Positions 1-64,000 of a DNA stretch of 64,000 nucleotides are shown here, piece by piece. The stretch covers positions 4,030,001 through 4,094,000 of the forward strand of contig NZ_PJMW01000002.1 in NCBI RefSeq assembly GCF_002846365.1, written 5' to 3'. The notes under the pieces were generated by a model. That model did not search any database and had not been told where the DNA came from. It saw only the letters and a list, made by a program, of their open reading frames with translations. A program made the translations under genes and the position numbers. The DNA comes from Nocardia fluminea (lineage in GTDB: Bacteria > Actinomycetota > Actinomycetes > Mycobacteriales > Mycobacteriaceae). Each line of letters opens with the position of its first letter. Position 1 is the first letter of the stretch.

Positions 1-24
1 GGCTAGTCGTGCCACGCCGAACTA

Positions 25-40
25 TCAAACATCTGTTCGA
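25..40. promoter_or_regulatory. SOS box (LexA operator), 1 mismatch
   Basis: The sequence TCAAACATCTGTTCGA matches the mycobacterial/corynebacterial LexA box TCGAAC-N4-GTTCGA with one mismatch in the left arm. In relatives, lexA is transcribed leftward from this spot. It would lie just outside the window, so this box may serve lexA as well as the gene to the right. Confidence 0.75.
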
Positions 41-88
41 GCATGTCGGGCGTTTCGTGCTGACAGCCGCGCTGAGATCTGGTAGAAA

Positions 89-104
89 TCGAACATCAGT
101 TCGT
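89..104. promoter_or_regulatory. SOS box (LexA operator)
   Basis: TCGAACATCAGTTCGT matches TCGAAC-N4-GTTCGA with only the last base different. It lies about 90 bp upstream of the DivS-like gene at 193 and 48 bp from the first box. Paired boxes between lexA and its divergent neighbour are usual in mycolic-acid bacteria, so DNA-damage induction of the gene at 193 is likely. Confidence 0.8.
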
Positions 105-192
105 CGCACAGGTGTTCGAACAACGGGAGGCACAGCCGCCTCACCAGTACTTTCTCGCAGCAGCGGAGCACACCACCCCGGAGGTTCTTCCG

Positions 193-888
193 ATGAGCAC
201 AGCATCCAGCGCCCTGCGTTCCGCAGACCCCCTCACCGCCCCGGAGCCGATGCTCCGCCGGCGCCGGACCGCCCACGCCCCACGACGTTTCGCTCTGGTC
301 CGGTCGTCGAGGCCACGGCGGGCGACCGTCGAACAGCAGGCGGTCCCGGCGTCACCCACCGTGCCCATCGCTCGCCCCGCCTCGCCTCGTGGGGCCGCCG
401 ATGTCGCGCGCAGTATCGTCCGGTCGGGCGTGCTGAGCCCGCCCGCGACCGGCCTGCCCGCCGCCGAACCCGCCGATATCGTCCGCGCCCCGCGGCGGAT
501 CGAACTCACCGACGCCGAACTCGATCTCGCCTTCGCCACCGTGCCCCGCAGCGCGCCGGCGCGCCGGCCCCGCGAGCTCGTTCGCCCGCTCGCGGATCGC
601 GGTCCGCGCCACCACGCGCCGCGGAGTGAGCTCTCCCTCTATACCCACGGCCCCGTGCGCACCCGCCGCGCGCAGGGTGTCCACCCGCTGCGCCGGGTCG
701 AGCAGGCCAAGGCCGGGTTCGCCACGCTCGCCGTGACAGCGCTGGTGACGGCGCTGATCGTGGTCGCCTTCCTCGGGCTCGCGCACGTGCGCGCGGGGAG
801 TTTCGCCGACCAGGTCGGCTCCACGGCACCCGGAGTCTCGGAGCAGGCGGGGTTCGAGTCCGGAGCCCGGCTCGCGCCGGGGCGATGA
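193..888 (+). CDS. SOS-inducible single-pass membrane protein, DivS-like, no LysM
   Basis: This 231-residue protein has a long Arg/Pro/Ala-rich, probably disordered N-terminal part. One hydrophobic segment (about residues 175-197, rich in Ala/Val/Leu) is followed by a tail of about 35 residues. The start at ATG 193 is chosen because GGAGG lies 8 bp upstream; the in-frame GTG at 112 would overlap the operator region. Its position, between a leftward lexA (outside the window) and nrdR and behind two SOS boxes, is that of DivS, the SOS cell-division suppressor of Corynebacterium, and of the mycobacterial LysM protein ChiZ. No LysM or hydrolase domain is visible, so a DivS-type role is more likely than cell-wall hydrolysis. 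Function is inferred mainly from position. Confidence 0.7.
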   Translation: MSTASSALRSADPLTAPEPMLRRRRTAHAPRRFALVRSSRPRRATVEQQAVPASPTVPIARPASPRGAADVARSIVRSGVLSPPATGLPAAEPADIVRAPRRIELTDAELDLAFATVPRSAPARRPRELVRPLADRGPRHHAPRSELSLYTHGPVRTRRAQGVHPLRRVEQAKAGFATLAVTALVTALIVVAFLGLAHVRAGSFADQVGSTAPGVSEQAGFESGARLAPGR

Positions 889-1049
889 GTCGAGAACTAC
901 TGCGCCGAAACATTTTCGGCGTGGGCCTCGGCAGGGTGCGAGATCGTCGGTATCGACGAATCGCACCCTGAAACTAGAACACGTTGCTACGGTGACGGGC
1001 ATCCTGAACCGGGGCGGGGGCCTCGGTCGAACCCGGATGCGAGGTCTCG

Positions 1050-2276
1050 GTGCGCCGCTGCTCGATCGCTCTACTGCTCGGTGCGCTGCTCGGTGCATTA
1101 CTGGCACCCGCCGCGCACGCGGTTCCCGCCTACACCGAGTACCTGGATCTGCCCGCGCTCAACGGTGCGGGCGAATACGGTGGCGGACTCCACCCGGCGC
1201 TGCCCACGGCGCGGGAACCCCTGCTGGACGCGGTGACCCAGGCCCGCGACGACGGCATCGACCCGGCGCGGTACGCGACGCTGCTGCACCAGTACTGGCT
1301 CGTCGTGGCCACCGGCAACGCCGCGATCGACCTCGAAACCTGGGCGCCCGAACGCGGCGTCGCGGCCAACTCCGCCACCTTCAGCCAGGTGTACGTGAAC
1401 TACTTCCGCCTCGCGGCGACCCGCTCCGATCTCTACTGGGCGGGCATGGCGGGTATCGCGGGCGCGTCCTTCGCCGCCGGGTTCTTCGACGTCGGCGACG
1501 TCGCCGCCGGTGTCTCGGTGAGCGGAATCCACGAACTCGGCGCCGCCGTCGCCGATCTGCTCCGTGCCACCCCGCCGGAACTGCTCACCGGCGTCCCGGC
1601 CGACATCACCGGTCTGGCCGTCCTCGGCCCCCGGCTGACCGCCGCCGATCTCGCCTGGTATCAGACCCGGCTGATGATCATGCAGAAACACATCTTCATC
1701 GACCTGGTCCCGATGCACGAGGCCTATCTCGCCGACGGGTTGGCGGGCATCGACGAGATGTACGCGGCCGGCCTGCTCGACGACGGCATGCGGGTGGCCT
1801 GGACCGGGATCGACGGCGGCACCGAAGCGGGCCGAGGCGACGCGCTGGTCGCCATGGCCGATCGGGAGCAGAACCAGATCATCGCCGACCAGTGGGACGT
1901 GACCGCACGCGGCCGGGCCGGCATGGGTCGAGTGCTCACCTACGTCACCACGCTGGCGGGGAAGCCCGCCGTCCCCGGCACCCGGGCCCCCGGCGTGTAC
2001 GCCCCGGTCACGGTGTGGTCGCCGATCGCCGCGGTGCGGCCCCTGGGCCTGCGGACGTCGCTGCCCGCGTTCAACTGGGCCGACCGCGAGACCCGCTGGG
2101 ACTACATCACCGCCGACCTGCTCCCACGACATCTCGACCTCGCGATCGACGCCGCGCGCGCGGCGACGGTGTATCGCGAACCGTTCGCCGTCAAGCTCGA
2201 CCGGGGCCGGATGCTCGCCCGGCTACCCGACATCATCGCGGACCTGACCACGCAGTGGCAGGTTGTGCCATCCTGA
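1050..2276 (+). CDS. Secreted protein of unknown function
   Basis: The 408-residue product starts with a typical Sec signal peptide: Arg-Arg, then a Leu/Ala-rich core, then a cleavage-like APAAHA site near residue 24. The mature part is mixed alpha-helical with Trp/Tyr-rich stretches and no further membrane segment. No family was recognised. The GTG start at 1050 is preceded by GAGG at 1041-1044 and gives a well-formed signal peptide. It sits between the DivS-like gene and nrdR, which are direct neighbours in Corynebacterium, so it looks like an insertion into a conserved block. It ends 58 bp before nrdR and could be co-transcribed with it. Confidence 0.7.
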
Positions 2277-2334
2277 CCGGTATCCTGTCAAGAGCCATGG
2301 AATAGAAAATGCGCATCGACGAAGGAACCCTCGG

Positions 2335-2808
2335 ATGCATTGCCCGTATTGCCGACACCCCGACTCGCGCGTCGTCGACTCGCGGGAAGCCGAGGAGGGC
2401 ACCGCGATCCGCCGCCGTCGTTCCTGCCCGAGCTGTGGGCGCCGCTTCACCACCGTGGAGACCGCGATCCTGTCGGTGGTCAAGCGCAGTGGCGTGACCG
2501 AGCCGTTCAGTCGCGAGAAGGTGATCGTCGGCGTGCGCCGGGCCTGTCAGGGCCGCGAAGTCGACGACGACGCCCTGAACCTGCTCGCCCAGCAGGTCGA
2601 AGACGCGGTGCGCGCCAAAGGATCTCCCGAGGTGCCCAGCCACGAGGTCGGTCTGGCCATCCTCGGCCCGCTGCGCGACCTCGACGAAGTGGCGTATCTG
2701 CGCTTCGCCTCGGTGTACCGATCCTTCACCAGCGCCGCCGATTTCGAACGCGAGATCACCGAGATGCGTGCGGCCCGCGCCGCCGCCGCGGTCGCCGCGA
2801 CCGACTGA
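2335..2808 (+). CDS. nrdR: Transcriptional repressor NrdR
   Basis: NrdR is the zinc-ribbon/ATP-cone repressor of ribonucleotide reductase genes and senses (d)ATP. The 157-residue length is typical. The N-terminus has the zinc ribbon with Cys3-x2-Cys6 and Cys31-x2-Cys34, followed by the [13 protein letters not shown] basic stretch and an ATP-cone from about residue 49. The start is ATG 2335, which begins MHCPYC as in the family; the frame is open further upstream, but that part is not conserved. Linkage to lexA/divS is shared with Corynebacterium and Mycobacterium. Targets (nrd operons) are not in this window. Confidence 0.95.
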
Positions 2809-2864
2809 TCCACGGCCCGCCCCAATTCTTCGCGGGTGGCAAAATATCAACGCCCGCATCGGTT

Positions 2865-5800
2865 TCAGCGACGGATCGTGCTGATCGCCTTCTCGATGCG
2901 CTTCGCCGAAACGGGGTACGGCGTGCCCAGCTTCTGCGCGAACAGACTGACCCGCAGCTCTTCGATCATCCACCAGATCTCGGTCACCTCGCGGGCATTC
3001 TTGCGGCCGGGAGGCAGCGCGTTCACGAGCTTGTCGTAGGCGGCCAGCATTCGGTCCACCTCGACCATGGCCTGCCGGTCGCGCACCGCCGATCCGGGTA
3101 GCGACTCCAGTCGCTGTGCCGCGGCGAGGAGGTAGCGCGGAAGTTCACGCAGCCGCACCCGGCCCCATTCGGCGACGAAACCGGGGAACAACAGGTCCTC
3201 GAGTTGCTGGCGCACGTCGTCGGCGATATCGGTTTCGAGGGTGTCGGCCAGCGCCGCTCGCGCCTGCTGGGCGGCGGCCAGGACCGGTACGACGGTGCGG
3301 ATCAGGGCGACGACCGCGGTGGACAGTTGCGGCCGGACGGTCGCGACCAGCTTGTCGAACTCCTCGGGCGTGCGAACCGGTCCGCCCGCCTTGGCGATGA
3401 GTTCGTCGGCGGCGGCGACCCGGCAGTCCTCGACCAGCTTGTCGAGCGATCCGTCGGGGTTCTGGCTCAGCGCCAGCCGATCGTGGGCCGGCAGTCCGGC
3501 GGTGACCGCGCGCGTCGAGGTCGGGATCGCGGCGAGCAGCAGGGTGCGTACACCCGCGCGCATCGCGGCCGCCTGCTCGCCGGGCGAGCTCAGCACCCGT
3601 ACCGCGACTCCTTCGCCCTCCGGCACGAGTGCCGGGTATCCCGTCACGGTCTGACCGGCGACCTCGCGGCTCACGGTCGGTGCGACCGAACCGAGCGATT
3701 CCGAGGTCCACACCGTGGCCGGTGCACGCTCGGCACCGGCGGTGGCACGGGCAACTGATGCTGAAACCTGTTCGGCCAGTAGTGCTTTCAGTTGCTGAAG
3801 ACTCTTGTTCTTGGCCAGCACCGTGCCGGCCTGATCGACCGCGGCGAAGGTCATGCGCAGATGATCGGGCAGCGCGGCGGGGGAGAGGTCCTCGGTGGTG
3901 ATGGTGACCGAACCCAGCCGGGACAGTTCCCTGGACAGCCCCGCGCGCAGTGGCTCGGCGCGCGGAGTCAACGCGCGCAGGGCCGCCGCGGCGAAGTCCG
4001 GCGCGGGCACGACCGCGCGCCGCAACGTTTTCGGGAGCGTCTTGATGAACGCGGCGGCCAGTTCCTCACGCATGCCGGGCACCAGCCAGTCGAAGCCGAC
4101 CGCCCGCACGTGCGCGAGCTGCTCCACCGGGATCCGTGCGGTGACGCCGTCGTCGTCCTGGCCGGGCTCGAACTGGTAGGTCAGCGGGAAGCTGAGTTCG
4201 CCTTGGCGCCAGGCGTCGGGGAAGTCGGTCGGGTCGAGGGCGGCGACACCGGCGTTGACCACGGTGTCGGTCGAGAAGTCCAGCAGCGCGGGATTTTCGC
4301 GCTCGGTCTTGCGCCACCAGCTGTCGAAGTGGCGCACCGACACGATATCGGCCGGGATGCGCTTGTCGTAGAACTCGAACAGCACTTCGTCGTCGACGAG
4401 GATGTCGCGGCGCCGTGCCCGATGTTCGAGGTCGGCCACATCGTCGATCAGGGCGCGGTTGCGGGCGAAGAACCCGTGCCGCGTCTGCCATTCGCCCTGT
4501 ACCAGAGCATGGCGAATGAACAACTCACGCGACAGTTCCGGGTCGATGCGCCCGAAGTCGACGGGGCGCCCGGTCACCAACGGCACGCCGTACAGCGTCG
4601 CGCGCTCGTAGGCGCGCGCTGAACCGCGCTTGGCCGACCAATGCGGTTCGGAGTAGGTACGTTTCACCAGATCACCGGCGAGCCGTTCGGCCCATTCCGG
4701 CTCCACTTTCGCCGCGATCCGCCCCCACAGCCGCGAGGTCTCCACCAGTTCGGCCGCCATCACCCAGCGCGGCGCCTTCTTGGCCAGCGACGATCCGGGG
4801 AAGATCATGAACTTCGCGTTCCGCGCTCCGAGGAACTCGCGCGATTCGGCCTCACGCACACCGATATGCGAGAGCATGCCCGCCAGCAGCGACTGGTGGA
4901 TCTGTGCGCTCGGCCACGGCATCGCGTCGTCGACGGTCGTATCCGAGGACGCGCCACCGGGTTTCGCGGATACCGGGTGCTGCCCACGCCTGGTCGCGTT
5001 GCCGCCGCGTCGAGACCGTCCACCCGCTTGGCGCGATTCTTCGCCCTTGGCGGAGTTCGTCTGTCCGCGGGCGGCGCCCGCGTCGTTCCAGCCCATCCCG
5101 CGGGCGATGGTGCGCAACTGACCGTGCAGGTCCTGCCATTCCCTGATGCGCAGGTAGTGCAGGAACTCGTCACGGCACATCCGCCGGAACTGGTTGGACG
5201 ACAGTGACTTGCGCTGCTCGGTGAGGTAGTCCCAGAGCCGCAGATAGGCCAGGAAGTCCGAGCCCTCCACGACGAAACGCGCGTGCTGGGCGTCGGCCGC
5301 CTGCTGGTGCTCGACGGGCCGTTCGCGCACATCCTGGATCGACAGCGCCGCGACGATGATCAGCACCTCGTCGAGGCACCCGTTGCGCTGCGCTTCCACG
5401 AGCATGCGCGCCATCCGTGGATCCACCGGCAGTTGCGCCATCTCCCGCCCGATCGGCGTGAGCGTGAGGTGTTTGCCCGAATCGGCTTCGCCGTCAACAG
5501 ATTTCGTGCTGCCGTGCGCCAGCGCGCCCAGCTCTTCGAGCAGCGCGATACCGTCACGGATGGCCCGGCGGTCGGGCGCCTCCACGAACGGGAAACTCTC
5601 GATATCGCCCAGTCCCAGCGCGGTCATCTGCAGGATGACCGCGGCGAGGTTGGTGCGCAGGATCTCCGGCTCGGTGAACGCGGGCCGCGCCTCGAAATCG
5701 TCCTCGGAATACAGCCGGATACAGATGCCGTCCGCCACGCGGCCACAGCGACCCGAGCGCTGCCGCGCCGAGGCCTGCGAGACCTCCTCGATGGGCAGGC

Positions 5801-6962
5801 GCTGCACCTTCGTGCGCATCGAATAGCGCGAGATGCGCGCGGTGCCGGGGTCGATGACGTAGCGGATCCCGGGCACGGTCAGCGAGGTCTCGGCGACGTT
5901 GGTGGCCAGCACCACCCGGCGACCGGTATGCGGGGCGAACACCTTGTGCTGCTCCGCGGCCGACAGTCGCGCGTACAGCGGCACGATCTCGGTGCGGGGG
6001 AGTCTCAGGTCGCGCAACGCGTCGGCGGTGTCGCGGATCTCGCGTTCGCCCGACAGGAACACCAGCACGTCGCCGTCGCCCTCGGCGAACAGTTCGACGA
6101 CCCCGTCGGCGATGGCATCGGTGGGGTCACGGTCGACGACGCGGGTGTCCTCGTCCTCATCGGAGCCGGGCAGTTCCAGCGACAGTGGCCGATACCGCAG
6201 CTCCACCGGGTACGACCGGCCCGAGACCTCGACGATCGGCGCCGGCGTGCCTCGCGCGTCGGCGAAGTGGCGGGCGAACAGTTCGGGATCGATGGTCGCC
6301 GAGGTGATGATCACCTTGAGATCGGCCCGCTGCGGCAGCAACTGCTTCAGATACCCGAGCAGGAAGTCGATGTTGAGGCTGCGTTCGTGGGCCTCGTCGA
6401 TGATGATCGTGTCGTAGCGGCGCAGCATCCGGTCGCGCTGGATCTCGGCCAGCAGGATGCCGTCGGTCATGAGCTTGACCAGGGTGCGATCCGAAGCCTG
6501 ATCGGTGAAGCGGACGGTGTAGCCGATCACGTCGCCGAGTTCGGTGCCCAGTTCCTCGGCGATGCGTTCGGCCACGGTGCGCGCGGCGAGCCTGCGCGGC
6601 TGGGTGTGACCGATGGTGCCGCGAATCCCGCGACCGAGTTCGAGGCAGATCTTCGGGATCTGGGTGGTCTTGCCCGAACCCGTCTCACCGGCCACGATCA
6701 CGACCTGGTTGGCGGCGATGGCCGCGGCGATGTCGTCGCGACGGCCGGAAACGGGGAGTTGTTCCGGGTAGGTGATCTGCGGAAGCGCCGCGCGGCGGTT
6801 GGCCACGCGGGTCTCGGCGGTGGCGATCTCGGCCTCGACGGCGGGTAGATCGTCGGGGCGCGCACGGTCGAGCTTGCGCCGGAGCCGATGTTCATCGCGC
6901 AGCGAGACCTCCGCCAGGCGGGTGCGCAGCGCGCGGGTTCCGGTGCTAGCTGTCCTGGTCAT
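2865..6962 (-). CDS. hrpA: ATP-dependent RNA helicase HrpA
   Basis: This 1365-residue DEAH-box helicase compares with about 1300 for E. coli HrpA. Walker A (GETGSGKT) is near residues 92-99, the DEAH box near 189-192 and SAT (motif III) near 220. A helicase C domain, HA2/OB region and the long HrpA C-terminal domain follow. HrpA unwinds RNA; in E. coli it helps rescue stalled ribosomes. A low-complexity Ser/Gly/Arg-rich insert lies at about residues 625-680. The start is taken at ATG 6962 because the upstream in-frame extension lacks family similarity. It converges on nrdR with 56 bp between the stops. Confidence 0.93.
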   Translation of the reverse strand: MTRTASTGTRALRTRLAEVSLRDEHRLRRKLDRARPDDLPAVEAEIATAETRVANRRAALPQITYPEQLPVSGRRDDIAAAIAANQVVIVAGETGSGKTTQIPKICLELGRGIRGTIGHTQPRRLAARTVAERIAEELGTELGDVIGYTVRFTDQASDRTLVKLMTDGILLAEIQRDRMLRRYDTIIIDEAHERSLNIDFLLGYLKQLLPQRADLKVIITSATIDPELFARHFADARGTPAPIVEVSGRSYPVELRYRPLSLELPGSDEDEDTRVVDRDPTDAIADGVVELFAEGDGDVLVFLSGEREIRDTADALRDLRLPRTEIVPLYARLSAAEQHKVFAPHTGRRVVLATNVAETSLTVPGIRYVIDPGTARISRYSMRTKVQRLPIEEVSQASARQRSGRCGRVADGICIRLYSEDDFEARPAFTEPEILRTNLAAVILQMTALGLGDIESFPFVEAPDRRAIRDGIALLEELGALAHGSTKSVDGEADSGKHLTLTPIGREMAQLPVDPRMARMLVEAQRNGCLDEVLIIVAALSIQDVRERPVEHQQAADAQHARFVVEGSDFLAYLRLWDYLTEQRKSLSSNQFRRMCRDEFLHYLRIREWQDLHGQLRTIARGMGWNDAGAARGQTNSAKGEESRQAGGRSRRGGNATRRGQHPVSAKPGGASSDTTVDDAMPWPSAQIHQSLLAGMLSHIGVREAESREFLGARNAKFMIFPGSSLAKKAPRWVMAAELVETSRLWGRIAAKVEPEWAERLAGDLVKRTYSEPHWSAKRGSARAYERATLYGVPLVTGRPVDFGRIDPELSRELFIRHALVQGEWQTRHGFFARNRALIDDVADLEHRARRRDILVDDEVLFEFYDKRIPADIVSVRHFDSWWRKTERENPALLDFSTDTVVNAGVAALDPTDFPDAWRQGELSFPLTYQFEPGQDDDGVTARIPVEQLAHVRAVGFDWLVPGMREELAAAFIKTLPKTLRRAVVPAPDFAAAALRALTPRAEPLRAGLSRELSRLGSVTITTEDLSPAALPDHLRMTFAAVDQAGTVLAKNKSLQQLKALLAEQVSASVARATAGAERAPATVWTSESLGSVAPTVSREVAGQTVTGYPALVPEGEGVAVRVLSSPGEQAAAMRAGVRTLLLAAIPTSTRAVTAGLPAHDRLALSQNPDGSLDKLVEDCRVAAADELIAKAGGPVRTPEEFDKLVATVRPQLSTAVVALIRTVVPVLAAAQQARAALADTLETDIADDVRQQLEDLLFPGFVAEWGRVRLRELPRYLLAAAQRLESLPGSAVRDRQAMVEVDRMLAAYDKLVNALPPGRKNAREVTEIWWMIEELRVSLFAQKLGTPYPVSAKRIEKAISTIRR

Positions 6963-7216
6963 TGCGCCTACCAGCGTAGCGAAGCCCGCCACCGGTTTTC
7001 CCCCGCGTCGCCCGCTCGCACCGTCGCGGAGACCAACGACACACCACGACACCCGCCCGTCGCCGTGCGCGCGTCCGGTCGATACCGCGCGACGCGACGA
7101 GCGCGCGCCTACGAACTCCCGGTCAGCGGGGGTCCGTCGTGCGAGGATCCGAAGAGCGGTCAGCAGGCACCTCGCGTCGTCACGCGGGCCGCCCGACCAT
7201 GCGGAAGGGACACAGC

Positions 7217-7858
7217 ATGAGCGCAGCGGTGCGAACGGCGTGGTGGATCAGGGCCTATCGGCTCGGTTTCGGAGTGCTCGGGGTTGTCGTACTGCTGTGG
7301 ATCCCGCTGCGCAACATCGACTCGGCGACCTTCTCGCTCACGAACTATCTGAGCTACTTCACCATCGAGTCCAACATTCTGGGCGTGATCGTGCTGCTCA
7401 TCGGCGGTCTGGTCGCACCCCAGGGCCGTGGCTGGCAGCTGTTCCGCGGCGCCGTCACGCTCTACATGCTCATCACGATGGTCGTGTACGCGGTGCTGCT
7501 GTCGCGGATCGACGTGATGCTCAACGACAAGTGGATCAACGACGTCATGCACCGCTACCTGCCGTTGCTCCTGGTGCTGGACTGGATGTTCGTCGCGATG
7601 GCGCAGCGGCTGCGGCCCAGTCCGGCCCTGATCGGGCAGTGGTTGATCTTCCCGCTCGTCTACGGCGTCTACAGCCTGATCCGCGGACCGATCGTCGACT
7701 GGTACCCCTACCCGTTCATCGACCCCACCGTGCAGGGCTATCTGTCGATGGCGATCGGACTGGTCGTACTCACCCTGGTGTTCGCGGTTCTGGCGGTAGC
7801 CATGGCGTCACTGGGTGACGTGCCCGCGTGGTGGCGCGAGCGCAAGGCGCAGGCCTGA
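7217..7858 (+). CDS. Pr6Pr-type multispanning membrane protein
   Basis: A 213-residue integral membrane protein with about six hydrophobic segments. The composition and the motifs YFTIESNIL, a central HRYLPLLLVLDW and YPYPFID match actinobacterial Pr6Pr/FAR-17a-like membrane proteins, whose function is not established. The start at ATG 7217 follows GGAAGGGA with good spacing. It is divergent from hrpA (254 bp gap) and ends 54 bp before the aminotransferase gene. Confidence 0.75.
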   Translation: MSAAVRTAWWIRAYRLGFGVLGVVVLLWIPLRNIDSATFSLTNYLSYFTIESNILGVIVLLIGGLVAPQGRGWQLFRGAVTLYMLITMVVYAVLLSRIDVMLNDKWINDVMHRYLPLLLVLDWMFVAMAQRLRPSPALIGQWLIFPLVYGVYSLIRGPIVDWYPYPFIDPTVQGYLSMAIGLVVLTLVFAVLAVAMASLGDVPAWWRERKAQA

Positions 7859-7912
7859 CCCGGTGACGGGCCCGGTGCGCGCATCGTGCCCGAGTGGGGT
7901 AAATGTGGAGCC

Positions 7913-9136
7913 ATGAATGCGCTCTGGCATGGATTCGCCGATATGGGTGCCGTCGATCGTGACGGCGCGTTCGTTGTCGCTCGCGGCGAGGGCGCCTACG
8001 TCTTCGACACCGCGGGCAACCGGTATCTCGACGCCACCGCCGGGCTGTGGTTCGCCAATGTCGGGCACGGTCGCGGCGAGATCGCCGACGCGGTCGCCGA
8101 TCAGTTGCGCACCATCGCGCACTACTCCAACTTCGGCGACATCACCGAGGCGCCCACCCGGGAGCTCGCCGAGAAACTCTCGTCGATCGCCCCCGTTCCG
8201 GGCAGCAAGATCTTCTTCACCTCCGGCGGTTCCGACTCGGTGGAGACCGCGGCGAAACTGGCTCGCCGCTACTGGCACGAGCTGGGCCGCCCCGACAAGA
8301 AGATCCTGGTCGGTCGCCGGCTGGCCTATCACGGCATGCATTACGCGAGCACCGCGCTCGGCGGGCTGGCGCCGAACAAGGAGGGCTACGGGGTGCTGGT
8401 GGACGACACCCGCACCGTCGAATGGAACGACGCGAAGTCCCTGCTCGCCCTGATCGAAGAGGTCGGCGCCGAGCGGATCGCCGCGTTCTTCTGCGAACCG
8501 ATCATCGGCGCCGGCGGGGTGTACCTGCCGCCCGAGGGCTACCTGGCCGAGGTCCGCCAGATCTGCCTCGACCACGACATCCTGTTCGTCGCCGACGAGG
8601 TCGTCACCGGGTTCGGCCGGATCGGCGGTTCCTGGTTCGCCTCCACCCGCTTCGACCTGCGCCCCGACCTGGTGACCACCGCCAAGGGCCTCACCTCCGG
8701 CTACGTCCCCATGGGCGCGGTCTTCATCGCCCCGCACCTGGCCGAACCCTTCTACGCGGGCGGCACCTGGTTCCGCCACGGCTACACCTACGGCGGCCAC
8801 GCCGGTGCCGCCGCCGCGGCCCTGGCCAATCTCGCCATCGTCGAACGCGAAGGTCTGCTCGAGGAGGCCGCCCGCCTCGAATCCACCTTGCACGTCGCGT
8901 TGGCGCCGCTGGCCGAGCACCCCCGCGTCGCTGAAGTCCGCAGCGGCCTCGGCGCAGTCGCGGCTGTGCAGCTCGCCGACCCGTCGGAGGGTCCCGCGTT
9001 GGTGAAAACCTTGCGTGAACACGGCATCTCGGGTCGCGCCGCCGGAGCGGGGGCCATGCAGATCTCGCCGTCGTTCGTCATGACCGACGCCCAGGTCGCC
9101 GAACTCGCCGACGGATTCGCCCGCGCCCTGGGCTGA
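7913..9136 (+). CDS. Class III PLP-dependent aminotransferase
   Basis: The 407-residue product is a class III (omega) aminotransferase. It has the FTSGGSDSVETA phosphate-binding loop, the cofactor-ring aspartate in LFVADEVVTGFGR, and the Schiff-base lysine at residue 258 in TTAKGLTSGY. Family members move amino groups from omega-amino donors (GABA, putrescine, beta-alanine, amines) to pyruvate or 2-oxoglutarate. The substrate cannot be told from sequence; it resembles the broad aspartate-aminotransferase-family annotations. ATG 7913 is chosen by family length; a GTG at 7886 would add nine residues. The polyamine operon at 39-41 kb is not linked to it. Confidence 0.88.
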   Translation: MNALWHGFADMGAVDRDGAFVVARGEGAYVFDTAGNRYLDATAGLWFANVGHGRGEIADAVADQLRTIAHYSNFGDITEAPTRELAEKLSSIAPVPGSKIFFTSGGSDSVETAAKLARRYWHELGRPDKKILVGRRLAYHGMHYASTALGGLAPNKEGYGVLVDDTRTVEWNDAKSLLALIEEVGAERIAAFFCEPIIGAGGVYLPPEGYLAEVRQICLDHDILFVADEVVTGFGRIGGSWFASTRFDLRPDLVTTAKGLTSGYVPMGAVFIAPHLAEPFYAGGTWFRHGYTYGGHAGAAAAALANLAIVEREGLLEEAARLESTLHVALAPLAEHPRVAEVRSGLGAVAAVQLADPSEGPALVKTLREHGISGRAAGAGAMQISPSFVMTDAQVAELADGFARALG

Positions 9137-9150
9137 CGCGCACGCCGGGG

Positions 9151-9173
9151 CCGCCGTCGCCGCTGAACGGCGG
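9151..9173. terminator. Possible hairpin terminator
   Basis: CCGCCGT and ACGGCGG form a perfect 7 bp stem with a 9-base loop, 15 bp after the aminotransferase stop and between two convergent genes. There is no U-tract, as is common in actinobacteria. Confidence 0.4.
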
Positions 9174-9294
9174 ACCCGGCGCTGGGACCGCCGGTGCGGA
9201 ACGGGTTGGCGGGCATACCGCCGAGCGCGGCACCACCAACCAGTTCGCCTCGCTCGCGCCTCGAATGCCGAGTCGACATTCGGCTCGCGCGGGA

Positions 9295-9792
9295 TCAGGA
9301 AGGATCGAGCGCCAAGGTGAAGTATCGGCTCAGCGGGTCGGCGTCGTAGCTGCCGAACGGGCCGCATTCGGTGAACCCGTGGCGCAGGTAGAGACGGCGG
9401 GCCGGGGCGAAGAAGTCCTCGGCGCCGGTTTCCAGGCTCAGCCGCCGGTATCCGCGTTCGCGGGCTGCCGCGACCAGGTGGGCGAGCACGGCCCCTGCCA
9501 CACCACGGCCGGTGTGCCCGTCGGCGGTGCGCATGGACTTGATCTCGGCGTGCTCGGGGTCCAGTTCCTTCAACGCGCCGCACCCGACGAGGTCGTCGCC
9601 GGACCAGGCGCTCCACACCGTCACCGCGGGATCGCGCAGGGCGGTGAGGTCGAGGGCGTGCATGCTGCAGGCGGGCGTGGTGTCGGCCATCTCCGCGTGG
9701 TGTGCGGCCAGCAGAGCCCGGATTTCCGCGCCGGTGAGGTCATCGGCCACCACACGGAGCTGGTCGACCGCGGCAGTCGGGTTATCGGTCAT
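9295..9792 (-). CDS. GNAT family N-acetyltransferase
   Basis: A 165-residue protein with the GNAT fold. The acetyl-CoA loop reads GHTGRGVAGAVL (Q/R-x-x-G-x-G/A type) and the C-terminal half carries RLSLETGAEDFFAPARRLYLRHGF, split here as LSLETG...ARRLYLRHGF, typical of PA4534-like small-molecule acetyltransferases. The start at ATG 9792 gives the usual length; the frame is open further upstream without similarity. The substrate is unknown. It is convergent with the aminotransferase gene. Confidence 0.85.
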   Translation of the reverse strand: MTDNPTAAVDQLRVVADDLTGAEIRALLAAHHAEMADTTPACSMHALDLTALRDPAVTVWSAWSGDDLVGCGALKELDPEHAEIKSMRTADGHTGRGVAGAVLAHLVAAARERGYRRLSLETGAEDFFAPARRLYLRHGFTECGPFGSYDADPLSRYFTLALDPS

Positions 9793-9966
9793 CAGTCCAG
9801 TTTGCAGATCGAGGTTCACGCCGGTCGAGCCGGGCCGGTCACGGGAAGTCTCGCGAGCGTACTGAGAGCACCGCGCATGGGTCATTGCGGTGGTCACCGG
9901 GGCGAGGTGACCAGATGCGGTGCGCCCTCACAGAAACCGCCCCGGAGCGTCGTCCCGGGTGCGAGC

Positions 9967-10587
9967 ATGGTCGTGCGGGTGTCGACTCGAAAGTGGTGGG
10001 GTGTGGCCGATTTCGTGGAGCAGTATGCGTTCGTGCGGTGGCCGGTGGTCGCCGCGTTCGTGCTGGCGACGTGCATCGTGGCGACCCGGCTGACCAGGCG
10101 GACCCCGCTCACGCACCGGATCGATACCGCCTCCGACAGCGCGCACCTGCTCATGTGCCTGGTGATGCTGACCATGCTGGTGTTCCCCGCCGCCACCGAC
10201 CCGCACGCGATGCGCGCGCTGCTCACCGCCCTGACCGTGGCGTTCGCGATCCTGCTCGCCGAACGTGTCATGGGGTGGCTCACCGGGTCGGCACCCGACG
10301 GCGTGGTGGCACTGGGCTATCACACCGTCGCCGCCGCGGCGATGCTGTACGCGATGGCCGGGCACGGGGCGGTGCACGGCGCCGGTGGGGCGAGCTGGCC
10401 CGCCGTGGTGCTGGCGGTGCTGTTCGGCCTCGACGCGCTGCTCGCGCTCGGTACGGCGGGTCACCGGTCGGCCTGGCACCGCTTCGTTCATCCCGCCGGT
10501 GCCCACCCGCTGACCTCGGCGCTGGTGCCCCATGTGGTGATGGATATCGGGACCGCGTTCATGCTGATCGCCGCGTTCGGGCGGTGA
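9967..10587 (+). CDS. DUF5134 family membrane protein
   Basis: A 206-residue polytopic membrane protein with six predicted transmembrane segments. It shows Met/His-rich features of the actinobacterial DUF5134 family: HLLMCLVMLTMLVF, a GYHTVAAAAMLYAM segment and VVMDIGTAFMLI at the end. Conserved His and Met in membrane segments suggest metal handling, but that is an inference. ATG 9967 is given as the start; GTG 10003 is an alternative that trims twelve residues. It lies 58 bp upstream of the sigma-factor-like gene, possibly in the same transcript. Confidence 0.72.
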   Translation: MVVRVSTRKWWGVADFVEQYAFVRWPVVAAFVLATCIVATRLTRRTPLTHRIDTASDSAHLLMCLVMLTMLVFPAATDPHAMRALLTALTVAFAILLAERVMGWLTGSAPDGVVALGYHTVAAAAMLYAMAGHGAVHGAGGASWPAVVLAVLFGLDALLALGTAGHRSAWHRFVHPAGAHPLTSALVPHVVMDIGTAFMLIAAFGR

Positions 10588-10645
10588 ATACCGATCCACA
10601 ACCGCTCGTGCTGCGAATTGCCTTAGTGCGGGCAGGAATTCGACG

Positions 10646-11992
10646 ATGAGTGGGCAGCGCGGTCCCCAACCGCCGCCGGGGTCGCGCGGCGGCGGTCCGC
10701 GCATACCCCCGATCGTGGCCGGCGCCGACGATCGCGAGGAGATGCGCGCGCTCTACCGTGCCACCGGCGCCGCGGCGTTCGGGCTGGCCCTGCGGGTGCT
10801 GCACCGTCGCGGTGCCGCCGAAGATGTTGTTCGCGAGGGCTATCGGCGGGCGAGGGCCGCGCAGTGGATCGTCGACGAGGACGACGCGGGCCGGGAACCC
10901 GATCGCCCCGCCGGGCGATCCGGAGACGACACCGCGTCCGTCCCGCCGTCGCGGCCGGGCCCGGACCTCGGGACACCGTGGGGACGTTCGGCGTTCGTCG
11001 CGACCGAACAACGATCCGATCTGGCCTCCCACACCTACGGTGCGATGGACGTCGCCTTCGGTCGCGGCGTCGTCTACACCCACGACGGCGCCCGCGTGCC
11101 CGACAGTTCCGACGCCGATTCCGGCTCTTGTTCCGGGTTGCCGGACGACCTCGGCGCCGACCGCGCCGTTCCACTCCACCAGGGCGTCGAGGCCGCGGTT
11201 CCCGCCCCGCACCCGGACGACCCCGCAGTCCTCGGCAAGGCCGGTACCGATCGCGACGGCGCAGATCCACGGTCCTCGGGTCACCTCGACGACGATCTGC
11301 CGACCCCGGCCGGCATCGACACCGGACGGTTCGGGATGGACCAGCACAGTGCGCCTGTCCAGCTCGGTCACGACAGCCCGGCGTTCACCCCCGATCAGTC
11401 CTGGCTGCTCGCCCAGATCCATCGCCTCGCGGTCCAGCGCCTGCGGTTGGACCGCCGCGTCGGCGACGACATGCCGTGGCTGGCGGCCGCGGCCAGACTC
11501 GGCTTCGACGACCCGCTCGACAGCCACTGCGAGATCTTCGTCCTCGCCTACTACGGGGGCCGCACCTACCGGGCCATCGGCCGTGAACTGGGCCTGCGGG
11601 TACCGATGGTCACGCGGCTGCTGGCCGAGAGCATCGAACGGCTCGCCGAACAGCGGATTCCCCGGTGGACGGCCAAGCAGTCGTGGTGCCCACCCGGCTC
11701 GGTCCTGTCCTTGGCCGACGCCTACGCGCTCGACGCGGTCGCCGAACTCGAACACCACCACATCGAGAACAAACTCACCGCCACCACCCCGAACAGTCTG
11801 TCGCAGTTCGCCACCCGCGTGCGCGGTGTACACGAAGTGCTCGCACTGCTGGCCGCCGACGACCAGCACACCCCGCCCCGGGCGCTCGAGACCCGCATCC
11901 TCGCCGACCTGGGCACCGCGCCGCAGCGGCGCGGCCACTGGACGGCCAGACCGCCCTGGTTGCGCCGCTTCGGCGGTCAGCCGGAGAGCTAG
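10646..11992 (+). CDS. SigK-like sigma factor fused to RskA-like anti-sigma domain
   Basis: This 448-residue protein is a mosaic. Residues 30-75 (EEMRALYRAT...FGLALRVL...AAEDVV) look like region 2 of ECF19/SigK-type sigma factors. Residues 76-247 are a Gly/Asp/Pro-rich, probably disordered insert. Residues 251-272 (WLLAQIHRLAVQRLR) resemble the end of region 2. Residues 294-335 (EIFVLAYYGGRTYRAIGREL...RLLAESIERLA) resemble region 4 with its helix-turn-helix. Residues 353-425 (ADAYALDAVAEL...VRGVHEVLALLA...PPRALETRIL) resemble the sigma-binding N-terminus of the anti-sigma factor RskA, here without a membrane segment. In relatives sigK and rskA are separate adjacent genes. Whether the sigma part still binds core polymerase is unknown. 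The gene overlaps the convergent phzF-like stop by 4 bp. Confidence 0.72.
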   Translation: MSGQRGPQPPPGSRGGGPRIPPIVAGADDREEMRALYRATGAAAFGLALRVLHRRGAAEDVVREGYRRARAAQWIVDEDDAGREPDRPAGRSGDDTASVPPSRPGPDLGTPWGRSAFVATEQRSDLASHTYGAMDVAFGRGVVYTHDGARVPDSSDADSGSCSGLPDDLGADRAVPLHQGVEAAVPAPHPDDPAVLGKAGTDRDGADPRSSGHLDDDLPTPAGIDTGRFGMDQHSAPVQLGHDSPAFTPDQSWLLAQIHRLAVQRLRLDRRVGDDMPWLAAAARLGFDDPLDSHCEIFVLAYYGGRTYRAIGRELGLRVPMVTRLLAESIERLAEQRIPRWTAKQSWCPPGSVLSLADAYALDAVAELEHHHIENKLTATTPNSLSQFATRVRGVHEVLALLAADDQHTPPRALETRILADLGTAPQRRGHWTARPPWLRRFGGQPES

Positions 11993-12690
11993 AGCACCAC
12001 CACGTGGTCTTCGGCGACCCGGCCGCCGAGGCGAACCCACCCGTCGGAGTCCCACTCGGTGTAGAGCTGCGAACCCTGGCCCTGGGTGATGATCAGCCCG
12101 CGGCGCAGCTGCGCGGTGAGCGCGACCGCCGCCGCCCCGGTCGCCTCGTCCTCGGCGATGCCCATCGCGGGTGCGAACATCCTGGCGCGCAGCGCGCCAC
12201 GTGACTCGTCGATCCAGGCCCAGAAGTAGTGCTGTCCGCCGGTGAAGTCGACAGGCGACAACGCGGCCAGCTCCGGCACCGAAGCCAGCTGCTGGAAGGC
12301 GAATTTCGGGGTCCACTCGGCGCGCGCGGTGATCCAGGTCAGGCCGTCGGTGCGGTCGACGGCCACCGGCCCCGCGGGCACTCGCAGGGTGTGCACGGGC
12401 GTGTGCTGCGCGTCCAGCCACCACGCGGTACCCACGGTGGGGTGTCCGGCGAAGGGCAATTCGATCGCGGGGGTGTAGATGCGGATGTCGGCGATGCCGT
12501 CGACGGGATCGGAGACCACCGTGGTTTCGCTGAAGCCGAGCCGAGCCGCCAGTTCCTGCTTGTCGAGGGCGACGACATCGCCCGCGCGGGCGATGCCGAG
12601 CGCGTTGCCGAGATTTCCGGCCGGATCGGTGAACACTCGGACGACCTCGACCTGGATGTCGGGGGCATCGGGCACATCGTGTGCGTTCAT
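11989..12690 (-). CDS. PhzF family isomerase/epimerase-like protein
   Basis: A 233-residue PhzF-family protein, a fold related to diaminopimelate epimerase. Conserved landmarks are VEVVRVFTDPAGNLGNALG at the N-terminus, the LGFSETTVV segment holding the family acidic residue, ELPFAGHPTVGTAWWL, and a C-terminal EDEATGAAAVALTAQL loop. It is shorter than phenazine-pathway PhzF (about 280), like the mycobacterial homologue near nrdR. The substrate is unknown; no phenazine genes are present. The start at ATG 12690 fits the family N-terminus. Confidence 0.85.
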   Translation of the reverse strand: MNAHDVPDAPDIQVEVVRVFTDPAGNLGNALGIARAGDVVALDKQELAARLGFSETTVVSDPVDGIADIRIYTPAIELPFAGHPTVGTAWWLDAQHTPVHTLRVPAGPVAVDRTDGLTWITARAEWTPKFAFQQLASVPELAALSPVDFTGGQHYFWAWIDESRGALRARMFAPAMGIAEDEATGAAAVALTAQLRRGLIITQGQGSQLYTEWDSDGWVRLGGRVAEDHVVVL

Positions 12691-12767
12691 GAGCGCGAGC
12701 CTACCGGGGTGCCGCGCGCCGCCGATCGACCCTCGAGGGCCCGACGTGTTCGCCTCCGATACGGCGA

Positions 12768-12798
12768 CGGCCCCGATCCGGAATCCGGATCGGGGCCG
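12768..12798 (-). terminator. Rho-independent-type terminator of ahpC-ahpD
   Basis: A perfect 15 bp inverted repeat (CGGCCCCGATCCGGA and its complement) separated by one base, giving a GC-rich stem. It begins 37 bp after the ahpD stop on the minus strand and before the start region of the phzF-like gene. No T-run follows. Confidence 0.8.
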
Positions 12799-12835
12799 TG
12801 CGGCACCGGGAAGAGCAGGCGCGAAGAGCGGCAGA

Positions 12836-13375
12836 TCAGACGGCGGCCGAGGCCAGTGCCTCGGTGGATGCGACCGCCTGGCCGACGCCGGCGACGATCG
12901 CCGCCGCACGCAGCGACTCGAAGATCACCTCGCGCGACACACCGGCTTCGCGCAGCGTCTTCTCGTGTGCCTCGAGGCAGTGCGCGCAGCCGTTGATCGA
13001 GGACACCGCGAACGACCACAGCTCGAAGTCGGCCTTGTCCACCCCCGGGTTGCCGATGATGTTCATCCGCAGGCCCGCGCGCAGATCGTCGTAGCGGCCG
13101 TCCAGGAACGCCTTACCGCGGTAGAACACGTTGTTCATGCCCATGATCGACGCGGCGCCGAGCGCGGCCTCGTAGGCCTCGGCCGAGAGCACGTCGGCGG
13201 CCTCTTCGGCGATCTCACGCAGGGTGGTCGCCGAACGGGTGGCGGCGGCCGACGCCAGCAGAGTGCCCCACAGTTGCTGCTCGTTGAGCACCGTGGTGCG
13301 GGCCAGCGAGGACAGATTGAGCTTGAGGTCCTTGGCGTACTCGGGAAGAGAGTTCTTCAGGTTCTCGATGCTCAT
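12836..13375 (-). CDS. ahpD: Alkyl hydroperoxide reductase AhpD
   Basis: AhpD is a thiol-disulphide carboxymuconolactone-decarboxylase-fold enzyme. It reduces AhpC and, in mycobacteria, links it to lipoamide/DlaT. The 179-residue protein carries the active CxxC in [10 protein letters not shown] (Cys130, Cys133) with His137, as in M. tuberculosis AhpD. It lies 42 bp downstream of ahpC and ends in a strong hairpin. Co-regulation with ahpC by the divergent OxyR is expected. Confidence 0.95.
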
Positions 13376-13417
13376 GACAGTGGGACTCCTCTGGGTGTTT
13401 CGGTGGGGAAGGGTGAA

Positions 13418-14005
13418 TCAGACGCTGGCCGAAAGGAGTTCGCCCGCGTTGATCGTCGGGTCGCCCTTCTTCCAGTTGCAGGCGCACAGCTCGTCGGACT
13501 GCAGGGCGTCGAGCACGCGCAGCACCTCGTCGACGTTGCGGCCGACCGAACCGGCGGTCACCGAGACGAACTGCACCTCGTTGTTCGGGTCGACGATGAA
13601 GGTGGCGCGATCGGCGACCCCGTCGGCGTTGAGAACGCCGGTGGCGGTGGCCAGTTCACGCTTGAGGTCCGACAGCATCGGGAAGGGCAGGGTCTTGAGA
13701 TCCTCGTGCTGGGCGCGCCACTGGAAGTGCACGAACTCGTTGTCGACCGAGGCGCCGAGCACCTGGGTGTCGCGGTCGGCGAACTCGTCGTTCAGCTTGC
13801 CGAACGCGGCGATCTCGGTGGGGCACACGAAGGTGAAGTCCTTGGGCCAGAAGAACACGATGCGCCACTTGCCCGCGTGGTCGTCGCTGGTGATCTGGGT
13901 GAAGTAATCGTCGGGCTGCTGCGCGTCGACCTTGGAGAGGTCGCCTCCGATGACGGCCTTGAGGTTGTATGCCGGGAACTGGTCGCCGATGGTCAGCAGA
14001 GCCAT
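13418..14005 (-). CDS. ahpC: Alkyl hydroperoxide reductase AhpC (peroxiredoxin)
   Basis: This 195-residue typical 2-Cys peroxiredoxin reduces H2O2, organic peroxides and peroxynitrite. The peroxidatic Cys61 lies in FTFVCPTEI and the resolving pair Cys174/Cys176 in ELCACNW, the same three-cysteine arrangement as the M. tuberculosis enzyme that works with AhpD. It starts at ATG 14005 behind a GGAG-containing leader, is first gene of ahpC-ahpD, and is divergent from oxyR with an 80 bp shared control region. Confidence 0.96.
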   Translation of the reverse strand: MALLTIGDQFPAYNLKAVIGGDLSKVDAQQPDDYFTQITSDDHAGKWRIVFFWPKDFTFVCPTEIAAFGKLNDEFADRDTQVLGASVDNEFVHFQWRAQHEDLKTLPFPMLSDLKRELATATGVLNADGVADRATFIVDPNNEVQFVSVTAGSVGRNVDEVLRVLDALQSDELCACNWKKGDPTINAGELLSASV

Positions 14006-14085
14006 GCTTCGTCTCCTCAGTGGTGGTGTGGTTGATGTGAGCCTACTGAAAGGTAAACCCAATTGCTGCTCGTACACTGATAGGT
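14006..14085. promoter_or_regulatory. ahpC/oxyR divergent control region
   Basis: This 80 bp region between divergent ahpC and oxyR is AT-richer than its neighbours (AAGGTAAACCCAATTG) and has short TAC/GTA and TATC/GATA inverted elements. LysR-type regulators bind such divergent regions, so OxyR control of both genes is expected. The exact operator cannot be fixed by eye. Confidence 0.6.
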
Positions 14086-14994
14086 GTGAGTGATCAGACT
14101 TATCAGCCGACCCTGTCGCAGCTGCGTGCGTTCGTGGCCGTCGCCGAATACCGGCATTTCGGCACCGCCGCAGCGCGATTGACTGTGAGTCAACCCACGT
14201 TATCGCAGGCACTGGCATCACTGGAAAACGGTCTCGGGCTCCAGCTGATCGAGCGCAGCACCCGCCGCGTGCTGGTGACCGCCGCCGGGATGCGACTGCT
14301 GCCGCAGGCCATGGCGACTCTGGAGGCCGCCGATCGTTTCGTCGCCTCGGCGACCGGCGACACCCTCGGTGGCACGCTGCGCGTGGGCATCATCCCGACC
14401 GTCGCCCCCTACGTGCTGCCCGGGCTGCTGCCGGAGTTACGCCGCAAACTGCCCGGGGTGCTGCCCCAGGTGGTGGAGGATCAGACCGCGCGGCTGCTGG
14501 AGGGCCTGCGCACCGGCGTACTCGACGTGGCGGTGCTCGCCTTGCCCACCGAAGCCAACGGCCTGGTCGAGATCCCGCTCTACAGCGAGGAATTCGTGCT
14601 GGTGACCCCGCGTGGTCACGAACTCGCCGGCCGCACCGACCTGGCCGCGCCCGCCCTCGCCGACCTCCCGCTGCTGCTGCTCGACGAGGGGCACTGCCTG
14701 CGCGATCAGACCCTGGACCTGTGCCGCTCGGCCGATGTACAGCCCGGCACCGTCGGCGATACCCGCGCCGCCTCGCTGACCACGGTCGTGCAGTGTGTGG
14801 CCGGCGGGCTCGGTGTGACGCTGATTCCGGAGATGGCGGTGGCCGCGGAGACCGCGCGCGCGAGCTTGGACACCGCGCGCTTCGCGGCTCCCGCTCCGGG
14901 CCGCACGATCGGGCTCGCCTATCGGGGGTCGTCCGCGCGAGCCGCGGATTACGAATACCTCGCGGCGGTCATCCGCTCCAAACGCCCATTCTGA
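14086..14994 (+). CDS. oxyR: Hydrogen-peroxide-sensing regulator OxyR (LysR family)
   Basis: A 302-residue LysR-type regulator with an N-terminal winged helix-turn-helix (about residues 10-65, LSQLRAFVAVAEYRHFGTAA) and a periplasmic-binding-like effector domain. The two redox cysteines, Cys204 and Cys213 in EGHCLRDQTLDLC, are nine residues apart like E. coli C199/C208, so this OxyR looks intact, unlike the inactivated M. tuberculosis copy. GTG 14086 is the start, matching family length. It is expected to activate ahpC-ahpD. Confidence 0.95.
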   Translation: MSDQTYQPTLSQLRAFVAVAEYRHFGTAAARLTVSQPTLSQALASLENGLGLQLIERSTRRVLVTAAGMRLLPQAMATLEAADRFVASATGDTLGGTLRVGIIPTVAPYVLPGLLPELRRKLPGVLPQVVEDQTARLLEGLRTGVLDVAVLALPTEANGLVEIPLYSEEFVLVTPRGHELAGRTDLAAPALADLPLLLLDEGHCLRDQTLDLCRSADVQPGTVGDTRAASLTTVVQCVAGGLGVTLIPEMAVAAETARASLDTARFAAPAPGRTIGLAYRGSSARAADYEYLAAVIRSKRPF

Positions 14995-15767
14995 TCCGGT
15001 ATCAGAATTTCGTGGCTGTCCGTGTATTTCGGTCGATGCTGGTGTAACAGTGCGCCCGTTGATGAGCGAACAATTCTCATCGGCGCAGGTCGATCCGCGC
15101 AAAGCGGACTTTTCTCCACCCGGTTATCGCTGCGAACAGATATTTGATCTCGCAATTAGAGATAACATGATTTCAGGTGGATGCGAATCGACTGCTTTTA
15201 TGGGTCAAATAATTGCGAGCAAACTGCTGGCATACCTCGGCTCATGAAATTCTGGGAGAGCGGAAACGGCTGGTCGTGCCGCTGCGCTCCATGGGTTACG
15301 GAAGTGGTGAAAACGGGTCGCGCGGTGCCGAGATTCTCGGGCTGACCGTGGGGCGGCGGGTCTGTCGGCAGGCTGACCGCAGTGCCGGTGTGCCAACTCC
15401 TCGCTGACATGCCGGACTGAACTGCTCCTTCGCGTTCCCGGCCGTTCTCACCACACGCTATAGCGATCGGGGCAAGGCGGCAAGTGTCTGTGTGATATTT
15501 GCGGATCGATTCTGAATCGTGCTGAATTCGGTACCTGATCCCTGCTCGTCAGCTATCCGGGGTAGGCGGATGACCGAAATGTCCCATCGGTGAAGTGCGT
15601 CGGGCACGGGTCCGCGAGGTCAGGGGCACCGTTCGGAACAACTTCGCCTTCCTAAACGTCCGTTTCCGTCTTCGTGACCAGGTTGCAAGGTTTCGGAAAT
15701 ATGTTTCGGCAACTTTACGGCTATATAATCGACCTCTTGTAAGTAAGTAGTATGAGCGGAGGTCGAA
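14995..15767. other. Long intergenic leader upstream of the NRPS
   Basis: These 773 bp hold no gene I can support. The stretch is visibly AT-richer than the rest (for example 15120-15220), and its short open frames have codon use unlike the flanking genes. An inverted repeat ATCTC-N7-GAGAT lies at 15147-15163 and could be an operator. A consensus -10 lies near the right end. No recognisable iron box (TTAGGTTAGGCTAACC type) or MbtH gene was seen. Confidence 0.6.
15724..15729 (+). promoter_or_regulatory. Perfect -10 element (TATAAT) of the NRPS promoter
   Basis: TATAAT lies 38 bp before the NRPS ATG. The matching -35 region (around 15701-15706) is poor, which suggests dependence on an activator or extended contacts. 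A strong ribosome-binding site GGAGG at 15758-15762 sits 5 bp before ATG 15768. Confidence 0.6.
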
Positions 15768-18700
15768 ATGGGCCGAGAGAGTCGCGTCGATGGCAGTCAG
15801 GACCGGTCGAAGCGGTGGGATATCGGCTCTTTCCCTTCTTCCCGAAAAAAGGATTCGGGTAACGGTGCCGGCGCTCGGTCCAACGGCAATGGACACCCGT
15901 CGGTCGATATCCTTCCGCTGACGGCGGCGCAACAGGGAATCTGGTTCGCCCAGCACCTCACGGAATCGTCACCGATTTCGGTGGCCCAATACGTGGAGAT
16001 CGCGGGCGAGGTGGACGCCGAACTGCTCGCCGAGGCCTGCAGAACCGCCAGTCGCGAGTTCGGATCCGGGCATACGCGACTGATCGAGGTCGACGGAGAA
16101 CCGCGTCAGTTCGTCGACGAGGACCGTGGCGGTCCGGTGTCGGTCATGGACCTGCGCCATCACGCCGATCCGGTGGCGACCGCCCGCGCGCTGATGGTTC
16201 AGGATTACTCCGCCCCGCTGGACGTGCTGAACGACGACCTCGTGACGAGCATCGTGTTCCAGGTCGGCGAGGAGCATTTCCTGTGGTACCAGCGCGCGCA
16301 CCACATCGCGCTCGACGGATTCGCCGCGGTAACGATGCTGCACCGGATGACCGAGTTGTACAACGCCTGGGTGAAGTCCGAGGAACCGGCACCGTGCGCG
16401 GCGCAGGACCTGAAGGTCATCGTCGAGCAGGATCTGGCGTACCGGAATTCGACGCGTTTCGACAACGACCGCAAATACTGGCTGGAGCACCTGGCGGGCG
16501 CGCCCCCCGCCGTCAGCCTGGCCGGCCGCGTCGGCAAGCCCACCATTCATCCGGCGCTGGTCAGCACCGAGTTGCCCGAGGCCACCGCGCGTCTGCTGGC
16601 GAGCGTCGCGCTCGACCACGGTCAGAGCGTGGCACCGACCATCGTCGCGGCGTTCGCCGCCTATCTCGCGCGGATGACCGGCAGCGATGAAGTGATGCTG
16701 AGCCTGCCGGTGTCGGGCAGGCACTCCGCGGTGCTGCGCCGTTCCGGGGGGATGGTGGCGAACGTGGTCCCGCTGCGGGTGCGGGTCGCCGGGCGCAGCG
16801 TCGGGGAACTGATCGCCGCTGTGCAGAGTGAGTTGACGAGTGCGCTTCGGCGGCAGCGCTACCGCCAGGAGGACATATTCCACGATATGGGGATCGCGCG
16901 CGACGAGGCGGCATCGTTCGGACCGGCCGTGAACCTCATGCTGATCGAGAACGAGGTCGTGCTCGGCAACACGACAGGCCGCCTGAACGTCCTCACCTCA
17001 GGCCCTACCGCCGACCTCTTCGTCAATATCTACCCGGGCGCGGGCAAAGACAGTACGCATATCGACTTCCAGGGAAATCCCGAGGCGTACAGCCAGGACG
17101 AGCTCGCCGCGCACCACCGGCGATTCCGCATGTTCCTGCACGAATTCCTCGCCGGGGTAGCGGAGTATCCGGTCAGCCGACTGTCGCTGCTCGACGCACA
17201 GGAACGGTCCGCGCTGCCGCGGGTGCGGGGGCCGAGCGAAGTCGCGACACGGCTGTTTCCGGACATTCTGACCGAGAGTGCGCGCCGGAATCGTGGTGCG
17301 TGCGCGATCATCGCGGCCGGGCAGACGCTGACCTACGGCGAACTGGACGCCAGGTCCTCCCAGCTGGCCCGGCGGCTGAGCGCGCTGGGTGGTGGCCCGG
17401 ACACAGCGGTAGCGGTCATGCTGCGACGCTCGGCCGAATCCGTCGTGGCGACATGGGCTGTCGCGAAATGTGGTGCCGCGCTTGTCCAGTTGGATCCCGG
17501 GTACCCGCGCAAGCGTCTGGAGCACATGATCGCCGACAGCGGCGCGGCCGTGGCGATCACGCTCGACGGGTTACGCGACCGGCTCCCGCCCGCGATGAAT
17601 TGTGTGGTTCTCGATGATCCCGCCACCCTCGGCGACGGCGTCTCGGACGGGCGGATTTCCGACGACGACCGTATCCGGCCACTTCGGCCGTCCGATATCG
17701 CCTATATCACCTATACCTCGGGATCCACCGGCGCGCCGAAAGGCGTCCAGGTCACCCACACCGGCCTCGCGAACCTGGTCGCCGACCGCGTCGCCACGTA
17801 CGGAATCGACACGACCTCGCGGGTGTCCTACGCGCTCTCGCCCAGTTTCGACGCCTCCATGGAACAGTTCCTGACCTGCTTCGCGAGCGGAGCCACGCTG
17901 GTGATCGTGCCGCCGGAGGTGACCGGCGGCGAGCCGCTCACGCGACTGCTGGCCGAAGAGCACGTCACCCACCTGACGCTGACGCCCACGATGCTGGCCA
18001 CCGTGGACCCGCATTCGGCGTCCGACCTGCGGGTGCTCGTGGTCGGCGGCGATGTCTGCCCGCCGCACGTCATCGAGCGGTGGACACCGTCGTTGACCAT
18101 GTACAACGAATACGGTCCCACCGAGGCCACCGTGACCGCCGTCGGTGCGGTGCTGCGGCCGGGCCACGACCACGAGGTCGGTGGCCCCGTGCGCGGCGTC
18201 TCGGCGATGGTGCTGGACCGGACGCTGCAACCGGTACCGAAGGGCACCACGGGCGAGCTGTATCTCGCCGGGCCGGGATTGGCCCGCGGATACAGCCATC
18301 TGTTCGCCGAAACCGCCGCCCGGTTCGTCGCGGATCCGTACGGCGGCGCCGGCGAGCGGATGTACCGCACCGGCGACCTCGCGCGCTGGACCGGCGACAA
18401 CGCCGACATGACGCTGGAATTGACGGGACGCGGCGATTTCCAGGTCAAGATCCGCGGCTACCGGATCGAACCGGGTGAGATCGACGCCGTGCTCACCACC
18501 CACGAGGACGTGGATCTGTCGGTGACGGTGCCGGTGCGCAACAACGCGGGCACGACCGTGCTGGCGTCGTATGTCGTCCCGGTCGACGGCCGTCGGATCG
18601 AACCGCTCGACCTGCAGCGCTTCGCGCGTGATTCGCTGGCGCCGCACATGGTCCCGGCGGTGATCGTCGCGCTGGACAGCCTCCCGGTGAACGCCTTCGG

Positions 18701-21700
18701 CAAGCTCGATCGCAAGGCTCTGCCGAAACCGGAATTCGGGACCGCGCCGGTGGGCCGGATGCCGGCCACCGGCCGGGAGAAGGCGGTCGCACGGCTGTTC
18801 ACCGAGGTGCTCGGCGTCCCTCGCGTCGGGGCGGACGACAGCTTCTTCGCGCTGGGCGGCGACAGCATCCTGTCGATCCAGCTGGTGGCGCGGGCCAAAG
18901 CCGACGGCCTGAGTTTCTCCACCCAGGATGTGTTCGTGCACAAGACCGTGGCGGGCTTGGCGACCACGGCGACCACGGCGACCCAAGCGAGCGATACCCC
19001 CGCGCTGGCCGAGTTGCCCGGAGCCGGCGCAGGACCGATGCCGCTGTCGCCGATCATGTGCGCGATGCTCGATCGCGGCCATTACGACCGATTCGGGCAG
19101 GCCGCGCTCGTACAGCTCCCCGAAGGAGTCGATCGAGTCGGCCTCGTGCGCGCGGTGGGAGCCCTGCTGGACCGCCATGACATGCTGCGCGCGGTATTGC
19201 GCGTCGATGCGGACGATCGGCACGTCGAGGTCCTCGAACGCACAGCGGTCGACCCGGACGCGGCGCTCGTCGAGGTTCGCCTCGATCGACGTGACGCCGC
19301 CGAAGTCGACCAGCACCTGCAGCAGGCCGCGGATCGATTGGACCCGGGCAAGGGCGTGCTCGTCCAAGCCGTCTGGATGCGGGATCGCGGCGGCTCGCGA
19401 CCCGACCTGATGTGGCTGGTGATCCACCACCTCGCGATCGACGTGGTGTCCTGGCGCATCGTCCTCGCCGACCTCGCCCAGGCCTGGTCACAGATCGCCG
19501 ACGGCGGCGAACCGCGTTTCGGCCCGCTCACCACCTCGTTCCGGCGGTGGGCGCACGGCCTGGAAGAGCGGGCGCCGGACAGACGGGCGGCGGAACTCGA
19601 CAGGTGGAAAGACGTCCTCGCCCGCGGCGACGAGCTACTCGGATCGCGCCGCCTGATTCCGGGACGTGACATCGGGTCCACGGCGGGCCGGGTGCGTCTG
19701 CGCATTCCCGCGGCGGTCACCGAGGCGGTTCTCACCACCGTTCCTGACCGCTTCCATTGCAGCGCCAACGATCCGCTGCTCGCGGCCCTGGTCCTGGCAC
19801 TCGGTGAGTGGCGGCGCAGGCGCGGTACGGCGGCGGACGCCGGCGAGTTGATCTCGCTGGAGGGCCACGGCCGCGAGGAGCGGGCCGTGCCGGGCGCCGA
19901 TCTCAGCGGCACCGTGGGCTGGTTCACCACCCGCTTCCCGGTCCGGATCGAGTGGGACGGTGTCGACCTCGACGACGCGCTGGCCGGCGGCCCGAGTGCC
20001 GGCCTGGCGATAAAGCAGGCGAAGGAGCAGTTACGCGCGGTGCCGGGCAACGGCATCGGCTACCAGGTGCTGCGTCATCTCGATTCCCAGGGCAGTGCCG
20101 AGCTCGCGGACCTGCCCGAACCTCAGATCAGCTTCAACTACCTCGGGCGGGTGAGTGTCGGTGAACGCTCGGTGCCCTGGGCGCCCACCACCGAGTTCAC
20201 CGCACTGACCGCGACGGGCGATCCGGGGATGACCCTGTCGGCCGTGCTCGATGTCAACGCGATCGCCGAGGAAGGGCCCGACGGGCTCGAACTCGATGTG
20301 ACCTGGGAATTCGCCGCGCAGGTACTGAGTGGCGAGGAGGTCGACGAGCTCGCCGGGCTGTGGGCTCGCGCTCTGGGGGCACTGGCCGATCACGTCCGAT
20401 CCGGCGACGGCTACGGCTTCACACCCTCCGATTTCCCGCTCGCCGCGGTATCGCAGGACGATGTCGACCACTGGCTGGGGCGATACCCGTCCATGATCGA
20501 TGTGTGGCCGCTCACCGCCTTGCAGGCCGGGCTGCTGTTCCACACCGTCTACGACCGGGACGGCGACGACGCCTACATCGTGCAGGTGGCGTTGACATTC
20601 GCCGGGCAGGTGGACGGTGCGCGGATGCGGCGGGCCGCGCAGGCGCTCATCGACCGCCACGACAGCCTGCGCACCGCATTCGTCGAAAGCGGCGACGGGC
20701 CACGGCAGATCGTCCTGCGCGACATCGGGGTCGATTGGGGCGAGTCGAGTGTCACCGACATCAGTGATCACGACCGGCGCGCTCGAGCACTCGAGCAACT
20801 CGCGGCGGCAGCCGCGGCGCCGTTCGACCCGGCCCGCCCACCGCTGGTGCGGTTCCACCTCGTGCGCACCGGCGCCGACATCTTCCAGTTGCTGGTCACC
20901 AACCACCACCTCGTGCTCGACGGGTGGTCGATGCCGCTGCTGATCCACGAGTTGCTCGCGCTCTACATCTGCGACGGCGATACCACCGAGCTCGCGCCCC
21001 CTCGGTCGTACCGGGAGTACCTGCAATGGCTGCAGGCTCAGCATCGCGACGCCGCGACCGCCGCGTGGCGCGAGACGCTCGCCGGAATCGACAGTCCGAC
21101 GCGGGTCACGGGCAGTCCGGATCGCTCCGTCACCGCGCACGCCGGTGAGGTCGGCCTGAACCTGGACGCCGCGACCACCGCCGCGCTTCTCGATCTGGGC
21201 CGCGCACAGGGCGTCACGGCCAACACCGCCTTGCAGGTGGCGTGGGCGTTGCTGGTGGCCGCGCTGACCGGACGGTCCGACGTGGTGTTCGGCAATACGA
21301 TCGCGCACCGCCCACCGCAGATCGCGGAGGTCGAGCGCATGGTCGGGCTCCTCGTCAACACGCTGCCCGTCCGAGTCCGCCTCCGACCCGGCGAAACCGT
21401 CGGCGAACTGCTCGTCCGCGTGCAATCGGAACAGGCCGCCATGCTGGATCATCAGTACATCGGTCTGGCGGAGCTGCAACGGGCCACCGGTATCACCGAC
21501 ATGTTCGACACCGCGACGGTCCTCGAGTCCTATCCGCTCGACCGGGACCTGCTGGCGCGCACTCTCTCCGACGCCGGCTTGCGGTTCGTCGACATCGACG
21601 CACACGACGCCACGCCGTACCCACTGAGTTTGCAGGTGTCCCCGCCGCGGCCGAGTCGCGACCGAGGATCGGACGCCGCCGAGCAGCCCGGCACGTACCG

Positions 21701-24700
21701 GGTGACGCTGAAATTCGCCACCGACCGATTCGATTCGGCCGAGGTCCGCACCCTGCTCGAACGCTTCGAGCTTCTGCTCGGGCAAGTCGTCCGATATCCG
21801 GCGCGCCAGGTGGCCGCGGTCTCCTCCTGCTGGGATTCCGAACGCGCGGAACTGCTTTCGGTCGGCCGCGAGGAGACGCCCGCCGCGGAGCTCGTGCTGC
21901 GCGACATCCTGTGGGGGACCGCGCGCCGGTATCCGGATGCCGTGGCCCTGCGGTGCGGCGACGTCACGTGGACCTATCGTGAGCTGGAGCGCCGCGCCGA
22001 CAGGTTCGCTCGGCGGCTGGCCGGCCATGGTGCTCGCGCCGAGTCGGTCGTCGCGTTGGCCCTTCCCCGTTCGGCCGAACTGGTGGTCGCGATCTGGGCG
22101 GTCGCGAAGACCGGCGCCGCCTTCCTGCCGTTGGATCCCGGCAATCCCGCGGCGCGGATCGCGGAGTTGCTGTCCGATTCCCGGACCGGTCTCGGCGTGA
22201 CGAACAGCGATGTCGCGCCGGGCCTTCCGGAGACTGTCGACTGGTTGATTCCGGACGTTTCGGATGCCGACGAGGGTCTGGCATCGGCGGGGACCGCTCG
22301 GCTGTCGGCCGACAATGCGGCCTACGTGATCTACACCTCGGGATCGACCGGCAAACCGAAGGCGGTCCACCTCAGCCATCGAGGGCTCGCCGATCTCGTC
22401 GCGGCGCAAGTCGACTCCTTCGGTGTCGGTACGGATTCGGTGGTGTTGCAGGTCGCGTCGCCGGGATTCGACGCGTGCCTGTCGGAGCTGCTGCTGGCCC
22501 ACGGCAGTGGTGCCGGCCTCGTGGTGGCGCCACCCGAGGTGTACGCCGGAAGCGACCTGGAGGAATTGATTCGGTCACACCAGGTTTCGCACGCGATCAT
22601 CACCCCGTCGGTGCTGAAGACCATGGATCCGTCCCGGACGCCGTCGCTGACAGCGCTCGCGGTGGTCGGCGAAGCGACCGAGCCGGACACCGTGAACCGG
22701 TGGGCCCATGGGCGACGGCTGATGAATCACTACGGACCTACCGAGTGCACGATCTGGGCGACGGGTTCGGACGCCCTCGTACCGGGCGAGCTGGTGACGA
22801 TCGGCGGCCCGATCCGGGGCGCGTCCGCGATGGTCCTCGACCGGTGGCTGCGACCGGTGCCGGTCGGTGTCGCGGGTGAACTCTATGTCGGTGGGCCAGG
22901 ACTGGCCCGCGGGTACGTCGATCGACCGGACGTGACCGCCTCGCGGTTCGTCGCGGATCCGCGATCCACCCGCGGCGAGCGGATCTACCGCACCGGTGAT
23001 TCCGTGCGCTGGGTGCGCGGGCGCGCCGGATTGGCACTGGAGTATCTGGGCCGGTGCGATCAGCAGATCAAGATTCACGGTCTGCGGATCGAGCCGGGGG
23101 AGATCGACGCCCACCTGGCTCAGCACCCGGAAGTGGCGAGCGTGGCCACCGTCGTGGTGCAGGGGCCTGCCGACGAACCGATCCTGGTGTCCTATTTCGT
23201 CTCCGCCTCGGGGGCCGAGGTGGATGTGGCGGCACTCGGCGACGATCTCGCGCGCACGCTACCGCGTTATATGAATCCCGCGGCGATCGTGCAGGTACCG
23301 GAGATGCCGCGCACGCCCACGGGAAAACTCGACCGTAAAGCGTTGCGGCAGCGGGCCTTCGACTCCCATGCCGCGGCAGGCAGAATGCCGTCGACACACA
23401 CCGAACAGGTCGTGGCGAAACTGTTCGCCGATGTGCTCCATCTCGACACCGTGTCCGCCGACAGCAACTTCTTCGCGCTCGGCGGGGACAGTATCGTCTC
23501 GATGCGGCTGGTGGCGCTGGCGAGATCCGCGGGGCTCACCCTCACCCCCCGCGATGTCTTCGAAGGCAGAACAGTCGCCGCCCTCGCGGCGATGGCGGGC
23601 GACGAGGCGGCGCCGGTGGCGGAGCGAGCCCCGGATGCTCCGCTCGTCGAGCTCACCCAACCGGACATCGCTCGGCTCGAGGAGCAGTACCACGGCTTGG
23701 CCGACGTATGGCCGTTGTCGCCCATGCAATCCGGTGTGCATTTCCACTCGACCTTCGACCCGGCTGCCGGGGACAACTACACCGTCCAGACGATGATCGG
23801 ATTCTCCGGCGAGGTCGACGGTGAGCGCCTGCGCCGTGCCGCTCAGGCCGTGGTCGACCGGCACGACATCCTGCGGGCCGCCTTCGTCGAGACCGCCGAC
23901 GGGCCGCGCCAGATCGTGCTCGACCGTGCCGAGATCGGGTTCCGTGAGGTCGATCTCGCCGATGCCGAGGCGCAAACCGCAGCGGACCCGGGATCGATCG
24001 CCGCGGCGGACGCGGCGGCGGGCTTCGACCTGTCGGCCCCTCCGCTGCTGCGCTTGACGCTGATCCGGCTCACGGCGAAGTCCTTCCGGCTGCTCGTCAC
24101 GAATCACCATGTGATCCTGGACGGCTGGTCGATGCCGCTGCTGATGCGAGAACTGCTCGACTACTACGGGTCTCCCGCCCATATCGGCGCCGCCGGACCC
24201 GCTCCCTCCTACCGCGACTATCTGTTCTGGCTGGGTCGGCAGGACAGTGCCGCGTCCAAGGAGGCATGGGCACAAGCCTTTTCGGATGTCGACGCACCCA
24301 CCCGGGTGTCGCGCGACGTGCGCGCGGCGGGTTCGGTCTCCGCCGCCGAGGTCGGGGCCGAGCTGACGGCGGATCGATTCGGAGAACTCCGTCGAGTGGC
24401 CGCGGAGTCGGCCGTCACCCTCAATACGGCGGTCACCGCCGCCTGGGCCCTGAATCTGCGCGTACTGACCGGTGAGACCGATGTGATCTTCGGATCCGCG
24501 GTGTCGGGACGGCCACCGGAGCTGCCGCGAGTCGATGAGACGCTCGGCATGTTCCTGACCACGATTCCCGTGCGAGTCCCGCTCGAACCCACCATGACGG
24601 TGCGCGAGTTGCTCACCGGCATTCAGGCGCGGCACGCGCGCATGCTGGATCACCACCACATCGGCCTCCCGGAGATCCACCGCAGCGTCGGTCTGCCCGA

Positions 24701-27700
24701 ACTCTTCGACACCGCCGTCACTTTCCAGTCGTTCCCCGTCGACCGGGCGGCACTGCAGCAACTCATCGAGTCGGCGGGCCTGCGGGTGGACGAGCTCAGC
24801 GGTGTCGACGCGACGCCGTACCCGCTGAGCCTGGTCGTGGAACCGAAACAGTCCGCGGACGGTGAAGCGCAGGGACTGCGGATCACACTGCGATTCCACG
24901 ATCACGCTTTCGGCACCGCGGCGGCGCGCCGGATCCTCGACCGTTTCGTGGAGTTGCTCGGCCGCATCGCTGTCGACGCCGACGTGCGGCTGGGCGAGCT
25001 GGCGCTCGACGAGGAACCGGGGCCCTCGTGGCCGGTTCCGGTAGTGCAACCGGGGATCCCGGACACGCTGGACCTGATCCTCGCCGCGCGCGCCGCCGCC
25101 GAACCCGACGCGATCGCCGTGCGATGTGGTGGGACCGCCATGACCTACCGGCAGCTCGACGAGCGCTCCGCACGACTGGCCCGGGTCCTGTTGCGCCGCG
25201 GTGTCCGCCGAGGGCAGGTCGTCGCCTCCGTGCTTCCGCGATCGCCGGCGGCGACAGTCGCCCTGTGGGCCGTGGCGAAGACCGGCGCCGCGATCCTGCC
25301 GATCGATCCGACCCTGCCACCCGAGCGGATCGACTTCCTGCTGTCGGATTCGGCCACCGTGCTCGGGCTGACCGACACCTCCACCGGTGAGCATCGTCCT
25401 GATGGCGTCGACTGGTTGATCCTCGACCAGGAGCAGACCTCGCGTGCCGTGGACTCGGTTCCCGCCGCGCCGGTCACCGATGCCGAACGCGGGGGGCCGA
25501 TTCGACGGGATCAGACCGCGTACGTGAGCTACACCTCCGGGTCGACCGGACTCCCCAAAGGCGTACTCGTCAGCCATCGCGGCCTCGCCGACATCGTCGC
25601 CGCGCAGCGGCGGATACTCGGCGTCGACCCGATGTCGGTGGTACTGCAGGTCGCCTCGCCCAGCTTCGACGCCTCGGTGTTCGAGTTGTTGATGGCGCAC
25701 GGCTCGGGTGGCCGGCTGGTCATCTCGCCCGCCGATGTCTACGCCGGCCCCGAGCTGGCGAATCTGATCGGGCGCGAACACATCTCGCACGTGGTGATCA
25801 CTCCCTCGGCGCTGGCGACGATCTCGGCCGAGGGTCTCGACGGCCTGCGCGTGCTGGCGACAGCCGGTGAGCCGGTCGGGCCGGAACTGGTCGATCGGTG
25901 GGCGCGGCACCGCACCATGGTCAATCTCTACGGGCCGAGCGAGAGCACCATCTGGGCCACCGCCAGTGAGCCGCTGGCGCCCGGTGCCGCGATCACGATC
26001 GGCAGGCCGGTCGGTCCTGTCGCGGTCGCCGTCCTCGATACCTGGTTGCGGCCGGTGCCACACGGTGTCGCGGGCGAGCTGTACCTGTTCGGCGCCGGCC
26101 TGGCCGACGGGTACGCCGCCAGGACGGGGTTGACCGCGGCGCGATTCGTCGCATGCCCGTTCGCGGAGCCCGGGCAGCGCATGTACCGCACCGGTGACGT
26201 GGTGCGCAGCAACGCCGATGGCGAGCTGGAGTTCCTGGGGCGCAACGATTTCCAGGTGAAGGTGCACGGTACCAGGGTCGAGCTGGGCGAGATCGACGCG
26301 GTGCTCGACGCGCGTGCGGACGTGGCCCACGCGGCCACGGTGCCGCGCCGCGACGACGGGCGAGCGGTGCTGCTCGTGTCCTATGTCGTGCCCGCGCCGG
26401 GAGCGCGGGTATCGGGCGAGGAGTTGCGCGCGGCACTGGCCGCGGTGTTACCCCGGTACACGGTGCCGTCCGCGGTGATGGTGCTCGACGAGATGCCGCT
26501 GACCGTCAACGGGAAACTGGATCGCGATCGATTGCCCGAGCCGGTCGCCCTCACCCGAGAATTCCGGGCCCCGGCGCCAGGGGTGGAAGAGTTGGTCGCG
26601 CGAACATTCGAGCAGGTGCTCGACGTGGACCGGGTGGGTGTCGACGACGACTTCTTCGCGCTGGGCGGCGATTCGCTGAGCGCCTCGACGGTGGTGGCAC
26701 GCATCGGCGCGGCCCTGGACGCGCGGGTGCCGGTGCGTTCGGTCTTCGAGGCGCCGACCGTCGGCGGATTGGCTGTGCTGGCGGCGGCGGCCAGCGGTGG
26801 AGGCCGGTTGCCGCTGCTGCCGGGCATGCACCCCGACGCTGTGCCGCTGTCGCTGGCTCAGCAGCGGATGTGGTTCCTCAACCGCTTCGAGCCGGACTCC
26901 GCGGTGCACAACATTCCGGTGATGCTGCGGTTGTCCGGACGGCTGGACACCGACGCGCTGGCCGCCGCGCTCGCCGATGTGGTCGCGCGCCACGAAGTGT
27001 TGCGGACGATATATCCGGAAGTCTCCGGTGAGCCACAGCAGGTCGTTCTCGACGAGCCCGCGGTGCCGTTACGGCCGGTGCGGGTGCCGGCGGAGTCGGT
27101 CCCGGAAATGGTGGGCGAGTTGGTGCGGGGTGGCTTCGATGTGACGGCCGGCGTGCCGATGCGCGTGGGATTGTTCGAGCTGGGCGCCGAGCGCGACGGC
27201 GACACCGGAGAATTCCTGCTGGTGCTCGTGGTCCATCACATCGCGGGCGACGGTCAGTCGATGGGGCCACTGGCCCGCGACGTGATGGTGGCCTATGCCG
27301 CGCGACTGGCCGGGCAGGCGCCGCACTGGGACCCGCTCGCCGTGCAGTACGCGGATTTCGCGTGGTGGCAACGGCAGATGCTGGGGGCCGCCGACGATCC
27401 GACGTCGTTGATGTCGGGGCAGTTGGACTTCTGGCGCTCGACGCTCGCGGGTGCACCGGACCGGCTGGAACTACCGGTGGACCGCCCACGCCCGGCTGTC
27501 GCGTCGCTGTCGGCAGGCCGGGTACCGGTGGAGCTGAGTGCGCGGCTGCACGAACGGCTGGTCGCACTGGCACGGTCGCGGGGATCGTCGTTGTTCATGG
27601 TGATGCACGCGGCGCTGGCAACGGTGTTGGGGCGGCTCAGCGGCAGCGATGACATCGTGATCGGCACCCCGGTCGCGGGGCGGGGCGAGCCCGGGCTGGA

Positions 27701-30700
27701 CGATCTGGTGGGGATGTTCGTGAACACCCTGGCATTGCGGACCCGGGTGGATACGGGCGAGCCGTTCGCCGAACTGCTGATGCGCGCCCGGGAGACGGAT
27801 CTGCTGGCGTTCGAGCACGCGGATGTGCCCTTCGAGCGGGTCGTGGAGGAGTTGAACCCGGAGCGATCGGCGGCACGGCATCCGCTGTTCCAGGTGGCTC
27901 TGGCGTTCCAGAACGTGTCGACGGTCGATGTGGCGCTGCCCGACGTCCGGGTTGCCCGGGCGGAGGTGGATACCGGGGCGATCCAGTTCGACCTGCAACT
28001 GGTGCTGTCGGATCCGTCCGGCAATACCGGTGCGGCGCAGGGTATGTCGGGGATGATGACCTACGCTCGGGATCTGTTCGACGAGGCGAGCGCGGCGTCG
28101 ATCGTCCGGCGGCTGGTGCGGGTACTGGAAGCCGTCGCCGACGATCCGGGCGTGGTGGTCGGGGATATCGACTGGCTGGAAGCCGGCGAGCGCTCGGCGC
28201 TCACGTCGCGGGTCGGGGCGCGCACCGTGGCGGCGCTGGAGCCGTCGGGACTGCTGCCGGAGGTGTTCGCCTCGGCTGTCCGGGACAACAACGACGGTAT
28301 CGCCGTCGTCGCGGGGGATGTCACGCTGTCGTACGCGCAGCTCGACGAACGATCGAGCCGGCTGGCGAGGGTGCTGATCAGCCGTGGCGCCGGGCCGGAG
28401 CAGCCGGTGCTGGTGGCGGCAGCGCGGTCGGCGGAGTCCGTCGTCGCGTGGTGGGCGGTGGTGCGGTCGGGCGCGGCGTACGTGCCGGTGGACCCGAGCT
28501 ATCCGAAAGCCCGGATCGAGCAGATGGTGTCGGATTCCGCTGCGACGCTGGGGGTTACGGTGTCGTCGGTGCGTGCCCAGCTGCCCGATTCGGTGGACTG
28601 GCTCGTGCTCGACGACCCGGCCGTCGCCACCCGGATCGCCGCGGCGGCGAGCGGCCCGATCGGCGACGACGAGCGCACGCGGCCGCTGCGCGCCTCGGAT
28701 GTCGCCTACGTGGTCTTCACCTCCGGATCCACCGGAGTGCCGAAGGGTGTCGCCATCACCCATTCCGGCATCGCCGACTTCGTGTCGGGGCGCCGCGCCG
28801 ACCACGAACTCCAGGCCACGTCCAGGGTGTTGCATTTCGCGTCGCCGTCGTTCGACGCGGCGTTGATGGAGATCCTGATCGCGGTCAGCCGGGCCGGTGC
28901 GTTGATCGTGGCGCCGACGGGGATCTACGGCGGCGGTGAGCTGGCCGGGTTCCTGCGCGCGCAGCGGGTCACCCACGCCTTCATCACCCCGGCCGCGCTC
29001 GCGTCGGTGGACCCGGACGGACTCGACGACCTGCGGGTGGTGCTGTCCGGTGGTGAGGAGGTCCCGGCGGATCTGGTGAGCCGCTGGGCGGGTACCGATC
29101 TCGCGGGCGCCCGGAAGTTCCAGGTCCTGTACGGGCCGACCGAGGCCACGATGCTCGCCACCTCGACAGGTCCGCTGCACCCGCAGGATCGGCCGACGAT
29201 CGGTGCCCCACTGCCCGGGATCCAGGCACTGGTTTTGGATGCCCGGCTGCACCCGGTGCCCGTGGGGGTGGCCGGAGAGTTATATCTGGCGGGTCCGGCG
29301 CTGGCGCGCGGGTACCTGAACAAGGCGGGCACCGATGCGGCGCGGTTCGTGGCGCTTGCGTTCGGGGAGCCGGGAGCGCGGATGTACCGGACCGGCGACG
29401 TGGTGCGCTGGAACTCCGGTGGTGATCTGGAGTTCTTGGGGCGCAACGATTTCCAGGTGAAGATTCGTGGTTACCGGGTAGAGCTGGGCGAGATCGACAC
29501 GGCGCTGAGCGCGCGAGCGGAGGTGGCCTACGCGGTCACGGTGCCGTGGCGGGCGGGCACCGGTCCGGCGCAGTTGGTGTCCTACGCCGTCCCCGAATCC
29601 GGGGCGAGCCTCTCGGGCGAACAGCTGCGTGCGGCGTTGGTCGAGGCGCTGCCGTCCTACCTGGTGCCCGCCGCGGTGATGATCCTCGACGCGATCCCCC
29701 TGTCGCCGAACGGAAAGCTCGACCGCGCGGCTCTGCCCGCACCCGTCGTCGTGGCCAAGCGATTCCGGGCCCCGGTGTCACCGGAGGAGGAAATCGTCGC
29801 GGGCGTCTTCGCCGATGTCCTCGGTATCGACGGTCCCGTAGGGGCCGACGACGACTTCTTCGACCTCGGCGGCAACAGTCTGGTGGCCACCCGGGTCGCC
29901 GCGCGGATCGGCGCCGCGCTCGACGCGACCATTCCGGTGTCGATGATCTTCGAAGCGCCGACCGTGGCGAGGCTGGCCGCCCGCGCCGAATCGCACGCCG
30001 CCACCGGTCGGGTAGCGCTGACCGCGCAGCCGCGGCCGCGGCGAATCCCCCTGTCGTACGCACAGCAGCGGATGTGGTTCCTGAACCGGCTCGAGCCCAA
30101 CTCGGCCGCCTACAGCATTCCGATCGTGCTGCGGCTGTCCGGACAGCTGGATCTGGACGCGCTGCGCGCGGCGATCGAGGATGTGCTGAACCGGCACGAA
30201 GTACTGCGGACCGTCTACCCGTATGCCGAGGGTGAGCCCTCGCAGGTGGTCCTTCCCGTCGAGCAGGCATCGGCGCCCCTGACGGTGACCCCGGTCGCGG
30301 AATCGGACCTGGACGAGTCGCTGGCGGCGTTCGTTTCGGCGGTGTTCGACGTGACGGTCGAGGCGCCGGTGCGAATGCGCATGTTCGAGCTCGGCCCGGA
30401 CGAGTGGGTCCTGGCCGTGGTGGTGCACCATATCTCCTGCGACGGGTCCTCGCTGGGCCCGCTGGCACGGGACATGATGACCGCCTACGCAGCGCGTCTG
30501 CTCGACAAGGAGCCGAGTTGGCCGCCGCTGCCGGTGCAGTATGCCGACTACGCGATCTGGCAGCGGACGGTACTGGGCGCCGAAGACGATCCCGAGTCGC
30601 TGCTGCGCGCCCAGATCGACTACTGGACAATGGAATTGGCGGAGCTTCCGGTTGTGCTGGGGCTGCCGGCCGATCGTCCGCGTCCGCCCGTGCAGACCCA

Positions 30701-33700
30701 TGCGGGCGCGAGCGTACCGATCACCGTCGATGCCGAGCTGCATGCGGGATTGCAGCAGGTCGCGCGAGCGCACAACACGACGTTGTTCATGGTGTTCCAC
30801 GCTGCTCTGGCGGCCACGCTGGCCCGGCTGGCCGATACCGACGACATAGCGATCGGTACTCCGTTCGCGGGACGCGGCGAGCCCGAACTCGACGATCTGG
30901 CCGGCATGTTCGTCAACACCCTGGTGCTGCGGACACGGTTGACGCCGGGAATGACGTTCACCCAGTTGCTCGAACACCAGCGTGCGGTCGATCTGGCCGC
31001 GTTCGGGCACGCCGATGTTCCGTTCGAGCGGCTGGTGCAGGAGCTGAATCCGGTGCGGTCGCACGCACACCATCCACTGTTCCAGGTGATGCTGGCATTC
31101 CAGAACGTCGGCGAGGCCCGGTTCGAACTTCCGGGGCTCTCGGCGTCCGCCATCACGGCCGACACCGACATCGCACTGTTCGACCTGCTGGTCACGATGT
31201 CGGATTCCTATGACTCCGACGGGGACCCGGCCGGCATCACCGGCGGGGTGATCTACGCGAGCGACCTCTTCGACGCGACGACGGTGACAGCGATCGTCGA
31301 TCGCCTGCGGCGCCTGCTGGGCGCCCTGGTGACCGATGCGGCACAGCCGGTGCGCGAGGTGGATCTGCTCGGCGCCGACGAACGGGAAACCGTTCTGACG
31401 CGGTGGAATGCGACCGATCACCGCCTCCGCCTGGATGAGACGCTCACCTCCGTCTTCGCTGACTCCGCGCGGGCGTACGCGGACCGGCCCGCGGTGACAG
31501 CCGGAGAACTGACGTTGACCTATGCCGAATTCGCTTCTCGCGTATCCCGGTTGGCCCGGTGGCTGATCTCTCGCGGAGTGGGTCCGGAGTCGTTGGTGGC
31601 GCTGCGGATGCGGCGTTCACTGGACCAGGTCGTCGCCGTCTACGCGGTGCACGCCGCCGGCGGCGGGTACGTGCCGATCGATCCGGACCTGCCGGCGGAC
31701 CGCATCGCCTACATGCTGTCCATCGCCGCACCGGTGCTCGAGCTGTCGTCCCTCGACGGGCTGGAGTCGGCCGGCTTCGATGACGGTCCGATCACCGACG
31801 CCGATCGGCTCGCGCCGCTGCGATCGCACAATGTCGCGTACGTGATCTTCACTTCGGGGTCGACCGGCCGGCCGAAAGGTGTCGCGGTATCGCACGGTTC
31901 GGTGGTGAACCAGGTGCGGTGGGTCAACGGGACCTACGGACTGACGCCGAACGATGTCGTACTGCAGAAGTCCCCGGCGACGTTCGACATGTCGGTGTGG
32001 GAGCTGTTCGCGCCACTGGCGGTGGGCGCGCGGCTGGTGATCGCGCGCGCCTACGGGCACACCGACCCGGCCTATCTCGCCGAGATCATTGCCACCCAGC
32101 GGGTCACGTTCACCGCCCTCGTGCCGTCGATGCTGGCGGTACTCGCGGACACAGCGCCCGCGCAGTCGCTCGAGTCGGTGCGGACGCTGCTGGTGGGCGG
32201 TGAGGAATTCGGTCCCGAGACGGTGGCCGCGGCGCGGCGAACAGTGCCAGGGGCCGAGTTGCACAATCTGTACGGGCCGACCGAGTGCACCGTGTGCGCG
32301 ACCGCGCACCGGGTGACCGAAGCCGAGAGCGGCACCATGCCGATGGGCTCACCGGTATGGAACACGCGCGCCTACGTACTCGACGACCGGTTGCAGCCGG
32401 TCCCACCCGGCGTCGCCGGGGAGCTGTACCTGGCGGGCACCCAGCTCGCGCGCGGCTACCAGGCACGTCCGGGCCTCACCGCCGAACGGTTCGTGCCCGA
32501 CCCCTACGGTGACGGGCAGCGTCTGTACCGCACCGGCGACCTGGTGCGCTGGCGCCCGACCGGCGAATTGGATTACCTGGGCCGCACCGATTTCCAGGTG
32601 AAGTTGCGCGGGCTGCGGATCGAACTCGGCGAAATCGAGGCAGTACTCGCCGAGCACCCCGGCGTCGCGCGGGCGGTCGCCGTGGTGCGCCCCATCGGTG
32701 TGATGGAGCACCTCGTCGGCTACCTCGTGCCCGCGGCGGGCGCTACGGTCGACACCGCCGCGGTGTCGGCGCACGCGGCGACCAAACTGCCCGACTACAT
32801 GGTGCCCACCACGATGATGACGCTCGACACCGTGCCTCTGCACACGTCGGGCAAGCTGGACCGTATGCGGCTCCCGGAGCCGGTGCTCGCGGTAGGGGAG
32901 TTCAGGGAGCCGTCGTCGTGGCTGGAAGGCGAGGTCGCACGCGCTTTCGGCACGGTACTCGGCGTGGATCGGGTCGGCGCGGACGACGACTTCTACGCTC
33001 TGGGTGGCAACTCGCTGAAGTCGGTGCAAGTGGTGAGCGAGTTGCGCAAGGAACTCGACTACGAGGTTCCCATCAGCTGGATGCTGTCCGATCCCTGCCC
33101 CGCCGATCTGGCGAAGCGGATCGAATCCAGAATCCAGTCCGGGACACCCGTCGAGGGGACCGATGCCGATTTCGACACGCTGCTGCCCATCCGGACCGCT
33201 GGTGAGCGAGCCCCACTGTTCTGTATCCACCCGGCCCTCGGCCTGTCGTGGTGTTACCGCGCCCTCGACCACTACCTCGCCGACGGTCGCCCGATCTACG
33301 GCATCCAGGCGCCACAGATCGGCGGCGAGGTCCCCGGTCCGACATCGATCGAAGACATGGCCGCACGCTACTTAGACGAGATCCGCGCGGTGCAGCCACA
33401 CGGTCCCTATCACCTCCTCGGCTGGTCACTGGGCGGTGCGCTCGCCCATGCCATCGCCGTCGAGATGCGCGCCGCCGGTGAACAGGTCGCGCTGCTGGCA
33501 CTGCTGGACGCCGAAGTGGGCGGTGTCGACGAGTCGGCGCTGCACGACGTCACGGCCGGCGAGCTGATCAGCAATCTCGGTCCGGTGATGGGCGTCGATT
33601 TCGTCAGCCCCGACGCGACCGCGGAGGAGGCCGCCGACCTGATCGAACGGTATCTGGGGGGCGGCCTCGGAATCGACGCCGCACGGATCCAGCGCCTGAC

Positions 33701-33944
33701 CGATGCCTACAACCTGGCGATCCGGGCGGCCGGTGCCTGGCGGCCGGCGGTCGTGGACAGCGACATGCTGTATTTCACCGCGACACGTGACCGGCGATCC
33801 GATGCCGCGGGTCACCGAGGATGGGCGCGGGTGGTCCGCGGCCAGATATCGACCTTCGACATCGACGCGACCCATCTCGACATGACCCAACCGGCCGCGA
33901 TCGCCGAGATCGCCCGGATCATCGACGCGCGACTGGATCACTGA
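15768..33944 (+). CDS. Five-module non-ribosomal peptide synthetase with thioesterase
   Basis: One 6058-residue protein with domain order C-A-T-E, C-A-T, C-A-T, C-A-T, C-A-T-TE. Condensation HHxxxDG motifs are at residues about 178, 1713, 2780, 3823 and 4887. Phosphopantetheine serines are at 1033, 2575, 3636, 4704 and 5749. The epimerase motif HHLAIDVVSW is at 1220, and the thioesterase GWSLGG serine is residue 5887. All five A domains keep YTSGSTG/FTSGSTG and GKLDR, so all look active. The first C domain resembles EntF-type/starter C domains, so the peptide is probably N-acylated or receives an acyl/aryl unit in trans. C2 and C3 resemble domains that accept D-residues; C4 and C5 are L-L type. 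Expected product: a released, possibly acylated or cyclised, pentapeptide with a D-residue at position 1. No MbtH, exporter, PPTase or precursor gene is adjacent. The gene stands alone behind its own promoter. Confidence 0.95.
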   Translation: MGRESRVDGSQDRSKRWDIGSFPSSRKKDSGNGAGARSNGNGHPSVDILPLTAAQQGIWFAQHLTESSPISVAQYVEIAGEVDAELLAEACRTASREFGSGHTRLIEVDGEPRQFVDEDRGGPVSVMDLRHHADPVATARALMVQDYSAPLDVLNDDLVTSIVFQVGEEHFLWYQRAHHIALDGFAAVTMLHRMTELYNAWVKSEEPAPCAAQDLKVIVEQDLAYRNSTRFDNDRKYWLEHLAGAPPAVSLAGRVGKPTIHPALVSTELPEATARLLASVALDHGQSVAPTIVAAFAAYLARMTGSDEVMLSLPVSGRHSAVLRRSGGMVANVVPLRVRVAGRSVGELIAAVQSELTSALRRQRYRQEDIFHDMGIARDEAASFGPAVNLMLIENEVVLGNTTGRLNVLTSGPTADLFVNIYPGAGKDSTHIDFQGNPEAYSQDELAAHHRRFRMFLHEFLAGVAEYPVSRLSLLDAQERSALPRVRGPSEVATRLFPDILTESARRNRGACAIIAAGQTLTYGELDARSSQLARRLSALGGGPDTAVAVMLRRSAESVVATWAVAKCGAALVQLDPGYPRKRLEHMIADSGAAVAITLDGLRDRLPPAMNCVVLDDPATLGDGVSDGRISDDDRIRPLRPSDIAYITYTSGSTGAPKGVQVTHTGLANLVADRVATYGIDTTSRVSYALSPSFDASMEQFLTCFASGATLVIVPPEVTGGEPLTRLLAEEHVTHLTLTPTMLATVDPHSASDLRVLVVGGDVCPPHVIERWTPSLTMYNEYGPTEATVTAVGAVLRPGHDHEVGGPVRGVSAMVLDRTLQPVPKGTTGELYLAGPGLARGYSHLFAETAARFVADPYGGAGERMYRTGDLARWTGDNADMTLELTGRGDFQVKIRGYRIEPGEIDAVLTTHEDVDLSVTVPVRNNAGTTVLASYVVPVDGRRIEPLDLQRFARDSLAPHMVPAVIVALDSLPVNAFGKLDRKALPKPEFGTAPVGRMPATGREKAVARLFTEVLGVPRVGADDSFFALGGDSILSIQLVARAKADGLSFSTQDVFVHKTVAGLATTATTATQASDTPALAELPGAGAGPMPLSPIMCAMLDRGHYDRFGQAALVQLPEGVDRVGLVRAVGALLDRHDMLRAVLRVDADDRHVEVLERTAVDPDAALVEVRLDRRDAAEVDQHLQQAADRLDPGKGVLVQAVWMRDRGGSRPDLMWLVIHHLAIDVVSWRIVLADLAQAWSQIADGGEPRFGPLTTSFRRWAHGLEERAPDRRAAELDRWKDVLARGDELLGSRRLIPGRDIGSTAGRVRLRIPAAVTEAVLTTVPDRFHCSANDPLLAALVLALGEWRRRRGTAADAGELISLEGHGREERAVPGADLSGTVGWFTTRFPVRIEWDGVDLDDALAGGPSAGLAIKQAKEQLRAVPGNGIGYQVLRHLDSQGSAELADLPEPQISFNYLGRVSVGERSVPWAPTTEFTALTATGDPGMTLSAVLDVNAIAEEGPDGLELDVTWEFAAQVLSGEEVDELAGLWARALGALADHVRSGDGYGFTPSDFPLAAVSQDDVDHWLGRYPSMIDVWPLTALQAGLLFHTVYDRDGDDAYIVQVALTFAGQVDGARMRRAAQALIDRHDSLRTAFVESGDGPRQIVLRDIGVDWGESSVTDISDHDRRARALEQLAAAAAAPFDPARPPLVRFHLVRTGADIFQLLVTNHHLVLDGWSMPLLIHELLALYICDGDTTELAPPRSYREYLQWLQAQHRDAATAAWRETLAGIDSPTRVTGSPDRSVTAHAGEVGLNLDAATTAALLDLGRAQGVTANTALQVAWALLVAALTGRSDVVFGNTIAHRPPQIAEVERMVGLLVNTLPVRVRLRPGETVGELLVRVQSEQAAMLDHQYIGLAELQRATGITDMFDTATVLESYPLDRDLLARTLSDAGLRFVDIDAHDATPYPLSLQVSPPRPSRDRGSDAAEQPGTYRVTLKFATDRFDSAEVRTLLERFELLLGQVVRYPARQVAAVSSCWDSERAELLSVGREETPAAELVLRDILWGTARRYPDAVALRCGDVTWTYRELERRADRFARRLAGHGARAESVVALALPRSAELVVAIWAVAKTGAAFLPLDPGNPAARIAELLSDSRTGLGVTNSDVAPGLPETVDWLIPDVSDADEGLASAGTARLSADNAAYVIYTSGSTGKPKAVHLSHRGLADLVAAQVDSFGVGTDSVVLQVASPGFDACLSELLLAHGSGAGLVVAPPEVYAGSDLEELIRSHQVSHAIITPSVLKTMDPSRTPSLTALAVVGEATEPDTVNRWAHGRRLMNHYGPTECTIWATGSDALVPGELVTIGGPIRGASAMVLDRWLRPVPVGVAGELYVGGPGLARGYVDRPDVTASRFVADPRSTRGERIYRTGDSVRWVRGRAGLALEYLGRCDQQIKIHGLRIEPGEIDAHLAQHPEVASVATVVVQGPADEPILVSYFVSASGAEVDVAALGDDLARTLPRYMNPAAIVQVPEMPRTPTGKLDRKALRQRAFDSHAAAGRMPSTHTEQVVAKLFADVLHLDTVSADSNFFALGGDSIVSMRLVALARSAGLTLTPRDVFEGRTVAALAAMAGDEAAPVAERAPDAPLVELTQPDIARLEEQYHGLADVWPLSPMQSGVHFHSTFDPAAGDNYTVQTMIGFSGEVDGERLRRAAQAVVDRHDILRAAFVETADGPRQIVLDRAEIGFREVDLADAEAQTAADPGSIAAADAAAGFDLSAPPLLRLTLIRLTAKSFRLLVTNHHVILDGWSMPLLMRELLDYYGSPAHIGAAGPAPSYRDYLFWLGRQDSAASKEAWAQAFSDVDAPTRVSRDVRAAGSVSAAEVGAELTADRFGELRRVAAESAVTLNTAVTAAWALNLRVLTGETDVIFGSAVSGRPPELPRVDETLGMFLTTIPVRVPLEPTMTVRELLTGIQARHARMLDHHHIGLPEIHRSVGLPELFDTAVTFQSFPVDRAALQQLIESAGLRVDELSGVDATPYPLSLVVEPKQSADGEAQGLRITLRFHDHAFGTAAARRILDRFVELLGRIAVDADVRLGELALDEEPGPSWPVPVVQPGIPDTLDLILAARAAAEPDAIAVRCGGTAMTYRQLDERSARLARVLLRRGVRRGQVVASVLPRSPAATVALWAVAKTGAAILPIDPTLPPERIDFLLSDSATVLGLTDTSTGEHRPDGVDWLILDQEQTSRAVDSVPAAPVTDAERGGPIRRDQTAYVSYTSGSTGLPKGVLVSHRGLADIVAAQRRILGVDPMSVVLQVASPSFDASVFELLMAHGSGGRLVISPADVYAGPELANLIGREHISHVVITPSALATISAEGLDGLRVLATAGEPVGPELVDRWARHRTMVNLYGPSESTIWATASEPLAPGAAITIGRPVGPVAVAVLDTWLRPVPHGVAGELYLFGAGLADGYAARTGLTAARFVACPFAEPGQRMYRTGDVVRSNADGELEFLGRNDFQVKVHGTRVELGEIDAVLDARADVAHAATVPRRDDGRAVLLVSYVVPAPGARVSGEELRAALAAVLPRYTVPSAVMVLDEMPLTVNGKLDRDRLPEPVALTREFRAPAPGVEELVARTFEQVLDVDRVGVDDDFFALGGDSLSASTVVARIGAALDARVPVRSVFEAPTVGGLAVLAAAASGGGRLPLLPGMHPDAVPLSLAQQRMWFLNRFEPDSAVHNIPVMLRLSGRLDTDALAAALADVVARHEVLRTIYPEVSGEPQQVVLDEPAVPLRPVRVPAESVPEMVGELVRGGFDVTAGVPMRVGLFELGAERDGDTGEFLLVLVVHHIAGDGQSMGPLARDVMVAYAARLAGQAPHWDPLAVQYADFAWWQRQMLGAADDPTSLMSGQLDFWRSTLAGAPDRLELPVDRPRPAVASLSAGRVPVELSARLHERLVALARSRGSSLFMVMHAALATVLGRLSGSDDIVIGTPVAGRGEPGLDDLVGMFVNTLALRTRVDTGEPFAELLMRARETDLLAFEHADVPFERVVEELNPERSAARHPLFQVALAFQNVSTVDVALPDVRVARAEVDTGAIQFDLQLVLSDPSGNTGAAQGMSGMMTYARDLFDEASAASIVRRLVRVLEAVADDPGVVVGDIDWLEAGERSALTSRVGARTVAALEPSGLLPEVFASAVRDNNDGIAVVAGDVTLSYAQLDERSSRLARVLISRGAGPEQPVLVAAARSAESVVAWWAVVRSGAAYVPVDPSYPKARIEQMVSDSAATLGVTVSSVRAQLPDSVDWLVLDDPAVATRIAAAASGPIGDDERTRPLRASDVAYVVFTSGSTGVPKGVAITHSGIADFVSGRRADHELQATSRVLHFASPSFDAALMEILIAVSRAGALIVAPTGIYGGGELAGFLRAQRVTHAFITPAALASVDPDGLDDLRVVLSGGEEVPADLVSRWAGTDLAGARKFQVLYGPTEATMLATSTGPLHPQDRPTIGAPLPGIQALVLDARLHPVPVGVAGELYLAGPALARGYLNKAGTDAARFVALAFGEPGARMYRTGDVVRWNSGGDLEFLGRNDFQVKIRGYRVELGEIDTALSARAEVAYAVTVPWRAGTGPAQLVSYAVPESGASLSGEQLRAALVEALPSYLVPAAVMILDAIPLSPNGKLDRAALPAPVVVAKRFRAPVSPEEEIVAGVFADVLGIDGPVGADDDFFDLGGNSLVATRVAARIGAALDATIPVSMIFEAPTVARLAARAESHAATGRVALTAQPRPRRIPLSYAQQRMWFLNRLEPNSAAYSIPIVLRLSGQLDLDALRAAIEDVLNRHEVLRTVYPYAEGEPSQVVLPVEQASAPLTVTPVAESDLDESLAAFVSAVFDVTVEAPVRMRMFELGPDEWVLAVVVHHISCDGSSLGPLARDMMTAYAARLLDKEPSWPPLPVQYADYAIWQRTVLGAEDDPESLLRAQIDYWTMELAELPVVLGLPADRPRPPVQTHAGASVPITVDAELHAGLQQVARAHNTTLFMVFHAALAATLARLADTDDIAIGTPFAGRGEPELDDLAGMFVNTLVLRTRLTPGMTFTQLLEHQRAVDLAAFGHADVPFERLVQELNPVRSHAHHPLFQVMLAFQNVGEARFELPGLSASAITADTDIALFDLLVTMSDSYDSDGDPAGITGGVIYASDLFDATTVTAIVDRLRRLLGALVTDAAQPVREVDLLGADERETVLTRWNATDHRLRLDETLTSVFADSARAYADRPAVTAGELTLTYAEFASRVSRLARWLISRGVGPESLVALRMRRSLDQVVAVYAVHAAGGGYVPIDPDLPADRIAYMLSIAAPVLELSSLDGLESAGFDDGPITDADRLAPLRSHNVAYVIFTSGSTGRPKGVAVSHGSVVNQVRWVNGTYGLTPNDVVLQKSPATFDMSVWELFAPLAVGARLVIARAYGHTDPAYLAEIIATQRVTFTALVPSMLAVLADTAPAQSLESVRTLLVGGEEFGPETVAAARRTVPGAELHNLYGPTECTVCATAHRVTEAESGTMPMGSPVWNTRAYVLDDRLQPVPPGVAGELYLAGTQLARGYQARPGLTAERFVPDPYGDGQRLYRTGDLVRWRPTGELDYLGRTDFQVKLRGLRIELGEIEAVLAEHPGVARAVAVVRPIGVMEHLVGYLVPAAGATVDTAAVSAHAATKLPDYMVPTTMMTLDTVPLHTSGKLDRMRLPEPVLAVGEFREPSSWLEGEVARAFGTVLGVDRVGADDDFYALGGNSLKSVQVVSELRKELDYEVPISWMLSDPCPADLAKRIESRIQSGTPVEGTDADFDTLLPIRTAGERAPLFCIHPALGLSWCYRALDHYLADGRPIYGIQAPQIGGEVPGPTSIEDMAARYLDEIRAVQPHGPYHLLGWSLGGALAHAIAVEMRAAGEQVALLALLDAEVGGVDESALHDVTAGELISNLGPVMGVDFVSPDATAEEAADLIERYLGGGLGIDAARIQRLTDAYNLAIRAAGAWRPAVVDSDMLYFTATRDRRSDAAGHRGWARVVRGQISTFDIDATHLDMTQPAAIAEIARIIDARLDH
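15900..20450 (+). other. NRPS module 1: C(starter/EntF-like)-A-T-E
   Basis: C is about 15900-17200 and opens PLTAAQQGIWFAQHL, as in EntF-like and starter C domains. A is about 17260-18720; reading the GrsA pocket positions by eye gives DAETVGEVTK. A glutamate at the third position and another at the seventh favour a basic side chain (Orn, Lys, Arg or similar), but this is tentative. T is about 18770-18970 with LGGDSI. E is about 19030-20430 with HHLAIDVVSW and FNYLGR, so residue 1 should be the D-form. Confidence 0.85.
20455..23600 (+). other. NRPS module 2: C-A-T, E domain apparently missing
   Basis: C is about 20490-21850 (DVWPLTALQAGLLFH, HHLVLDGWS), typical of C domains that follow an epimerase. 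A is about 21890-23340; the pocket read by eye is DASIAVHIWK, which I do not recognise. T is about 23390-23590 with LGGDSIVSMRL, the carrier type normally found before an E domain, yet the next domain is C3. Confidence 0.82.
23630..26790 (+). other. NRPS module 3: C-A-T
   Basis: C is about 23690-25010 (DVWPLSPMQSGVHFH, HHVILDGWS) and is preceded by a LTQPDIARLEEQY linker of the kind seen between E and C domains. A is about 25050-26530, pocket read by eye as DAFVAALIWK, not matched to a known substrate. T is about 26580-26780 (LGGDSLSASTVV). Confidence 0.82.
26830..30000 (+). other. NRPS module 4: C(LCL)-A-T
   Basis: C is about 26840-28180 (PLSLAQQRMWFLNRF, HHIAGDGQS), an L-L condensation type. 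A is about 28245-29740; the pocket read by eye is DAMFLGLMLK, hydrophobic and similar in character to Leu/Ile-type pockets. T is about 29780-29990 (LGGNSLVATRV). Confidence 0.82.
30040..33944 (+). other. NRPS module 5: C(LCL)-A-T-TE
   Basis: C is about 30045-31390 (PLSYAQQRMWFLNRL, HHISCDGSS). A is about 31435-32880, pocket read by eye as DMWALGLVCK, hydrophobic. T is about 32920-33110 (LGGNSLKSVQV). The type I thioesterase is about 33170-33944, with nucleophile Ser in GWSLGGALAH and a C-terminal THLDM histidine, and would release the finished chain by hydrolysis or cyclisation. Confidence 0.87.
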
Positions 33945-33947
33945 CGG

Positions 33948-33967
33948 CGTTTCCTTTCGGCGAAACG
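33948..33967 (+). terminator. Weak hairpin after the NRPS
   Basis: CGTTTC and GAAACG form a 6 bp stem with an 8-base loop directly after the NRPS stop. It is short and has no T-run, so it may not be the true terminator. Confidence 0.35.
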
Positions 33968-34077
33968 GCCCACCTGGCGCTGGTTGCTCCATCCCCGCGA
34001 CTTCACCCGCTACCGCGTGGGGCGGTCCCCGCGCGGTGACGTTCCGGTTGCGGGACCGACCTGGTCGCCTGCTATTT

Positions 34078-34090
34078 TGAACGTTGTTCA
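34078..34090. promoter_or_regulatory. BioQ-type operator upstream of bioYMN
   Basis: TGAAC-GTT-GTTCA is a perfect palindrome matching the TGAAC-N3-GTTCA operator of BioQ, the TetR-family biotin repressor of Corynebacterium and Mycobacterium. It ends 23 bp before the bioY GTG and overlaps a possible -10 (TATTTT). bioQ itself is not in the window. Confidence 0.8.
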
Positions 34091-34113
34091 ATTCTGTAGC
34101 GAAGGATGTCTGC

Positions 34114-34698
34114 GTGCCCGAAGTCGAGAAATCCCCGAAGTGGGCAACCGCTTTCACCGCACGGGACATGGCGCAGATCGCGGTCTTCGCGGCCCTGATC
34201 GCCGCGCTCGGGCTGCCCGGTGCGATCACCGTCGGGTTCAGCGGGGTCCCGATCACGTTGCAGACGCTCGGGGTGATTCTCACCGGCGCGATTCTGGGCG
34301 CGCGCAAGGGCACCGCCGCGGTGGCGGTGTTCATCGCGCTGACCATGATCGGGTTGCCGCTGCTCTCCGGTGGCCGTACCGGACTCACCGCGCTGGCCTC
34401 GCCGACGGCCGGTTACCTGATCGGCTGGATCCCGGCCACGCTGGTGATCGGCGCGTTGACCGCGATGATCCTGCCGAAGTATCCGATCGTGCTCGGTCTG
34501 CTGATCAACGCCCTCGGCGGCATCGTGGTGATCTACCTGTTCGGCACCGCGGGACTGCTGGTGCGCACCGATCTCGGTCTGTGGGCGGCGGTGTCGGCCA
34601 ATTTCGCCTTCGTCCCCGGTGACCTGGCCAAGGTCGTGATCGCCACCGTCGTGGCCAAGGGTGTGCATCGCGCGTATCCCGGGCTGATCCGTGCCTGA
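34114..34698 (+). CDS. bioY: Biotin ECF transporter substrate-binding subunit BioY
   Basis: BioY is the biotin-binding S component of the ECF-type vitamin transporter. The 194-residue protein has about six membrane segments and the family signature around GVPITLQTLGVILTGAILG plus FVPGDLAKVV near the end. Its start is GTG 34114 with GAAGGA 7 bp upstream; a TTG-initiated form at 34084 would overlap the BioQ-type operator and is rejected. It is the first gene of bioY-bioM-bioN, 12 bp from bioM. Confidence 0.93.
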   Translation: MPEVEKSPKWATAFTARDMAQIAVFAALIAALGLPGAITVGFSGVPITLQTLGVILTGAILGARKGTAAVAVFIALTMIGLPLLSGGRTGLTALASPTAGYLIGWIPATLVIGALTAMILPKYPIVLGLLINALGGIVVIYLFGTAGLLVRTDLGLWAAVSANFAFVPGDLAKVVIATVVAKGVHRAYPGLIRA

Positions 34699-34710
34699 TC
34701 GCGGCGCCTC

Positions 34711-35391
34711 GTGAGCGAGATCGTCGTCGACGCGGTGGGGCATCGCTTCGGCGAGCGGACGGTGCTGCGCGATATCGATCTGCGGATCACCGAACGCCGG
34801 GTCGGCTTCATCGGCGCCAACGGGTCGGGCAAGTCGACGCTGGCGCGGATGCTCAACGGCCTGCTGAAGCCGACCACCGGCACCGTCACCGTCGACGGGC
34901 TCGACGTCGCCCGCAAGGGCGCGCAGGTCCGGCGCAAGGTCGGCTTCGTGTTCACCGACCCCGATACCCAGATCGTCATGCCGACGGTCGCCGAGGACCT
35001 CGCGTTCTCGCTGCGCCGCAGCGGCCTGAGCAAGGCCGATATCGCGGCTCGGGTGCAGCGGATGCTCGACCGTTTCGGCCTCGCCGCGCACACCGACCAT
35101 CCGGCACACCTGCTCTCCGGCGGACAGAAACAGCTGCTGGCCATCGGTTCCGCGCTGATCCGCGAGCCCGAGGTGATCGTCGCCGACGAGCCGACCACGC
35201 TGCTCGATCTGCGCAACGCACGGCGGGTCTCGCAGGCCCTGAACTCCCTGGACCAGCAAGTGATCGTGGTGACCCACCACCTCGGATTGCTCGACGGGTT
35301 CGATCGAGTCGTGGTGCTGGACAACGGTTGCGTCGTTTTCGACGGCGCACCGGAGGCGGCGATCGACGCGTATCGGCACCTGATCGAATGA
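34711..35391 (+). CDS. bioM: Biotin ECF transporter ATPase BioM
   Basis: A 226-residue ABC ATPase of the ECF (CbiO/EcfA) type, which energises biotin uptake through BioY and BioN. Visible motifs are Walker A GANGSGKST (about residues 35-43), the signature LLSGGQKQ, Walker B VIVADEPTTLLD and the switch histidine in VVTHH. It starts at GTG 34711, 12 bp after bioY, and overlaps bioN by 4 bp (ATGA). Confidence 0.92.
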   Translation: MSEIVVDAVGHRFGERTVLRDIDLRITERRVGFIGANGSGKSTLARMLNGLLKPTTGTVTVDGLDVARKGAQVRRKVGFVFTDPDTQIVMPTVAEDLAFSLRRSGLSKADIAARVQRMLDRFGLAAHTDHPAHLLSGGQKQLLAIGSALIREPEVIVADEPTTLLDLRNARRVSQALNSLDQQVIVVTHHLGLLDGFDRVVVLDNGCVVFDGAPEAAIDAYRHLIE

Positions 35392-35990
35392 TCGGTCTGT
35401 ACTGCCCGGGCGACTCGCCGCTGCACCGGATGCCCGCGGGGGTGAAGCTGGCGCTGTTGCTGGTCTCGATCCTCGCGATGACGGTGTTCGTCCGCGATCC
35501 CCTCGGCGTACTGGTCGCCGCCGCGCTGGTGGCCGGCTTGTTCGCGCTCGCGCGCGTCTCGTGGCGGGTGGCCTTCGCGCAGGTGCGCCCGGTGCTGTGG
35601 ATGACGGCGGTCATCGGGGTGTTCCAGCTGCTCACCACCTCGCCGGCGCGGGCCGTGGTGGTGTGCGGGGTGTTGCTCGTGTCGGTCGCGCTCGCGGCAC
35701 TGGTCACGGTGACCACGCGGGTGAGCGCAGTGCTCGACGCGCTGACGCGCGCGCTCGGCCCGCTGCGCCGGATCGGCGTGAACCCGGAGCGGGTGAGTCT
35801 GCTTCTCGCGCTGGCCATCCGGTGTGTTCCGTTGCTGGCGCAGATCGTCGGTGAGGTCGGCGAGGCGCGACGAGCGCGCGGGGTGTCGTGGTCGGTGACC
35901 GCACTGGTCACGCCCGTGCTGGTGCGGGCATTGCGGACCGCCGACGCGATGGGTGAGGCCCTGGCCGCCCGCGGCGTCGACGACGACTGA
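35388..35990 (+). CDS. bioN: Biotin ECF transporter transmembrane subunit BioN
   Basis: A 200-residue EcfT-type membrane coupling protein. It has four or five membrane segments and the two short Ala-Arg-Gly motifs that dock on the ATPase coupling grooves: EARRARG near residue 165 and ALAARG near the C-terminus. It starts at ATG 35388, overlapping the bioM stop by 4 bp, so translation is probably coupled. Confidence 0.92.
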   Translation: MIGLYCPGDSPLHRMPAGVKLALLLVSILAMTVFVRDPLGVLVAAALVAGLFALARVSWRVAFAQVRPVLWMTAVIGVFQLLTTSPARAVVVCGVLLVSVALAALVTVTTRVSAVLDALTRALGPLRRIGVNPERVSLLLALAIRCVPLLAQIVGEVGEARRARGVSWSVTALVTPVLVRALRTADAMGEALAARGVDDD

Positions 35991-36009
35991 GGTCGAGCGG
36001 ATCGCCATC

Positions 36010-36039
36010 TTGCAATTACTAGACGACCGGTCGTATAGT
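36010..36039 (+). promoter_or_regulatory. TetR promoter with embedded operator
   Basis: A -35-like TTGCAA (36010-36015) and -10-like TATAGT (36034-36039) are 18 bp apart. Between them lies the perfect palindrome ACGACCGGTCGT (36023-36034), 12 bp before the regulator ATG. The placement fits autorepression, because the operator fills the spacer of the promoter. Confidence 0.72.
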
Positions 36040-36046
36040 TCGTCGC

Positions 36047-36637
36047 ATGGCACGACCACGGCGCAGTGACGACACCCGCGCACTCCTGATCGAGGAGGGC
36101 GCGGCCGATCTGCTGTCCAACGGCTATCACGGCACCGGCATCAAGCAGGTGCTCGACAAGGTCGGGGTGCCGAAAGGCTCGTTCTACAACTACTTCGACA
36201 GCAAAGAGACGTTCGCCCGAGCGGTGATCGAGCACCACTCACTGTGCATCCAGCGCAATCTCGCCGACGCCTTCGGTTCCACCGCCGACCCGCTCGGTGG
36301 CGTGCGCGTCTTCTTCGCGCGGCAGACCGACGAGTTCGTCCGCACCGAATTCACCGGGGGATGCCTGCTCGCCAACCTCGCGGCCGAGCTCGAGGGCAGC
36401 GACGTGCTGCGGGAAGAACTGTCGAGTGCCTGGGTGGCCTGGCGGGACAGTGTCGCGAATGCGTTGCGCGCCGCGCAGGCCGACGGCTCGGTGCGCGGCG
36501 ATATCGACGCCGTCGACCTGGCCGACCTGCTCCTCGAATCCTGGGAGGGCGCGGTGATCCGGATGAAGCTGCAGCGCACCGTCGAGCCGCTGCACAAGTG
36601 CCTGCGACGTCTGCTGGACGACTACTTCCGGCCCTGA
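36047..36637 (+). CDS. TetR/AcrR family transcriptional regulator
   Basis: A 196-residue TetR-family repressor. The helix-turn-helix is at about residues 25-50 (TGIKQVLDKVGVPKGSFYNYFDSKE) and the C-terminal ligand/dimer domain contains FTGGCLLANLAAEL, as in the AcuR/YxaF-like subgroup. The same 12 bp palindrome occurs in front of this gene and of the downstream SDR, so it probably represses itself and the SDR until a small-molecule ligand, unknown here, releases it. It lies 56 bp after bioN. It is not BioQ by subgroup features, and its own operator differs. Confidence 0.9.
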   Translation: MARPRRSDDTRALLIEEGAADLLSNGYHGTGIKQVLDKVGVPKGSFYNYFDSKETFARAVIEHHSLCIQRNLADAFGSTADPLGGVRVFFARQTDEFVRTEFTGGCLLANLAAELEGSDVLREELSSAWVAWRDSVANALRAAQADGSVRGDIDAVDLADLLLESWEGAVIRMKLQRTVEPLHKCLRRLLDDYFRP

Positions 36638-36681
36638 TCAGGGTCGGGTTGACCGGCTGGTTGTCGCGTGTCTATTCCAAG

Positions 36682-36693
36682 ACGACCGGTCGT
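36682..36693. promoter_or_regulatory. Second copy of the TetR operator, upstream of the SDR
   Basis: ACGACCGGTCGT occurs again, 22 bp before the SDR ATG at 36716. It is identical over 12 bp to the site inside the regulator promoter and shares flanking bases (GACGACCGGTCGTAT). Two identical sites only 660 bp apart are strong evidence for one regulon. Confidence 0.75.
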
Positions 36694-36715
36694 ATCGAAT
36701 GAAAGGGAAGACACT

Positions 36716-37456
36716 ATGTCCACCAGAAAGACGGCCATCGTGACCGGATCCTCCAGCGGCATCGGGCGCGATATCGCCCGCGCCTTCGTCCGGCGCGGCG
36801 ACAACGTCGTGCTCAACGGACGTGATGCCGCGAAGCTCGCGGCCGTGGCCGAGGAATTGGGCGCGCCCGAGCGCACGGCGGTCGTCGTCGGCGACATCGG
36901 CGCACCCGCCACGGGTTCGGCGCTGGTCGCGGCCGCGGTCGAGCGCTTCGGCGGGGTGGATGTGCTCGTCAACAACGCGGGGACGTTCGCGGCGAAGCCG
37001 TTCACCGAGGTCACCGCCGACGAGCTCGCCGGCTACCTCGACGGCAACCTGAAAGGCACCTACTTCACCACGCAGGCAGTGGTCCGACGGCTGCGTGAGC
37101 AGGGGGCGGGCGGCAGCATTGTCAATATCGGTACGGTGCTCGTGACGCACGCGATCGCCGATGTCCCGGCCTCGGCGCCCTTGGCCAGCAAAGGCGCGAT
37201 CCACGCCCTGACCACGAGTCTGGCGGCCGAACTGGCCGCCGACCGGATTCGCGTCAACGCCGTGGCCCCCGGCTTCGTGCGCACGCCACTGCTGGCGGGC
37301 GGCAACGAGACCGTCTTCGGCGGGTTCGCCCTTCTCGACCGGCTCGGCGACGTCACCGAAACCACCGCGGCCGTGCTGTATCTCGCCGACGCCGAGTTCG
37401 TCACCGGCCACATCCTGCCCGTGGACGGCGGCTTCATTTCCGGCCGAGCGGCCTGA
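36716..37456 (+). CDS. SDR family oxidoreductase-like protein, catalytic Tyr replaced
   Basis: A 246-residue short-chain dehydrogenase/reductase. It has the nucleotide-binding loop TGSSSGIG (about residues 10-17), LVNNAG, and a C-terminal TGHILPVDGG. In the active-site block Lys159 is present (ASKGAIHAL), but the position four residues earlier, normally Tyr, is Pro155, and the catalytic Ser position in VNIGTVL is also not Ser. Ordinary Tyr-dependent catalysis is therefore doubtful. The start at ATG 36716 follows AAAGGGAAG. It has its own copy of the TetR operator and sits 97 bp before a tautomerase gene that may share its transcript. Confidence 0.88.
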   Translation: MSTRKTAIVTGSSSGIGRDIARAFVRRGDNVVLNGRDAAKLAAVAEELGAPERTAVVVGDIGAPATGSALVAAAVERFGGVDVLVNNAGTFAAKPFTEVTADELAGYLDGNLKGTYFTTQAVVRRLREQGAGGSIVNIGTVLVTHAIADVPASAPLASKGAIHALTTSLAAELAADRIRVNAVAPGFVRTPLLAGGNETVFGGFALLDRLGDVTETTAAVLYLADAEFVTGHILPVDGGFISGRAA

Positions 37457-37552
37457 GTCGTCGAAAACATCTCCCGCACAACGGATTCGGGTGCGCAGCG
37501 GCCCGGTCTCCGGTCATCCTGTGAGAGCTGCACCCATCGAAAGGACACGCTC

Positions 37553-37765
37553 ATGCCGTACGTGAACATCAAGGTCACCGACGAAGGCGTCACCACCGAG
37601 CAGAAGTCGCGGCTCATCAAGGGCGTCACGGATCTGCTCTTCGACGTGCTCGGCAAGGATCCCAACCTCACCTTCGTGGTGATCGACGAAGTGCCGCTCA
37701 CGGATTGGGGCGTGGGCGGCCTGAACGTCGCCGAGTACCGGGCCCAACGCGCGGCCGAGGGCTGA
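37553..37765 (+). CDS. 4-oxalocrotonate tautomerase family protein
   Basis: A 70-residue tautomerase-superfamily protein. After removal of Met1, the N-terminal Pro (MPYVNIKVT) is the catalytic base of this family. The size and the FVVIDEV segment fit 4-OT-like small tautomerases that isomerise enol/keto acids. It follows AAAGGA at good spacing. Clustering with a TetR and an SDR suggests a small-molecule conversion or detoxification role; the substrate is unknown. Confidence 0.85.
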   Translation: MPYVNIKVTDEGVTTEQKSRLIKGVTDLLFDVLGKDPNLTFVVIDEVPLTDWGVGGLNVAEYRAQRAAEG

Positions 37766-37805
37766 GGTCGATCGGTGAGCCGGGATATCCGCCCGGCTCA
37801 CCACC

Positions 37806-38363
37806 TCAGGCGGGCCCGTCGAACGGCACCGAGGCGTCGAGTGCGAACCACCCCATCAGGATTCGCTTGCCCCGCGTCGAGAAGTAGCTCGGGCCCAGCC
37901 ACAGATCCGGTTCGATCTCGCGGAGTTCGTCGTAGATCCGCCGGGCGGGCCTGCGGGAACCGACGCGAGGATCGTCGTAGTCGAACAGCACGGCCGCGCG
38001 TCCATCGAGCACGGAATCGCCGACCGTGGCAAGGAAATTCAAGGCACGCATGCCGCCGAGCAGGCGGAACACATTGTGGCCGACCGCCACGTCGTCCACG
38101 TGACGAAACGATTTGGCCACCCAGAAGTACGACGGCCGAGCCATCGCCGCCCCCAGCAGTCGCTCGCCGGATCCGGGGAACGAACGCATCGTCACGTCGC
38201 CGTCGAGGCGCGCGAAGTCGGCCGCCGTCACGTCGGGTGCCCCGGCGAAGAGCCCGCGGAATTCGGCGGTTCCCGCCGCGGACAGCGAGTCGAGGCGGGG
38301 TCGGTGGTCGGACGGGCGGCGCACCGGCATCAGGCCGTGGGCGGACAACGGTGTCGGTGTCAT
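37806..38363 (-). CDS. Protein of unknown function
   Basis: A 185-residue soluble protein with no signal or membrane segment. Notable stretches are FVVAKSFRH-like (actual YFWVAKSFRHVDD), LLGGMRALNFLATVGDSVLDGRAAVLFDYDD and GPSYFSTRGKRILMGWFALD, which give a beta-rich, lipocalin-like impression but no firm family match. ATG 38363 is taken as start; the frame is open to 38402. It is convergent with the tautomerase gene and lies beyond the strong terminator of the polyamine operon, so it is probably transcribed on its own. Confidence 0.65.
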   Translation of the reverse strand: MTPTPLSAHGLMPVRRPSDHRPRLDSLSAAGTAEFRGLFAGAPDVTAADFARLDGDVTMRSFPGSGERLLGAAMARPSYFWVAKSFRHVDDVAVGHNVFRLLGGMRALNFLATVGDSVLDGRAAVLFDYDDPRVGSRRPARRIYDELREIEPDLWLGPSYFSTRGKRILMGWFALDASVPFDGPA

Positions 38364-38439
38364 GGGCGGACTCGATTCTGTCGGGTCCTCGCATGGTGCC
38401 AAGTCGCGGCGCCCACCGGTGCCTTTTCGGTGGAGGCGA

Positions 38440-38484
38440 CGACAGACGGGCCGGGACGCGTACTGCGTCCCGGCCCGTCTGTCG
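38440..38484 (-). terminator. Strong hairpin terminator of the polyamine operon
   Basis: A perfect 20 bp inverted repeat with a 5-base loop (GTACT) begins 8 bp after the stop of the SpeD-SpeE gene on the minus strand. The stem is GC-rich (core ACGGGCCGGGACGC). There is no T-run. Confidence 0.88.
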
Positions 38485-38492
38485 ATGATGTT

Positions 38493-39710
38493 CTACCGGT
38501 CGCGCAGGGCGTACGGCTCGATCGCGCCGCGCTCCAGCGCCCGCGCGTCGATGGTCTCGGCACGGTAGGGGAGCAGGGCCAGCCGGTCGCGCATGCCGCG
38601 GACCGGGTCCTCGATCTTCTCGTTCAGGCCGAACAGGAAGGTCCATTCGTGCTCGTCGCTGCCGTAGGGGACCACGGTGGCGAACTGCTCGTGGAAACGA
38701 CCCCACGAACGCTTCAGCGTCTCGTTGCGCCACATGGTCGCGCAGCCGGCCTGGGCCGACAGCACGCCGCCCGGGGCGAGCAGTGCCTTACATCGGGACA
38801 GGAACTCCGACTCGTAGAGACGGTTGTGCTGGGCGTCCTCGACGCGCTCGTCGGGCAGATCGATGACGATCACGTCGTAGCGGGTGCCCGCTTCCTGCGC
38901 GTTCGCCAGGAAGTCCCAGCCGTCGGCGTAGTGCACGTGGACAGGGCCCTCGTGCTTCACCGCGGCGGTGAGCTCGGCGGTGGTGTAGCCGTAGGGCAGG
39001 TGCTCGGCGCACAGCTCCACTTCGCGCTGATCGATGTCGACATGGTCGACCAGGGTCGCCCCGGCCGCCACCGACATCTGCGAGGCCACACCCTCACCGG
39101 AACCGATGATCAGCACCCGGTCGAGCTTCTCCGCCAGCACGAACGCCGGGACCATCATGGCCTCGTGGTAGGTGACCTGGGAGAACTCGGTGGACTGGCG
39201 ATCGTCGTCGGAGAACAGGGAGATCCCCTGATCGGTCCGCGCGATCACCATGTGCTGGAACGGGGTGTTCGTATCCACGATCACCTCGTGCAGATCCCAG
39301 ATCCGGGTCAGGCCGTCGCCCACCGGTTCGTAGATCTTCTCGGCGCCGTGGCCACGCTGGACCGTCTGCATCCGAACTATGGTGGGGGACAACTTGTCTC
39401 GGAGCAGTTCGACGGCTTTCGTCGCGCCCGCACCGATGCTGCCGCAGGTGAAGACGTCGACGAAGATGTCGCCGGACTCCGGATAAGTGTGAATCGAGGC
39501 GTGAGACTCCGACAACAGCGCGAGGACGGTCACCCCCTGCGGATCGAACTTTTTGTGAACGACTTCGCAGATGGTGACGCCCGCCGCGATCAAGGACTCA
39601 CGCAACGCCGATTCGAGTCGTTCGAGATCGTCACACAGGGCTGTGTCGACGCCACCGAACTCGGCCAGCACGTGCCAACCGGTGAATTCCGCCGTCATGG
39701 GCAAACTCAC
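38493..39710 (-). CDS. S-adenosylmethionine decarboxylase-spermidine synthase fusion
   Basis: This 405-residue protein joins two polyamine enzymes. Residues about 5-115 are a bacterial class 1B AdoMet decarboxylase (SpeD). The SESHASIHTYPE motif gives self-cleavage before Ser69, which becomes the pyruvoyl group, and His74 and Cys89 (VFTCG) match the processing/proton-donor residues. Residues about 125-400 are an aminopropyltransferase (SpeE): FQHMVIA, TYHEAMMVPA, the cofactor loop IIGSGEGVASQ, YDVIVIDLPDE and LYESEF. Together they would make decarboxylated AdoMet and use it on putrescine. GTG 39710 overlaps the upstream decarboxylase stop (GTGA); ATG 39698 is an alternative start. It is the last gene of the operon. 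Confidence 0.9.
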   Translation of the reverse strand: MSLPMTAEFTGWHVLAEFGGVDTALCDDLERLESALRESLIAAGVTICEVVHKKFDPQGVTVLALLSESHASIHTYPESGDIFVDVFTCGSIGAGATKAVELLRDKLSPTIVRMQTVQRGHGAEKIYEPVGDGLTRIWDLHEVIVDTNTPFQHMVIARTDQGISLFSDDDRQSTEFSQVTYHEAMMVPAFVLAEKLDRVLIIGSGEGVASQMSVAAGATLVDHVDIDQREVELCAEHLPYGYTTAELTAAVKHEGPVHVHYADGWDFLANAQEAGTRYDVIVIDLPDERVEDAQHNRLYESEFLSRCKALLAPGGVLSAQAGCATMWRNETLKRSWGRFHEQFATVVPYGSDEHEWTFLFGLNEKIEDPVRGMRDRLALLPYRAETIDARALERGAIEPYALRDR

Positions 39711-40810
39711 TCTCGCTCAGCGCCCGAGACATGAACGGTCAAGGGCGGAAAACCATTGAAGGACACCGACGAATAACTCGCGGTATAGGCGCCGGTGTGC
39801 AGGATCTGAATCCGGTCACCGGCTCGCAACGTGGTCGGCAGAAGGACCTTCGTGCGTTGATACAGTACATCGTCGCCGTCACAGGTCGGACCCGCGACCA
39901 CCGCTTCCGAAACCGGATCGCCGTCGCGATCGGTGACGAAACGGTAAGCGATGTACTCGTTCTCGGTCTCGGCCATACCGTTGTATCGGCCGATGTCGAG
40001 ATACACCCAGCGCCGGCCGTCCGGCGCGAAACGCACGCCGACGACCTCGGCGTGCACAGTGCCCGCGTTACCCACCAGCGCGCGGCCGGGTTCCACGATC
40101 AGGCCGATGGCCGCGGGCAGGAACTCGGCGGCGGCAGCGCTGATGGTGGCCGCGATCGCGTCGAGTCCGGGGGCGGCGTCGACGTAGGAGATCGGCAGAC
40201 CGCCGCCCACATTGACCGCCGTGACGTGAATGTCCTTGTCCGCCAAGGCCGTGACGATCGCCCCGGCCTGCTCGATACCGATCCGCCATGCCGCGGGGTC
40301 GAGCTGCTGGGAACCGACGTGGAAATAGGGGCCCGCGACCGTCAGGCCCAGATCGCGGGCGCGCACCAGCAACCGCAGGGCTTCGGCGGGCGAGCACCCG
40401 AACTTGGTGCCGAACGGGGTCCGTGACTCGGGCGCCGAGGACAGGAACCGGCACTCGACCTCGGAGCCGGGCGCGTGCTCGGCGATCCGGCCGAGGTCGT
40501 CCTCGGTGTCGAAGGCATAGCGGCGCACGCCGAGGGCGAAGGCGCGCGCGATGTGGGCGCTCTTCTTGATCGGGTTGCCGTAGCAGAGCCGCTCGGGCAC
40601 GACGCCGAGGCCGAGACACTGCTCGATCTCGCCGATGCTGGCGACGTCGAACTCGGCGCCCTCGTCATCGAGCAGGGTGATCAGTTCCGCCACCGGCGCC
40701 GCCTTGACCGCGTACCTGATCCGGGTGCCGACAGCGACGGCGGCGTCGAGGGTTCGGTAGTTGGCACGGACCCGCTCGGGGTCGATGACAAGGTACGGAG
40801 ATTCGGGCAC
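39707..40810 (-). CDS. PLP-dependent ornithine/lysine decarboxylase (alanine-racemase fold)
   Basis: A 367-residue fold-type III decarboxylase of the ODC/LysA group. The PLP lysine is residue 36 in RYAVKAAP. HVGSQQ, the glycine-rich NVGGGLP loop and EPGRALV bind the cofactor, and GPTCDGDDVLY near residue 306 carries the Cys-Asp pair of ornithine/lysine decarboxylases rather than the C-E pair typical of LysA. Putrescine (or cadaverine) formation is therefore the best prediction. It is translationally coupled to the SpeD-SpeE fusion by a 4 bp overlap, completing a two-gene spermidine pathway. Its GTG start at 40810 lacks an obvious ribosome-binding site. Confidence 0.88.
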   Translation of the reverse strand: MPESPYLVIDPERVRANYRTLDAAVAVGTRIRYAVKAAPVAELITLLDDEGAEFDVASIGEIEQCLGLGVVPERLCYGNPIKKSAHIARAFALGVRRYAFDTEDDLGRIAEHAPGSEVECRFLSSAPESRTPFGTKFGCSPAEALRLLVRARDLGLTVAGPYFHVGSQQLDPAAWRIGIEQAGAIVTALADKDIHVTAVNVGGGLPISYVDAAPGLDAIAATISAAAAEFLPAAIGLIVEPGRALVGNAGTVHAEVVGVRFAPDGRRWVYLDIGRYNGMAETENEYIAYRFVTDRDGDPVSEAVVAGPTCDGDDVLYQRTKVLLPTTLRAGDRIQILHTGAYTASYSSVSFNGFPPLTVHVSGAERE

Positions 40811-40913
40811 AGGTGAACTTTCGGTCGGCGGCCGGGAGAGACTATCAGCGGCGCCTACCCAACAACGAATCCGTCAAACATTCGTCATATTCGTCATAGG
40901 CAGGCGGTATTAC

Positions 40914-43421
40914 TCAACCCGCTATGACTGTGACCTCGTCGAACACGACCTCGCCCGCGGCGTCGGACTCCTCGAGATCCACGATCGCCGTCAGCGCCCA
41001 GCCGTGATCGCCCGCCGGGTCGTCGATCACCTGGCGCACATGCCAGAAACCGGGCCGCTGCTCGACCTGGAACAGCTGTGGGCCGCGCGCGTCGGGGCCG
41101 GTGCCGATCGTGGCGTACTCGTCGAAGTAGGGGGCGAAGTCCTCGGCCCAGTCGGGGCCGGTGCCGAGCTGATCGAGTTCGTACCAGCGTCGTCGCGACG
41201 CCAGCTCCACCCGGCGGAACACGGCGTTGCGCACCATGATCCGGAAGGCGCGTTCGTTGGCGGTGATCGGGCGCACCGTCTCGGCGCCGAACGCGACCTG
41301 CTGGGCGTCGTTCTCCGCGCCGGGGTTGGTCAGCTGTTCCCACTCGTCGAGCAGACTCGAGTCGACCTGGCGGATCAGTTCGCCGAGCCATTCGGTGAGG
41401 TCGTCGAGATCCTCGGTGCGGGCGGCGTCGGGCACGGTGCGGCGCAGGGCACGGTAGGCGTCGGCGAGGTAGCGCAGCACGACGCCTTCGGAGCGGGTCA
41501 GTTCGTAGTGTGAGATCAGCTCGGCGAAGGTCATCGCACGCTCGATCATGTCGCGCACCACCGACTTCGGCGACGGCGCGAATTCCGACACCCAGGGGTG
41601 GCCGGCTCGATAGGTCTCGAACATCGGCTCGATCAGCTCGGCCAGGGGTTTCGGCCAGGTCACTTCCTCGAGGAGCTCCATCCGCTCCTCGTATTCGATC
41701 CCGTCGGCCTTCATCTCGTTGACGGCGGCACCGCGGGCCTTGTGCTGCTGGGCCATCAGCAGCTGGCGCGGATCCTCGAGGGTGGCTTCGATCAGGGAGA
41801 CGACATCGAGTGTGTAGGTGGGACTTTCGCGATCGAGCAGGTCGAACGCGGCCAGCGCGAACGGCGACAGCGGCTGATCCAGCGCGAAATCGCGTTGCAG
41901 GTCGACGGTGAGCCGTGCCATCCGGCCCTTCGCGTCCGGTTCGGACAGCTGTTGCACCACACCGGCATCGCGCAGCGAACGGTACAGGCGCAGGGCTCGC
42001 AGGATGTGCTTGCGTTGCGCGGGCCGCGGCTCGTGATTGTCCTCGAGCAGGTGGCGCATCGCGGAGAAGCAGTTGCCCGGGCGAGCGATCACATTGAGCA
42101 GCATCGAGTTGGTCACCGCGAAGCGCGACACCATCGGCTCCGGCGGAGCGGCGATCAGCCGGTCGAAGGTCTCCTCGCTCCACGACACGAAACCCTCCGG
42201 GGGCTTGCGGCGCACCACTTTTCGTTGCTTCTTCGGGTCGTCTCCCGCCTTGGCGATGAGGCGGGTGTTCTCGACCTCGTGCTCGGGAGCCTGCACCACC
42301 ACGGTGCCCATGGTGTCGTAGCCCGCGCGCCCGGCGCGCCCGGCGATCTGATGGAACTCACGGGCTTTGAGCCTGCGGGTGCGTACACCGTCGTATTTGG
42401 TGAGGCCGGTGAGCAGCACGGTGCGGATCGGGACGTTGATGCCGACGCCGAGGGTGTCGGTGCCGCACACCACTTTCAGCAAACCCTCCTGGGCGAGCTT
42501 CTCCACCAGACGGCGATACTTGGGCAGCATGCCCGCGTGGTGCACGCCGATACCGTGGCGGATCAGCCGCGACAATGTCTTGCCGAAGCCGGAGGCGAAC
42601 CGGAAATCGCCGATGGCGGCGGCGATCGCGTCCTTCTCCGCACGGGAGGCGAAGTTCACGCTCGTCAGGGCCTGCGCCCGTTCGAGCGCGGCGGCCTGGG
42701 TGAAGTGCACGACGTAGACCGGCGCCTGGTGGGTGGTCACCAGCTCTTCGAGGGTCTCGGTGATCGGGGTGCGCACATACGAGAACGTCAGGGGCACAGG
42801 ACGTTCGGTGCCCGCGACCACCGCGGTCGAGCGGCCGGTGCGCGCTTGCAGATCGGTGGCGAAGAAGTCCACTTCGCCCAATGTCGCCGACATCAGCAGG
42901 AATTGGGCGCGGGGCAGCTCGATGATGGGCACCTGCCAGGCCCAGCCGCGGTCCGGATCGGCGTAGAAATGGAACTCGTCCATCACGATCTGGCCGACCT
43001 CGGCCGCCGCGCCCTCGCGCAACGCCAGATTCGCCAGGATCTCCGCGGTGGCGCAGATGATCGGGGCGTCGGCGTTGACCGCCGCGTCACCGGTCACCAT
43101 GCCGACGTTCGCCGCGCCGAACACCTCGCACAGCGCGAAGAACTTCTCGCTGACCAGGGCTTTGATCGGGGCGGTGTAATAGCTGCGCTGCCCGTTGGCC
43201 ATGGCGAACAGGTGCGCGCCGACGGCCACCAGCGACTTTCCGGAGCCGGTCGGCGTCGACAGAATGACATTGGACCCCGACGCCAACTCCATCAGCGCCT
43301 CGTCCTGCGCTGGATACAGGGTGGTGCCCTGCTCGGCAGCCCACGCCGCGAACGACTCGTAGAGCGCGTCGGCGTCGGTCCCGGGAATTTCCAGTAGGTC
43401 GGTCAGATCCACTCCGACCAC
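40914..43421 (-). CDS. Ski2-like DEAD/DEAH helicase with DUF3516 domain
   Basis: An 835-residue SF2 helicase of the Ski2-like group. Walker A STPTGSGKS is at about 55-63, the unusual DEFH Walker B at 148-151, SAT in LLMSATLG, then HHAGMLPKYRRLVEKL, TDTLGVGINVP and the arginine-finger motif QIAGRAGRAGYD. The C-terminal half is the actinobacterial DUF3516 region. RNA turnover or surveillance is the likely role by family analogy. GTG 43421 is used; GTG 43412, with AGGG upstream, is an alternative start. It lies 50 bp downstream of the PAC2 gene, likely in one transcript. Confidence 0.9.
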   Translation of the reverse strand: MVGVDLTDLLEIPGTDADALYESFAAWAAEQGTTLYPAQDEALMELASGSNVILSTPTGSGKSLVAVGAHLFAMANGQRSYYTAPIKALVSEKFFALCEVFGAANVGMVTGDAAVNADAPIICATAEILANLALREGAAAEVGQIVMDEFHFYADPDRGWAWQVPIIELPRAQFLLMSATLGEVDFFATDLQARTGRSTAVVAGTERPVPLTFSYVRTPITETLEELVTTHQAPVYVVHFTQAAALERAQALTSVNFASRAEKDAIAAAIGDFRFASGFGKTLSRLIRHGIGVHHAGMLPKYRRLVEKLAQEGLLKVVCGTDTLGVGINVPIRTVLLTGLTKYDGVRTRRLKAREFHQIAGRAGRAGYDTMGTVVVQAPEHEVENTRLIAKAGDDPKKQRKVVRRKPPEGFVSWSEETFDRLIAAPPEPMVSRFAVTNSMLLNVIARPGNCFSAMRHLLEDNHEPRPAQRKHILRALRLYRSLRDAGVVQQLSEPDAKGRMARLTVDLQRDFALDQPLSPFALAAFDLLDRESPTYTLDVVSLIEATLEDPRQLLMAQQHKARGAAVNEMKADGIEYEERMELLEEVTWPKPLAELIEPMFETYRAGHPWVSEFAPSPKSVVRDMIERAMTFAELISHYELTRSEGVVLRYLADAYRALRRTVPDAARTEDLDDLTEWLGELIRQVDSSLLDEWEQLTNPGAENDAQQVAFGAETVRPITANERAFRIMVRNAVFRRVELASRRRWYELDQLGTGPDWAEDFAPYFDEYATIGTGPDARGPQLFQVEQRPGFWHVRQVIDDPAGDHGWALTAIVDLEESDAAGEVVFDEVTVIAG

Positions 43422-43471
43422 CCTAGTCTGCGCTGCGGCCGAAGCACTCCTCGGCCGCAGCGAAGGCGCAG

Positions 43472-44416
43472 CTACGCCTTACCGTCGCCCTCGGTGTCGT
43501 CGTAGCCACCCTGCTCGGCCAGGAAGCGCTCGAACTCCGCACCGAGCTCCTCGCCGCTGGGCAGTTCACCGTCGGCGGCGAGCAGGCTGGACTGGCGTTC
43601 CTGTGCGGTGACGAAACTGTCGTACTGGCGCTCCAGCGCTGTGACGACCGTCTCCACTTCCTCGTTGCCCGCGATGTGCTCGGCGACCTGCTCGCGCACA
43701 CGCGCGGCAGCCTCACCCAGCGCCGAGAGCGGGAGGTCGAGGCCGGCGTTCTCGGCGAAGTTCTCCAGCAGCGTCTGCGCGGCCTCGGGGTAATCCGTCT
43801 GGGCCAGGTAGTGCGGCACGTGCACCGAGAAACCCAGCGATTCGTGGCCGTGCTGAGCCATCCGGTACTCGAGCAGCGACGACGCGCTACCCGGTACCTG
43901 CAACTCACCGGGCCAGCGCTGGTGCTCGCCGATCAGCGAACGATCCGAGGAATGCGCGGTGACACCCAGCGGACGGGTGTGCGGGATCGCCATCGGAATC
44001 GCCGACAGACCGATCGTGCGGCGCACGCCGAGTTGTTCGGCCAGCAGCCGCACCGCGGTGGTGAACTTCTCCCAGCGCAGGTCCGGTTCCAGGCCCGAGA
44101 GCAGCAGGAACGGGGTACCCGCGGTGTCGCGCAGCGCCCACAGGTTCAATTCCGGTTCCGCGTAGTCGGCGAAATGGTCGGTCTTGAACGTCATGAGCGG
44201 ACGGCGCGAACGGTAATCGAGCAACTCGTCGACGTCGAAGGACGCGACCAGTTCCGATTCGAGGCTCTCGCGCAAATGGGTCGTCGCCAGACGCACGGCG
44301 TGCCCGGCGTCGGTGAAACCTTCCAGACCGTGCACCAGGACGGGGCCCGCACCGTCGTCCGAGGACAACTGCGGCGCCGGGAACTCCAGTTCGTACATAT
44401 GCGACTGGTCATCCAT
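43472..44416 (-). CDS. PAC2 family protein (proteasome-assembly-chaperone-like)
   Basis: A 314-residue PAC2-family protein related to archaeal/eukaryotic proteasome assembly chaperones and to the mycobacterial PAC2 protein found near ideR/sigB. Landmarks are PVLVHGLEGFTDAGHAV near residue 25, LLSGLEPDLRW, the central GLSAIPMAIPHTRP and a C-terminal acidic helical tail. ATG 44416 follows GGAAGGAG. Its biochemical role is not established. It is adjacent to and co-directional with the DUF3516 helicase gene. Confidence 0.85.
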   Translation of the reverse strand: MDDQSHMYELEFPAPQLSSDDGAGPVLVHGLEGFTDAGHAVRLATTHLRESLESELVASFDVDELLDYRSRRPLMTFKTDHFADYAEPELNLWALRDTAGTPFLLLSGLEPDLRWEKFTTAVRLLAEQLGVRRTIGLSAIPMAIPHTRPLGVTAHSSDRSLIGEHQRWPGELQVPGSASSLLEYRMAQHGHESLGFSVHVPHYLAQTDYPEAAQTLLENFAENAGLDLPLSALGEAAARVREQVAEHIAGNEEVETVVTALERQYDSFVTAQERQSSLLAADGELPSGEELGAEFERFLAEQGGYDDTEGDGKA

Positions 44417-44639
44417 CGCGTTTCTCCTTCCTGCGCGGTCCACCATCGCTCGCGGGGTGGGAAAGCTCGTCTCCATTGTCCCCCACGCGAGCAGTGCCAT
44501 CGCACACGGCCGGGGACGGCTCGTCCTGTTGGGCAACAGCATGGGCACCCCGCGCATTCCCGCCCGGTGCGGCGATCGGGCCCTGCGGCGCCCCGCACCC
44601 GGCGTGGCGCGACCGGGCCGATCGAGGCGGTGGGGCACA

Positions 44640-45371
44640 GTGGACGGTGTGAACGTGGCGCGAACGACACCGATCCGCGCGGGTGATCCGGGCTCGCGCC
44701 GCTGGTGGCCGGTGCTGGCTGCCGTGTCGTTCGCGCTCACCGGCTGCGCGCAGAGCGTCAGTGGGACACCGGTCGCCGAGAGCGCGGTGTCGGTGCGCCG
44801 GATCGAGGGTTCGCTGGCCGAGCTGCTGCCCGAGCCGTCGCGGTTCCCGGCCCGGTATCCGGCGGTGGTGCTGCCCCCGCAGGCAGCGACCGCGGCCGCG
44901 GGCGATCTCGACGGCGTGGGGGCGGGCGCGACCGTGAACCCGTCGACGTGCACGCCGCCCGAGCCCGAGCCCGGCGGGGAGCCCGCGGCGGTGGCGGTCG
45001 GGACCGACGACGCGAGCCGTTCCACGCTGACCGTCGAGCTGTCGCGCAGCGCCGAACCGGTGGCAGCGCTGCGCGATCAGCTCGGCGAGTGCGGGCTGAT
45101 CCAGGTCCGGCGGGCGGGGGCGGCGTCCACCGTCACGACCGCGCTCGACCGGGTGAGTCCCGCCGGTACCGACGATGCGATAGCGTTGCGGCGCACTGTG
45201 GTTCCCGAAGTCGGTGGTGCCGGGCTGACACAGACGATGCAGACGTCGATCGGGCAGATCGGCGACGTGCGCATCACGGTGACATCGATGACTTTCGGTG
45301 CGGGACAACCGGATACAGCCGCGGTGGACGAGATGTTCGCCACCACCGCCGCGGCCGTACGCGGTAGCTGA
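44640..45371 (+). CDS. Putative lipoprotein, DUF5642-like
   Basis: A 243-residue exported lipoprotein. A hydrophobic signal (VLAAVSFALTGC) ends in an LTGC lipobox near residue 37, followed by a Pro/Glu-rich stretch and a sensor-like beta-rich domain with two further cysteines. It resembles small actinobacterial DUF5642-type lipoproteins of unknown role. GTG 44640 has GGTGGGG a few bases upstream; GTG 44649 is the alternative. It is divergent from the PAC2 gene with a 223 bp gap. Confidence 0.75.
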   Translation: MDGVNVARTTPIRAGDPGSRRWWPVLAAVSFALTGCAQSVSGTPVAESAVSVRRIEGSLAELLPEPSRFPARYPAVVLPPQAATAAAGDLDGVGAGATVNPSTCTPPEPEPGGEPAAVAVGTDDASRSTLTVELSRSAEPVAALRDQLGECGLIQVRRAGAASTVTTALDRVSPAGTDDAIALRRTVVPEVGGAGLTQTMQTSIGQIGDVRITVTSMTFGAGQPDTAAVDEMFATTAAAVRGS

Positions 45372-45517
45372 AGCGCCTACCACCAGGCGGTGACAGATTC
45401 ACCCGCCGCGCGTGGCCGGGACCGGGGTTACTCCACAGCTTCAGCGCTACGCACAGGGCAATGGAAAGCCCAGGTCGGTGCGGCCGGTGTGCGGAAGCCG
45501 GCGGGCACCGTGGAGCC

Positions 45518-46684
45518 ATGACGCCTTCGACGAACCCCACCCGGCGGGCCGAGCGCACCGGCCCGTTTCCCCGCGCACTCGGCTGCGCCGAATCCACTCC
45601 CCGCTATCCCGGCGGACTGCCGCGCCCACCACTGCGGGTCGACGAACCCGGTGAACTCATCGCCGCCCTGCCCGCGATGCTCGGTTTCGTCCCCGAACGG
45701 TCCCTCGTCGTGGCCGTGCTGCACGAGGTGGCGGGCGGGGCGGCCGAAGCGATCGAGGCGGTCGTGCGCTTCGACCTCGACGTGGCCACCGACATCCGGC
45801 TCCTCGACCAGTTCACCGCCTGCCTGGCGTCGATCTGCCTGCGCGAGGAGGCGACCGGGGTACTCGCCGTCTTCGTCGAGGACCGAGCCGAGTTCGAGGG
45901 CGAGGAAGTCCTGCGGGCGGCGGAGCTGATCGATGCGTTGGCCGAGGACGGGATCGCGGTCCGGGGCGCCTGGTCGGTGCCCGCGATCGCGGCGGGGCAG
46001 CGCTACCGCAGTGTGTTCGGGACGGTCGGATCCGGTCTTGTCACCGATCCGTCCTCCTCGCTCGTCGCCGTGTCACATGTGCTGGAAGGCAAGCAGATTC
46101 GTGGTTCGCGCCGCGAGATGACGGCGCTGATGATTCCCGACGAACTGCTGGGCGCCCGGGTACGTGCCCAGCTCGGCCCGGCGGACGCGCGGTACCGGGC
46201 CGGGCTGGCGGCGGCGGCGCGCGCCGGGAACGCCGTCGCCTACCAGCGGCGGGCTCTGGAATGGGTGCTGTGGCAGATCGCCGACACCGCGTCCGGCGCA
46301 CCGCGTGCCGCCCGCGAACTCGCACGACTGGCCGCGACCCTGCGTGACCGGCCGATCCGCGATGCCGTGTACGGGCTCGCCGTGGGTGATCACGCCGAGG
46401 CCGCCGAGCGGCTGTGGGCGCAGCTGGTCAGGGCGGCATCCGGTACCGACCGGGCCGAAGCGGCCGCCCTGCTCGGTTTCAGCGCCTACCTGCGCGGCGA
46501 CGGGCCGTTCGCCGGCGTCGCTATCGCCGCCGCCGTGGAGGCCGACGCCGAGCACGCGATGGCGGTGCTGCTGGAGACCTCGCTACAGACCGGACTGCGG
46601 CCGGAACGGTTGCGCAGACTCGCGCTGTGTGGTCACCAGATCGCCGCCGACCTCGGGGTCGACATCGGCCCGATCACCCTGTGA
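45518..46684 (+). CDS. DUF4192 family protein
   Basis: A 388-residue cytoplasmic actinobacterial DUF4192 protein. Characteristic features are the start of the domain at LRVDEPGELIAALPAMLGFVPERSLVVAVL, a central RGSRREMTALM stretch, and the helical C-terminal part ending in tetratricopeptide-like ALLGFSAYLRGDG...AIAAAVEADAEHAMA. Function is unknown. ATG 45518 is preceded by GGAG. It is convergent with galE with only 10 bp between stops. Confidence 0.85.
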   Translation: MTPSTNPTRRAERTGPFPRALGCAESTPRYPGGLPRPPLRVDEPGELIAALPAMLGFVPERSLVVAVLHEVAGGAAEAIEAVVRFDLDVATDIRLLDQFTACLASICLREEATGVLAVFVEDRAEFEGEEVLRAAELIDALAEDGIAVRGAWSVPAIAAGQRYRSVFGTVGSGLVTDPSSSLVAVSHVLEGKQIRGSRREMTALMIPDELLGARVRAQLGPADARYRAGLAAAARAGNAVAYQRRALEWVLWQIADTASGAPRAARELARLAATLRDRPIRDAVYGLAVGDHAEAAERLWAQLVRAASGTDRAEAAALLGFSAYLRGDGPFAGVAIAAAVEADAEHAMAVLLETSLQTGLRPERLRRLALCGHQIAADLGVDIGPITL

Positions 46685-46694
46685 GGCGGGCATT

Positions 46695-47675
46695 TCAGCG
46701 AGCGCTGTGGGCCTTCGTGCCGAGGGAACGCAGGAAATCCCAGGCGTCGGAGACGATCTCGTCGAGATCGTTGTGCTCGGGCCGCCAGCCCAGCTCGGCC
46801 ACCGCGCGATCACTGGAGGCGATCAATACGGCCGGATCACCCGCGCGGCGCGGCGCGTCGATCGTCTCGATCGGCAGACCGGTGACCCGCTCGCACGCCG
46901 AGATCACTTCGCGCACCGAGAAACCCGTGCCCGAACCCAGGTTGCAGATCCGGTGCGTGCCCGGCTGCGACGACGACAGCGCGAGCAGATGCGCCTGCGC
47001 CAGGTCGCGGATGTGGATGTAGTCGCGCACGCACGTGCCGTCCGGCGTCGGCCAGTCGGTGCCGTACACCGAAATGGCCTTGCGGTGACCCAGTGCCACC
47101 TGCAACACGAGGGGAATCAGATGCGTTTCCACGACCCGGTTCTCGCCGAGCCCGGCATAAGCGCCCGCCACGTTGAAATAGCGCAGGCTGGTCGCGGCCA
47201 GATCGTGTGCCGCCGCGTAGGAGGTGATGGCGTGATCGATGGCCAGCTTGCTCGCGCCGTAGGGATTGGTGGGTCGGGTGGGCGAGGCCTCGGTGATCGG
47301 GACCTGCTCGGGCTCGCCGTACACCGCGGCGGTGGAGGAGAACACCAGCCGGGGGGTGGCGGTCTCACGGATCGCCTCGAGCAGCGTCAGCGTCTTCACG
47401 ACGTTGCCGTGCCAGTACTTCTCCGGCTTCTCCACCGACTCGCCGACCAGCGACTGCGCCGCGAAATGCAGTACACCGTCGAAGGATTCGGCGCGCAGCA
47501 GATCGGGAGCGGCGACAGCGATGTCGCCCTCGACGAATCGGGCACCGGCAGGCACACCGTCGGCGTTACCGGTCGAGAGGTCATCGACCACGACCACCTC
47601 GTGGCCCTCTTCGAGCAGCACGGCGGCGCAGCCGCCACCCACGTAGCCGGCGCCGCCGGTGACAAGGAGTTTCAC
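46695..47675 (-). CDS. galE: UDP-glucose 4-epimerase GalE
   Basis: A 326-residue extended SDR. It has the NAD loop TGGAGYVG (residues 6-13), the catalytic Ser/Thr block [10 protein letters not shown] and the YxxxK motif in NPYGASK. It interconverts UDP-glucose and UDP-galactose, supplying galactose and, in this group, arabinogalactan precursors. It starts 3 bp after the ideR stop, so the two are co-transcribed, the arrangement known for dtxR-galE in Corynebacterium. Confidence 0.93.
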
Positions 47676-47678
47676 GTA

Positions 47679-48365
47679 TCAGACCAGCCTCACCTGGACG
47701 GCGTGCGCCATCTCTTCGGACAGTTCGAAACCGTTGTGACCCGGCACCGTGATCAGTACCGCACCCGGCTTGGTCTCCACGGTAACGCGTGCGTCGGGCA
47801 CCACGCCCGCCTCACGCAGCCGCCCGATGACCTCCGGGTCGGTCTGGATGTGCTCGGCCAGCCTGCGCACGACCACCGCGTGCAGCGCGCCGTTGGGCAG
47901 ATCGGAGAGCCGGATCAGCTTCTCCTCGGCGGCGGGCGTGTCGTCGAGGCCCAGTTCGTCCAGTCCGGGGATGGGGTTGCCGTAGGGCGAGGTCGTCGGG
48001 TGGTTGAGCACCTCGATCAGGCGGCGCTCCACCTCCTCGCTCATCACGTGCTCCCAGCGACACGCCTCGGCGTGGACGTTCTCCCAGTCCAAACCGATGA
48101 TGTCGACCAGCAACCGCTCGGCGAGCCGGTGCTTGCGCATCACCGACACCGCCATGGAACGGCCCTTGTCGGTGAGCTCGAGATGGCGGTCGCCCGCGAC
48201 GAGCAACAGGCCGTCGCGCTCCATCCGCGCGACCGTCTGGCTCACCGTCGGACCACTCTGCTCGAGGCGTTCGGCGATGCGCGCCCGCAAGGGCACCACG
48301 CCCTCTTCCTCGAGGTCGTAGATGGTACGGAGATACATCTCCGTGGTGTCGACCAGATCCTTCAC
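47679..48365 (-). CDS. ideR: Iron-dependent transcriptional regulator IdeR/DtxR
   Basis: A 228-residue DtxR-family repressor closely matching mycobacterial IdeR. An N-terminal winged helix starts KDLVDTTEMYLRTIYDLEEEG with Met10, the metal-binding segment EACRWEHVMSEEVE holds Cys102, Glu105 and His106, and a C-terminal SH3-like domain ends in EMAHAVQVRLV. With Fe2+ it represses siderophore and uptake genes and activates storage genes. GTG 48365 matches the family N-terminus; the frame is open to 48386 without similarity. No clear iron box was found in this window. Confidence 0.96.
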   Translation of the reverse strand: MKDLVDTTEMYLRTIYDLEEEGVVPLRARIAERLEQSGPTVSQTVARMERDGLLLVAGDRHLELTDKGRSMAVSVMRKHRLAERLLVDIIGLDWENVHAEACRWEHVMSEEVERRLIEVLNHPTTSPYGNPIPGLDELGLDDTPAAEEKLIRLSDLPNGALHAVVVRRLAEHIQTDPEVIGRLREAGVVPDARVTVETKPGAVLITVPGHNGFELSEEMAHAVQVRLV

Positions 48366-48494
48366 CTGATACCCCTTCGTCAGCACGAATTCTACCCACG
48401 CGCGAACGCCGGTCCGCCCGTCGGACCAGCGGCCCTATTTCTACTGCATGTCAACGCCACACGGGGGCTGCTGCTTCCGGCTAGCGTGGCGACC

Positions 48495-49736
48495 ATGGTC
48501 ACGTCGCCGCGCAGCGAAACCAGTGGGACCGTCGTGTGGACCGAGCGATTCCTCGGCTACACCTGGAGTCCGGAGCATCCGATGAAGCCGGCGCGCCTGC
48601 AATACACCATGTCGCTGGCCCAAAGCCTAGGTCTTCTCGAAGGTGTCGAGCCGCTGGCACCCGACGCGGCCACCCCGTCCGACCTGATGCGGGTCCACAG
48701 TGGCTCCTACATCGAGGCGGTGCGCCGGGCCGGGCAGGGGCCGCCGACGCCCGAGGACGCCCTCTACGGGCTCGGGACAGCCGACAATCCGGTGTTCCCG
48801 CGGATGCACGAGGCGGCGTCGGTGATCGTGGGCGGCACTCTCGCCGCCGCGCGGGAGATCGCGGCGGGCCGCACCCGGCGGGCGGTGAGCATCGGGGGTG
48901 GAATGCACCACGCCATGCCGAATTCGGCGGCGGGGTTCTGTGTCTACAACGATGCCGCGATCGCCATCTCGTGGCTGCTCGACCACGGCTTCGACCGCAT
49001 CGCCTACCTCGATGTCGACGTCCATCACGGCGACGGGGTACAGCACGCGTTCTACGCCGATCCCCGGGTGCTCACGGTGTCGATGCATCAGCACCCGGCG
49101 ACATTGTGGCCCTATACCGGCTGGCCGGAGGAGACCGGAGTCGGGGCAGCCGAGGGCACCTCGATCAATCTGCCGCTGCTGCCCGGCACCCGGGACGTGC
49201 AGTGGCTCAGAGGTTTTCACGCGGTGGTGCCCGGGGCGGTGGCCGCGTTCCGGCCGCAGATCATCGTCAGCCAGTGCGGCGTCGACACCCATCGCGAAGA
49301 TCCGCTGGCCGATCTGGAACTCACCGTGGACGGTCAGCGCGCGGCCTTCCTCGCGATGCGCGACCTCGCCGACGAACACGCCGAAGGACGCTGGCTGGCC
49401 ATCGGCGGCGGCGGCTACGGCGTGGTGCGGGTGGTGCCGCGCGCCTGGACGCACCTGCTCGCCGCGGCACTGGACCGGCCGCTCGCCCCCGAGACACCGG
49501 TGCCCGCGGACTGGATCGACCAGGTACGAGCGTCCGCACCGCGCGTGCAACCACCCATGACCATGGGTGACGGCGGCGACACGGCCTTCCGCCCCTGGGA
49601 CGGACCCGGCGGCACACCCGAGATAGGCGACGCGGGCCAGATCCGCGCGCAACGCGCGGTCGACACCGCCATCACGGCTACCCGGCGGGCCACCTTCGGC
49701 CTGCTCGGGCTCGATCCGGAGGACCCTCGTGACTGA
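48495..49736 (+). CDS. acuC: Acetoin-utilisation-type deacetylase AcuC (HDAC class I fold)
   Basis: A 413-residue zinc-dependent deacetylase. It has the catalytic His pair in GGGMHHAMPNSAAGFCVYND, the zinc-binding DVDVHHGDG (Asp and His), the third ligand Asp in QCGVDTHREDPL, and GGGGYG near residue 310. AcuC removes acetyl groups from lysines of proteins such as acetyl-CoA synthetase. ATG 48495 is the likeliest start, although the ribosome-binding site is weak; GTG 48486 is possible. It overlaps the following acetyltransferase-fusion gene by 8 bp, suggesting a writer/eraser pair. Confidence 0.9.
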   Translation: MVTSPRSETSGTVVWTERFLGYTWSPEHPMKPARLQYTMSLAQSLGLLEGVEPLAPDAATPSDLMRVHSGSYIEAVRRAGQGPPTPEDALYGLGTADNPVFPRMHEAASVIVGGTLAAAREIAAGRTRRAVSIGGGMHHAMPNSAAGFCVYNDAAIAISWLLDHGFDRIAYLDVDVHHGDGVQHAFYADPRVLTVSMHQHPATLWPYTGWPEETGVGAAEGTSINLPLLPGTRDVQWLRGFHAVVPGAVAAFRPQIIVSQCGVDTHREDPLADLELTVDGQRAAFLAMRDLADEHAEGRWLAIGGGGYGVVRVVPRAWTHLLAAALDRPLAPETPVPADWIDQVRASAPRVQPPMTMGDGGDTAFRPWDGPGGTPEIGDAGQIRAQRAVDTAITATRRATFGLLGLDPEDPRD

Positions 49737-52700
49737 GCCACTGCTACCCGATACCTCGGACACGCCCGCGAATCCGCCTGCGCCGCCCCAGCATTGGTAC
49801 GGCGATGTGCTCGCCGCCGACGGTGGCGTGGTCCGGGTGCGCCCCATCGTGCCCGCCGACGCCGACGCGCTCGCCGCCTTTCACACCGGTCTGTCCGATC
49901 GCACCCGGTATCTGCGCTATTTCGGTCCGTACCCGCAGATCTCGCCCAAGGACATGTACCGCACCACCCACGTCGACTACCGCGATCGGGTCGGTCTCGT
50001 CGCGGTGCTCGGCACGGCGATCATCGGCGTTGCCCGCTACGAATTGCTCGCCCGGCAGGGCCCACGCGCGGCCGAGGTCGCGTTCGTGGTCGCCGACGAG
50101 CACCAGGGGCGTGGGTTGGGCTCGGTGCTGCTCGAACACCTCGCCGGTGCCGCCGCCGAGAACGAGGTGGTGGCTTTCGTCGCCGAGGTGCTGGCCGAGA
50201 ACGAGGCCATGATCACGGTCTTCCGCGAGGCCGGCTACCAGCTACAGCGCAGCCGTGACGGTTCCGAGGTCCACCTCGAATTCGCCATCGACCCCACCGA
50301 AGCGTTGCGCACCGTGCGGGATTCGCGCGAGGCCGCCTCGGAAGCACGCAGTGTCGGCAATCTGCTCGCGCCCCGCTCGGTCGCGGTGATCGGCGCCTCA
50401 CCGGAGCAGACCCGGGTGGGCGGCGCGGTACTGGCGAATCTGCTGGCAGGCGGTTTCAGCGGGCCCGTGTTCCCGGTGAACCTGCACCGGCGCTCGGTTC
50501 GCGGTGTGCGCGCCTACGCCACGGTGAGCGAGATCCCCGACGAGGTGGACCTGGCGGTGGTGGCCGTGCCCCCCGCCGCGATCGGCGCGGTCCTCGACGA
50601 CTGCATGGCCAAGGGGGTCAAGGGCCTGATCGTGCTGACAGCGGGCTTCGGCGAGACCGGGGCGGCCGGATTGGCCGCGGAACACGACCTGGTCGCGGCG
50701 GCGCGTGGGCACGGGATGCGAGTGGTCGGCCCCAGCGCGCTCGGCATCGCCAACACCGACCCGGCCGTCGGCCTCAACGCGACGTTGGCCCCCGTACTTC
50801 CCCAACGCGGCCGCATCGGCTTCTTCTGCCAATCCGGCCCGCTCGGCGCGGCGATCCTCGGCGAGGCCGCGGCCCGCAACCTTGGCCTGTCGACCTTCGT
50901 CTCGGCGGGAAACCGGGCCGACGTCTCGGGCAACGACCTGCTCCAGTACTGGGACACCGCCGCCGACACCGAGGTGATCCTGCTGTATCTGGAGAGCTTC
51001 GGTAACCCGCGCAAGTTCTCCCGGCTGGCCCGCCGGGTGGCTCGTGGCAAACCGATCGTCGCGGTGAGCAGCGGCCGCCTCGCCGCCGGCGCCGACATGG
51101 ACCGCATCGTGGTCCGCGACCTCTTCGGCCAGGCCGGGATCATCCAGGTCGACTCCATTTCCGAACTGTTCGATTGCGCCGCCCTGCTGGCCTGTCAGCC
51201 GCTACCGAAGGGCCCCCGGGTCGCGGTGGTCGGCAACAGCGCCGCGCTGAACTGGCTGGCGATCGACGCCGCGCGCAGTGAGGGGCTGCGGGTGCACCGC
51301 CCCGTCACCGCCGCCGACCGAGGTCCCGGAGCCCGCCCGACCGAACGCGGGGTGCGAAGCGGGCAACCGCTAGACCCGGACACGCAGAGCGCTCGACCGC
51401 AGGAGCGCGTCGAGCGAGGCACGGATCGTGCCGGGCGAACCTGGGGTTTGCTCGGTGTCCGGCGGGGAAGCCGGGGCGCGGGGAACGCCGGGTCGCCAGA
51501 CCGTCCCGACAGTGCGGGGTCGACGGACCGGCCCCGGCGTAGTACCGGGTCGACTGACCGGTCCAGGGGTAGCGCCGGGTCGACTGACCGGACCGGGGGG
51601 AGCGCTGGGTCCACCGACCGGATGGGGGGTAGCGCTGGGCCGGCTGATCGGTCCAGTGGCAGCGTTGGGTCGGCTGACCGGACCAGTGGCAGCGTTGGAT
51701 CGGCTGACCGGTCCCCGGGCAGCGCCGGGTCGACTGACCGGACCGGGGACAACACAGGGCCGACTGACTGGGCTGGAGACGGCACCAACTCACCCGACCG
51801 GACCGAGGGCGCCGTCGGGCCGATCTCGCAGATGGCCGACAGTGCGATCGTGGACGGGCCGGTGGATCTCGGACCGGAGGCAACACCCGCCGACTACCGG
51901 GAAGCGGTCCTCGCCGCGCTGCGCAGCGACGAGGTCGACGCGGTGATCGTAGTGGTCGCCCCGCCTGTTCCGGTGCCGATGGAAGGCTTCGGGGACGCCT
52001 TGCGGGCGGCTGCCGCGGCGGCGCCGGGGAAGCCGGTGCTCACCACGTTCGTCGCGGAGTCGGGCATCCCGCGACAGTTGGCGGTCCGTACCACCGCGGG
52101 TGCGCCGGCGCGGGGGTCCATCCCGTCCTATCCGGACCCGGAGCGAGCCGCACGGGCGCTGGCCAGGGTCGACCGGTACGCGCGCTGGCGGGATCGGCCG
52201 ATCTCACCCGTAGTGCGCCCGCCCGGTATCGACACCGCGGCCGCGGCGGCGCTGGTGGAGGGGTGGCTCGCCGAATCGGGCGGGCGGTGGCTCACCGACG
52301 AGGAGGCGGTGCGGCTGCTCGGGTGCTACGGCATCGACGTGGTCGAGTTCCGGGCGGTCCGCGACGCCGAACAGGCGGTCGCCGCGGCCGAGGAACTCGG
52401 GTTTCCGGTCGCGGCGAAGGCCACGGGGGAGCTGTGGCGGCGCCGGCCGGATCTGATCGGCGTGCGCTTGGACCTGTGGGGTCCCGACGCGGTCCGGCAG
52501 GCCTACACCGATCTGGTGCAGATCTGCGGCGATCCGCTGCTGCACGTGCAGAAGATGGCGACCAAGGGCGTCGGCTGCGTGCTGCGCGTCACCGACGACC
52601 CCTCGTTCGGGTCGGTCATCCAATTCGGCCTGTCCGGCATGATCATCGACCTGCTCGGCGACCGCGCCTATCGGGCCCTGCCGCTGACCGAGGAGGAAGC

Positions 52701-52953
52701 CACCGCGCTCATCGATGCCCCGCGCGCGGCGCCACTGCTGTCGGACGGCCCGGGCAGAGTGGGTGTCGACAAGGCGGCCCTGGCCGAGCTGGCCCAGCGC
52801 ATTTCGGCCCTGTTCGACGACATCCCCCAGATGCGCGAACTCTCCTGCGACCCCGTACTCGCGGCCGCCGCCTCGGCGGAGATCATCTACGCCCGCGCGC
52901 GCATCGGCCCCGAACCCAGCCGCTTCGATACCGGCCCCCGCCGGCTGGCCTGA
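49729..52953 (+). CDS. GNAT acetyltransferase-acyl-CoA synthetase (NDP-forming)-like fusion, Pat-like
   Basis: A 1074-residue protein. Residues about 25-190 form a GNAT domain (DEHQGRGLGSVLLEHL acetyl-CoA loop). Residues 205-330 are a CoA-binding Rossmann domain (APRSVAVIGAS) and 340-520 a succinyl-CoA-ligase-like domain, followed by an inserted low-complexity stretch at about 526-706. The rest of the ligase domain spans about 706-800 and an ATP-grasp domain about 815-1060. Bacterial Pat lysine acetyltransferases have the same two parts, in the order ligase-GNAT or GNAT-ligase. The SHTG(A/S)L phosphohistidine loop of active NDP-forming synthetases is missing (GRLAAGADMDRIVV instead), so the ligase half is probably regulatory. 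GTG 49729 overlaps acuC. The insert consists largely of 30 bp tandem repeats. Confidence 0.88.
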   Translation: MTEPLLPDTSDTPANPPAPPQHWYGDVLAADGGVVRVRPIVPADADALAAFHTGLSDRTRYLRYFGPYPQISPKDMYRTTHVDYRDRVGLVAVLGTAIIGVARYELLARQGPRAAEVAFVVADEHQGRGLGSVLLEHLAGAAAENEVVAFVAEVLAENEAMITVFREAGYQLQRSRDGSEVHLEFAIDPTEALRTVRDSREAASEARSVGNLLAPRSVAVIGASPEQTRVGGAVLANLLAGGFSGPVFPVNLHRRSVRGVRAYATVSEIPDEVDLAVVAVPPAAIGAVLDDCMAKGVKGLIVLTAGFGETGAAGLAAEHDLVAAARGHGMRVVGPSALGIANTDPAVGLNATLAPVLPQRGRIGFFCQSGPLGAAILGEAAARNLGLSTFVSAGNRADVSGNDLLQYWDTAADTEVILLYLESFGNPRKFSRLARRVARGKPIVAVSSGRLAAGADMDRIVVRDLFGQAGIIQVDSISELFDCAALLACQPLPKGPRVAVVGNSAALNWLAIDAARSEGLRVHRPVTAADRGPGARPTERGVRSGQPLDPDTQSARPQERVERGTDRAGRTWGLLGVRRGSRGAGNAGSPDRPDSAGSTDRPRRSTGSTDRSRGSAGSTDRTGGSAGSTDRMGGSAGPADRSSGSVGSADRTSGSVGSADRSPGSAGSTDRTGDNTGPTDWAGDGTNSPDRTEGAVGPISQMADSAIVDGPVDLGPEATPADYREAVLAALRSDEVDAVIVVVAPPVPVPMEGFGDALRAAAAAAPGKPVLTTFVAESGIPRQLAVRTTAGAPARGSIPSYPDPERAARALARVDRYARWRDRPISPVVRPPGIDTAAAAALVEGWLAESGGRWLTDEEAVRLLGCYGIDVVEFRAVRDAEQAVAAAEELGFPVAAKATGELWRRRPDLIGVRLDLWGPDAVRQAYTDLVQICGDPLLHVQKMATKGVGCVLRVTDDPSFGSVIQFGLSGMIIDLLGDRAYRALPLTEEEATALIDAPRAAPLLSDGPGRVGVDKAALAELAQRISALFDDIPQMRELSCDPVLAAAASAEIIYARARIGPEPSRFDTGPRRLA
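51481..51830 (+). repeat. In-frame 30 bp minisatellite, about 11 imperfect copies
   Basis: A 30 bp unit (type GGGTCGACTGACCGGACCGGG plus about 9 further bases, here split by copy) is repeated head to tail about eleven times with no spacers. Each copy encodes ten residues of the type GSTDRTGGSA; variants include GSADRTSGSV and GPADRSSGSV. Length is a multiple of three throughout, so copy-number change keeps the reading frame. Repeats in the middle (51540-51760) are most alike; those at the ends have drifted. Confidence 0.92.
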
Positions 52954-52976
52954 GCGGGTGGACGGGCGGAACGAAC

Positions 52977-53032
52977 AACGCCGACCGGCTCGCGACCCGG
53001 AGGGGAGGGGTTCGCGGTCGCCGGTCGGCGTT
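52977..53032. terminator. Bidirectional hairpin terminator between convergent genes
   Basis: AACGCCGACCGGC (52977-52989) and its perfect complement GCCGGTCGGCGTT (53020-53032) form a 13 bp stem with a 30-base internal part. It lies between the stops of the acetyltransferase fusion and sigB. On both strands the stem ends with TT or TTT, helping termination in both directions. Confidence 0.8.
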
Positions 53033-53069
53033 TCGGCAGACGACCCCGCGGGGCCGTCGAGTTCTCGGA

Positions 53070-54038
53070 TCAGCTGGCGTAGGCGCGCAAGCGGTCGGCG
53101 CGGTCGCCCTTGCGCAGCTTGGACATGACCTCGCGCTCGATCTGGCGGACCCGCTCACGGGACAGGCCGAAGAGCTTGCCGATCTGGTCCAGGGTGCGCG
53201 GCTGGCCGTCGTCGAGACCGAAGCGCAGGCGGATGACCTGCTGCTCGCGCTCGTCGAGGGTGGCCAGGACGCTGCGCACGTCGTGGTGCAGCAGGCCGGC
53301 GATGACGGCGCTCTCGGCGGAGGTGGCCTCGGAATCCTCGATGAAGTCACCGAGGGGAGCCTCCTCGTCGTTGCCGACGGGCATGTCCAGGCTCACCGGG
53401 TCACGGCTGTGGTCGAGCAGGTCGGCGATCTTCTCCACCGGGATGCCCGACTCGTTGGCGAGTTCGGCGTCGGTGGCCTCGCGGCCGAGCTGCTGATGCA
53501 GTTCACGCTTGATCCTGGCCAGCTTGTTCACCTGTTCGACCAGGTGCACGGGCAGCCGGATGGTGCGGCTCTGATCGGCCATGCCACGGGTGATGGCCTG
53601 ACGGATCCACCAGGTGGCGTAGGTGGAGAACTTGAAGCCCTTGGCGTAGTCGAACTTCTCCATCGCGCGGATCAGTCCGAGGTTGCCCTCCTGGATGAGG
53701 TCGAGCAGCGGCATGCCGCGACCCGTGTAGCGCTTGGCCAGGGATACGACCAGACGCAGGTTGGCCTCGAGCAGGTGCGAGCGGGCGGCGGAACCCTCGC
53801 GAACCAGAATCGCCAGATCGCGCTTGCGAGCCGCCGTCAACCGCTTACCGGTTGACAGCAGGTTCTGGGCATACAGGCCCGCCTCGATGCGCTTGGCCAA
53901 TTCGACCTCGTCGGCCGCCGTGAGCAGTGCCGTGCGTCCGATGCCGTTGAGGTACACGCGTACCAGATCGGCTGCGGGGCTCTGGGCGTCGATATCGGCC
54001 TCGCTGGGGCGCAAACGAGTGGTGGCGGGGCTTGTCAT
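53070..54038 (-). CDS. sigB: RNA polymerase sigma factor SigB (group 2)
   Basis: A 322-residue sigma-70 group 2 factor, the length of mycobacterial SigB and lacking the long N-terminal region of the primary factor. Region 1.2 is [16 protein letters not shown], region 2 is [32 protein letters not shown] (shortened here as [11 protein letters not shown]...GNLGLIRA) with [13 protein letters not shown], and region 4 is [20 protein letters not shown]. SigB governs general stress and stationary-phase genes. ATG 54038 follows GGAGG. An ECF-type promoter is visible upstream. Confidence 0.93.
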
Positions 54039-54070
54039 GACTTGCCTCCTGTCGGTGGTGTCTCACTCCG

Positions 54071-54100
54071 ATCAACGGACCCGACTTAGAGAAAGTTCCC
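54071..54100 (-). promoter_or_regulatory. Candidate ECF (SigE/SigH-type) promoter of sigB
   Basis: On the minus strand, GGGAAC (54095-54100) is followed after 18 bp by GTTGAT (54071-54076), 33 bp before the sigB ATG. This matches the GGAAC...GTT pattern of SigE/SigH promoters. Transcription of mycobacterial sigB by such stress sigma factors is known; here it is inferred by motif. Confidence 0.55.
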
Positions 54101-54207
54101 GATCCCGCGGTCGATAAACCGCTCTGAGCTGCTGGTTCCCACCCCAACGGCTGAGAAGTTCCTGAGAAGAGCGCCGTGGCCGGAACTCGCCGCCACCGCG
54201 GGGCGGT

Positions 54208-55707
54208 TCAGACGGGCCGCACCAGTCCGTGGCGGACGAGTCCGGCGACCACACCGAGTGCCCGGTCGGCGAATTCCGGCGTGACCTGCTCCGCGCCGTC
54301 GGCGAGGGCGAGTAGTTCGATCAGTTCGTACAACGGCAGCCCGTCCGGCCGCATTCCCGCGACCAGGGCGACCGTCGACTCGTCGACCTCGTGCTGCCAG
54401 CGCGGTCCGTCGCCGCGATGCAGCCGGGCCACCTGCTCGGTCCAGCCGAACTCGCCGGGCAGATACACCCGCTCCAACGCGGTCGCCGGGCTCGGCGCGA
54501 AACGGGATGCCCACGCGAGGTTCTCGTCGGCTGCCACCGCCCGCAACCACGCCGACCGCGCGAAATATCCGGCCACCTCGGTGCCGAGCGGGTCGTCGAA
54601 ACCGTGGGTGAGGTCCTCGGCGAGGAGTTCGGTGGGGCCGTCGATCGCGCGCAGATAGACGAAACCGAACCCGACGCCCGCCACCTCGGCGGCCTCGAAG
54701 GCGTCGAGCCACCGCGCCGCCTGCTCCTGAGCGGCCGGGTCGCGCGGATCCAGGCCCGCGTCGCGCAGCCAGGTGCCCACGTAGAGGGCCGGATCGGCGA
54801 CGTCGCGCTGCACGATCCACGCGTCGACCCCGTGGGCGGGCAACCAGCTCGACACCCGCCGGCGCCAGTCCTCGCCGTCCACGTGCACCCAGGCGGCCAG
54901 CATGGCCGCTGTGCCGCCGGGCGCCAGCAGTTCGGGCGCCTGCCCGATGACCAGTTCGCTGGCCCCGTCCAGGGCGAGCCCCGAGTCGCGATAGGTGTGC
55001 TCGATCCGGGCCGGCCCGACCACGAACGGCGGATTGGCCACCACCTGGTCGAAGCGCCGCCCGGCCACGGGCTCGAACCAGGATCCCTCGAGCAGTTCGA
55101 TATCGAGTTCGTTGAGCGCGGCCGTGGCCTGCGCCAGCCACAGGGCCCGCGCGTTGACGTCGGTCGCGGTGACCCGGCCCGCGTAACCCGCCGCGTGCAC
55201 GGCCTGCACGCCACAGCCGGTACCCAGATCCAGCACGGTGCCGACGGGTTCGGTGGGCGTGGCCCGCAGCAGGGACAGCGACGCGTGCCCGACGCCGAGG
55301 ACGTGATCCTCGGTGAGCGTGCGCCGCCGCATCGAATCGTCGAGATCGGACAGGATCCACCGGGTACCCGCGCCCGCGTCGAGCGGTCTCAGATCGAGCG
55401 CGGCCCGCACCTGGTCTCCGTCGCGGGTGAGCAGACCCGCCGCCACCGCCGCGTCGACGCGCACCGGCGCGAGCGCGGCCGCCACGTCACGCTCGGGCAG
55501 GACATCCCCGAGCAGTAACAACCGCACCAGTGTGCCGAGGTCGCCCGCCGCCCGTGCGGCGCGGCGCACCGGCACCGGCTCCGAACGACTCAGTGCCGCA
55601 TGCACATCGGGGCCCAGCGCCTCGACGAGGGTCTCGGCGTCGTACCCGACCCGGATCAGCGCGGTGCGCAGGTCCGGGCACAGCGCGGTGAGCAGGGAGT
55701 CGGTCAT
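54208..55707 (-). CDS. Class I SAM-dependent methyltransferase, HemK/RlmG-like
   Basis: A 499-residue protein with an N-terminal helical winged-helix-like part (residues 1-150) and a Rossmann methyltransferase domain. The SAM loop is VLDLGTGCGVQAVHAAGY, the acidic loop is TDVNARAL and the N6/amide-type catalytic motif is NPPFVV. That motif methylates Asn/Gln side-chain or exocyclic amino groups, as in HemK, RlmG or TrmN6, so an rRNA, tRNA or protein target is expected, but which one is not clear. A C-terminal domain of about 200 residues is specific to actinobacteria. ATG 55707 fits the family start. It precedes sigB on the same strand with a 169 bp gap. Confidence 0.83.
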   Translation of the reverse strand: MTDSLLTALCPDLRTALIRVGYDAETLVEALGPDVHAALSRSEPVPVRRAARAAGDLGTLVRLLLLGDVLPERDVAAALAPVRVDAAVAAGLLTRDGDQVRAALDLRPLDAGAGTRWILSDLDDSMRRRTLTEDHVLGVGHASLSLLRATPTEPVGTVLDLGTGCGVQAVHAAGYAGRVTATDVNARALWLAQATAALNELDIELLEGSWFEPVAGRRFDQVVANPPFVVGPARIEHTYRDSGLALDGASELVIGQAPELLAPGGTAAMLAAWVHVDGEDWRRRVSSWLPAHGVDAWIVQRDVADPALYVGTWLRDAGLDPRDPAAQEQAARWLDAFEAAEVAGVGFGFVYLRAIDGPTELLAEDLTHGFDDPLGTEVAGYFARSAWLRAVAADENLAWASRFAPSPATALERVYLPGEFGWTEQVARLHRGDGPRWQHEVDESTVALVAGMRPDGLPLYELIELLALADGAEQVTPEFADRALGVVAGLVRHGLVRPV

Positions 55708-55895
55708 CGTCGGGTTCGTAGGCACCCGACTACTCTGCCAGGGCCATGAGCACTGAGAACGACCAGCTGCCACTGCGTGTCGGCGCGTGCGCAAAGGCTG
55801 GGGTCGCCCGAATATCGCGGTAGCTGCGTGGGCATCTCACGGAAAGCCGTTGGTGGAGGGGAATGTGGTCGCGGAAGGTCGACGTCCGCGGTGGT

Positions 55896-56633
55896 TCAGC
55901 CGGTGTAGGGGTCTCTGGATGTCACGCAGTACAGGGTGTTTCCGGGGTCGCGCAGGACTGTCCAGTGTTCGGCGTCGGTGATGCGGGTGGCGCCGAGGGA
56001 TTCGTGCCAGGTGGCGGTGGCGGCGATGTTCGAGGAGGCCAGGTCGACATGCGCGCCGGCGGGGGCGGGGTCGTCGAGGCGCTGGAGCAGAAAGTGCAGT
56101 GGCTGGTCGGGGCCGCGGAGGCGGGAGAATTCCGGACGGCGGCCGGACTTGTGCGTCCAGTCGGTGAGCGTCTGCCAGAACGCGGTATCGGCGTCGATAT
56201 CGGCGGGGGACAGGTCGAGGCAGATCTGGTCGAGGCGGGTGACCGTGCCGTCGGGAGCGGTGGTGACCGTCACCGGCGCCGGGTGCGGACTCGCGTTTCT
56301 CGCCGCCGGCGTGAAGCAGAAGATCTGTCCCGCAGGCGATTCCAGCACGGTGTAGTCGGGCTGTTCGACGACCACGCGCGCACCGAGTCCCGTAGCGGTC
56401 GCGACCGCCGCGGGAATGTCGTCGACGTCGAGGTCGAGGTGGACGCCACCGTTGTCGCCGACCGCTTGCATCTTGATCCACGCGGGCCCGCTCGCGGGCA
56501 GCAGCGTGACGAACTCGTCGTTCTCGCCGCGCGGCGCGGACACGGTGGAGTCGGTGACTTTCGCCCAGAACCGCGCGCAATCGGCGAAGGTATCGACGGG
56601 CCGGTCCAGAAAGGCCCAGGTCCAGCGAATCAT
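55896..56633 (-). CDS. VOC (glyoxalase/bleomycin-resistance fold) family protein
   Basis: A 245-residue protein made of two vicinal-oxygen-chelate repeats. The first has GGVHLDLDVDDIPAAVATATGLGA and AGQIFCFTPA; the second has DQICLDLSPADIDADTAFW and PGNTLYCVTSRD. Metal ligands are only partly conserved. Such tandem VOC proteins include extradiol dioxygenase-like and resistance proteins; no substrate can be named. ATG 56633 is used; the frame is open to 56660. Confidence 0.82.
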   Translation of the reverse strand: MIRWTWAFLDRPVDTFADCARFWAKVTDSTVSAPRGENDEFVTLLPASGPAWIKMQAVGDNGGVHLDLDVDDIPAAVATATGLGARVVVEQPDYTVLESPAGQIFCFTPAARNASPHPAPVTVTTAPDGTVTRLDQICLDLSPADIDADTAFWQTLTDWTHKSGRRPEFSRLRGPDQPLHFLLQRLDDPAPAGAHVDLASSNIAATATWHESLGATRITDAEHWTVLRDPGNTLYCVTSRDPYTG

Positions 56634-56855
56634 GCTGTCTCCCTTCCGATATGAGAGCACCCGCGCAGCCGTCGGCCGGATTCGGTTGCCCTGCCGGGCG
56701 GCTCGGGGTTGTTCTGTCCGAACGGTAGGCGGCCCGGGCTCGGCTGTCGACAGCGTTGCCGGAACAGCGTGCGGCGCTTCGCCGGTACGGCACTTCGGGT
56801 GCCGCTGCCCCCACCCGAGTATCCACCGTCCTCGGTGGCGGGATATTGACGAAAC

Positions 56856-58235
56856 ATGTCACACCGGCCACTCGCTGGCCCCGCCTCGATCCGGCACGCT
56901 ATCCAGGTGACCGACTTACGTGTGCCTCTGCCGCCCACCGGCGACGACCCGGCCGATGACCTCACTCCCGCACCGGCGGTCACCGACGAACGCCGTCGGC
57001 TCCATCCCGCGTGGATCGTGGCCGGCGTCGGATTCGTCGCCCTGCTCGGCGCGGCCGCCTTCCGCTCGGTCCCCAGCGTCCTCATCGAGCCCCTGCACAC
57101 CGAATTCGGTTGGTCGCACGCCACGATCTCCGCCGCTATCTCGCTGAATATGCTGCTCTACGGCCTGATCTCGCCGTTCGCCGCCGCGCTGATGGACCGT
57201 TTCGGCATCCGCAAGGTGGTGTGTTCGGCGCTGGTGCTGATCGCCGCGGGCAGCGGGCTGACGGTGTTCATGACCCAGGCGTGGCAGCTGGTGGCGACGT
57301 GGGGTCTGCTGGTGGGCGTCGGCGTGGGGTCGGTGTCGATGCCCTTCGTCGCGACCATCACGGGCCGCTGGTTCGTCCGGAGTCGTGGCCTGGTCACCGG
57401 AGTGCTCACCGCGGCGGGCGCCACCGGCCAGCTGGTGTTCCTGCCACTGGTGTCGATGCTGGCCACCGAGCACGGCTGGCGGTTGCCGTCGTTGATCGTG
57501 GCGGCGGTGGCGCTGTCGGTGGTGCCGCTGGTCTGGCTGTTCGTGCGCGACTACCCCAGCGATGCCGGTGTGCGCGCGTACGGGGCGCCCGCCGACTCGG
57601 ACGCGGGCGCGCGAGTCCCGATCGCGGGCGGTGCGAACCGGGCGTTGACGGTACTGGCCGCCGCGGCGCGCCGGCCCGGATTCTGGCTGCTGGCCGGTGG
57701 TTTCGCGATCTGCGGAGCCTCGACGAACGGCCTGGTCGGCACCCATTTCGTCACCGCGGCCCACGACCACGGCATGCCGCCGACCACAGCGGCCGGACTG
57801 CTGGCGCTGGTCGGGATCTTCGATGTGGCGGGCACCATCGCCTCGGGCTGGCTCTCCGACCGTGTGGATCCGCGCTACCTGCTGCTCGGCTACTACTCGT
57901 TGCGCGGGCTCTCGCTGCTGATCCTGCCCTCGCTGCTCGGCCCGCACACCGAGCCGAGCATGTGGGTGTTCATCGTGTTCTACGGCCTGGACTGGATCGC
58001 GACCGTCCCGCCGACCGTGCTGCTGTGCCGTGAACTCTTCGGCGCCGACGGCCCGATCGCGTTCGGCTGGGTCTTCGCCGCCCATCAGGTCGGCGCCGCT
58101 GTCGCCGCCACCGGCGCGGGCTTCGTTCGCGACGTCCAGGGCTCCTACGATCTCGCCTGGTACGTGGCGGGGGCGCTCTGCGGTATCGCCGCGGTCATGT
58201 CGATGCTGGTCCGCAGACCGAAAACAGCCGCATGA
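56856..58235 (+). CDS. MFS transporter
   Basis: A 459-residue major-facilitator protein with twelve predicted membrane segments and a basic loop RFGIRKVV after segment 2 (MFS motif A region). ATG 56856 is given as the start, but GTG 56907 (MTDLRVPLPP) is equally possible; neither has a good ribosome-binding site, so the true start is uncertain. The closest look is to monocarboxylate/oxalate-type MFS carriers. The substrate is unknown. It converges on the DUF3099 gene, stops 7 bp apart. Confidence 0.85.
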   Translation: MSHRPLAGPASIRHAIQVTDLRVPLPPTGDDPADDLTPAPAVTDERRRLHPAWIVAGVGFVALLGAAAFRSVPSVLIEPLHTEFGWSHATISAAISLNMLLYGLISPFAAALMDRFGIRKVVCSALVLIAAGSGLTVFMTQAWQLVATWGLLVGVGVGSVSMPFVATITGRWFVRSRGLVTGVLTAAGATGQLVFLPLVSMLATEHGWRLPSLIVAAVALSVVPLVWLFVRDYPSDAGVRAYGAPADSDAGARVPIAGGANRALTVLAAAARRPGFWLLAGGFAICGASTNGLVGTHFVTAAHDHGMPPTTAAGLLALVGIFDVAGTIASGWLSDRVDPRYLLLGYYSLRGLSLLILPSLLGPHTEPSMWVFIVFYGLDWIATVPPTVLLCRELFGADGPIAFGWVFAAHQVGAAVAATGAGFVRDVQGSYDLAWYVAGALCGIAAVMSMLVRRPKTAA

Positions 58236-58242
58236 CCAGCCG

Positions 58243-58659
58243 TTATTCCAGTGTCTTGTGCTGTCCGGATTCCAGTGCGATCTGGTTCGTGCGGCCGTCC
58301 CAGCGGCTCGGCTCGTCCTTGGTCCGCGGCGGACGGTCGTTGGCGATCAGCACCGCGATCCACGGCAGCGGCACCGAGGCGGCGATGATCAGGATCGAGA
58401 GCAACGGGTTCTCGAACGCGCTGTAGGCGATCGCGGCCAGGATCAGGCAGGGGATCCGGAAGGCCATGATGAACGTGTAGCGGCGCACCCTGGCGCGATG
58501 CTGATCGTCGAGCGAGGGCGCGGCCTCGGTGATCAGCACGGCGTGTTCGGCGGACGCGGGCCGGAAGAACCCACGCGAGGACGTGGGCTCGGCGGGCATC
58601 GTCACTTCCGGGTCTGGTTTCGGTTCGTCGGCGCCTGGGACATCGCCGTAGGAGGACAT
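58243..58659 (-). CDS. DUF3099 family membrane protein
   Basis: A 138-residue actinobacterial DUF3099 protein. A Pro/Glu-rich N-terminus is followed by HAVLITEAAPSLDDQHRARVRRYTFIM, split here as VLITEAAPSL...RRYTFIM, then two membrane segments (residues about 68-82 and 85-106) and a charged C-terminal tail. Function unknown. It is divergent from the DUF3039 gene with 83 bp between starts. Confidence 0.85.
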   Translation of the reverse strand: MSSYGDVPGADEPKPDPEVTMPAEPTSSRGFFRPASAEHAVLITEAAPSLDDQHRARVRRYTFIMAFRIPCLILAAIAYSAFENPLLSILIIAASVPLPWIAVLIANDRPPRTKDEPSRWDGRTNQIALESGQHKTLE

Positions 58660-58742
58660 ACCCCGAGTCTTCCACTCGGCGTCATCGAGCGCACACGCGG
58701 CTGGTCAGCGGGGCGGTGCTCGGATGCGGCATCATGGAAGGC

Positions 58743-58982
58743 GTGAGTACAGACACTCTGGTACGCCCGGAAACCACGACCGACGAGACGACCAGCGACG
58801 ACACCCCGAAATTCTTCCATTACGTGAAGAAGGACCGGATCGCCGAGAGTGCCGTGATGGGCACGATGGTCGTCGCACTGTGCGGCGAGGTCTTCCCGGT
58901 GACGCGTTCGGCCAAGCCCGGTTCGCCCGTGTGCCCGGACTGCAAGAAGGTCTACGAGGGCTTGCGCAAGGATGGCGACTGA
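58743..58982 (+). CDS. DUF3039 family small zinc-ribbon-like protein
   Basis: A 79-residue protein of the actinobacterial DUF3039 family. The core is KFFHYVKKDRIAESAVMGTMVVALCGEVF followed by PVCPDCKKVYEGL (quoted in parts); one Cys plus a CxxC pair suggest a small metal site. GTG 58743 gives the family N-terminus (MSTDTLVRPE); ATG 58734 is nine bases upstream. It commonly neighbours the SF2 helicase found at 60.3 kb. Its last 31 bp overlap the end of the convergent YihY/BrkB gene. Confidence 0.83.
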   Translation: MSTDTLVRPETTTDETTSDDTPKFFHYVKKDRIAESAVMGTMVVALCGEVFPVTRSAKPGSPVCPDCKKVYEGLRKDGD

Positions 58983-60106
58983 GCCGACTGCTCGGTCGGT
59001 GACGCCGGTGCCTCGGAGGGGGCCCCGGCGGTTTCGTCGTGCTCGTCGTCATCACCACGCACCTGGCTGGTGATCCATTCCTTGACCTGCTCGATCCGGG
59101 TGGCCCGGGCAGGCCAGAACTCCTGCACGGCGGCGTTGAACTCCGCGCCCAGGATCACCGCGAAGCCGAGGAAGTACGTGAACAGCAGGAACGCGATCGG
59201 CGTGGCCAGCGCGCCGTAGCTCACCCCGGTGGCGGTGATCCACGACAGGTACCGGCGCAGCAGGTCGCTGGCCGCCATGAAGAAGACCCCGGCCACCAGC
59301 GCGCCGCCGAAGAGCCGATGCCACGGCAGAGACTTGTGCAGGGCCAGTTTGTAGAGCGTGGTCAGCCCGACGATCAGCAGCAGGCCGACGATCGGGTAGT
59401 AGAACGTGTCGATCAGCCGCAATCCCGGCTCGCGCCACGCCTCGGGCAGGACCCGCCCGATCCGGGTCGGTCCCAGCGCGATCACCGGCAGGATGAGCAC
59501 CGCGGCCACCAGGAACTGCACATAGAGCAGCAGCGCGAAGATCCGCTGCCAGACCGGATGACGGGCGTCCTGCTGTCCGTGCGCCTCCACGATGGCGTCG
59601 ACGAAGGTGGCCATCGCCGAGGACCCGGCCCACAGCGACAACACGAAACCCACCGAGACCAGGGCACCGCGCCCCCGGCCGAGCACGTCGTCGACGGTCG
59701 GTTCGATCAGATCCGAGACCACCGACGGGCTGAAGAAGTCGCGGCTGAACGCGATGATCTTGCTCTCCACGATCTGTACGGTGTCGGGCCCGAACAACCC
59801 GCCCACATAGCCGAGGCTGCCGAGCAGTCCGAGCAGCAGGGGCGCCAGCGACAACGTTTGCCAGAACGCCGCGGCCGCGGACTTGGCGAAGATCGAGTTG
59901 TCCCAGCACTTGAGGGCGACCCGGACCACCAACCGCCACGCGGTGGCCAGCCGGCGCCGCCACCGCGGGTGATCGCTGCGACATTGCGGAGCTGCTTGCG
60001 CGCCGACCGGGGGGCGCGCAGGCGAGTCGCGGGGCGGGAGCGCCCGCGGCGGGCGCGCCGCGTCGGCAGCCGGGGCCTGGTCGTTGTTCATCTCAGTGTC
60101 AAGCAT
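58952..60106 (-). CDS. YihY/virulence factor BrkB family membrane protein
   Basis: A 384-residue integral membrane protein with six to seven membrane segments. YihY/BrkB hallmarks are KSAAAAFWQTLSLAPLLLGLLG near the start, GVSYGALATPIAFLLFTYFLGFAVILGAEFNA near the end (quoted in parts) and a polar C-terminal tail. Despite the older RNase BN name, these are membrane proteins of uncertain function. ATG 60106 or ATG 60091 could start it. It overlaps the DUF3039 stop by 31 bp and is divergent from the helicase gene. Confidence 0.87.
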   Translation of the reverse strand: MLDTEMNNDQAPAADAARPPRALPPRDSPARPPVGAQAAPQCRSDHPRWRRRLATAWRLVVRVALKCWDNSIFAKSAAAAFWQTLSLAPLLLGLLGSLGYVGGLFGPDTVQIVESKIIAFSRDFFSPSVVSDLIEPTVDDVLGRGRGALVSVGFVLSLWAGSSAMATFVDAIVEAHGQQDARHPVWQRIFALLLYVQFLVAAVLILPVIALGPTRIGRVLPEAWREPGLRLIDTFYYPIVGLLLIVGLTTLYKLALHKSLPWHRLFGGALVAGVFFMAASDLLRRYLSWITATGVSYGALATPIAFLLFTYFLGFAVILGAEFNAAVQEFWPARATRIEQVKEWITSQVRGDDDEHDETAGAPSEAPASPTEQSAQSPSLRKPS

Positions 60107-60258
60107 CCCGCACGGAGGCGCTCCGTGTGGTGCGGGCAGGGCATCGTGTCGGTGGGTAACAGGTAAATGGCCGGTGACCACGGGCGCGGTTGTGATGCCT
60201 GTCGCCCACCCCGCGTCGGTTTGGCGACACGCCGCATCGGGCGGCTAGGGTCGACTGC

Positions 60259-62019
60259 GTGACTGGGTCGGGTGGTGCCGCTACGGCGAAACAAGTGGGG
60301 ACACCGGGCGAGACTGCCGCGGGAGGTGCCCCGTCGGGTTCGTTGCGTGCCTGGCAGCGGCGCGCGTTGACGAAGTACCTGGCCACCAAGCCGCGTGACT
60401 TTCTCGCGGTCGCGACACCCGGCGCGGGTAAGACCACGTTCGCGCTGCGGGTTGCCGCGGAGTTGCTGGCCGATCGCACGGTGGATCAGATCACCGTCGT
60501 CGCCCCGACCGAGCACCTCAAGCACCAGTGGTCCGCGGCGGCCGCGCGCACCGGAATCCAGCTGGACTCGCGGTTCTCCAACTCCACGGGCGCCACCTCC
60601 GGCGACTATCACGGCGTGGTGGTGACCTATGCCCAGGTCGCCGCCCATCCGACGCGACACCGGGTGCGCACCGAGAACCGTCGCACGCTGGTGATCCTCG
60701 ACGAGATCCACCACGCCGGTGACGCCAAGACCTGGGGCGAGGCGACCGAGGAGGCGTTCGGCGACGCGACACGCCGGCTAGCACTGACCGGAACCCCGTT
60801 CCGTAGTGACGATTCGAAGATCCCGTTCGTCACCTACGAGCCCGACGAAGGCGGCTTCCCGCGTTCGCGCGCCGATCATTCCTACGGCTATGCCGACGCG
60901 CTCGCCGACGGCGTCGTGCGCCCGGTGGTGTTCCTCGCCTACTCCGGCGACGCGCACTGGCGCGACAGCGCGGGCGAGGAACACACCGCCCGCCTCGGCG
61001 AACCGCTCAGTGCCGAACACACCGCGCGGGCCTGGCGCACGGCGCTCGACCCGGCGGGCGACTGGATCTCGGCGGTGTTGCGCGCGGCGGATGTGCGCCT
61101 GCGTCAGCTGCGCGCGTCCGGCATGCCCGACGCGGGTGGTCTGGTGATCGCCACCGATCAGGAGCGCGCCCGCGACTACGCCGAACTGCTCGAACACATC
61201 TGTGGCGAGCGGCCGACGGTGGTGCTCTCGGACGACCCGCAGTCCTCGCAGCGCATCGGCGAGTTCGGTAAGGGCACCCAGCCGTGGATGGTCGCGGTAC
61301 GCATGGTGTCCGAGGGCGTCGACGTGCCGCGCCTGGCCGTGGGCGTCTATGCCACCAGCGCCTCGACACCGCTGTACTTCGCTCAGGCCATCGGCCGTTT
61401 CGTGCGTGCCCGCAAGCCGGGGGAGACCGCGAGTGTGTTCCTGCCGTCGGTGCCGGTGCTGCTCGACCTCGCCGCCCAGCTCGAGCTGCAGCGCGATCAC
61501 GTCATCGGCAAGCCGCATCGCGAGAAGGACGGTCTCGACGACGAGCTCCTGATGGACGCGAACAAGGCCAAGGACGAGCCCGGCGAGGACGAGAAGTCCT
61601 TTGTCGCCCTGGCCGCGGACGCCGAACTCGATCAGGTGATCTATGACGGCTCCTCCTTCGGCACCGCGACCATCGCGGGCAGTGACGAGGAAGCCGACTA
61701 CCTCGGCATTCCCGGCCTGCTCGACGCCGACCAGATGCGTGCCCTGCTCCGCGACCGCCAGACCCGCCAGCTCGCCGACCGCAGCGCGCAGGAGGTCGCG
61801 CCGCCACCCGCGGCCGTCGCCGAACGCGTCGCCACCTCCGACAAACTGGGCGAGCTACGCCGCGAACTCAACAGTCTCGTCGCGATGCACCACCACCGCA
61901 CCGGGAAACCCCACGGCGTGATCCACGGCGAACTCCGTCGCGAATGTGGTGGTCCGCCAACGGCATTGGCGAGTGTTGATCAATTGGGCGAACGCATCGC
62001 CGCTCTGCGCCGACTCTGA
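60259..62019 (+). CDS. DEAD/DEAH-box SF2 helicase
   Basis: A 586-residue SF2 helicase in the UvrB/type III restriction-like group. Motif I is TPGAGKTT (about residue 54), motif II is DEIHH in LVILDEIHHAGD, motif III LTGTPFRSD, and the C-terminal lobe has MVSEGVDVPRLAVGVYA and the arginine motif QAIGRFVRAR. A C-terminal extension with a coiled, charged region ends in RRELNSLVAMHHHRTGKPHG (quoted to 20 residues). DNA repair or nucleic-acid remodelling is likely; no nuclease domain is visible. GTG 60259 is the start. Confidence 0.88.
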   Translation: MTGSGGAATAKQVGTPGETAAGGAPSGSLRAWQRRALTKYLATKPRDFLAVATPGAGKTTFALRVAAELLADRTVDQITVVAPTEHLKHQWSAAAARTGIQLDSRFSNSTGATSGDYHGVVVTYAQVAAHPTRHRVRTENRRTLVILDEIHHAGDAKTWGEATEEAFGDATRRLALTGTPFRSDDSKIPFVTYEPDEGGFPRSRADHSYGYADALADGVVRPVVFLAYSGDAHWRDSAGEEHTARLGEPLSAEHTARAWRTALDPAGDWISAVLRAADVRLRQLRASGMPDAGGLVIATDQERARDYAELLEHICGERPTVVLSDDPQSSQRIGEFGKGTQPWMVAVRMVSEGVDVPRLAVGVYATSASTPLYFAQAIGRFVRARKPGETASVFLPSVPVLLDLAAQLELQRDHVIGKPHREKDGLDDELLMDANKAKDEPGEDEKSFVALAADAELDQVIYDGSSFGTATIAGSDEEADYLGIPGLLDADQMRALLRDRQTRQLADRSAQEVAPPPAAVAERVATSDKLGELRRELNSLVAMHHHRTGKPHGVIHGELRRECGGPPTALASVDQLGERIAALRRL

Positions 62020-62129
62020 GGGATCCGGGGCCAATTCTCGGCGATGCTCGCGTTGGGCGCTTCGGGACTCTCGGGGATCGTCGTCCGATGGCGCGCTGAG
62101 CTGTCAGCCGAAGCCGGGCGCCGCGTCGC

Positions 62130-62732
62130 CTAGCGTGTCGCGGCGGCGAGGGTGTGCAGGGCGCTGTCCACCGCGGCGCTCAGCTCGTCGGGGCTGACGC
62201 CGTCTCTGGCCTGGATCGACAGCCCGTACAGCACCGTGCTGTACAACATCGCGAGCGAGGCGGTTTCCGTCTCGGGGGCGAGGTCGCCGTCGATGACGCC
62301 ACGGTCGAGCCGGGCGCGGATGTCGGCCGTGGTTCGGCTGCGGGCTTGCGCGAGGAATTCGCGGACCGACGCGGTGCGGGTGGCATAGGTCGCGCCCGCG
62401 AGGACCACCATGCAGCCGTTCGGCAGGCCCGGATCGGTGTAGGTGGCGATGTTGTCGCGCAGCATCGCCTCGATGGCGGCGTAGGCGGTGGGCTGCTCGC
62501 GCAGTGCCCTGGCGGTGTGGGAGCCCTCGGTGCGGCCGTAGAGCTCGACGGCGGCGCGGAACAGGGCTTCCTTGTCGCCGAAGGCGGCGTAGAGGCTGGG
62601 GGAGTTGATGCCCATGGCGGCGGTGAGGTCGCTCATCGAAGCGCCGTCGTAGCCGAGTTCCCAGAACACCTCCATCGCACGGCGTAACGCGACCTCCCGA
62701 TCGAAGCCCCGGGGACGCCCGCGCTCTGCCAT
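62130..62732 (-). CDS. TetR/AcrR family transcriptional regulator
   Basis: A 200-residue TetR-family repressor. It starts MAERGRPRGFDREVALRRAM, with the helix-turn-helix at about residues 28-52 (MSDLTAAMGINSPSLYAAFGDKE, quoted in part as SDLTAAMGINSPSLYAAFG), and a C-terminal domain with GLPNGCMVVLAGATYA, as in the YezE/TetR_C_33-like group. ATG 62732 has AAAGG upstream. It is divergent from an SDR gene; the 161 bp between them contain repeated operator-like sites, so it probably represses the SDR and itself. Confidence 0.9.
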   Translation of the reverse strand: MAERGRPRGFDREVALRRAMEVFWELGYDGASMSDLTAAMGINSPSLYAAFGDKEALFRAAVELYGRTEGSHTARALREQPTAYAAIEAMLRDNIATYTDPGLPNGCMVVLAGATYATRTASVREFLAQARSRTTADIRARLDRGVIDGDLAPETETASLAMLYSTVLYGLSIQARDGVSPDELSAAVDSALHTLAAATR

Positions 62733-62753
62733 GCGCAACCTTTCTGTGCTGAT

Positions 62754-62767
62754 CGGTAAATATACCG
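62754..62767. promoter_or_regulatory. Palindrome near the TetR start
   Basis: CGGTA-AATA-TACCG (14 bp) is a perfect inverted repeat 21 bp upstream of the regulator ATG. It differs from the TGT-N-TCGA-N4-TACA sites, but its position fits autoregulation. Confidence 0.45.
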
Positions 62768-62803
62768 CGCCACGCAGCGGCGGAAGTAGTCGTCCACTGT
62801 TTT

Positions 62804-62819
62804 TGTGTCGATTGGTACA
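62804..62819. promoter_or_regulatory. TetR operator-like site 1
   Basis: TGTGTCGATTGGTACA shares the pattern TGT-N-TCGA-N4-TACA with the second site 57 bp to the right. It lies in the middle of the divergent TetR/SDR region. Confidence 0.55.
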
Positions 62820-62860
62820 GAACTCTTGACGGTGATGGCCGGAATGCGCTTCCCTATTTA

Positions 62861-62876
62861 TGTATCGACCACTACA
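62861..62876. promoter_or_regulatory. TetR operator-like site 2
   Basis: TGTATCGACCACTACA has TGTA/TACA arms (extended TATGTA/TACATA, 62859-62878) around an 8-base centre and ends 17 bp before the SDR ATG. It matches site 1 at 11 of 16 positions including all arm bases but one. Confidence 0.6.
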
Positions 62877-62893
62877 TAATTGGAGCGAGCCTG

Positions 62894-63631
62894 ATGACGA
62901 GCAGCAACACCGTGGCCCTGGTAACCGGCGCGAGCCGCGGGATCGGCGCGGCCATCGCCCGCGCGCTGGCCGCCGCCGGCGCCGATGTGGCGTTCACCTA
63001 CCAGCACGACGAGGTCGCCGCGAAAGCGGTCGCCGCCGAGATCGAGGCTTCGGGCCGGCGGGCGCTCCCGATCAAGGCCGACAGCGCCGACGCCGCACAG
63101 GTCGTGGCTGCCGTCGAACGGACCGCACGGGAACTGGGCGGTCTCGACGTGCTCGTGAACAACGCGGGCATCTTCCCGGCCAAGCCCTACGCGGAGTTCA
63201 CGCTCGACGAGATCGATCGCGCGCTCAACATTCACGCCCGCGCCGCCTTCGTCGCCGGCCAGGCCGCCCTCCCGTACCTCGGCGACGGTGGCCGGATCAT
63301 CTCCATCGGCACCAACCTGTCCGACCGCGCGCTCTTCGGCGGGCTCTCGCTCTACAACCTGAGCAAGTCGGCCCTCAACGGCTTCACCAAAGCCCTCGCG
63401 CGCGAACTGGGACCGCGCGGCATCACCGTCAACCTCGTCCAGCCCGGACCCACCGACACCGACATGAACCCGGCCGACAGCGAGCACGCCGCGACGCAGC
63501 GAGAGTTCAACGCCCTCGGCCGATTCGGCGCCGCCGCCGATGTCGCCGATCTGGTCGCCTTTCTCGCGGGACCGTCGGGGCGCTCGATCACCGGTGCCAT
63601 CCTCACGGTCGACGGCGGCACCAATGCCTGA
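62894..63631 (+). CDS. SDR family oxidoreductase
   Basis: A 245-residue classical short-chain dehydrogenase/reductase with an intact active site: cofactor loop TGASRGIG, LVNNAG, catalytic Tyr154 and Lys158 in LYNLSKSAL, and a Ser in IISIGTN upstream. C-terminal LTVDGGTNA is typical. It is NAD(P)H-dependent by family; the substrate is unknown. The divergent TetR with operators in between suggests induction by its substrate or a related compound. Confidence 0.92.
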   Translation: MTSSNTVALVTGASRGIGAAIARALAAAGADVAFTYQHDEVAAKAVAAEIEASGRRALPIKADSADAAQVVAAVERTARELGGLDVLVNNAGIFPAKPYAEFTLDEIDRALNIHARAAFVAGQAALPYLGDGGRIISIGTNLSDRALFGGLSLYNLSKSALNGFTKALARELGPRGITVNLVQPGPTDTDMNPADSEHAATQREFNALGRFGAAADVADLVAFLAGPSGRSITGAILTVDGGTNA

Positions 63632-63646
63632 GACGCTCGTCGCGGT

Positions 63647-64000
63647 CTACCGAGCGGCGTCGAAGAAGTGGGCGGGGTCGAGGGTGTGCAGCGGCGTCCA
63701 GCGTGGCTCCTGCGCGGGGGCATCGGAGTCGGCGGTCGCGTCGAAGTAGCCCTGTAGTTCCAGTGCGACGCGCGGATTCTCGTCGACCTTGCGAGCGATC
63801 GTGTACAGCGTCGCGAACACGTGGACGCAGCGAGCGGTCCGCGCCGAGCAGGAACAATCGGTGCTCACCAGGGCCGGCGCGGGGGAGTGACCCGCGCCGA
63901 CCAACGCCCGGTGCGTCTCGTCGGTGAGGACGGTCGGGTCGGTGATCGTGTGCCCGATCGCGGTCACCGCCGCCCGCGACAGCGGTGCCACCTCGATATG
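63647..64000 (-). CDS. SWIM zinc-finger protein, 3' part (cut by window edge)
   Basis: The frame is open through the right edge of the window, so only the last 117 residues are seen. They contain a SWIM zinc finger CSCSARTARCVH (C-x-C-x6-C-x-H) about 50 residues from the left end, followed by a helical C-terminal part. In relatives the SWIM protein accompanies an SF2/SNF2 helicase gene, which could lie just outside the window. The start is not visible. It converges on the SDR gene with 15 bp between the stops. Confidence 0.8.
   Translation of the reverse strand, partial: HIEVAPLSRAAVTAIGHTITDPTVLTDETHRALVGAGHSPAPALVSTDCSCSARTARCVHVFATLYTIARKVDENPRVALELQGYFDATADSDAPAQEPRWTPLHTLDPAHFFDAAR

Follow-up and report, generated by a model that had tools for sequence, protein, structure and literature searches.

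The closest described system is the SigK–RskA pair (ECF19/AS19-1), a sigma factor and its anti-sigma factor whose M. tuberculosis complex is available as 4NQW. Residues 1–81 of RskA inhibit SigK, and several Nocardia carry such a truncated RskA (1–81) beside sigK, as reported in the accessible text of PMC7509140. Chains that combine sigma and anti-sigma parts are also on record. The accessible text of PMC8999054 lists IutY (ECF243), ECF48/52/53, and ECF36, all with membrane parts; proteolysis is demonstrated as the mode of action for IutY and anticipated for the rest. For anti-sigma-like extensions in general, that text allows membrane-bound and soluble forms alike. The same text presents PhyR, a response regulator that mimics a sigma factor and targets NepR.

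We analyzed a window of 64,000 nucleotides of the Nocardia fluminea genome, in which one gene joins SigK-like segments to the sigma-binding domain of RskA (RskA_N). The product agrees with the SigK–RskA pair in sequence origin, order of parts, RskA_N, promoter element, and the locus, which is that of the pair in other Nocardia. It differs in being one protein without the membrane and outer domains, with a sigma part changed at promoter- and core-binding positions and a long insert in region 2. An anchorless RskA_N is shared with the truncated Nocardia RskA (1–81); the latter, in the accessible text of PMC7509140, is encoded on its own as a small protein next to a functional sigK, and apparently the same locus is also present in our genome (L005). 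As in IutY, ECF48/52/53, and ECF36, sigma and anti-sigma lie in one chain, but those fusions have membrane parts and are presented as sigma factors released by proteolysis (accessible text of PMC8999054), whereas the Nocardia fusion has no anchor and its sigma looks inactive. With PhyR, as far as that text describes it, the fusion has in common a domain resembling sigma that seems to play no direct part in transcription; PhyR has a receiver domain and targets NepR, whereas Pfam gave no receiver-domain match in the fusion protein.

In the literature searched, which covered few subscription papers, we found neither a SigK–RskA fusion described nor any inactive ECF sigma joined to its own anti-sigma. 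Fusions of this general kind are on record, and the present one adds a form whose sigma appears to be dead. Kinases and proteases offer well-established examples of inactive relatives that turned into regulators; the only comparable ECF sigma case that we are aware of is the mimic PhyR. With a probability of about 0.42, we read the fusion as a SigK-inducible, cytoplasmic pseudo-sigma/anti-sigma protein that feeds back, probably negatively, on sigma factors of the SigK family.

The gene is a single intact ORF, and its GC content by codon position (0.77/0.56/0.85) fits a coding frame in this DNA. Pfam matched RskA_N (PF22618) at residues 353–400 with an E value of 2e-14 (53.9 bits; cut-off, 27). 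Sigma70_r4_2 at residues 296–329 reached 17.8 bits (cut-off, 25.7) and Sigma70_r2 at residues 36–69 reached 11.5 bits (cut-off, 24); a canonical SigK of the same genome clears both cut-offs. The NCBIfam SigK model matched in two stretches (E value, 2.6e-9), under its own cut-off. When a profile of 11 orthologues was compared with all PDB chains, the sole matches at E values below 0.1 were the two chains of the M. tuberculosis SigK–RskA complex, RskA (4nqw_B, 8.4e-8) and SigK (4nqw_A, 3.6e-6). The SigK match consists of three collinear pieces with E values, taken singly, of 0.066, 140, and 3.9. Since each piece is weak alone, the collinear set is what counts. In addition, LADAYALDAV in the fusion protein is close to the AS19-1 helix 1 consensus, HTLAGAYALDAL, given in the accessible text of PMC7406223.

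The RskA_C domain, which RskA1 of the same genome has, was not matched by Pfam in the fusion protein. In none of 15 fusion sequences does hydrophobicity reach the level of a membrane helix; the best 19-residue hydrophobic mean of the fusion was 0.95, compared with 2.3 to 2.5 in two membrane RskA proteins. These results partly bear out an earlier note made from this DNA alone. The three SigK pieces correspond to the segments in which it saw two halves of a SigK/ECF19-type sigma factor, an insert of about 173 aa (with our boundaries) lies between the 2.2 and 2.4 helices where it placed one of about 170 residues within region 2, and the RskA N terminus and the soluble, anchorless nature of the protein were both recognized correctly. 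Its expectation of profile matches held for RskA_N and, by PDB profile, for SigK; the sigma parts fell below every curated Pfam cut-off.

AlphaFold models of the 448-aa protein (mean pLDDT, 43) and of the shortest orthologue, the 326-aa protein of N. neocaledoniensis (mean pLDDT, 57; pTM, 0.55), were of low confidence, and docking of RskA_N onto the sigma halves is not readable from either. Foldseek with the model of the shortest orthologue ranked SigK 4nqw_A first at an E value of 0.068, with no match at E ≤0.001. The features of the locus are listed in Table 1.

Table 1. Features of the fusion gene and its surroundings, in window positions
Feature	Positions	Strand	Basis
DUF5134 gene, syntenic upstream neighbor, putative start	9928..10587	+	neighborhood, genus search
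SigK-type promoter-like element CGATCC-N15-GCGAAT, 27 bases before ATG	10592..10618	+	pattern, conservation
Fused pseudo-SigK/RskA_N protein, 448 aa	10646..11992	+	ORF, Pfam, NCBIfam, orthologues, PDB profile search
Sigma region 2, first half, residues 27–75	10724..10870	+	Pfam, NCBIfam, PDB profile, omega 0–0.25 in 12 pairs
Probably disordered, fast-evolving insert, residues 76–248, replacing the 2.3/2.4 loop	10871..11389	+	omega, model, length spread
Conserved motif PDLGTPWGRSAF within the insert	10961..10996	+	conservation, omega
Sigma 2.4 helix, residues 249–272	11390..11461	+	conservation, PDB profile
Shortened linker and sigma region 4, residues 273–337	11462..11656	+	Pfam, PDB profile, model
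Altered −35 recognition helix, residues 318–330	11597..11635	+	residue comparison with canonical SigK
RskA_N sigma-binding domain, residues 351–424	11696..11917	+	Pfam, PDB profile
Conserved tail with RPPWLRR motif, stopping short of the helix position of membrane RskA	11918..11989	+	conservation, omega, hydrophobicity
phzF-like gene, convergent, syntenic downstream neighbor; longest ORF, putative start	11989..12909	−	neighborhood

To assess the state of the sigma half, we took the positions at which at least 90% of 69 canonical SigK–RskA pairs (37 sigK2, 7 sigK1, and 25 sigK3) share one residue and compared them with 15 fusion proteins. RskA_N keeps 8 of 10 such residues and the HTH scaffold 7 of 9. 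The first half of region 2 keeps 11 of 20 and the sigma 2.4 helix 7 of 15; in the linker and region 4.1, 3 of 11 are kept and further positions are missing altogether. The recognition helix keeps 2 of 10, the other eight being changed. Q63, which we take to be the counterpart of the core-binding residue Q406 of sigma-70, is Q in 68 of 69 canonical proteins and R in all 14 fusion sequences covering the position. K323, R325, and R327 are lost in 15/15 fusion sequences, all of which have an R324 that canonical SigK does not, and W253 is lost in 5/15. The functional roles given here to single sigma residues are our assumption. With its −10 loop replaced by the insert, the fusion has neither the continuous region 2 with a 2.3/2.4 loop nor the conserved −35 recognition helix of ECF19. 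The new residues are mostly near-constant in the fusion family, which points to a new role and not to decay. Judging from these changes, the sigma half probably no longer directs transcription.

This bears on the suggestion, also made in the earlier note, of a working sigma factor that is inhibited by its own fused anti-sigma, as in IutY or ECF52. Such fusions exist (accessible text of PMC8999054), and region 4 of the model resembles domain 4 of SigW (6jhe_A; 0.7 Å over 45 columns), but at an E value of 4.3. We disfavor a self-inhibited sigma and consider it improbable, because the residues for core and promoter binding are changed across the whole fusion family: the −10 loop is replaced, Q63R and the loss of K323, R325, and R327 are found in all covering sequences, and W253 is missing from a third of the proteins.

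Selection was estimated as omega in 12 species pairs by the simple pairwise Nei–Gojobori method, which is noisy for short regions. Omega was 0 to 0.25 in the first sigma half, 0 to 0.23 in the linker and region 4, and 0.06 to 0.38 in RskA_N; the sigma 2.4 helix gave 0 to 0.25 in 10 pairs and 0.73 in two. In the insert, omega was 0.47 to 1.97 at residues 76–104, 0.40 to 1.32 in the main part (residues 121–248), and 0 to 0.32 for the motif PDLGTPWGRSAF in the 11 pairs giving a value. Thus, the domains are under purifying selection and the insert is drifting. Between two fixed flanking motifs, both visible in 14 of 15 sequences, the insert measures 67 to 292 residues; the canonical counterpart has about 18, counted by eye in one sigK3 sequence. 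In the coubleae/ignorata group (L047, L048, L049, and L051), the long insert contains irregular G/D/R/H-rich repeats, as judged by eye. A TPWGR motif and the tail are conserved in the fusion family and, by eye, have no counterpart in the SigK and RskA sequences inspected.

Constraint on the first sigma half and on region 4 equals or exceeds that on RskA_N, though promoter and core residues have changed, which would be expected of a mimic. The pseudo-sigma halves might accordingly imitate SigK and titrate RskA proteins, either the 83-aa RskA_N or membrane RskA1, so that SigK is released in a positive feedback with PhyR-like logic, for which PhyR itself is a precedent (accessible text of PMC8999054). 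Such an anti-anti-sigma decoy seems rather doubtful to us: the fused RskA_N would compete in cis, and the linker and region 4.1, part of the known anti-sigma contact according to the accessible text of PMC7406223, are shortened and changed. The earlier note's idea of a decoy, or of a protein that sequesters another sigma, may still hold in either direction.

The fusion was found in 11 of 118 genus genomes, its own counted, and a family-profile search detected it in 17 of 150. Among 397 genomes of the order there were two matches, both in the same genus, and none in the other 84 genera; four candidates were scored per listed genome, so distant relatives may escape detection. A scan of 84,980 species genomes, which overlaps the 118-genome set and may omit records very close to the window, yielded 14 loci, all in Nocardia: alba, salmonicida, neocaledoniensis (two), rosealba, coubleae, ignorata, thailandica, caishijiensis, rhizosphaerihabitans, camponoti, two further species, and one metagenome genome. 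Together with the window, 13 loci are full length and encode proteins of 326 to 549 aa; L042 is truncated at its end, and the start is missing from L050.

The same fused frame is open in the assemblies of many species. This rules out a frameshift or assembly error joining two genes, which the earlier note had kept in view, and the orthologues that it looked for in other Nocardia exist. The dN/dS comparison that it proposed gave low values, mostly below 0.4 in the domains, at odds with a merely degenerate fusion. That only a fragment of sigK is left here in another Nocardia (G043, L155) would suit a decaying pseudogene or an assembly artefact, an explanation that is hardly credible given the open frame in many species and the purifying selection on the domains. 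The fusion is a real gene common to many Nocardia species. A minus-strand ORF at 10559–12424 was dropped as a gene because GC content by codon position fits the plus frame.

At the locus, the DUF5134 gene on the same strand is followed by the fusion, the convergent phzF, ahpD, ahpC, and a gene for a LysR-type regulator. We searched 116 genus genomes and matched DUF5134 in 105. Next comes an intact sigK–rskA pair in 25 of them (with overlap of their BLAST matches by a few bases in 24 of these pairs) and the fusion in 10; thus, the fusion occupies the position of the pair in its relatives. The stretch read stops before the phzF position in two of the intact-pair genomes (G094 and G096), and phzF lies beyond it in three of the fusion genomes (L119, L125, and L126). 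An eleventh fusion genome, G114, has the fusion at the same place beside a more diverged DUF5134. In G043 (L155), a whole membrane rskA follows DUF5134 and sigK is a 100-aa fragment with region 2.2. In 30 genomes, phzF lies within 372 bases of DUF5134 with no sigK or rskA between them. Neither sigK nor rskA occurs in the stretch read of the remaining 39: 7 show ahpD/ahpC without phzF, 9 show phzF further away, and 23 show no landmarks, some of these last being perhaps DUF5134 copies from another part of the genome. Reading extended about 1.5 kb downstream in 10 genomes (G084, G067, G047, G100, G050, G001, G068, G011, G022, and G012).

The ancestral pair, a cut-down form, an empty site, and the fusion are thus all found at one locus in one genus, which makes the route from switch to regulator traceable and testable. 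The presence of the sigK–rskA pair here in relatives also favors the earlier idea that two normally adjacent genes were joined. G043 keeps the SigK-type promoter element and shows that the sigma factor has been lost from this locus by another route as well. Window positions 12836–14991 contain ahpD-ahpC and the LysR-type gene; ahpD/ahpC adjoin the locus in many other Nocardia too, and a link of the SigK pair at this locus with oxidative stress is possible.

RskA_N of the fusion is 38% to 46% identical to that of the locus pairs (sigK3 class, n = 25), 28% to 36% to the sigK1 class (n = 7), and 24% to 34% to the sigK2 class (n = 37). By these sequence identities it is nearest to the sigK3 class, in agreement with synteny. 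Fusion proteins formed one group in both an RskA_N tree (74 columns) and a sigma tree (165 columns), with SH-aLRT values of 96 and 100. Free search placed this group, weakly in both cases, with sigK1 in one tree and with sigK2 in the other (support, 77 and 71); none of the groupings tested was rejected, and these trees do not single out a nearest sigK class.

The promoter-like element lies 27 to 28 bases before the fusion ATG in 11/11 fusion genomes, with TCGAAT as the second hexamer in one, and is present in 13/13 named loci spanning this stretch; L050 ends short of it. We take CCATCC/CCGAAT to be the SigK promoter consensus. In 24 of 25 intact pairs and in G043, CAATCC-N15-CCGAAC follows DUF5134, with spacers that vary between species. 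Compared with this pair consensus, the fusion element has one changed base in its first hexamer and two in its second. Its spacer is nearly identical in 10/11 genomes, so conservation of the hexamers despite a diverged spacer is seen only in N. camponoti. The window has a single match to the pattern C[ACG]ATCC-N15-NCGAA[CT], which has an exact match in 4/7 sigK1 loci and gave 159 matches in 2.08 Mb of strand across all loci, a number inflated by the sites themselves. A related pattern with two mismatches had 7 window matches against 3.96 expected, and 11 of 100 shuffles reached 7, which is not rarer than chance. The case for the element therefore rests on position and conservation, by which the fusion is probably made from a SigK-type promoter.

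Retention of this element, and of the constant positions of RskA_N, weighs against a protein that has been repurposed outside sigma control, with RskA_N and the HTH scaffold serving as a scaffold, dimer, or nucleic-acid-binding module. We regard such repurposing as unlikely, even though the old recognition helix has a new, near-constant residue set including R324, and the TPWGR motif and tail would fit it.

The genome has two further SigK-type genes with an RskA_N partner. sigK1 (L002) has a membrane RskA and adjoins a fasciclin-domain-like gene; sigK2 (L005; G000:C2:684342-685200) has an 83-aa RskA_N partner and adjoins whiB-like and groEL-like genes (the three neighbor names by eye). SigK was matched in 40/40 genus genomes searched, the best match being at least 79% identical in each. 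Upstream of sigK2, CCATCC or CAATCC-N15-CCGAAT was found in 11/11 fusion genomes (at least 11 of 12 bases matched); 0/26 non-fusion genomes, those yielding loci out of 36, reached 11 matched bases, the best having 10. Fusion proteins form one group, so this link may reflect a single event.

The feedback reading draws on the intact RskA_N, the locus shared with intact pairs, and a promoter element at the position of the pair's own. An ancestral sigK–rskA pair beside DUF5134 would have become one gene, a step to which synteny and promoter position point. As the sequences show, the sigma part was then altered at its core-polymerase- and promoter-binding places, its −10 loop gained an elastic insert, and the membrane anchor and outer domain of RskA disappeared. 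By analogy with the parent complex 4NQW, RskA_N could dock on the pseudo-sigma halves in cis. Conservation of the motif suggests that a SigK induces the gene, and the fused RskA_N might capture a SigK-family sigma in trans, perhaps SigK2, whose gene has a SigK-type promoter in every fusion genome examined; we infer induction, partner, and sign of feedback alike. Capture of SigK by a SigK-induced RskA_N would close a negative loop, and this sign is somewhat likelier because RskA 1–81 inhibits SigK in the accessible text of PMC7509140. Against feedback, the sigma half of the same protein may take up RskA_N completely, and because RskA_N, to which we return here, is the part compared, it is least like RskA of the sigK2 class (24% to 34%), sigK2 as the partner is uncertain.

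We further propose, at somewhat less than an even bet, that the sigma half is a pseudo-sigma without polymerase or DNA binding whose DNA-reading helix was rebuilt with new constant residues, that the soluble module is an inducible switch in the SigK network, and that a second SigK took over the autoregulated promoter. Since the join is common to many species and kept by selection, the fusion is probably a feedback regulator rather than a switch.

The promoter pattern has 20 sites in the N. fluminea genome. The backwards pattern gave 0 matches, a control that is hardly fair since reversed words are expected to be rare in such DNA. A minority of the 20 sites precede a plausible gene start, so no regulon is defined by them. 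Promoter-like sites at L104, L110, and L111 precede, by 47 to 85 bases, candidate starts of one NRPS-condensation-like protein and two proteins that look secreted (named by eye). At L103 and L107, the promoter-like match is the same over all 27 bases and may belong to a repeated element.
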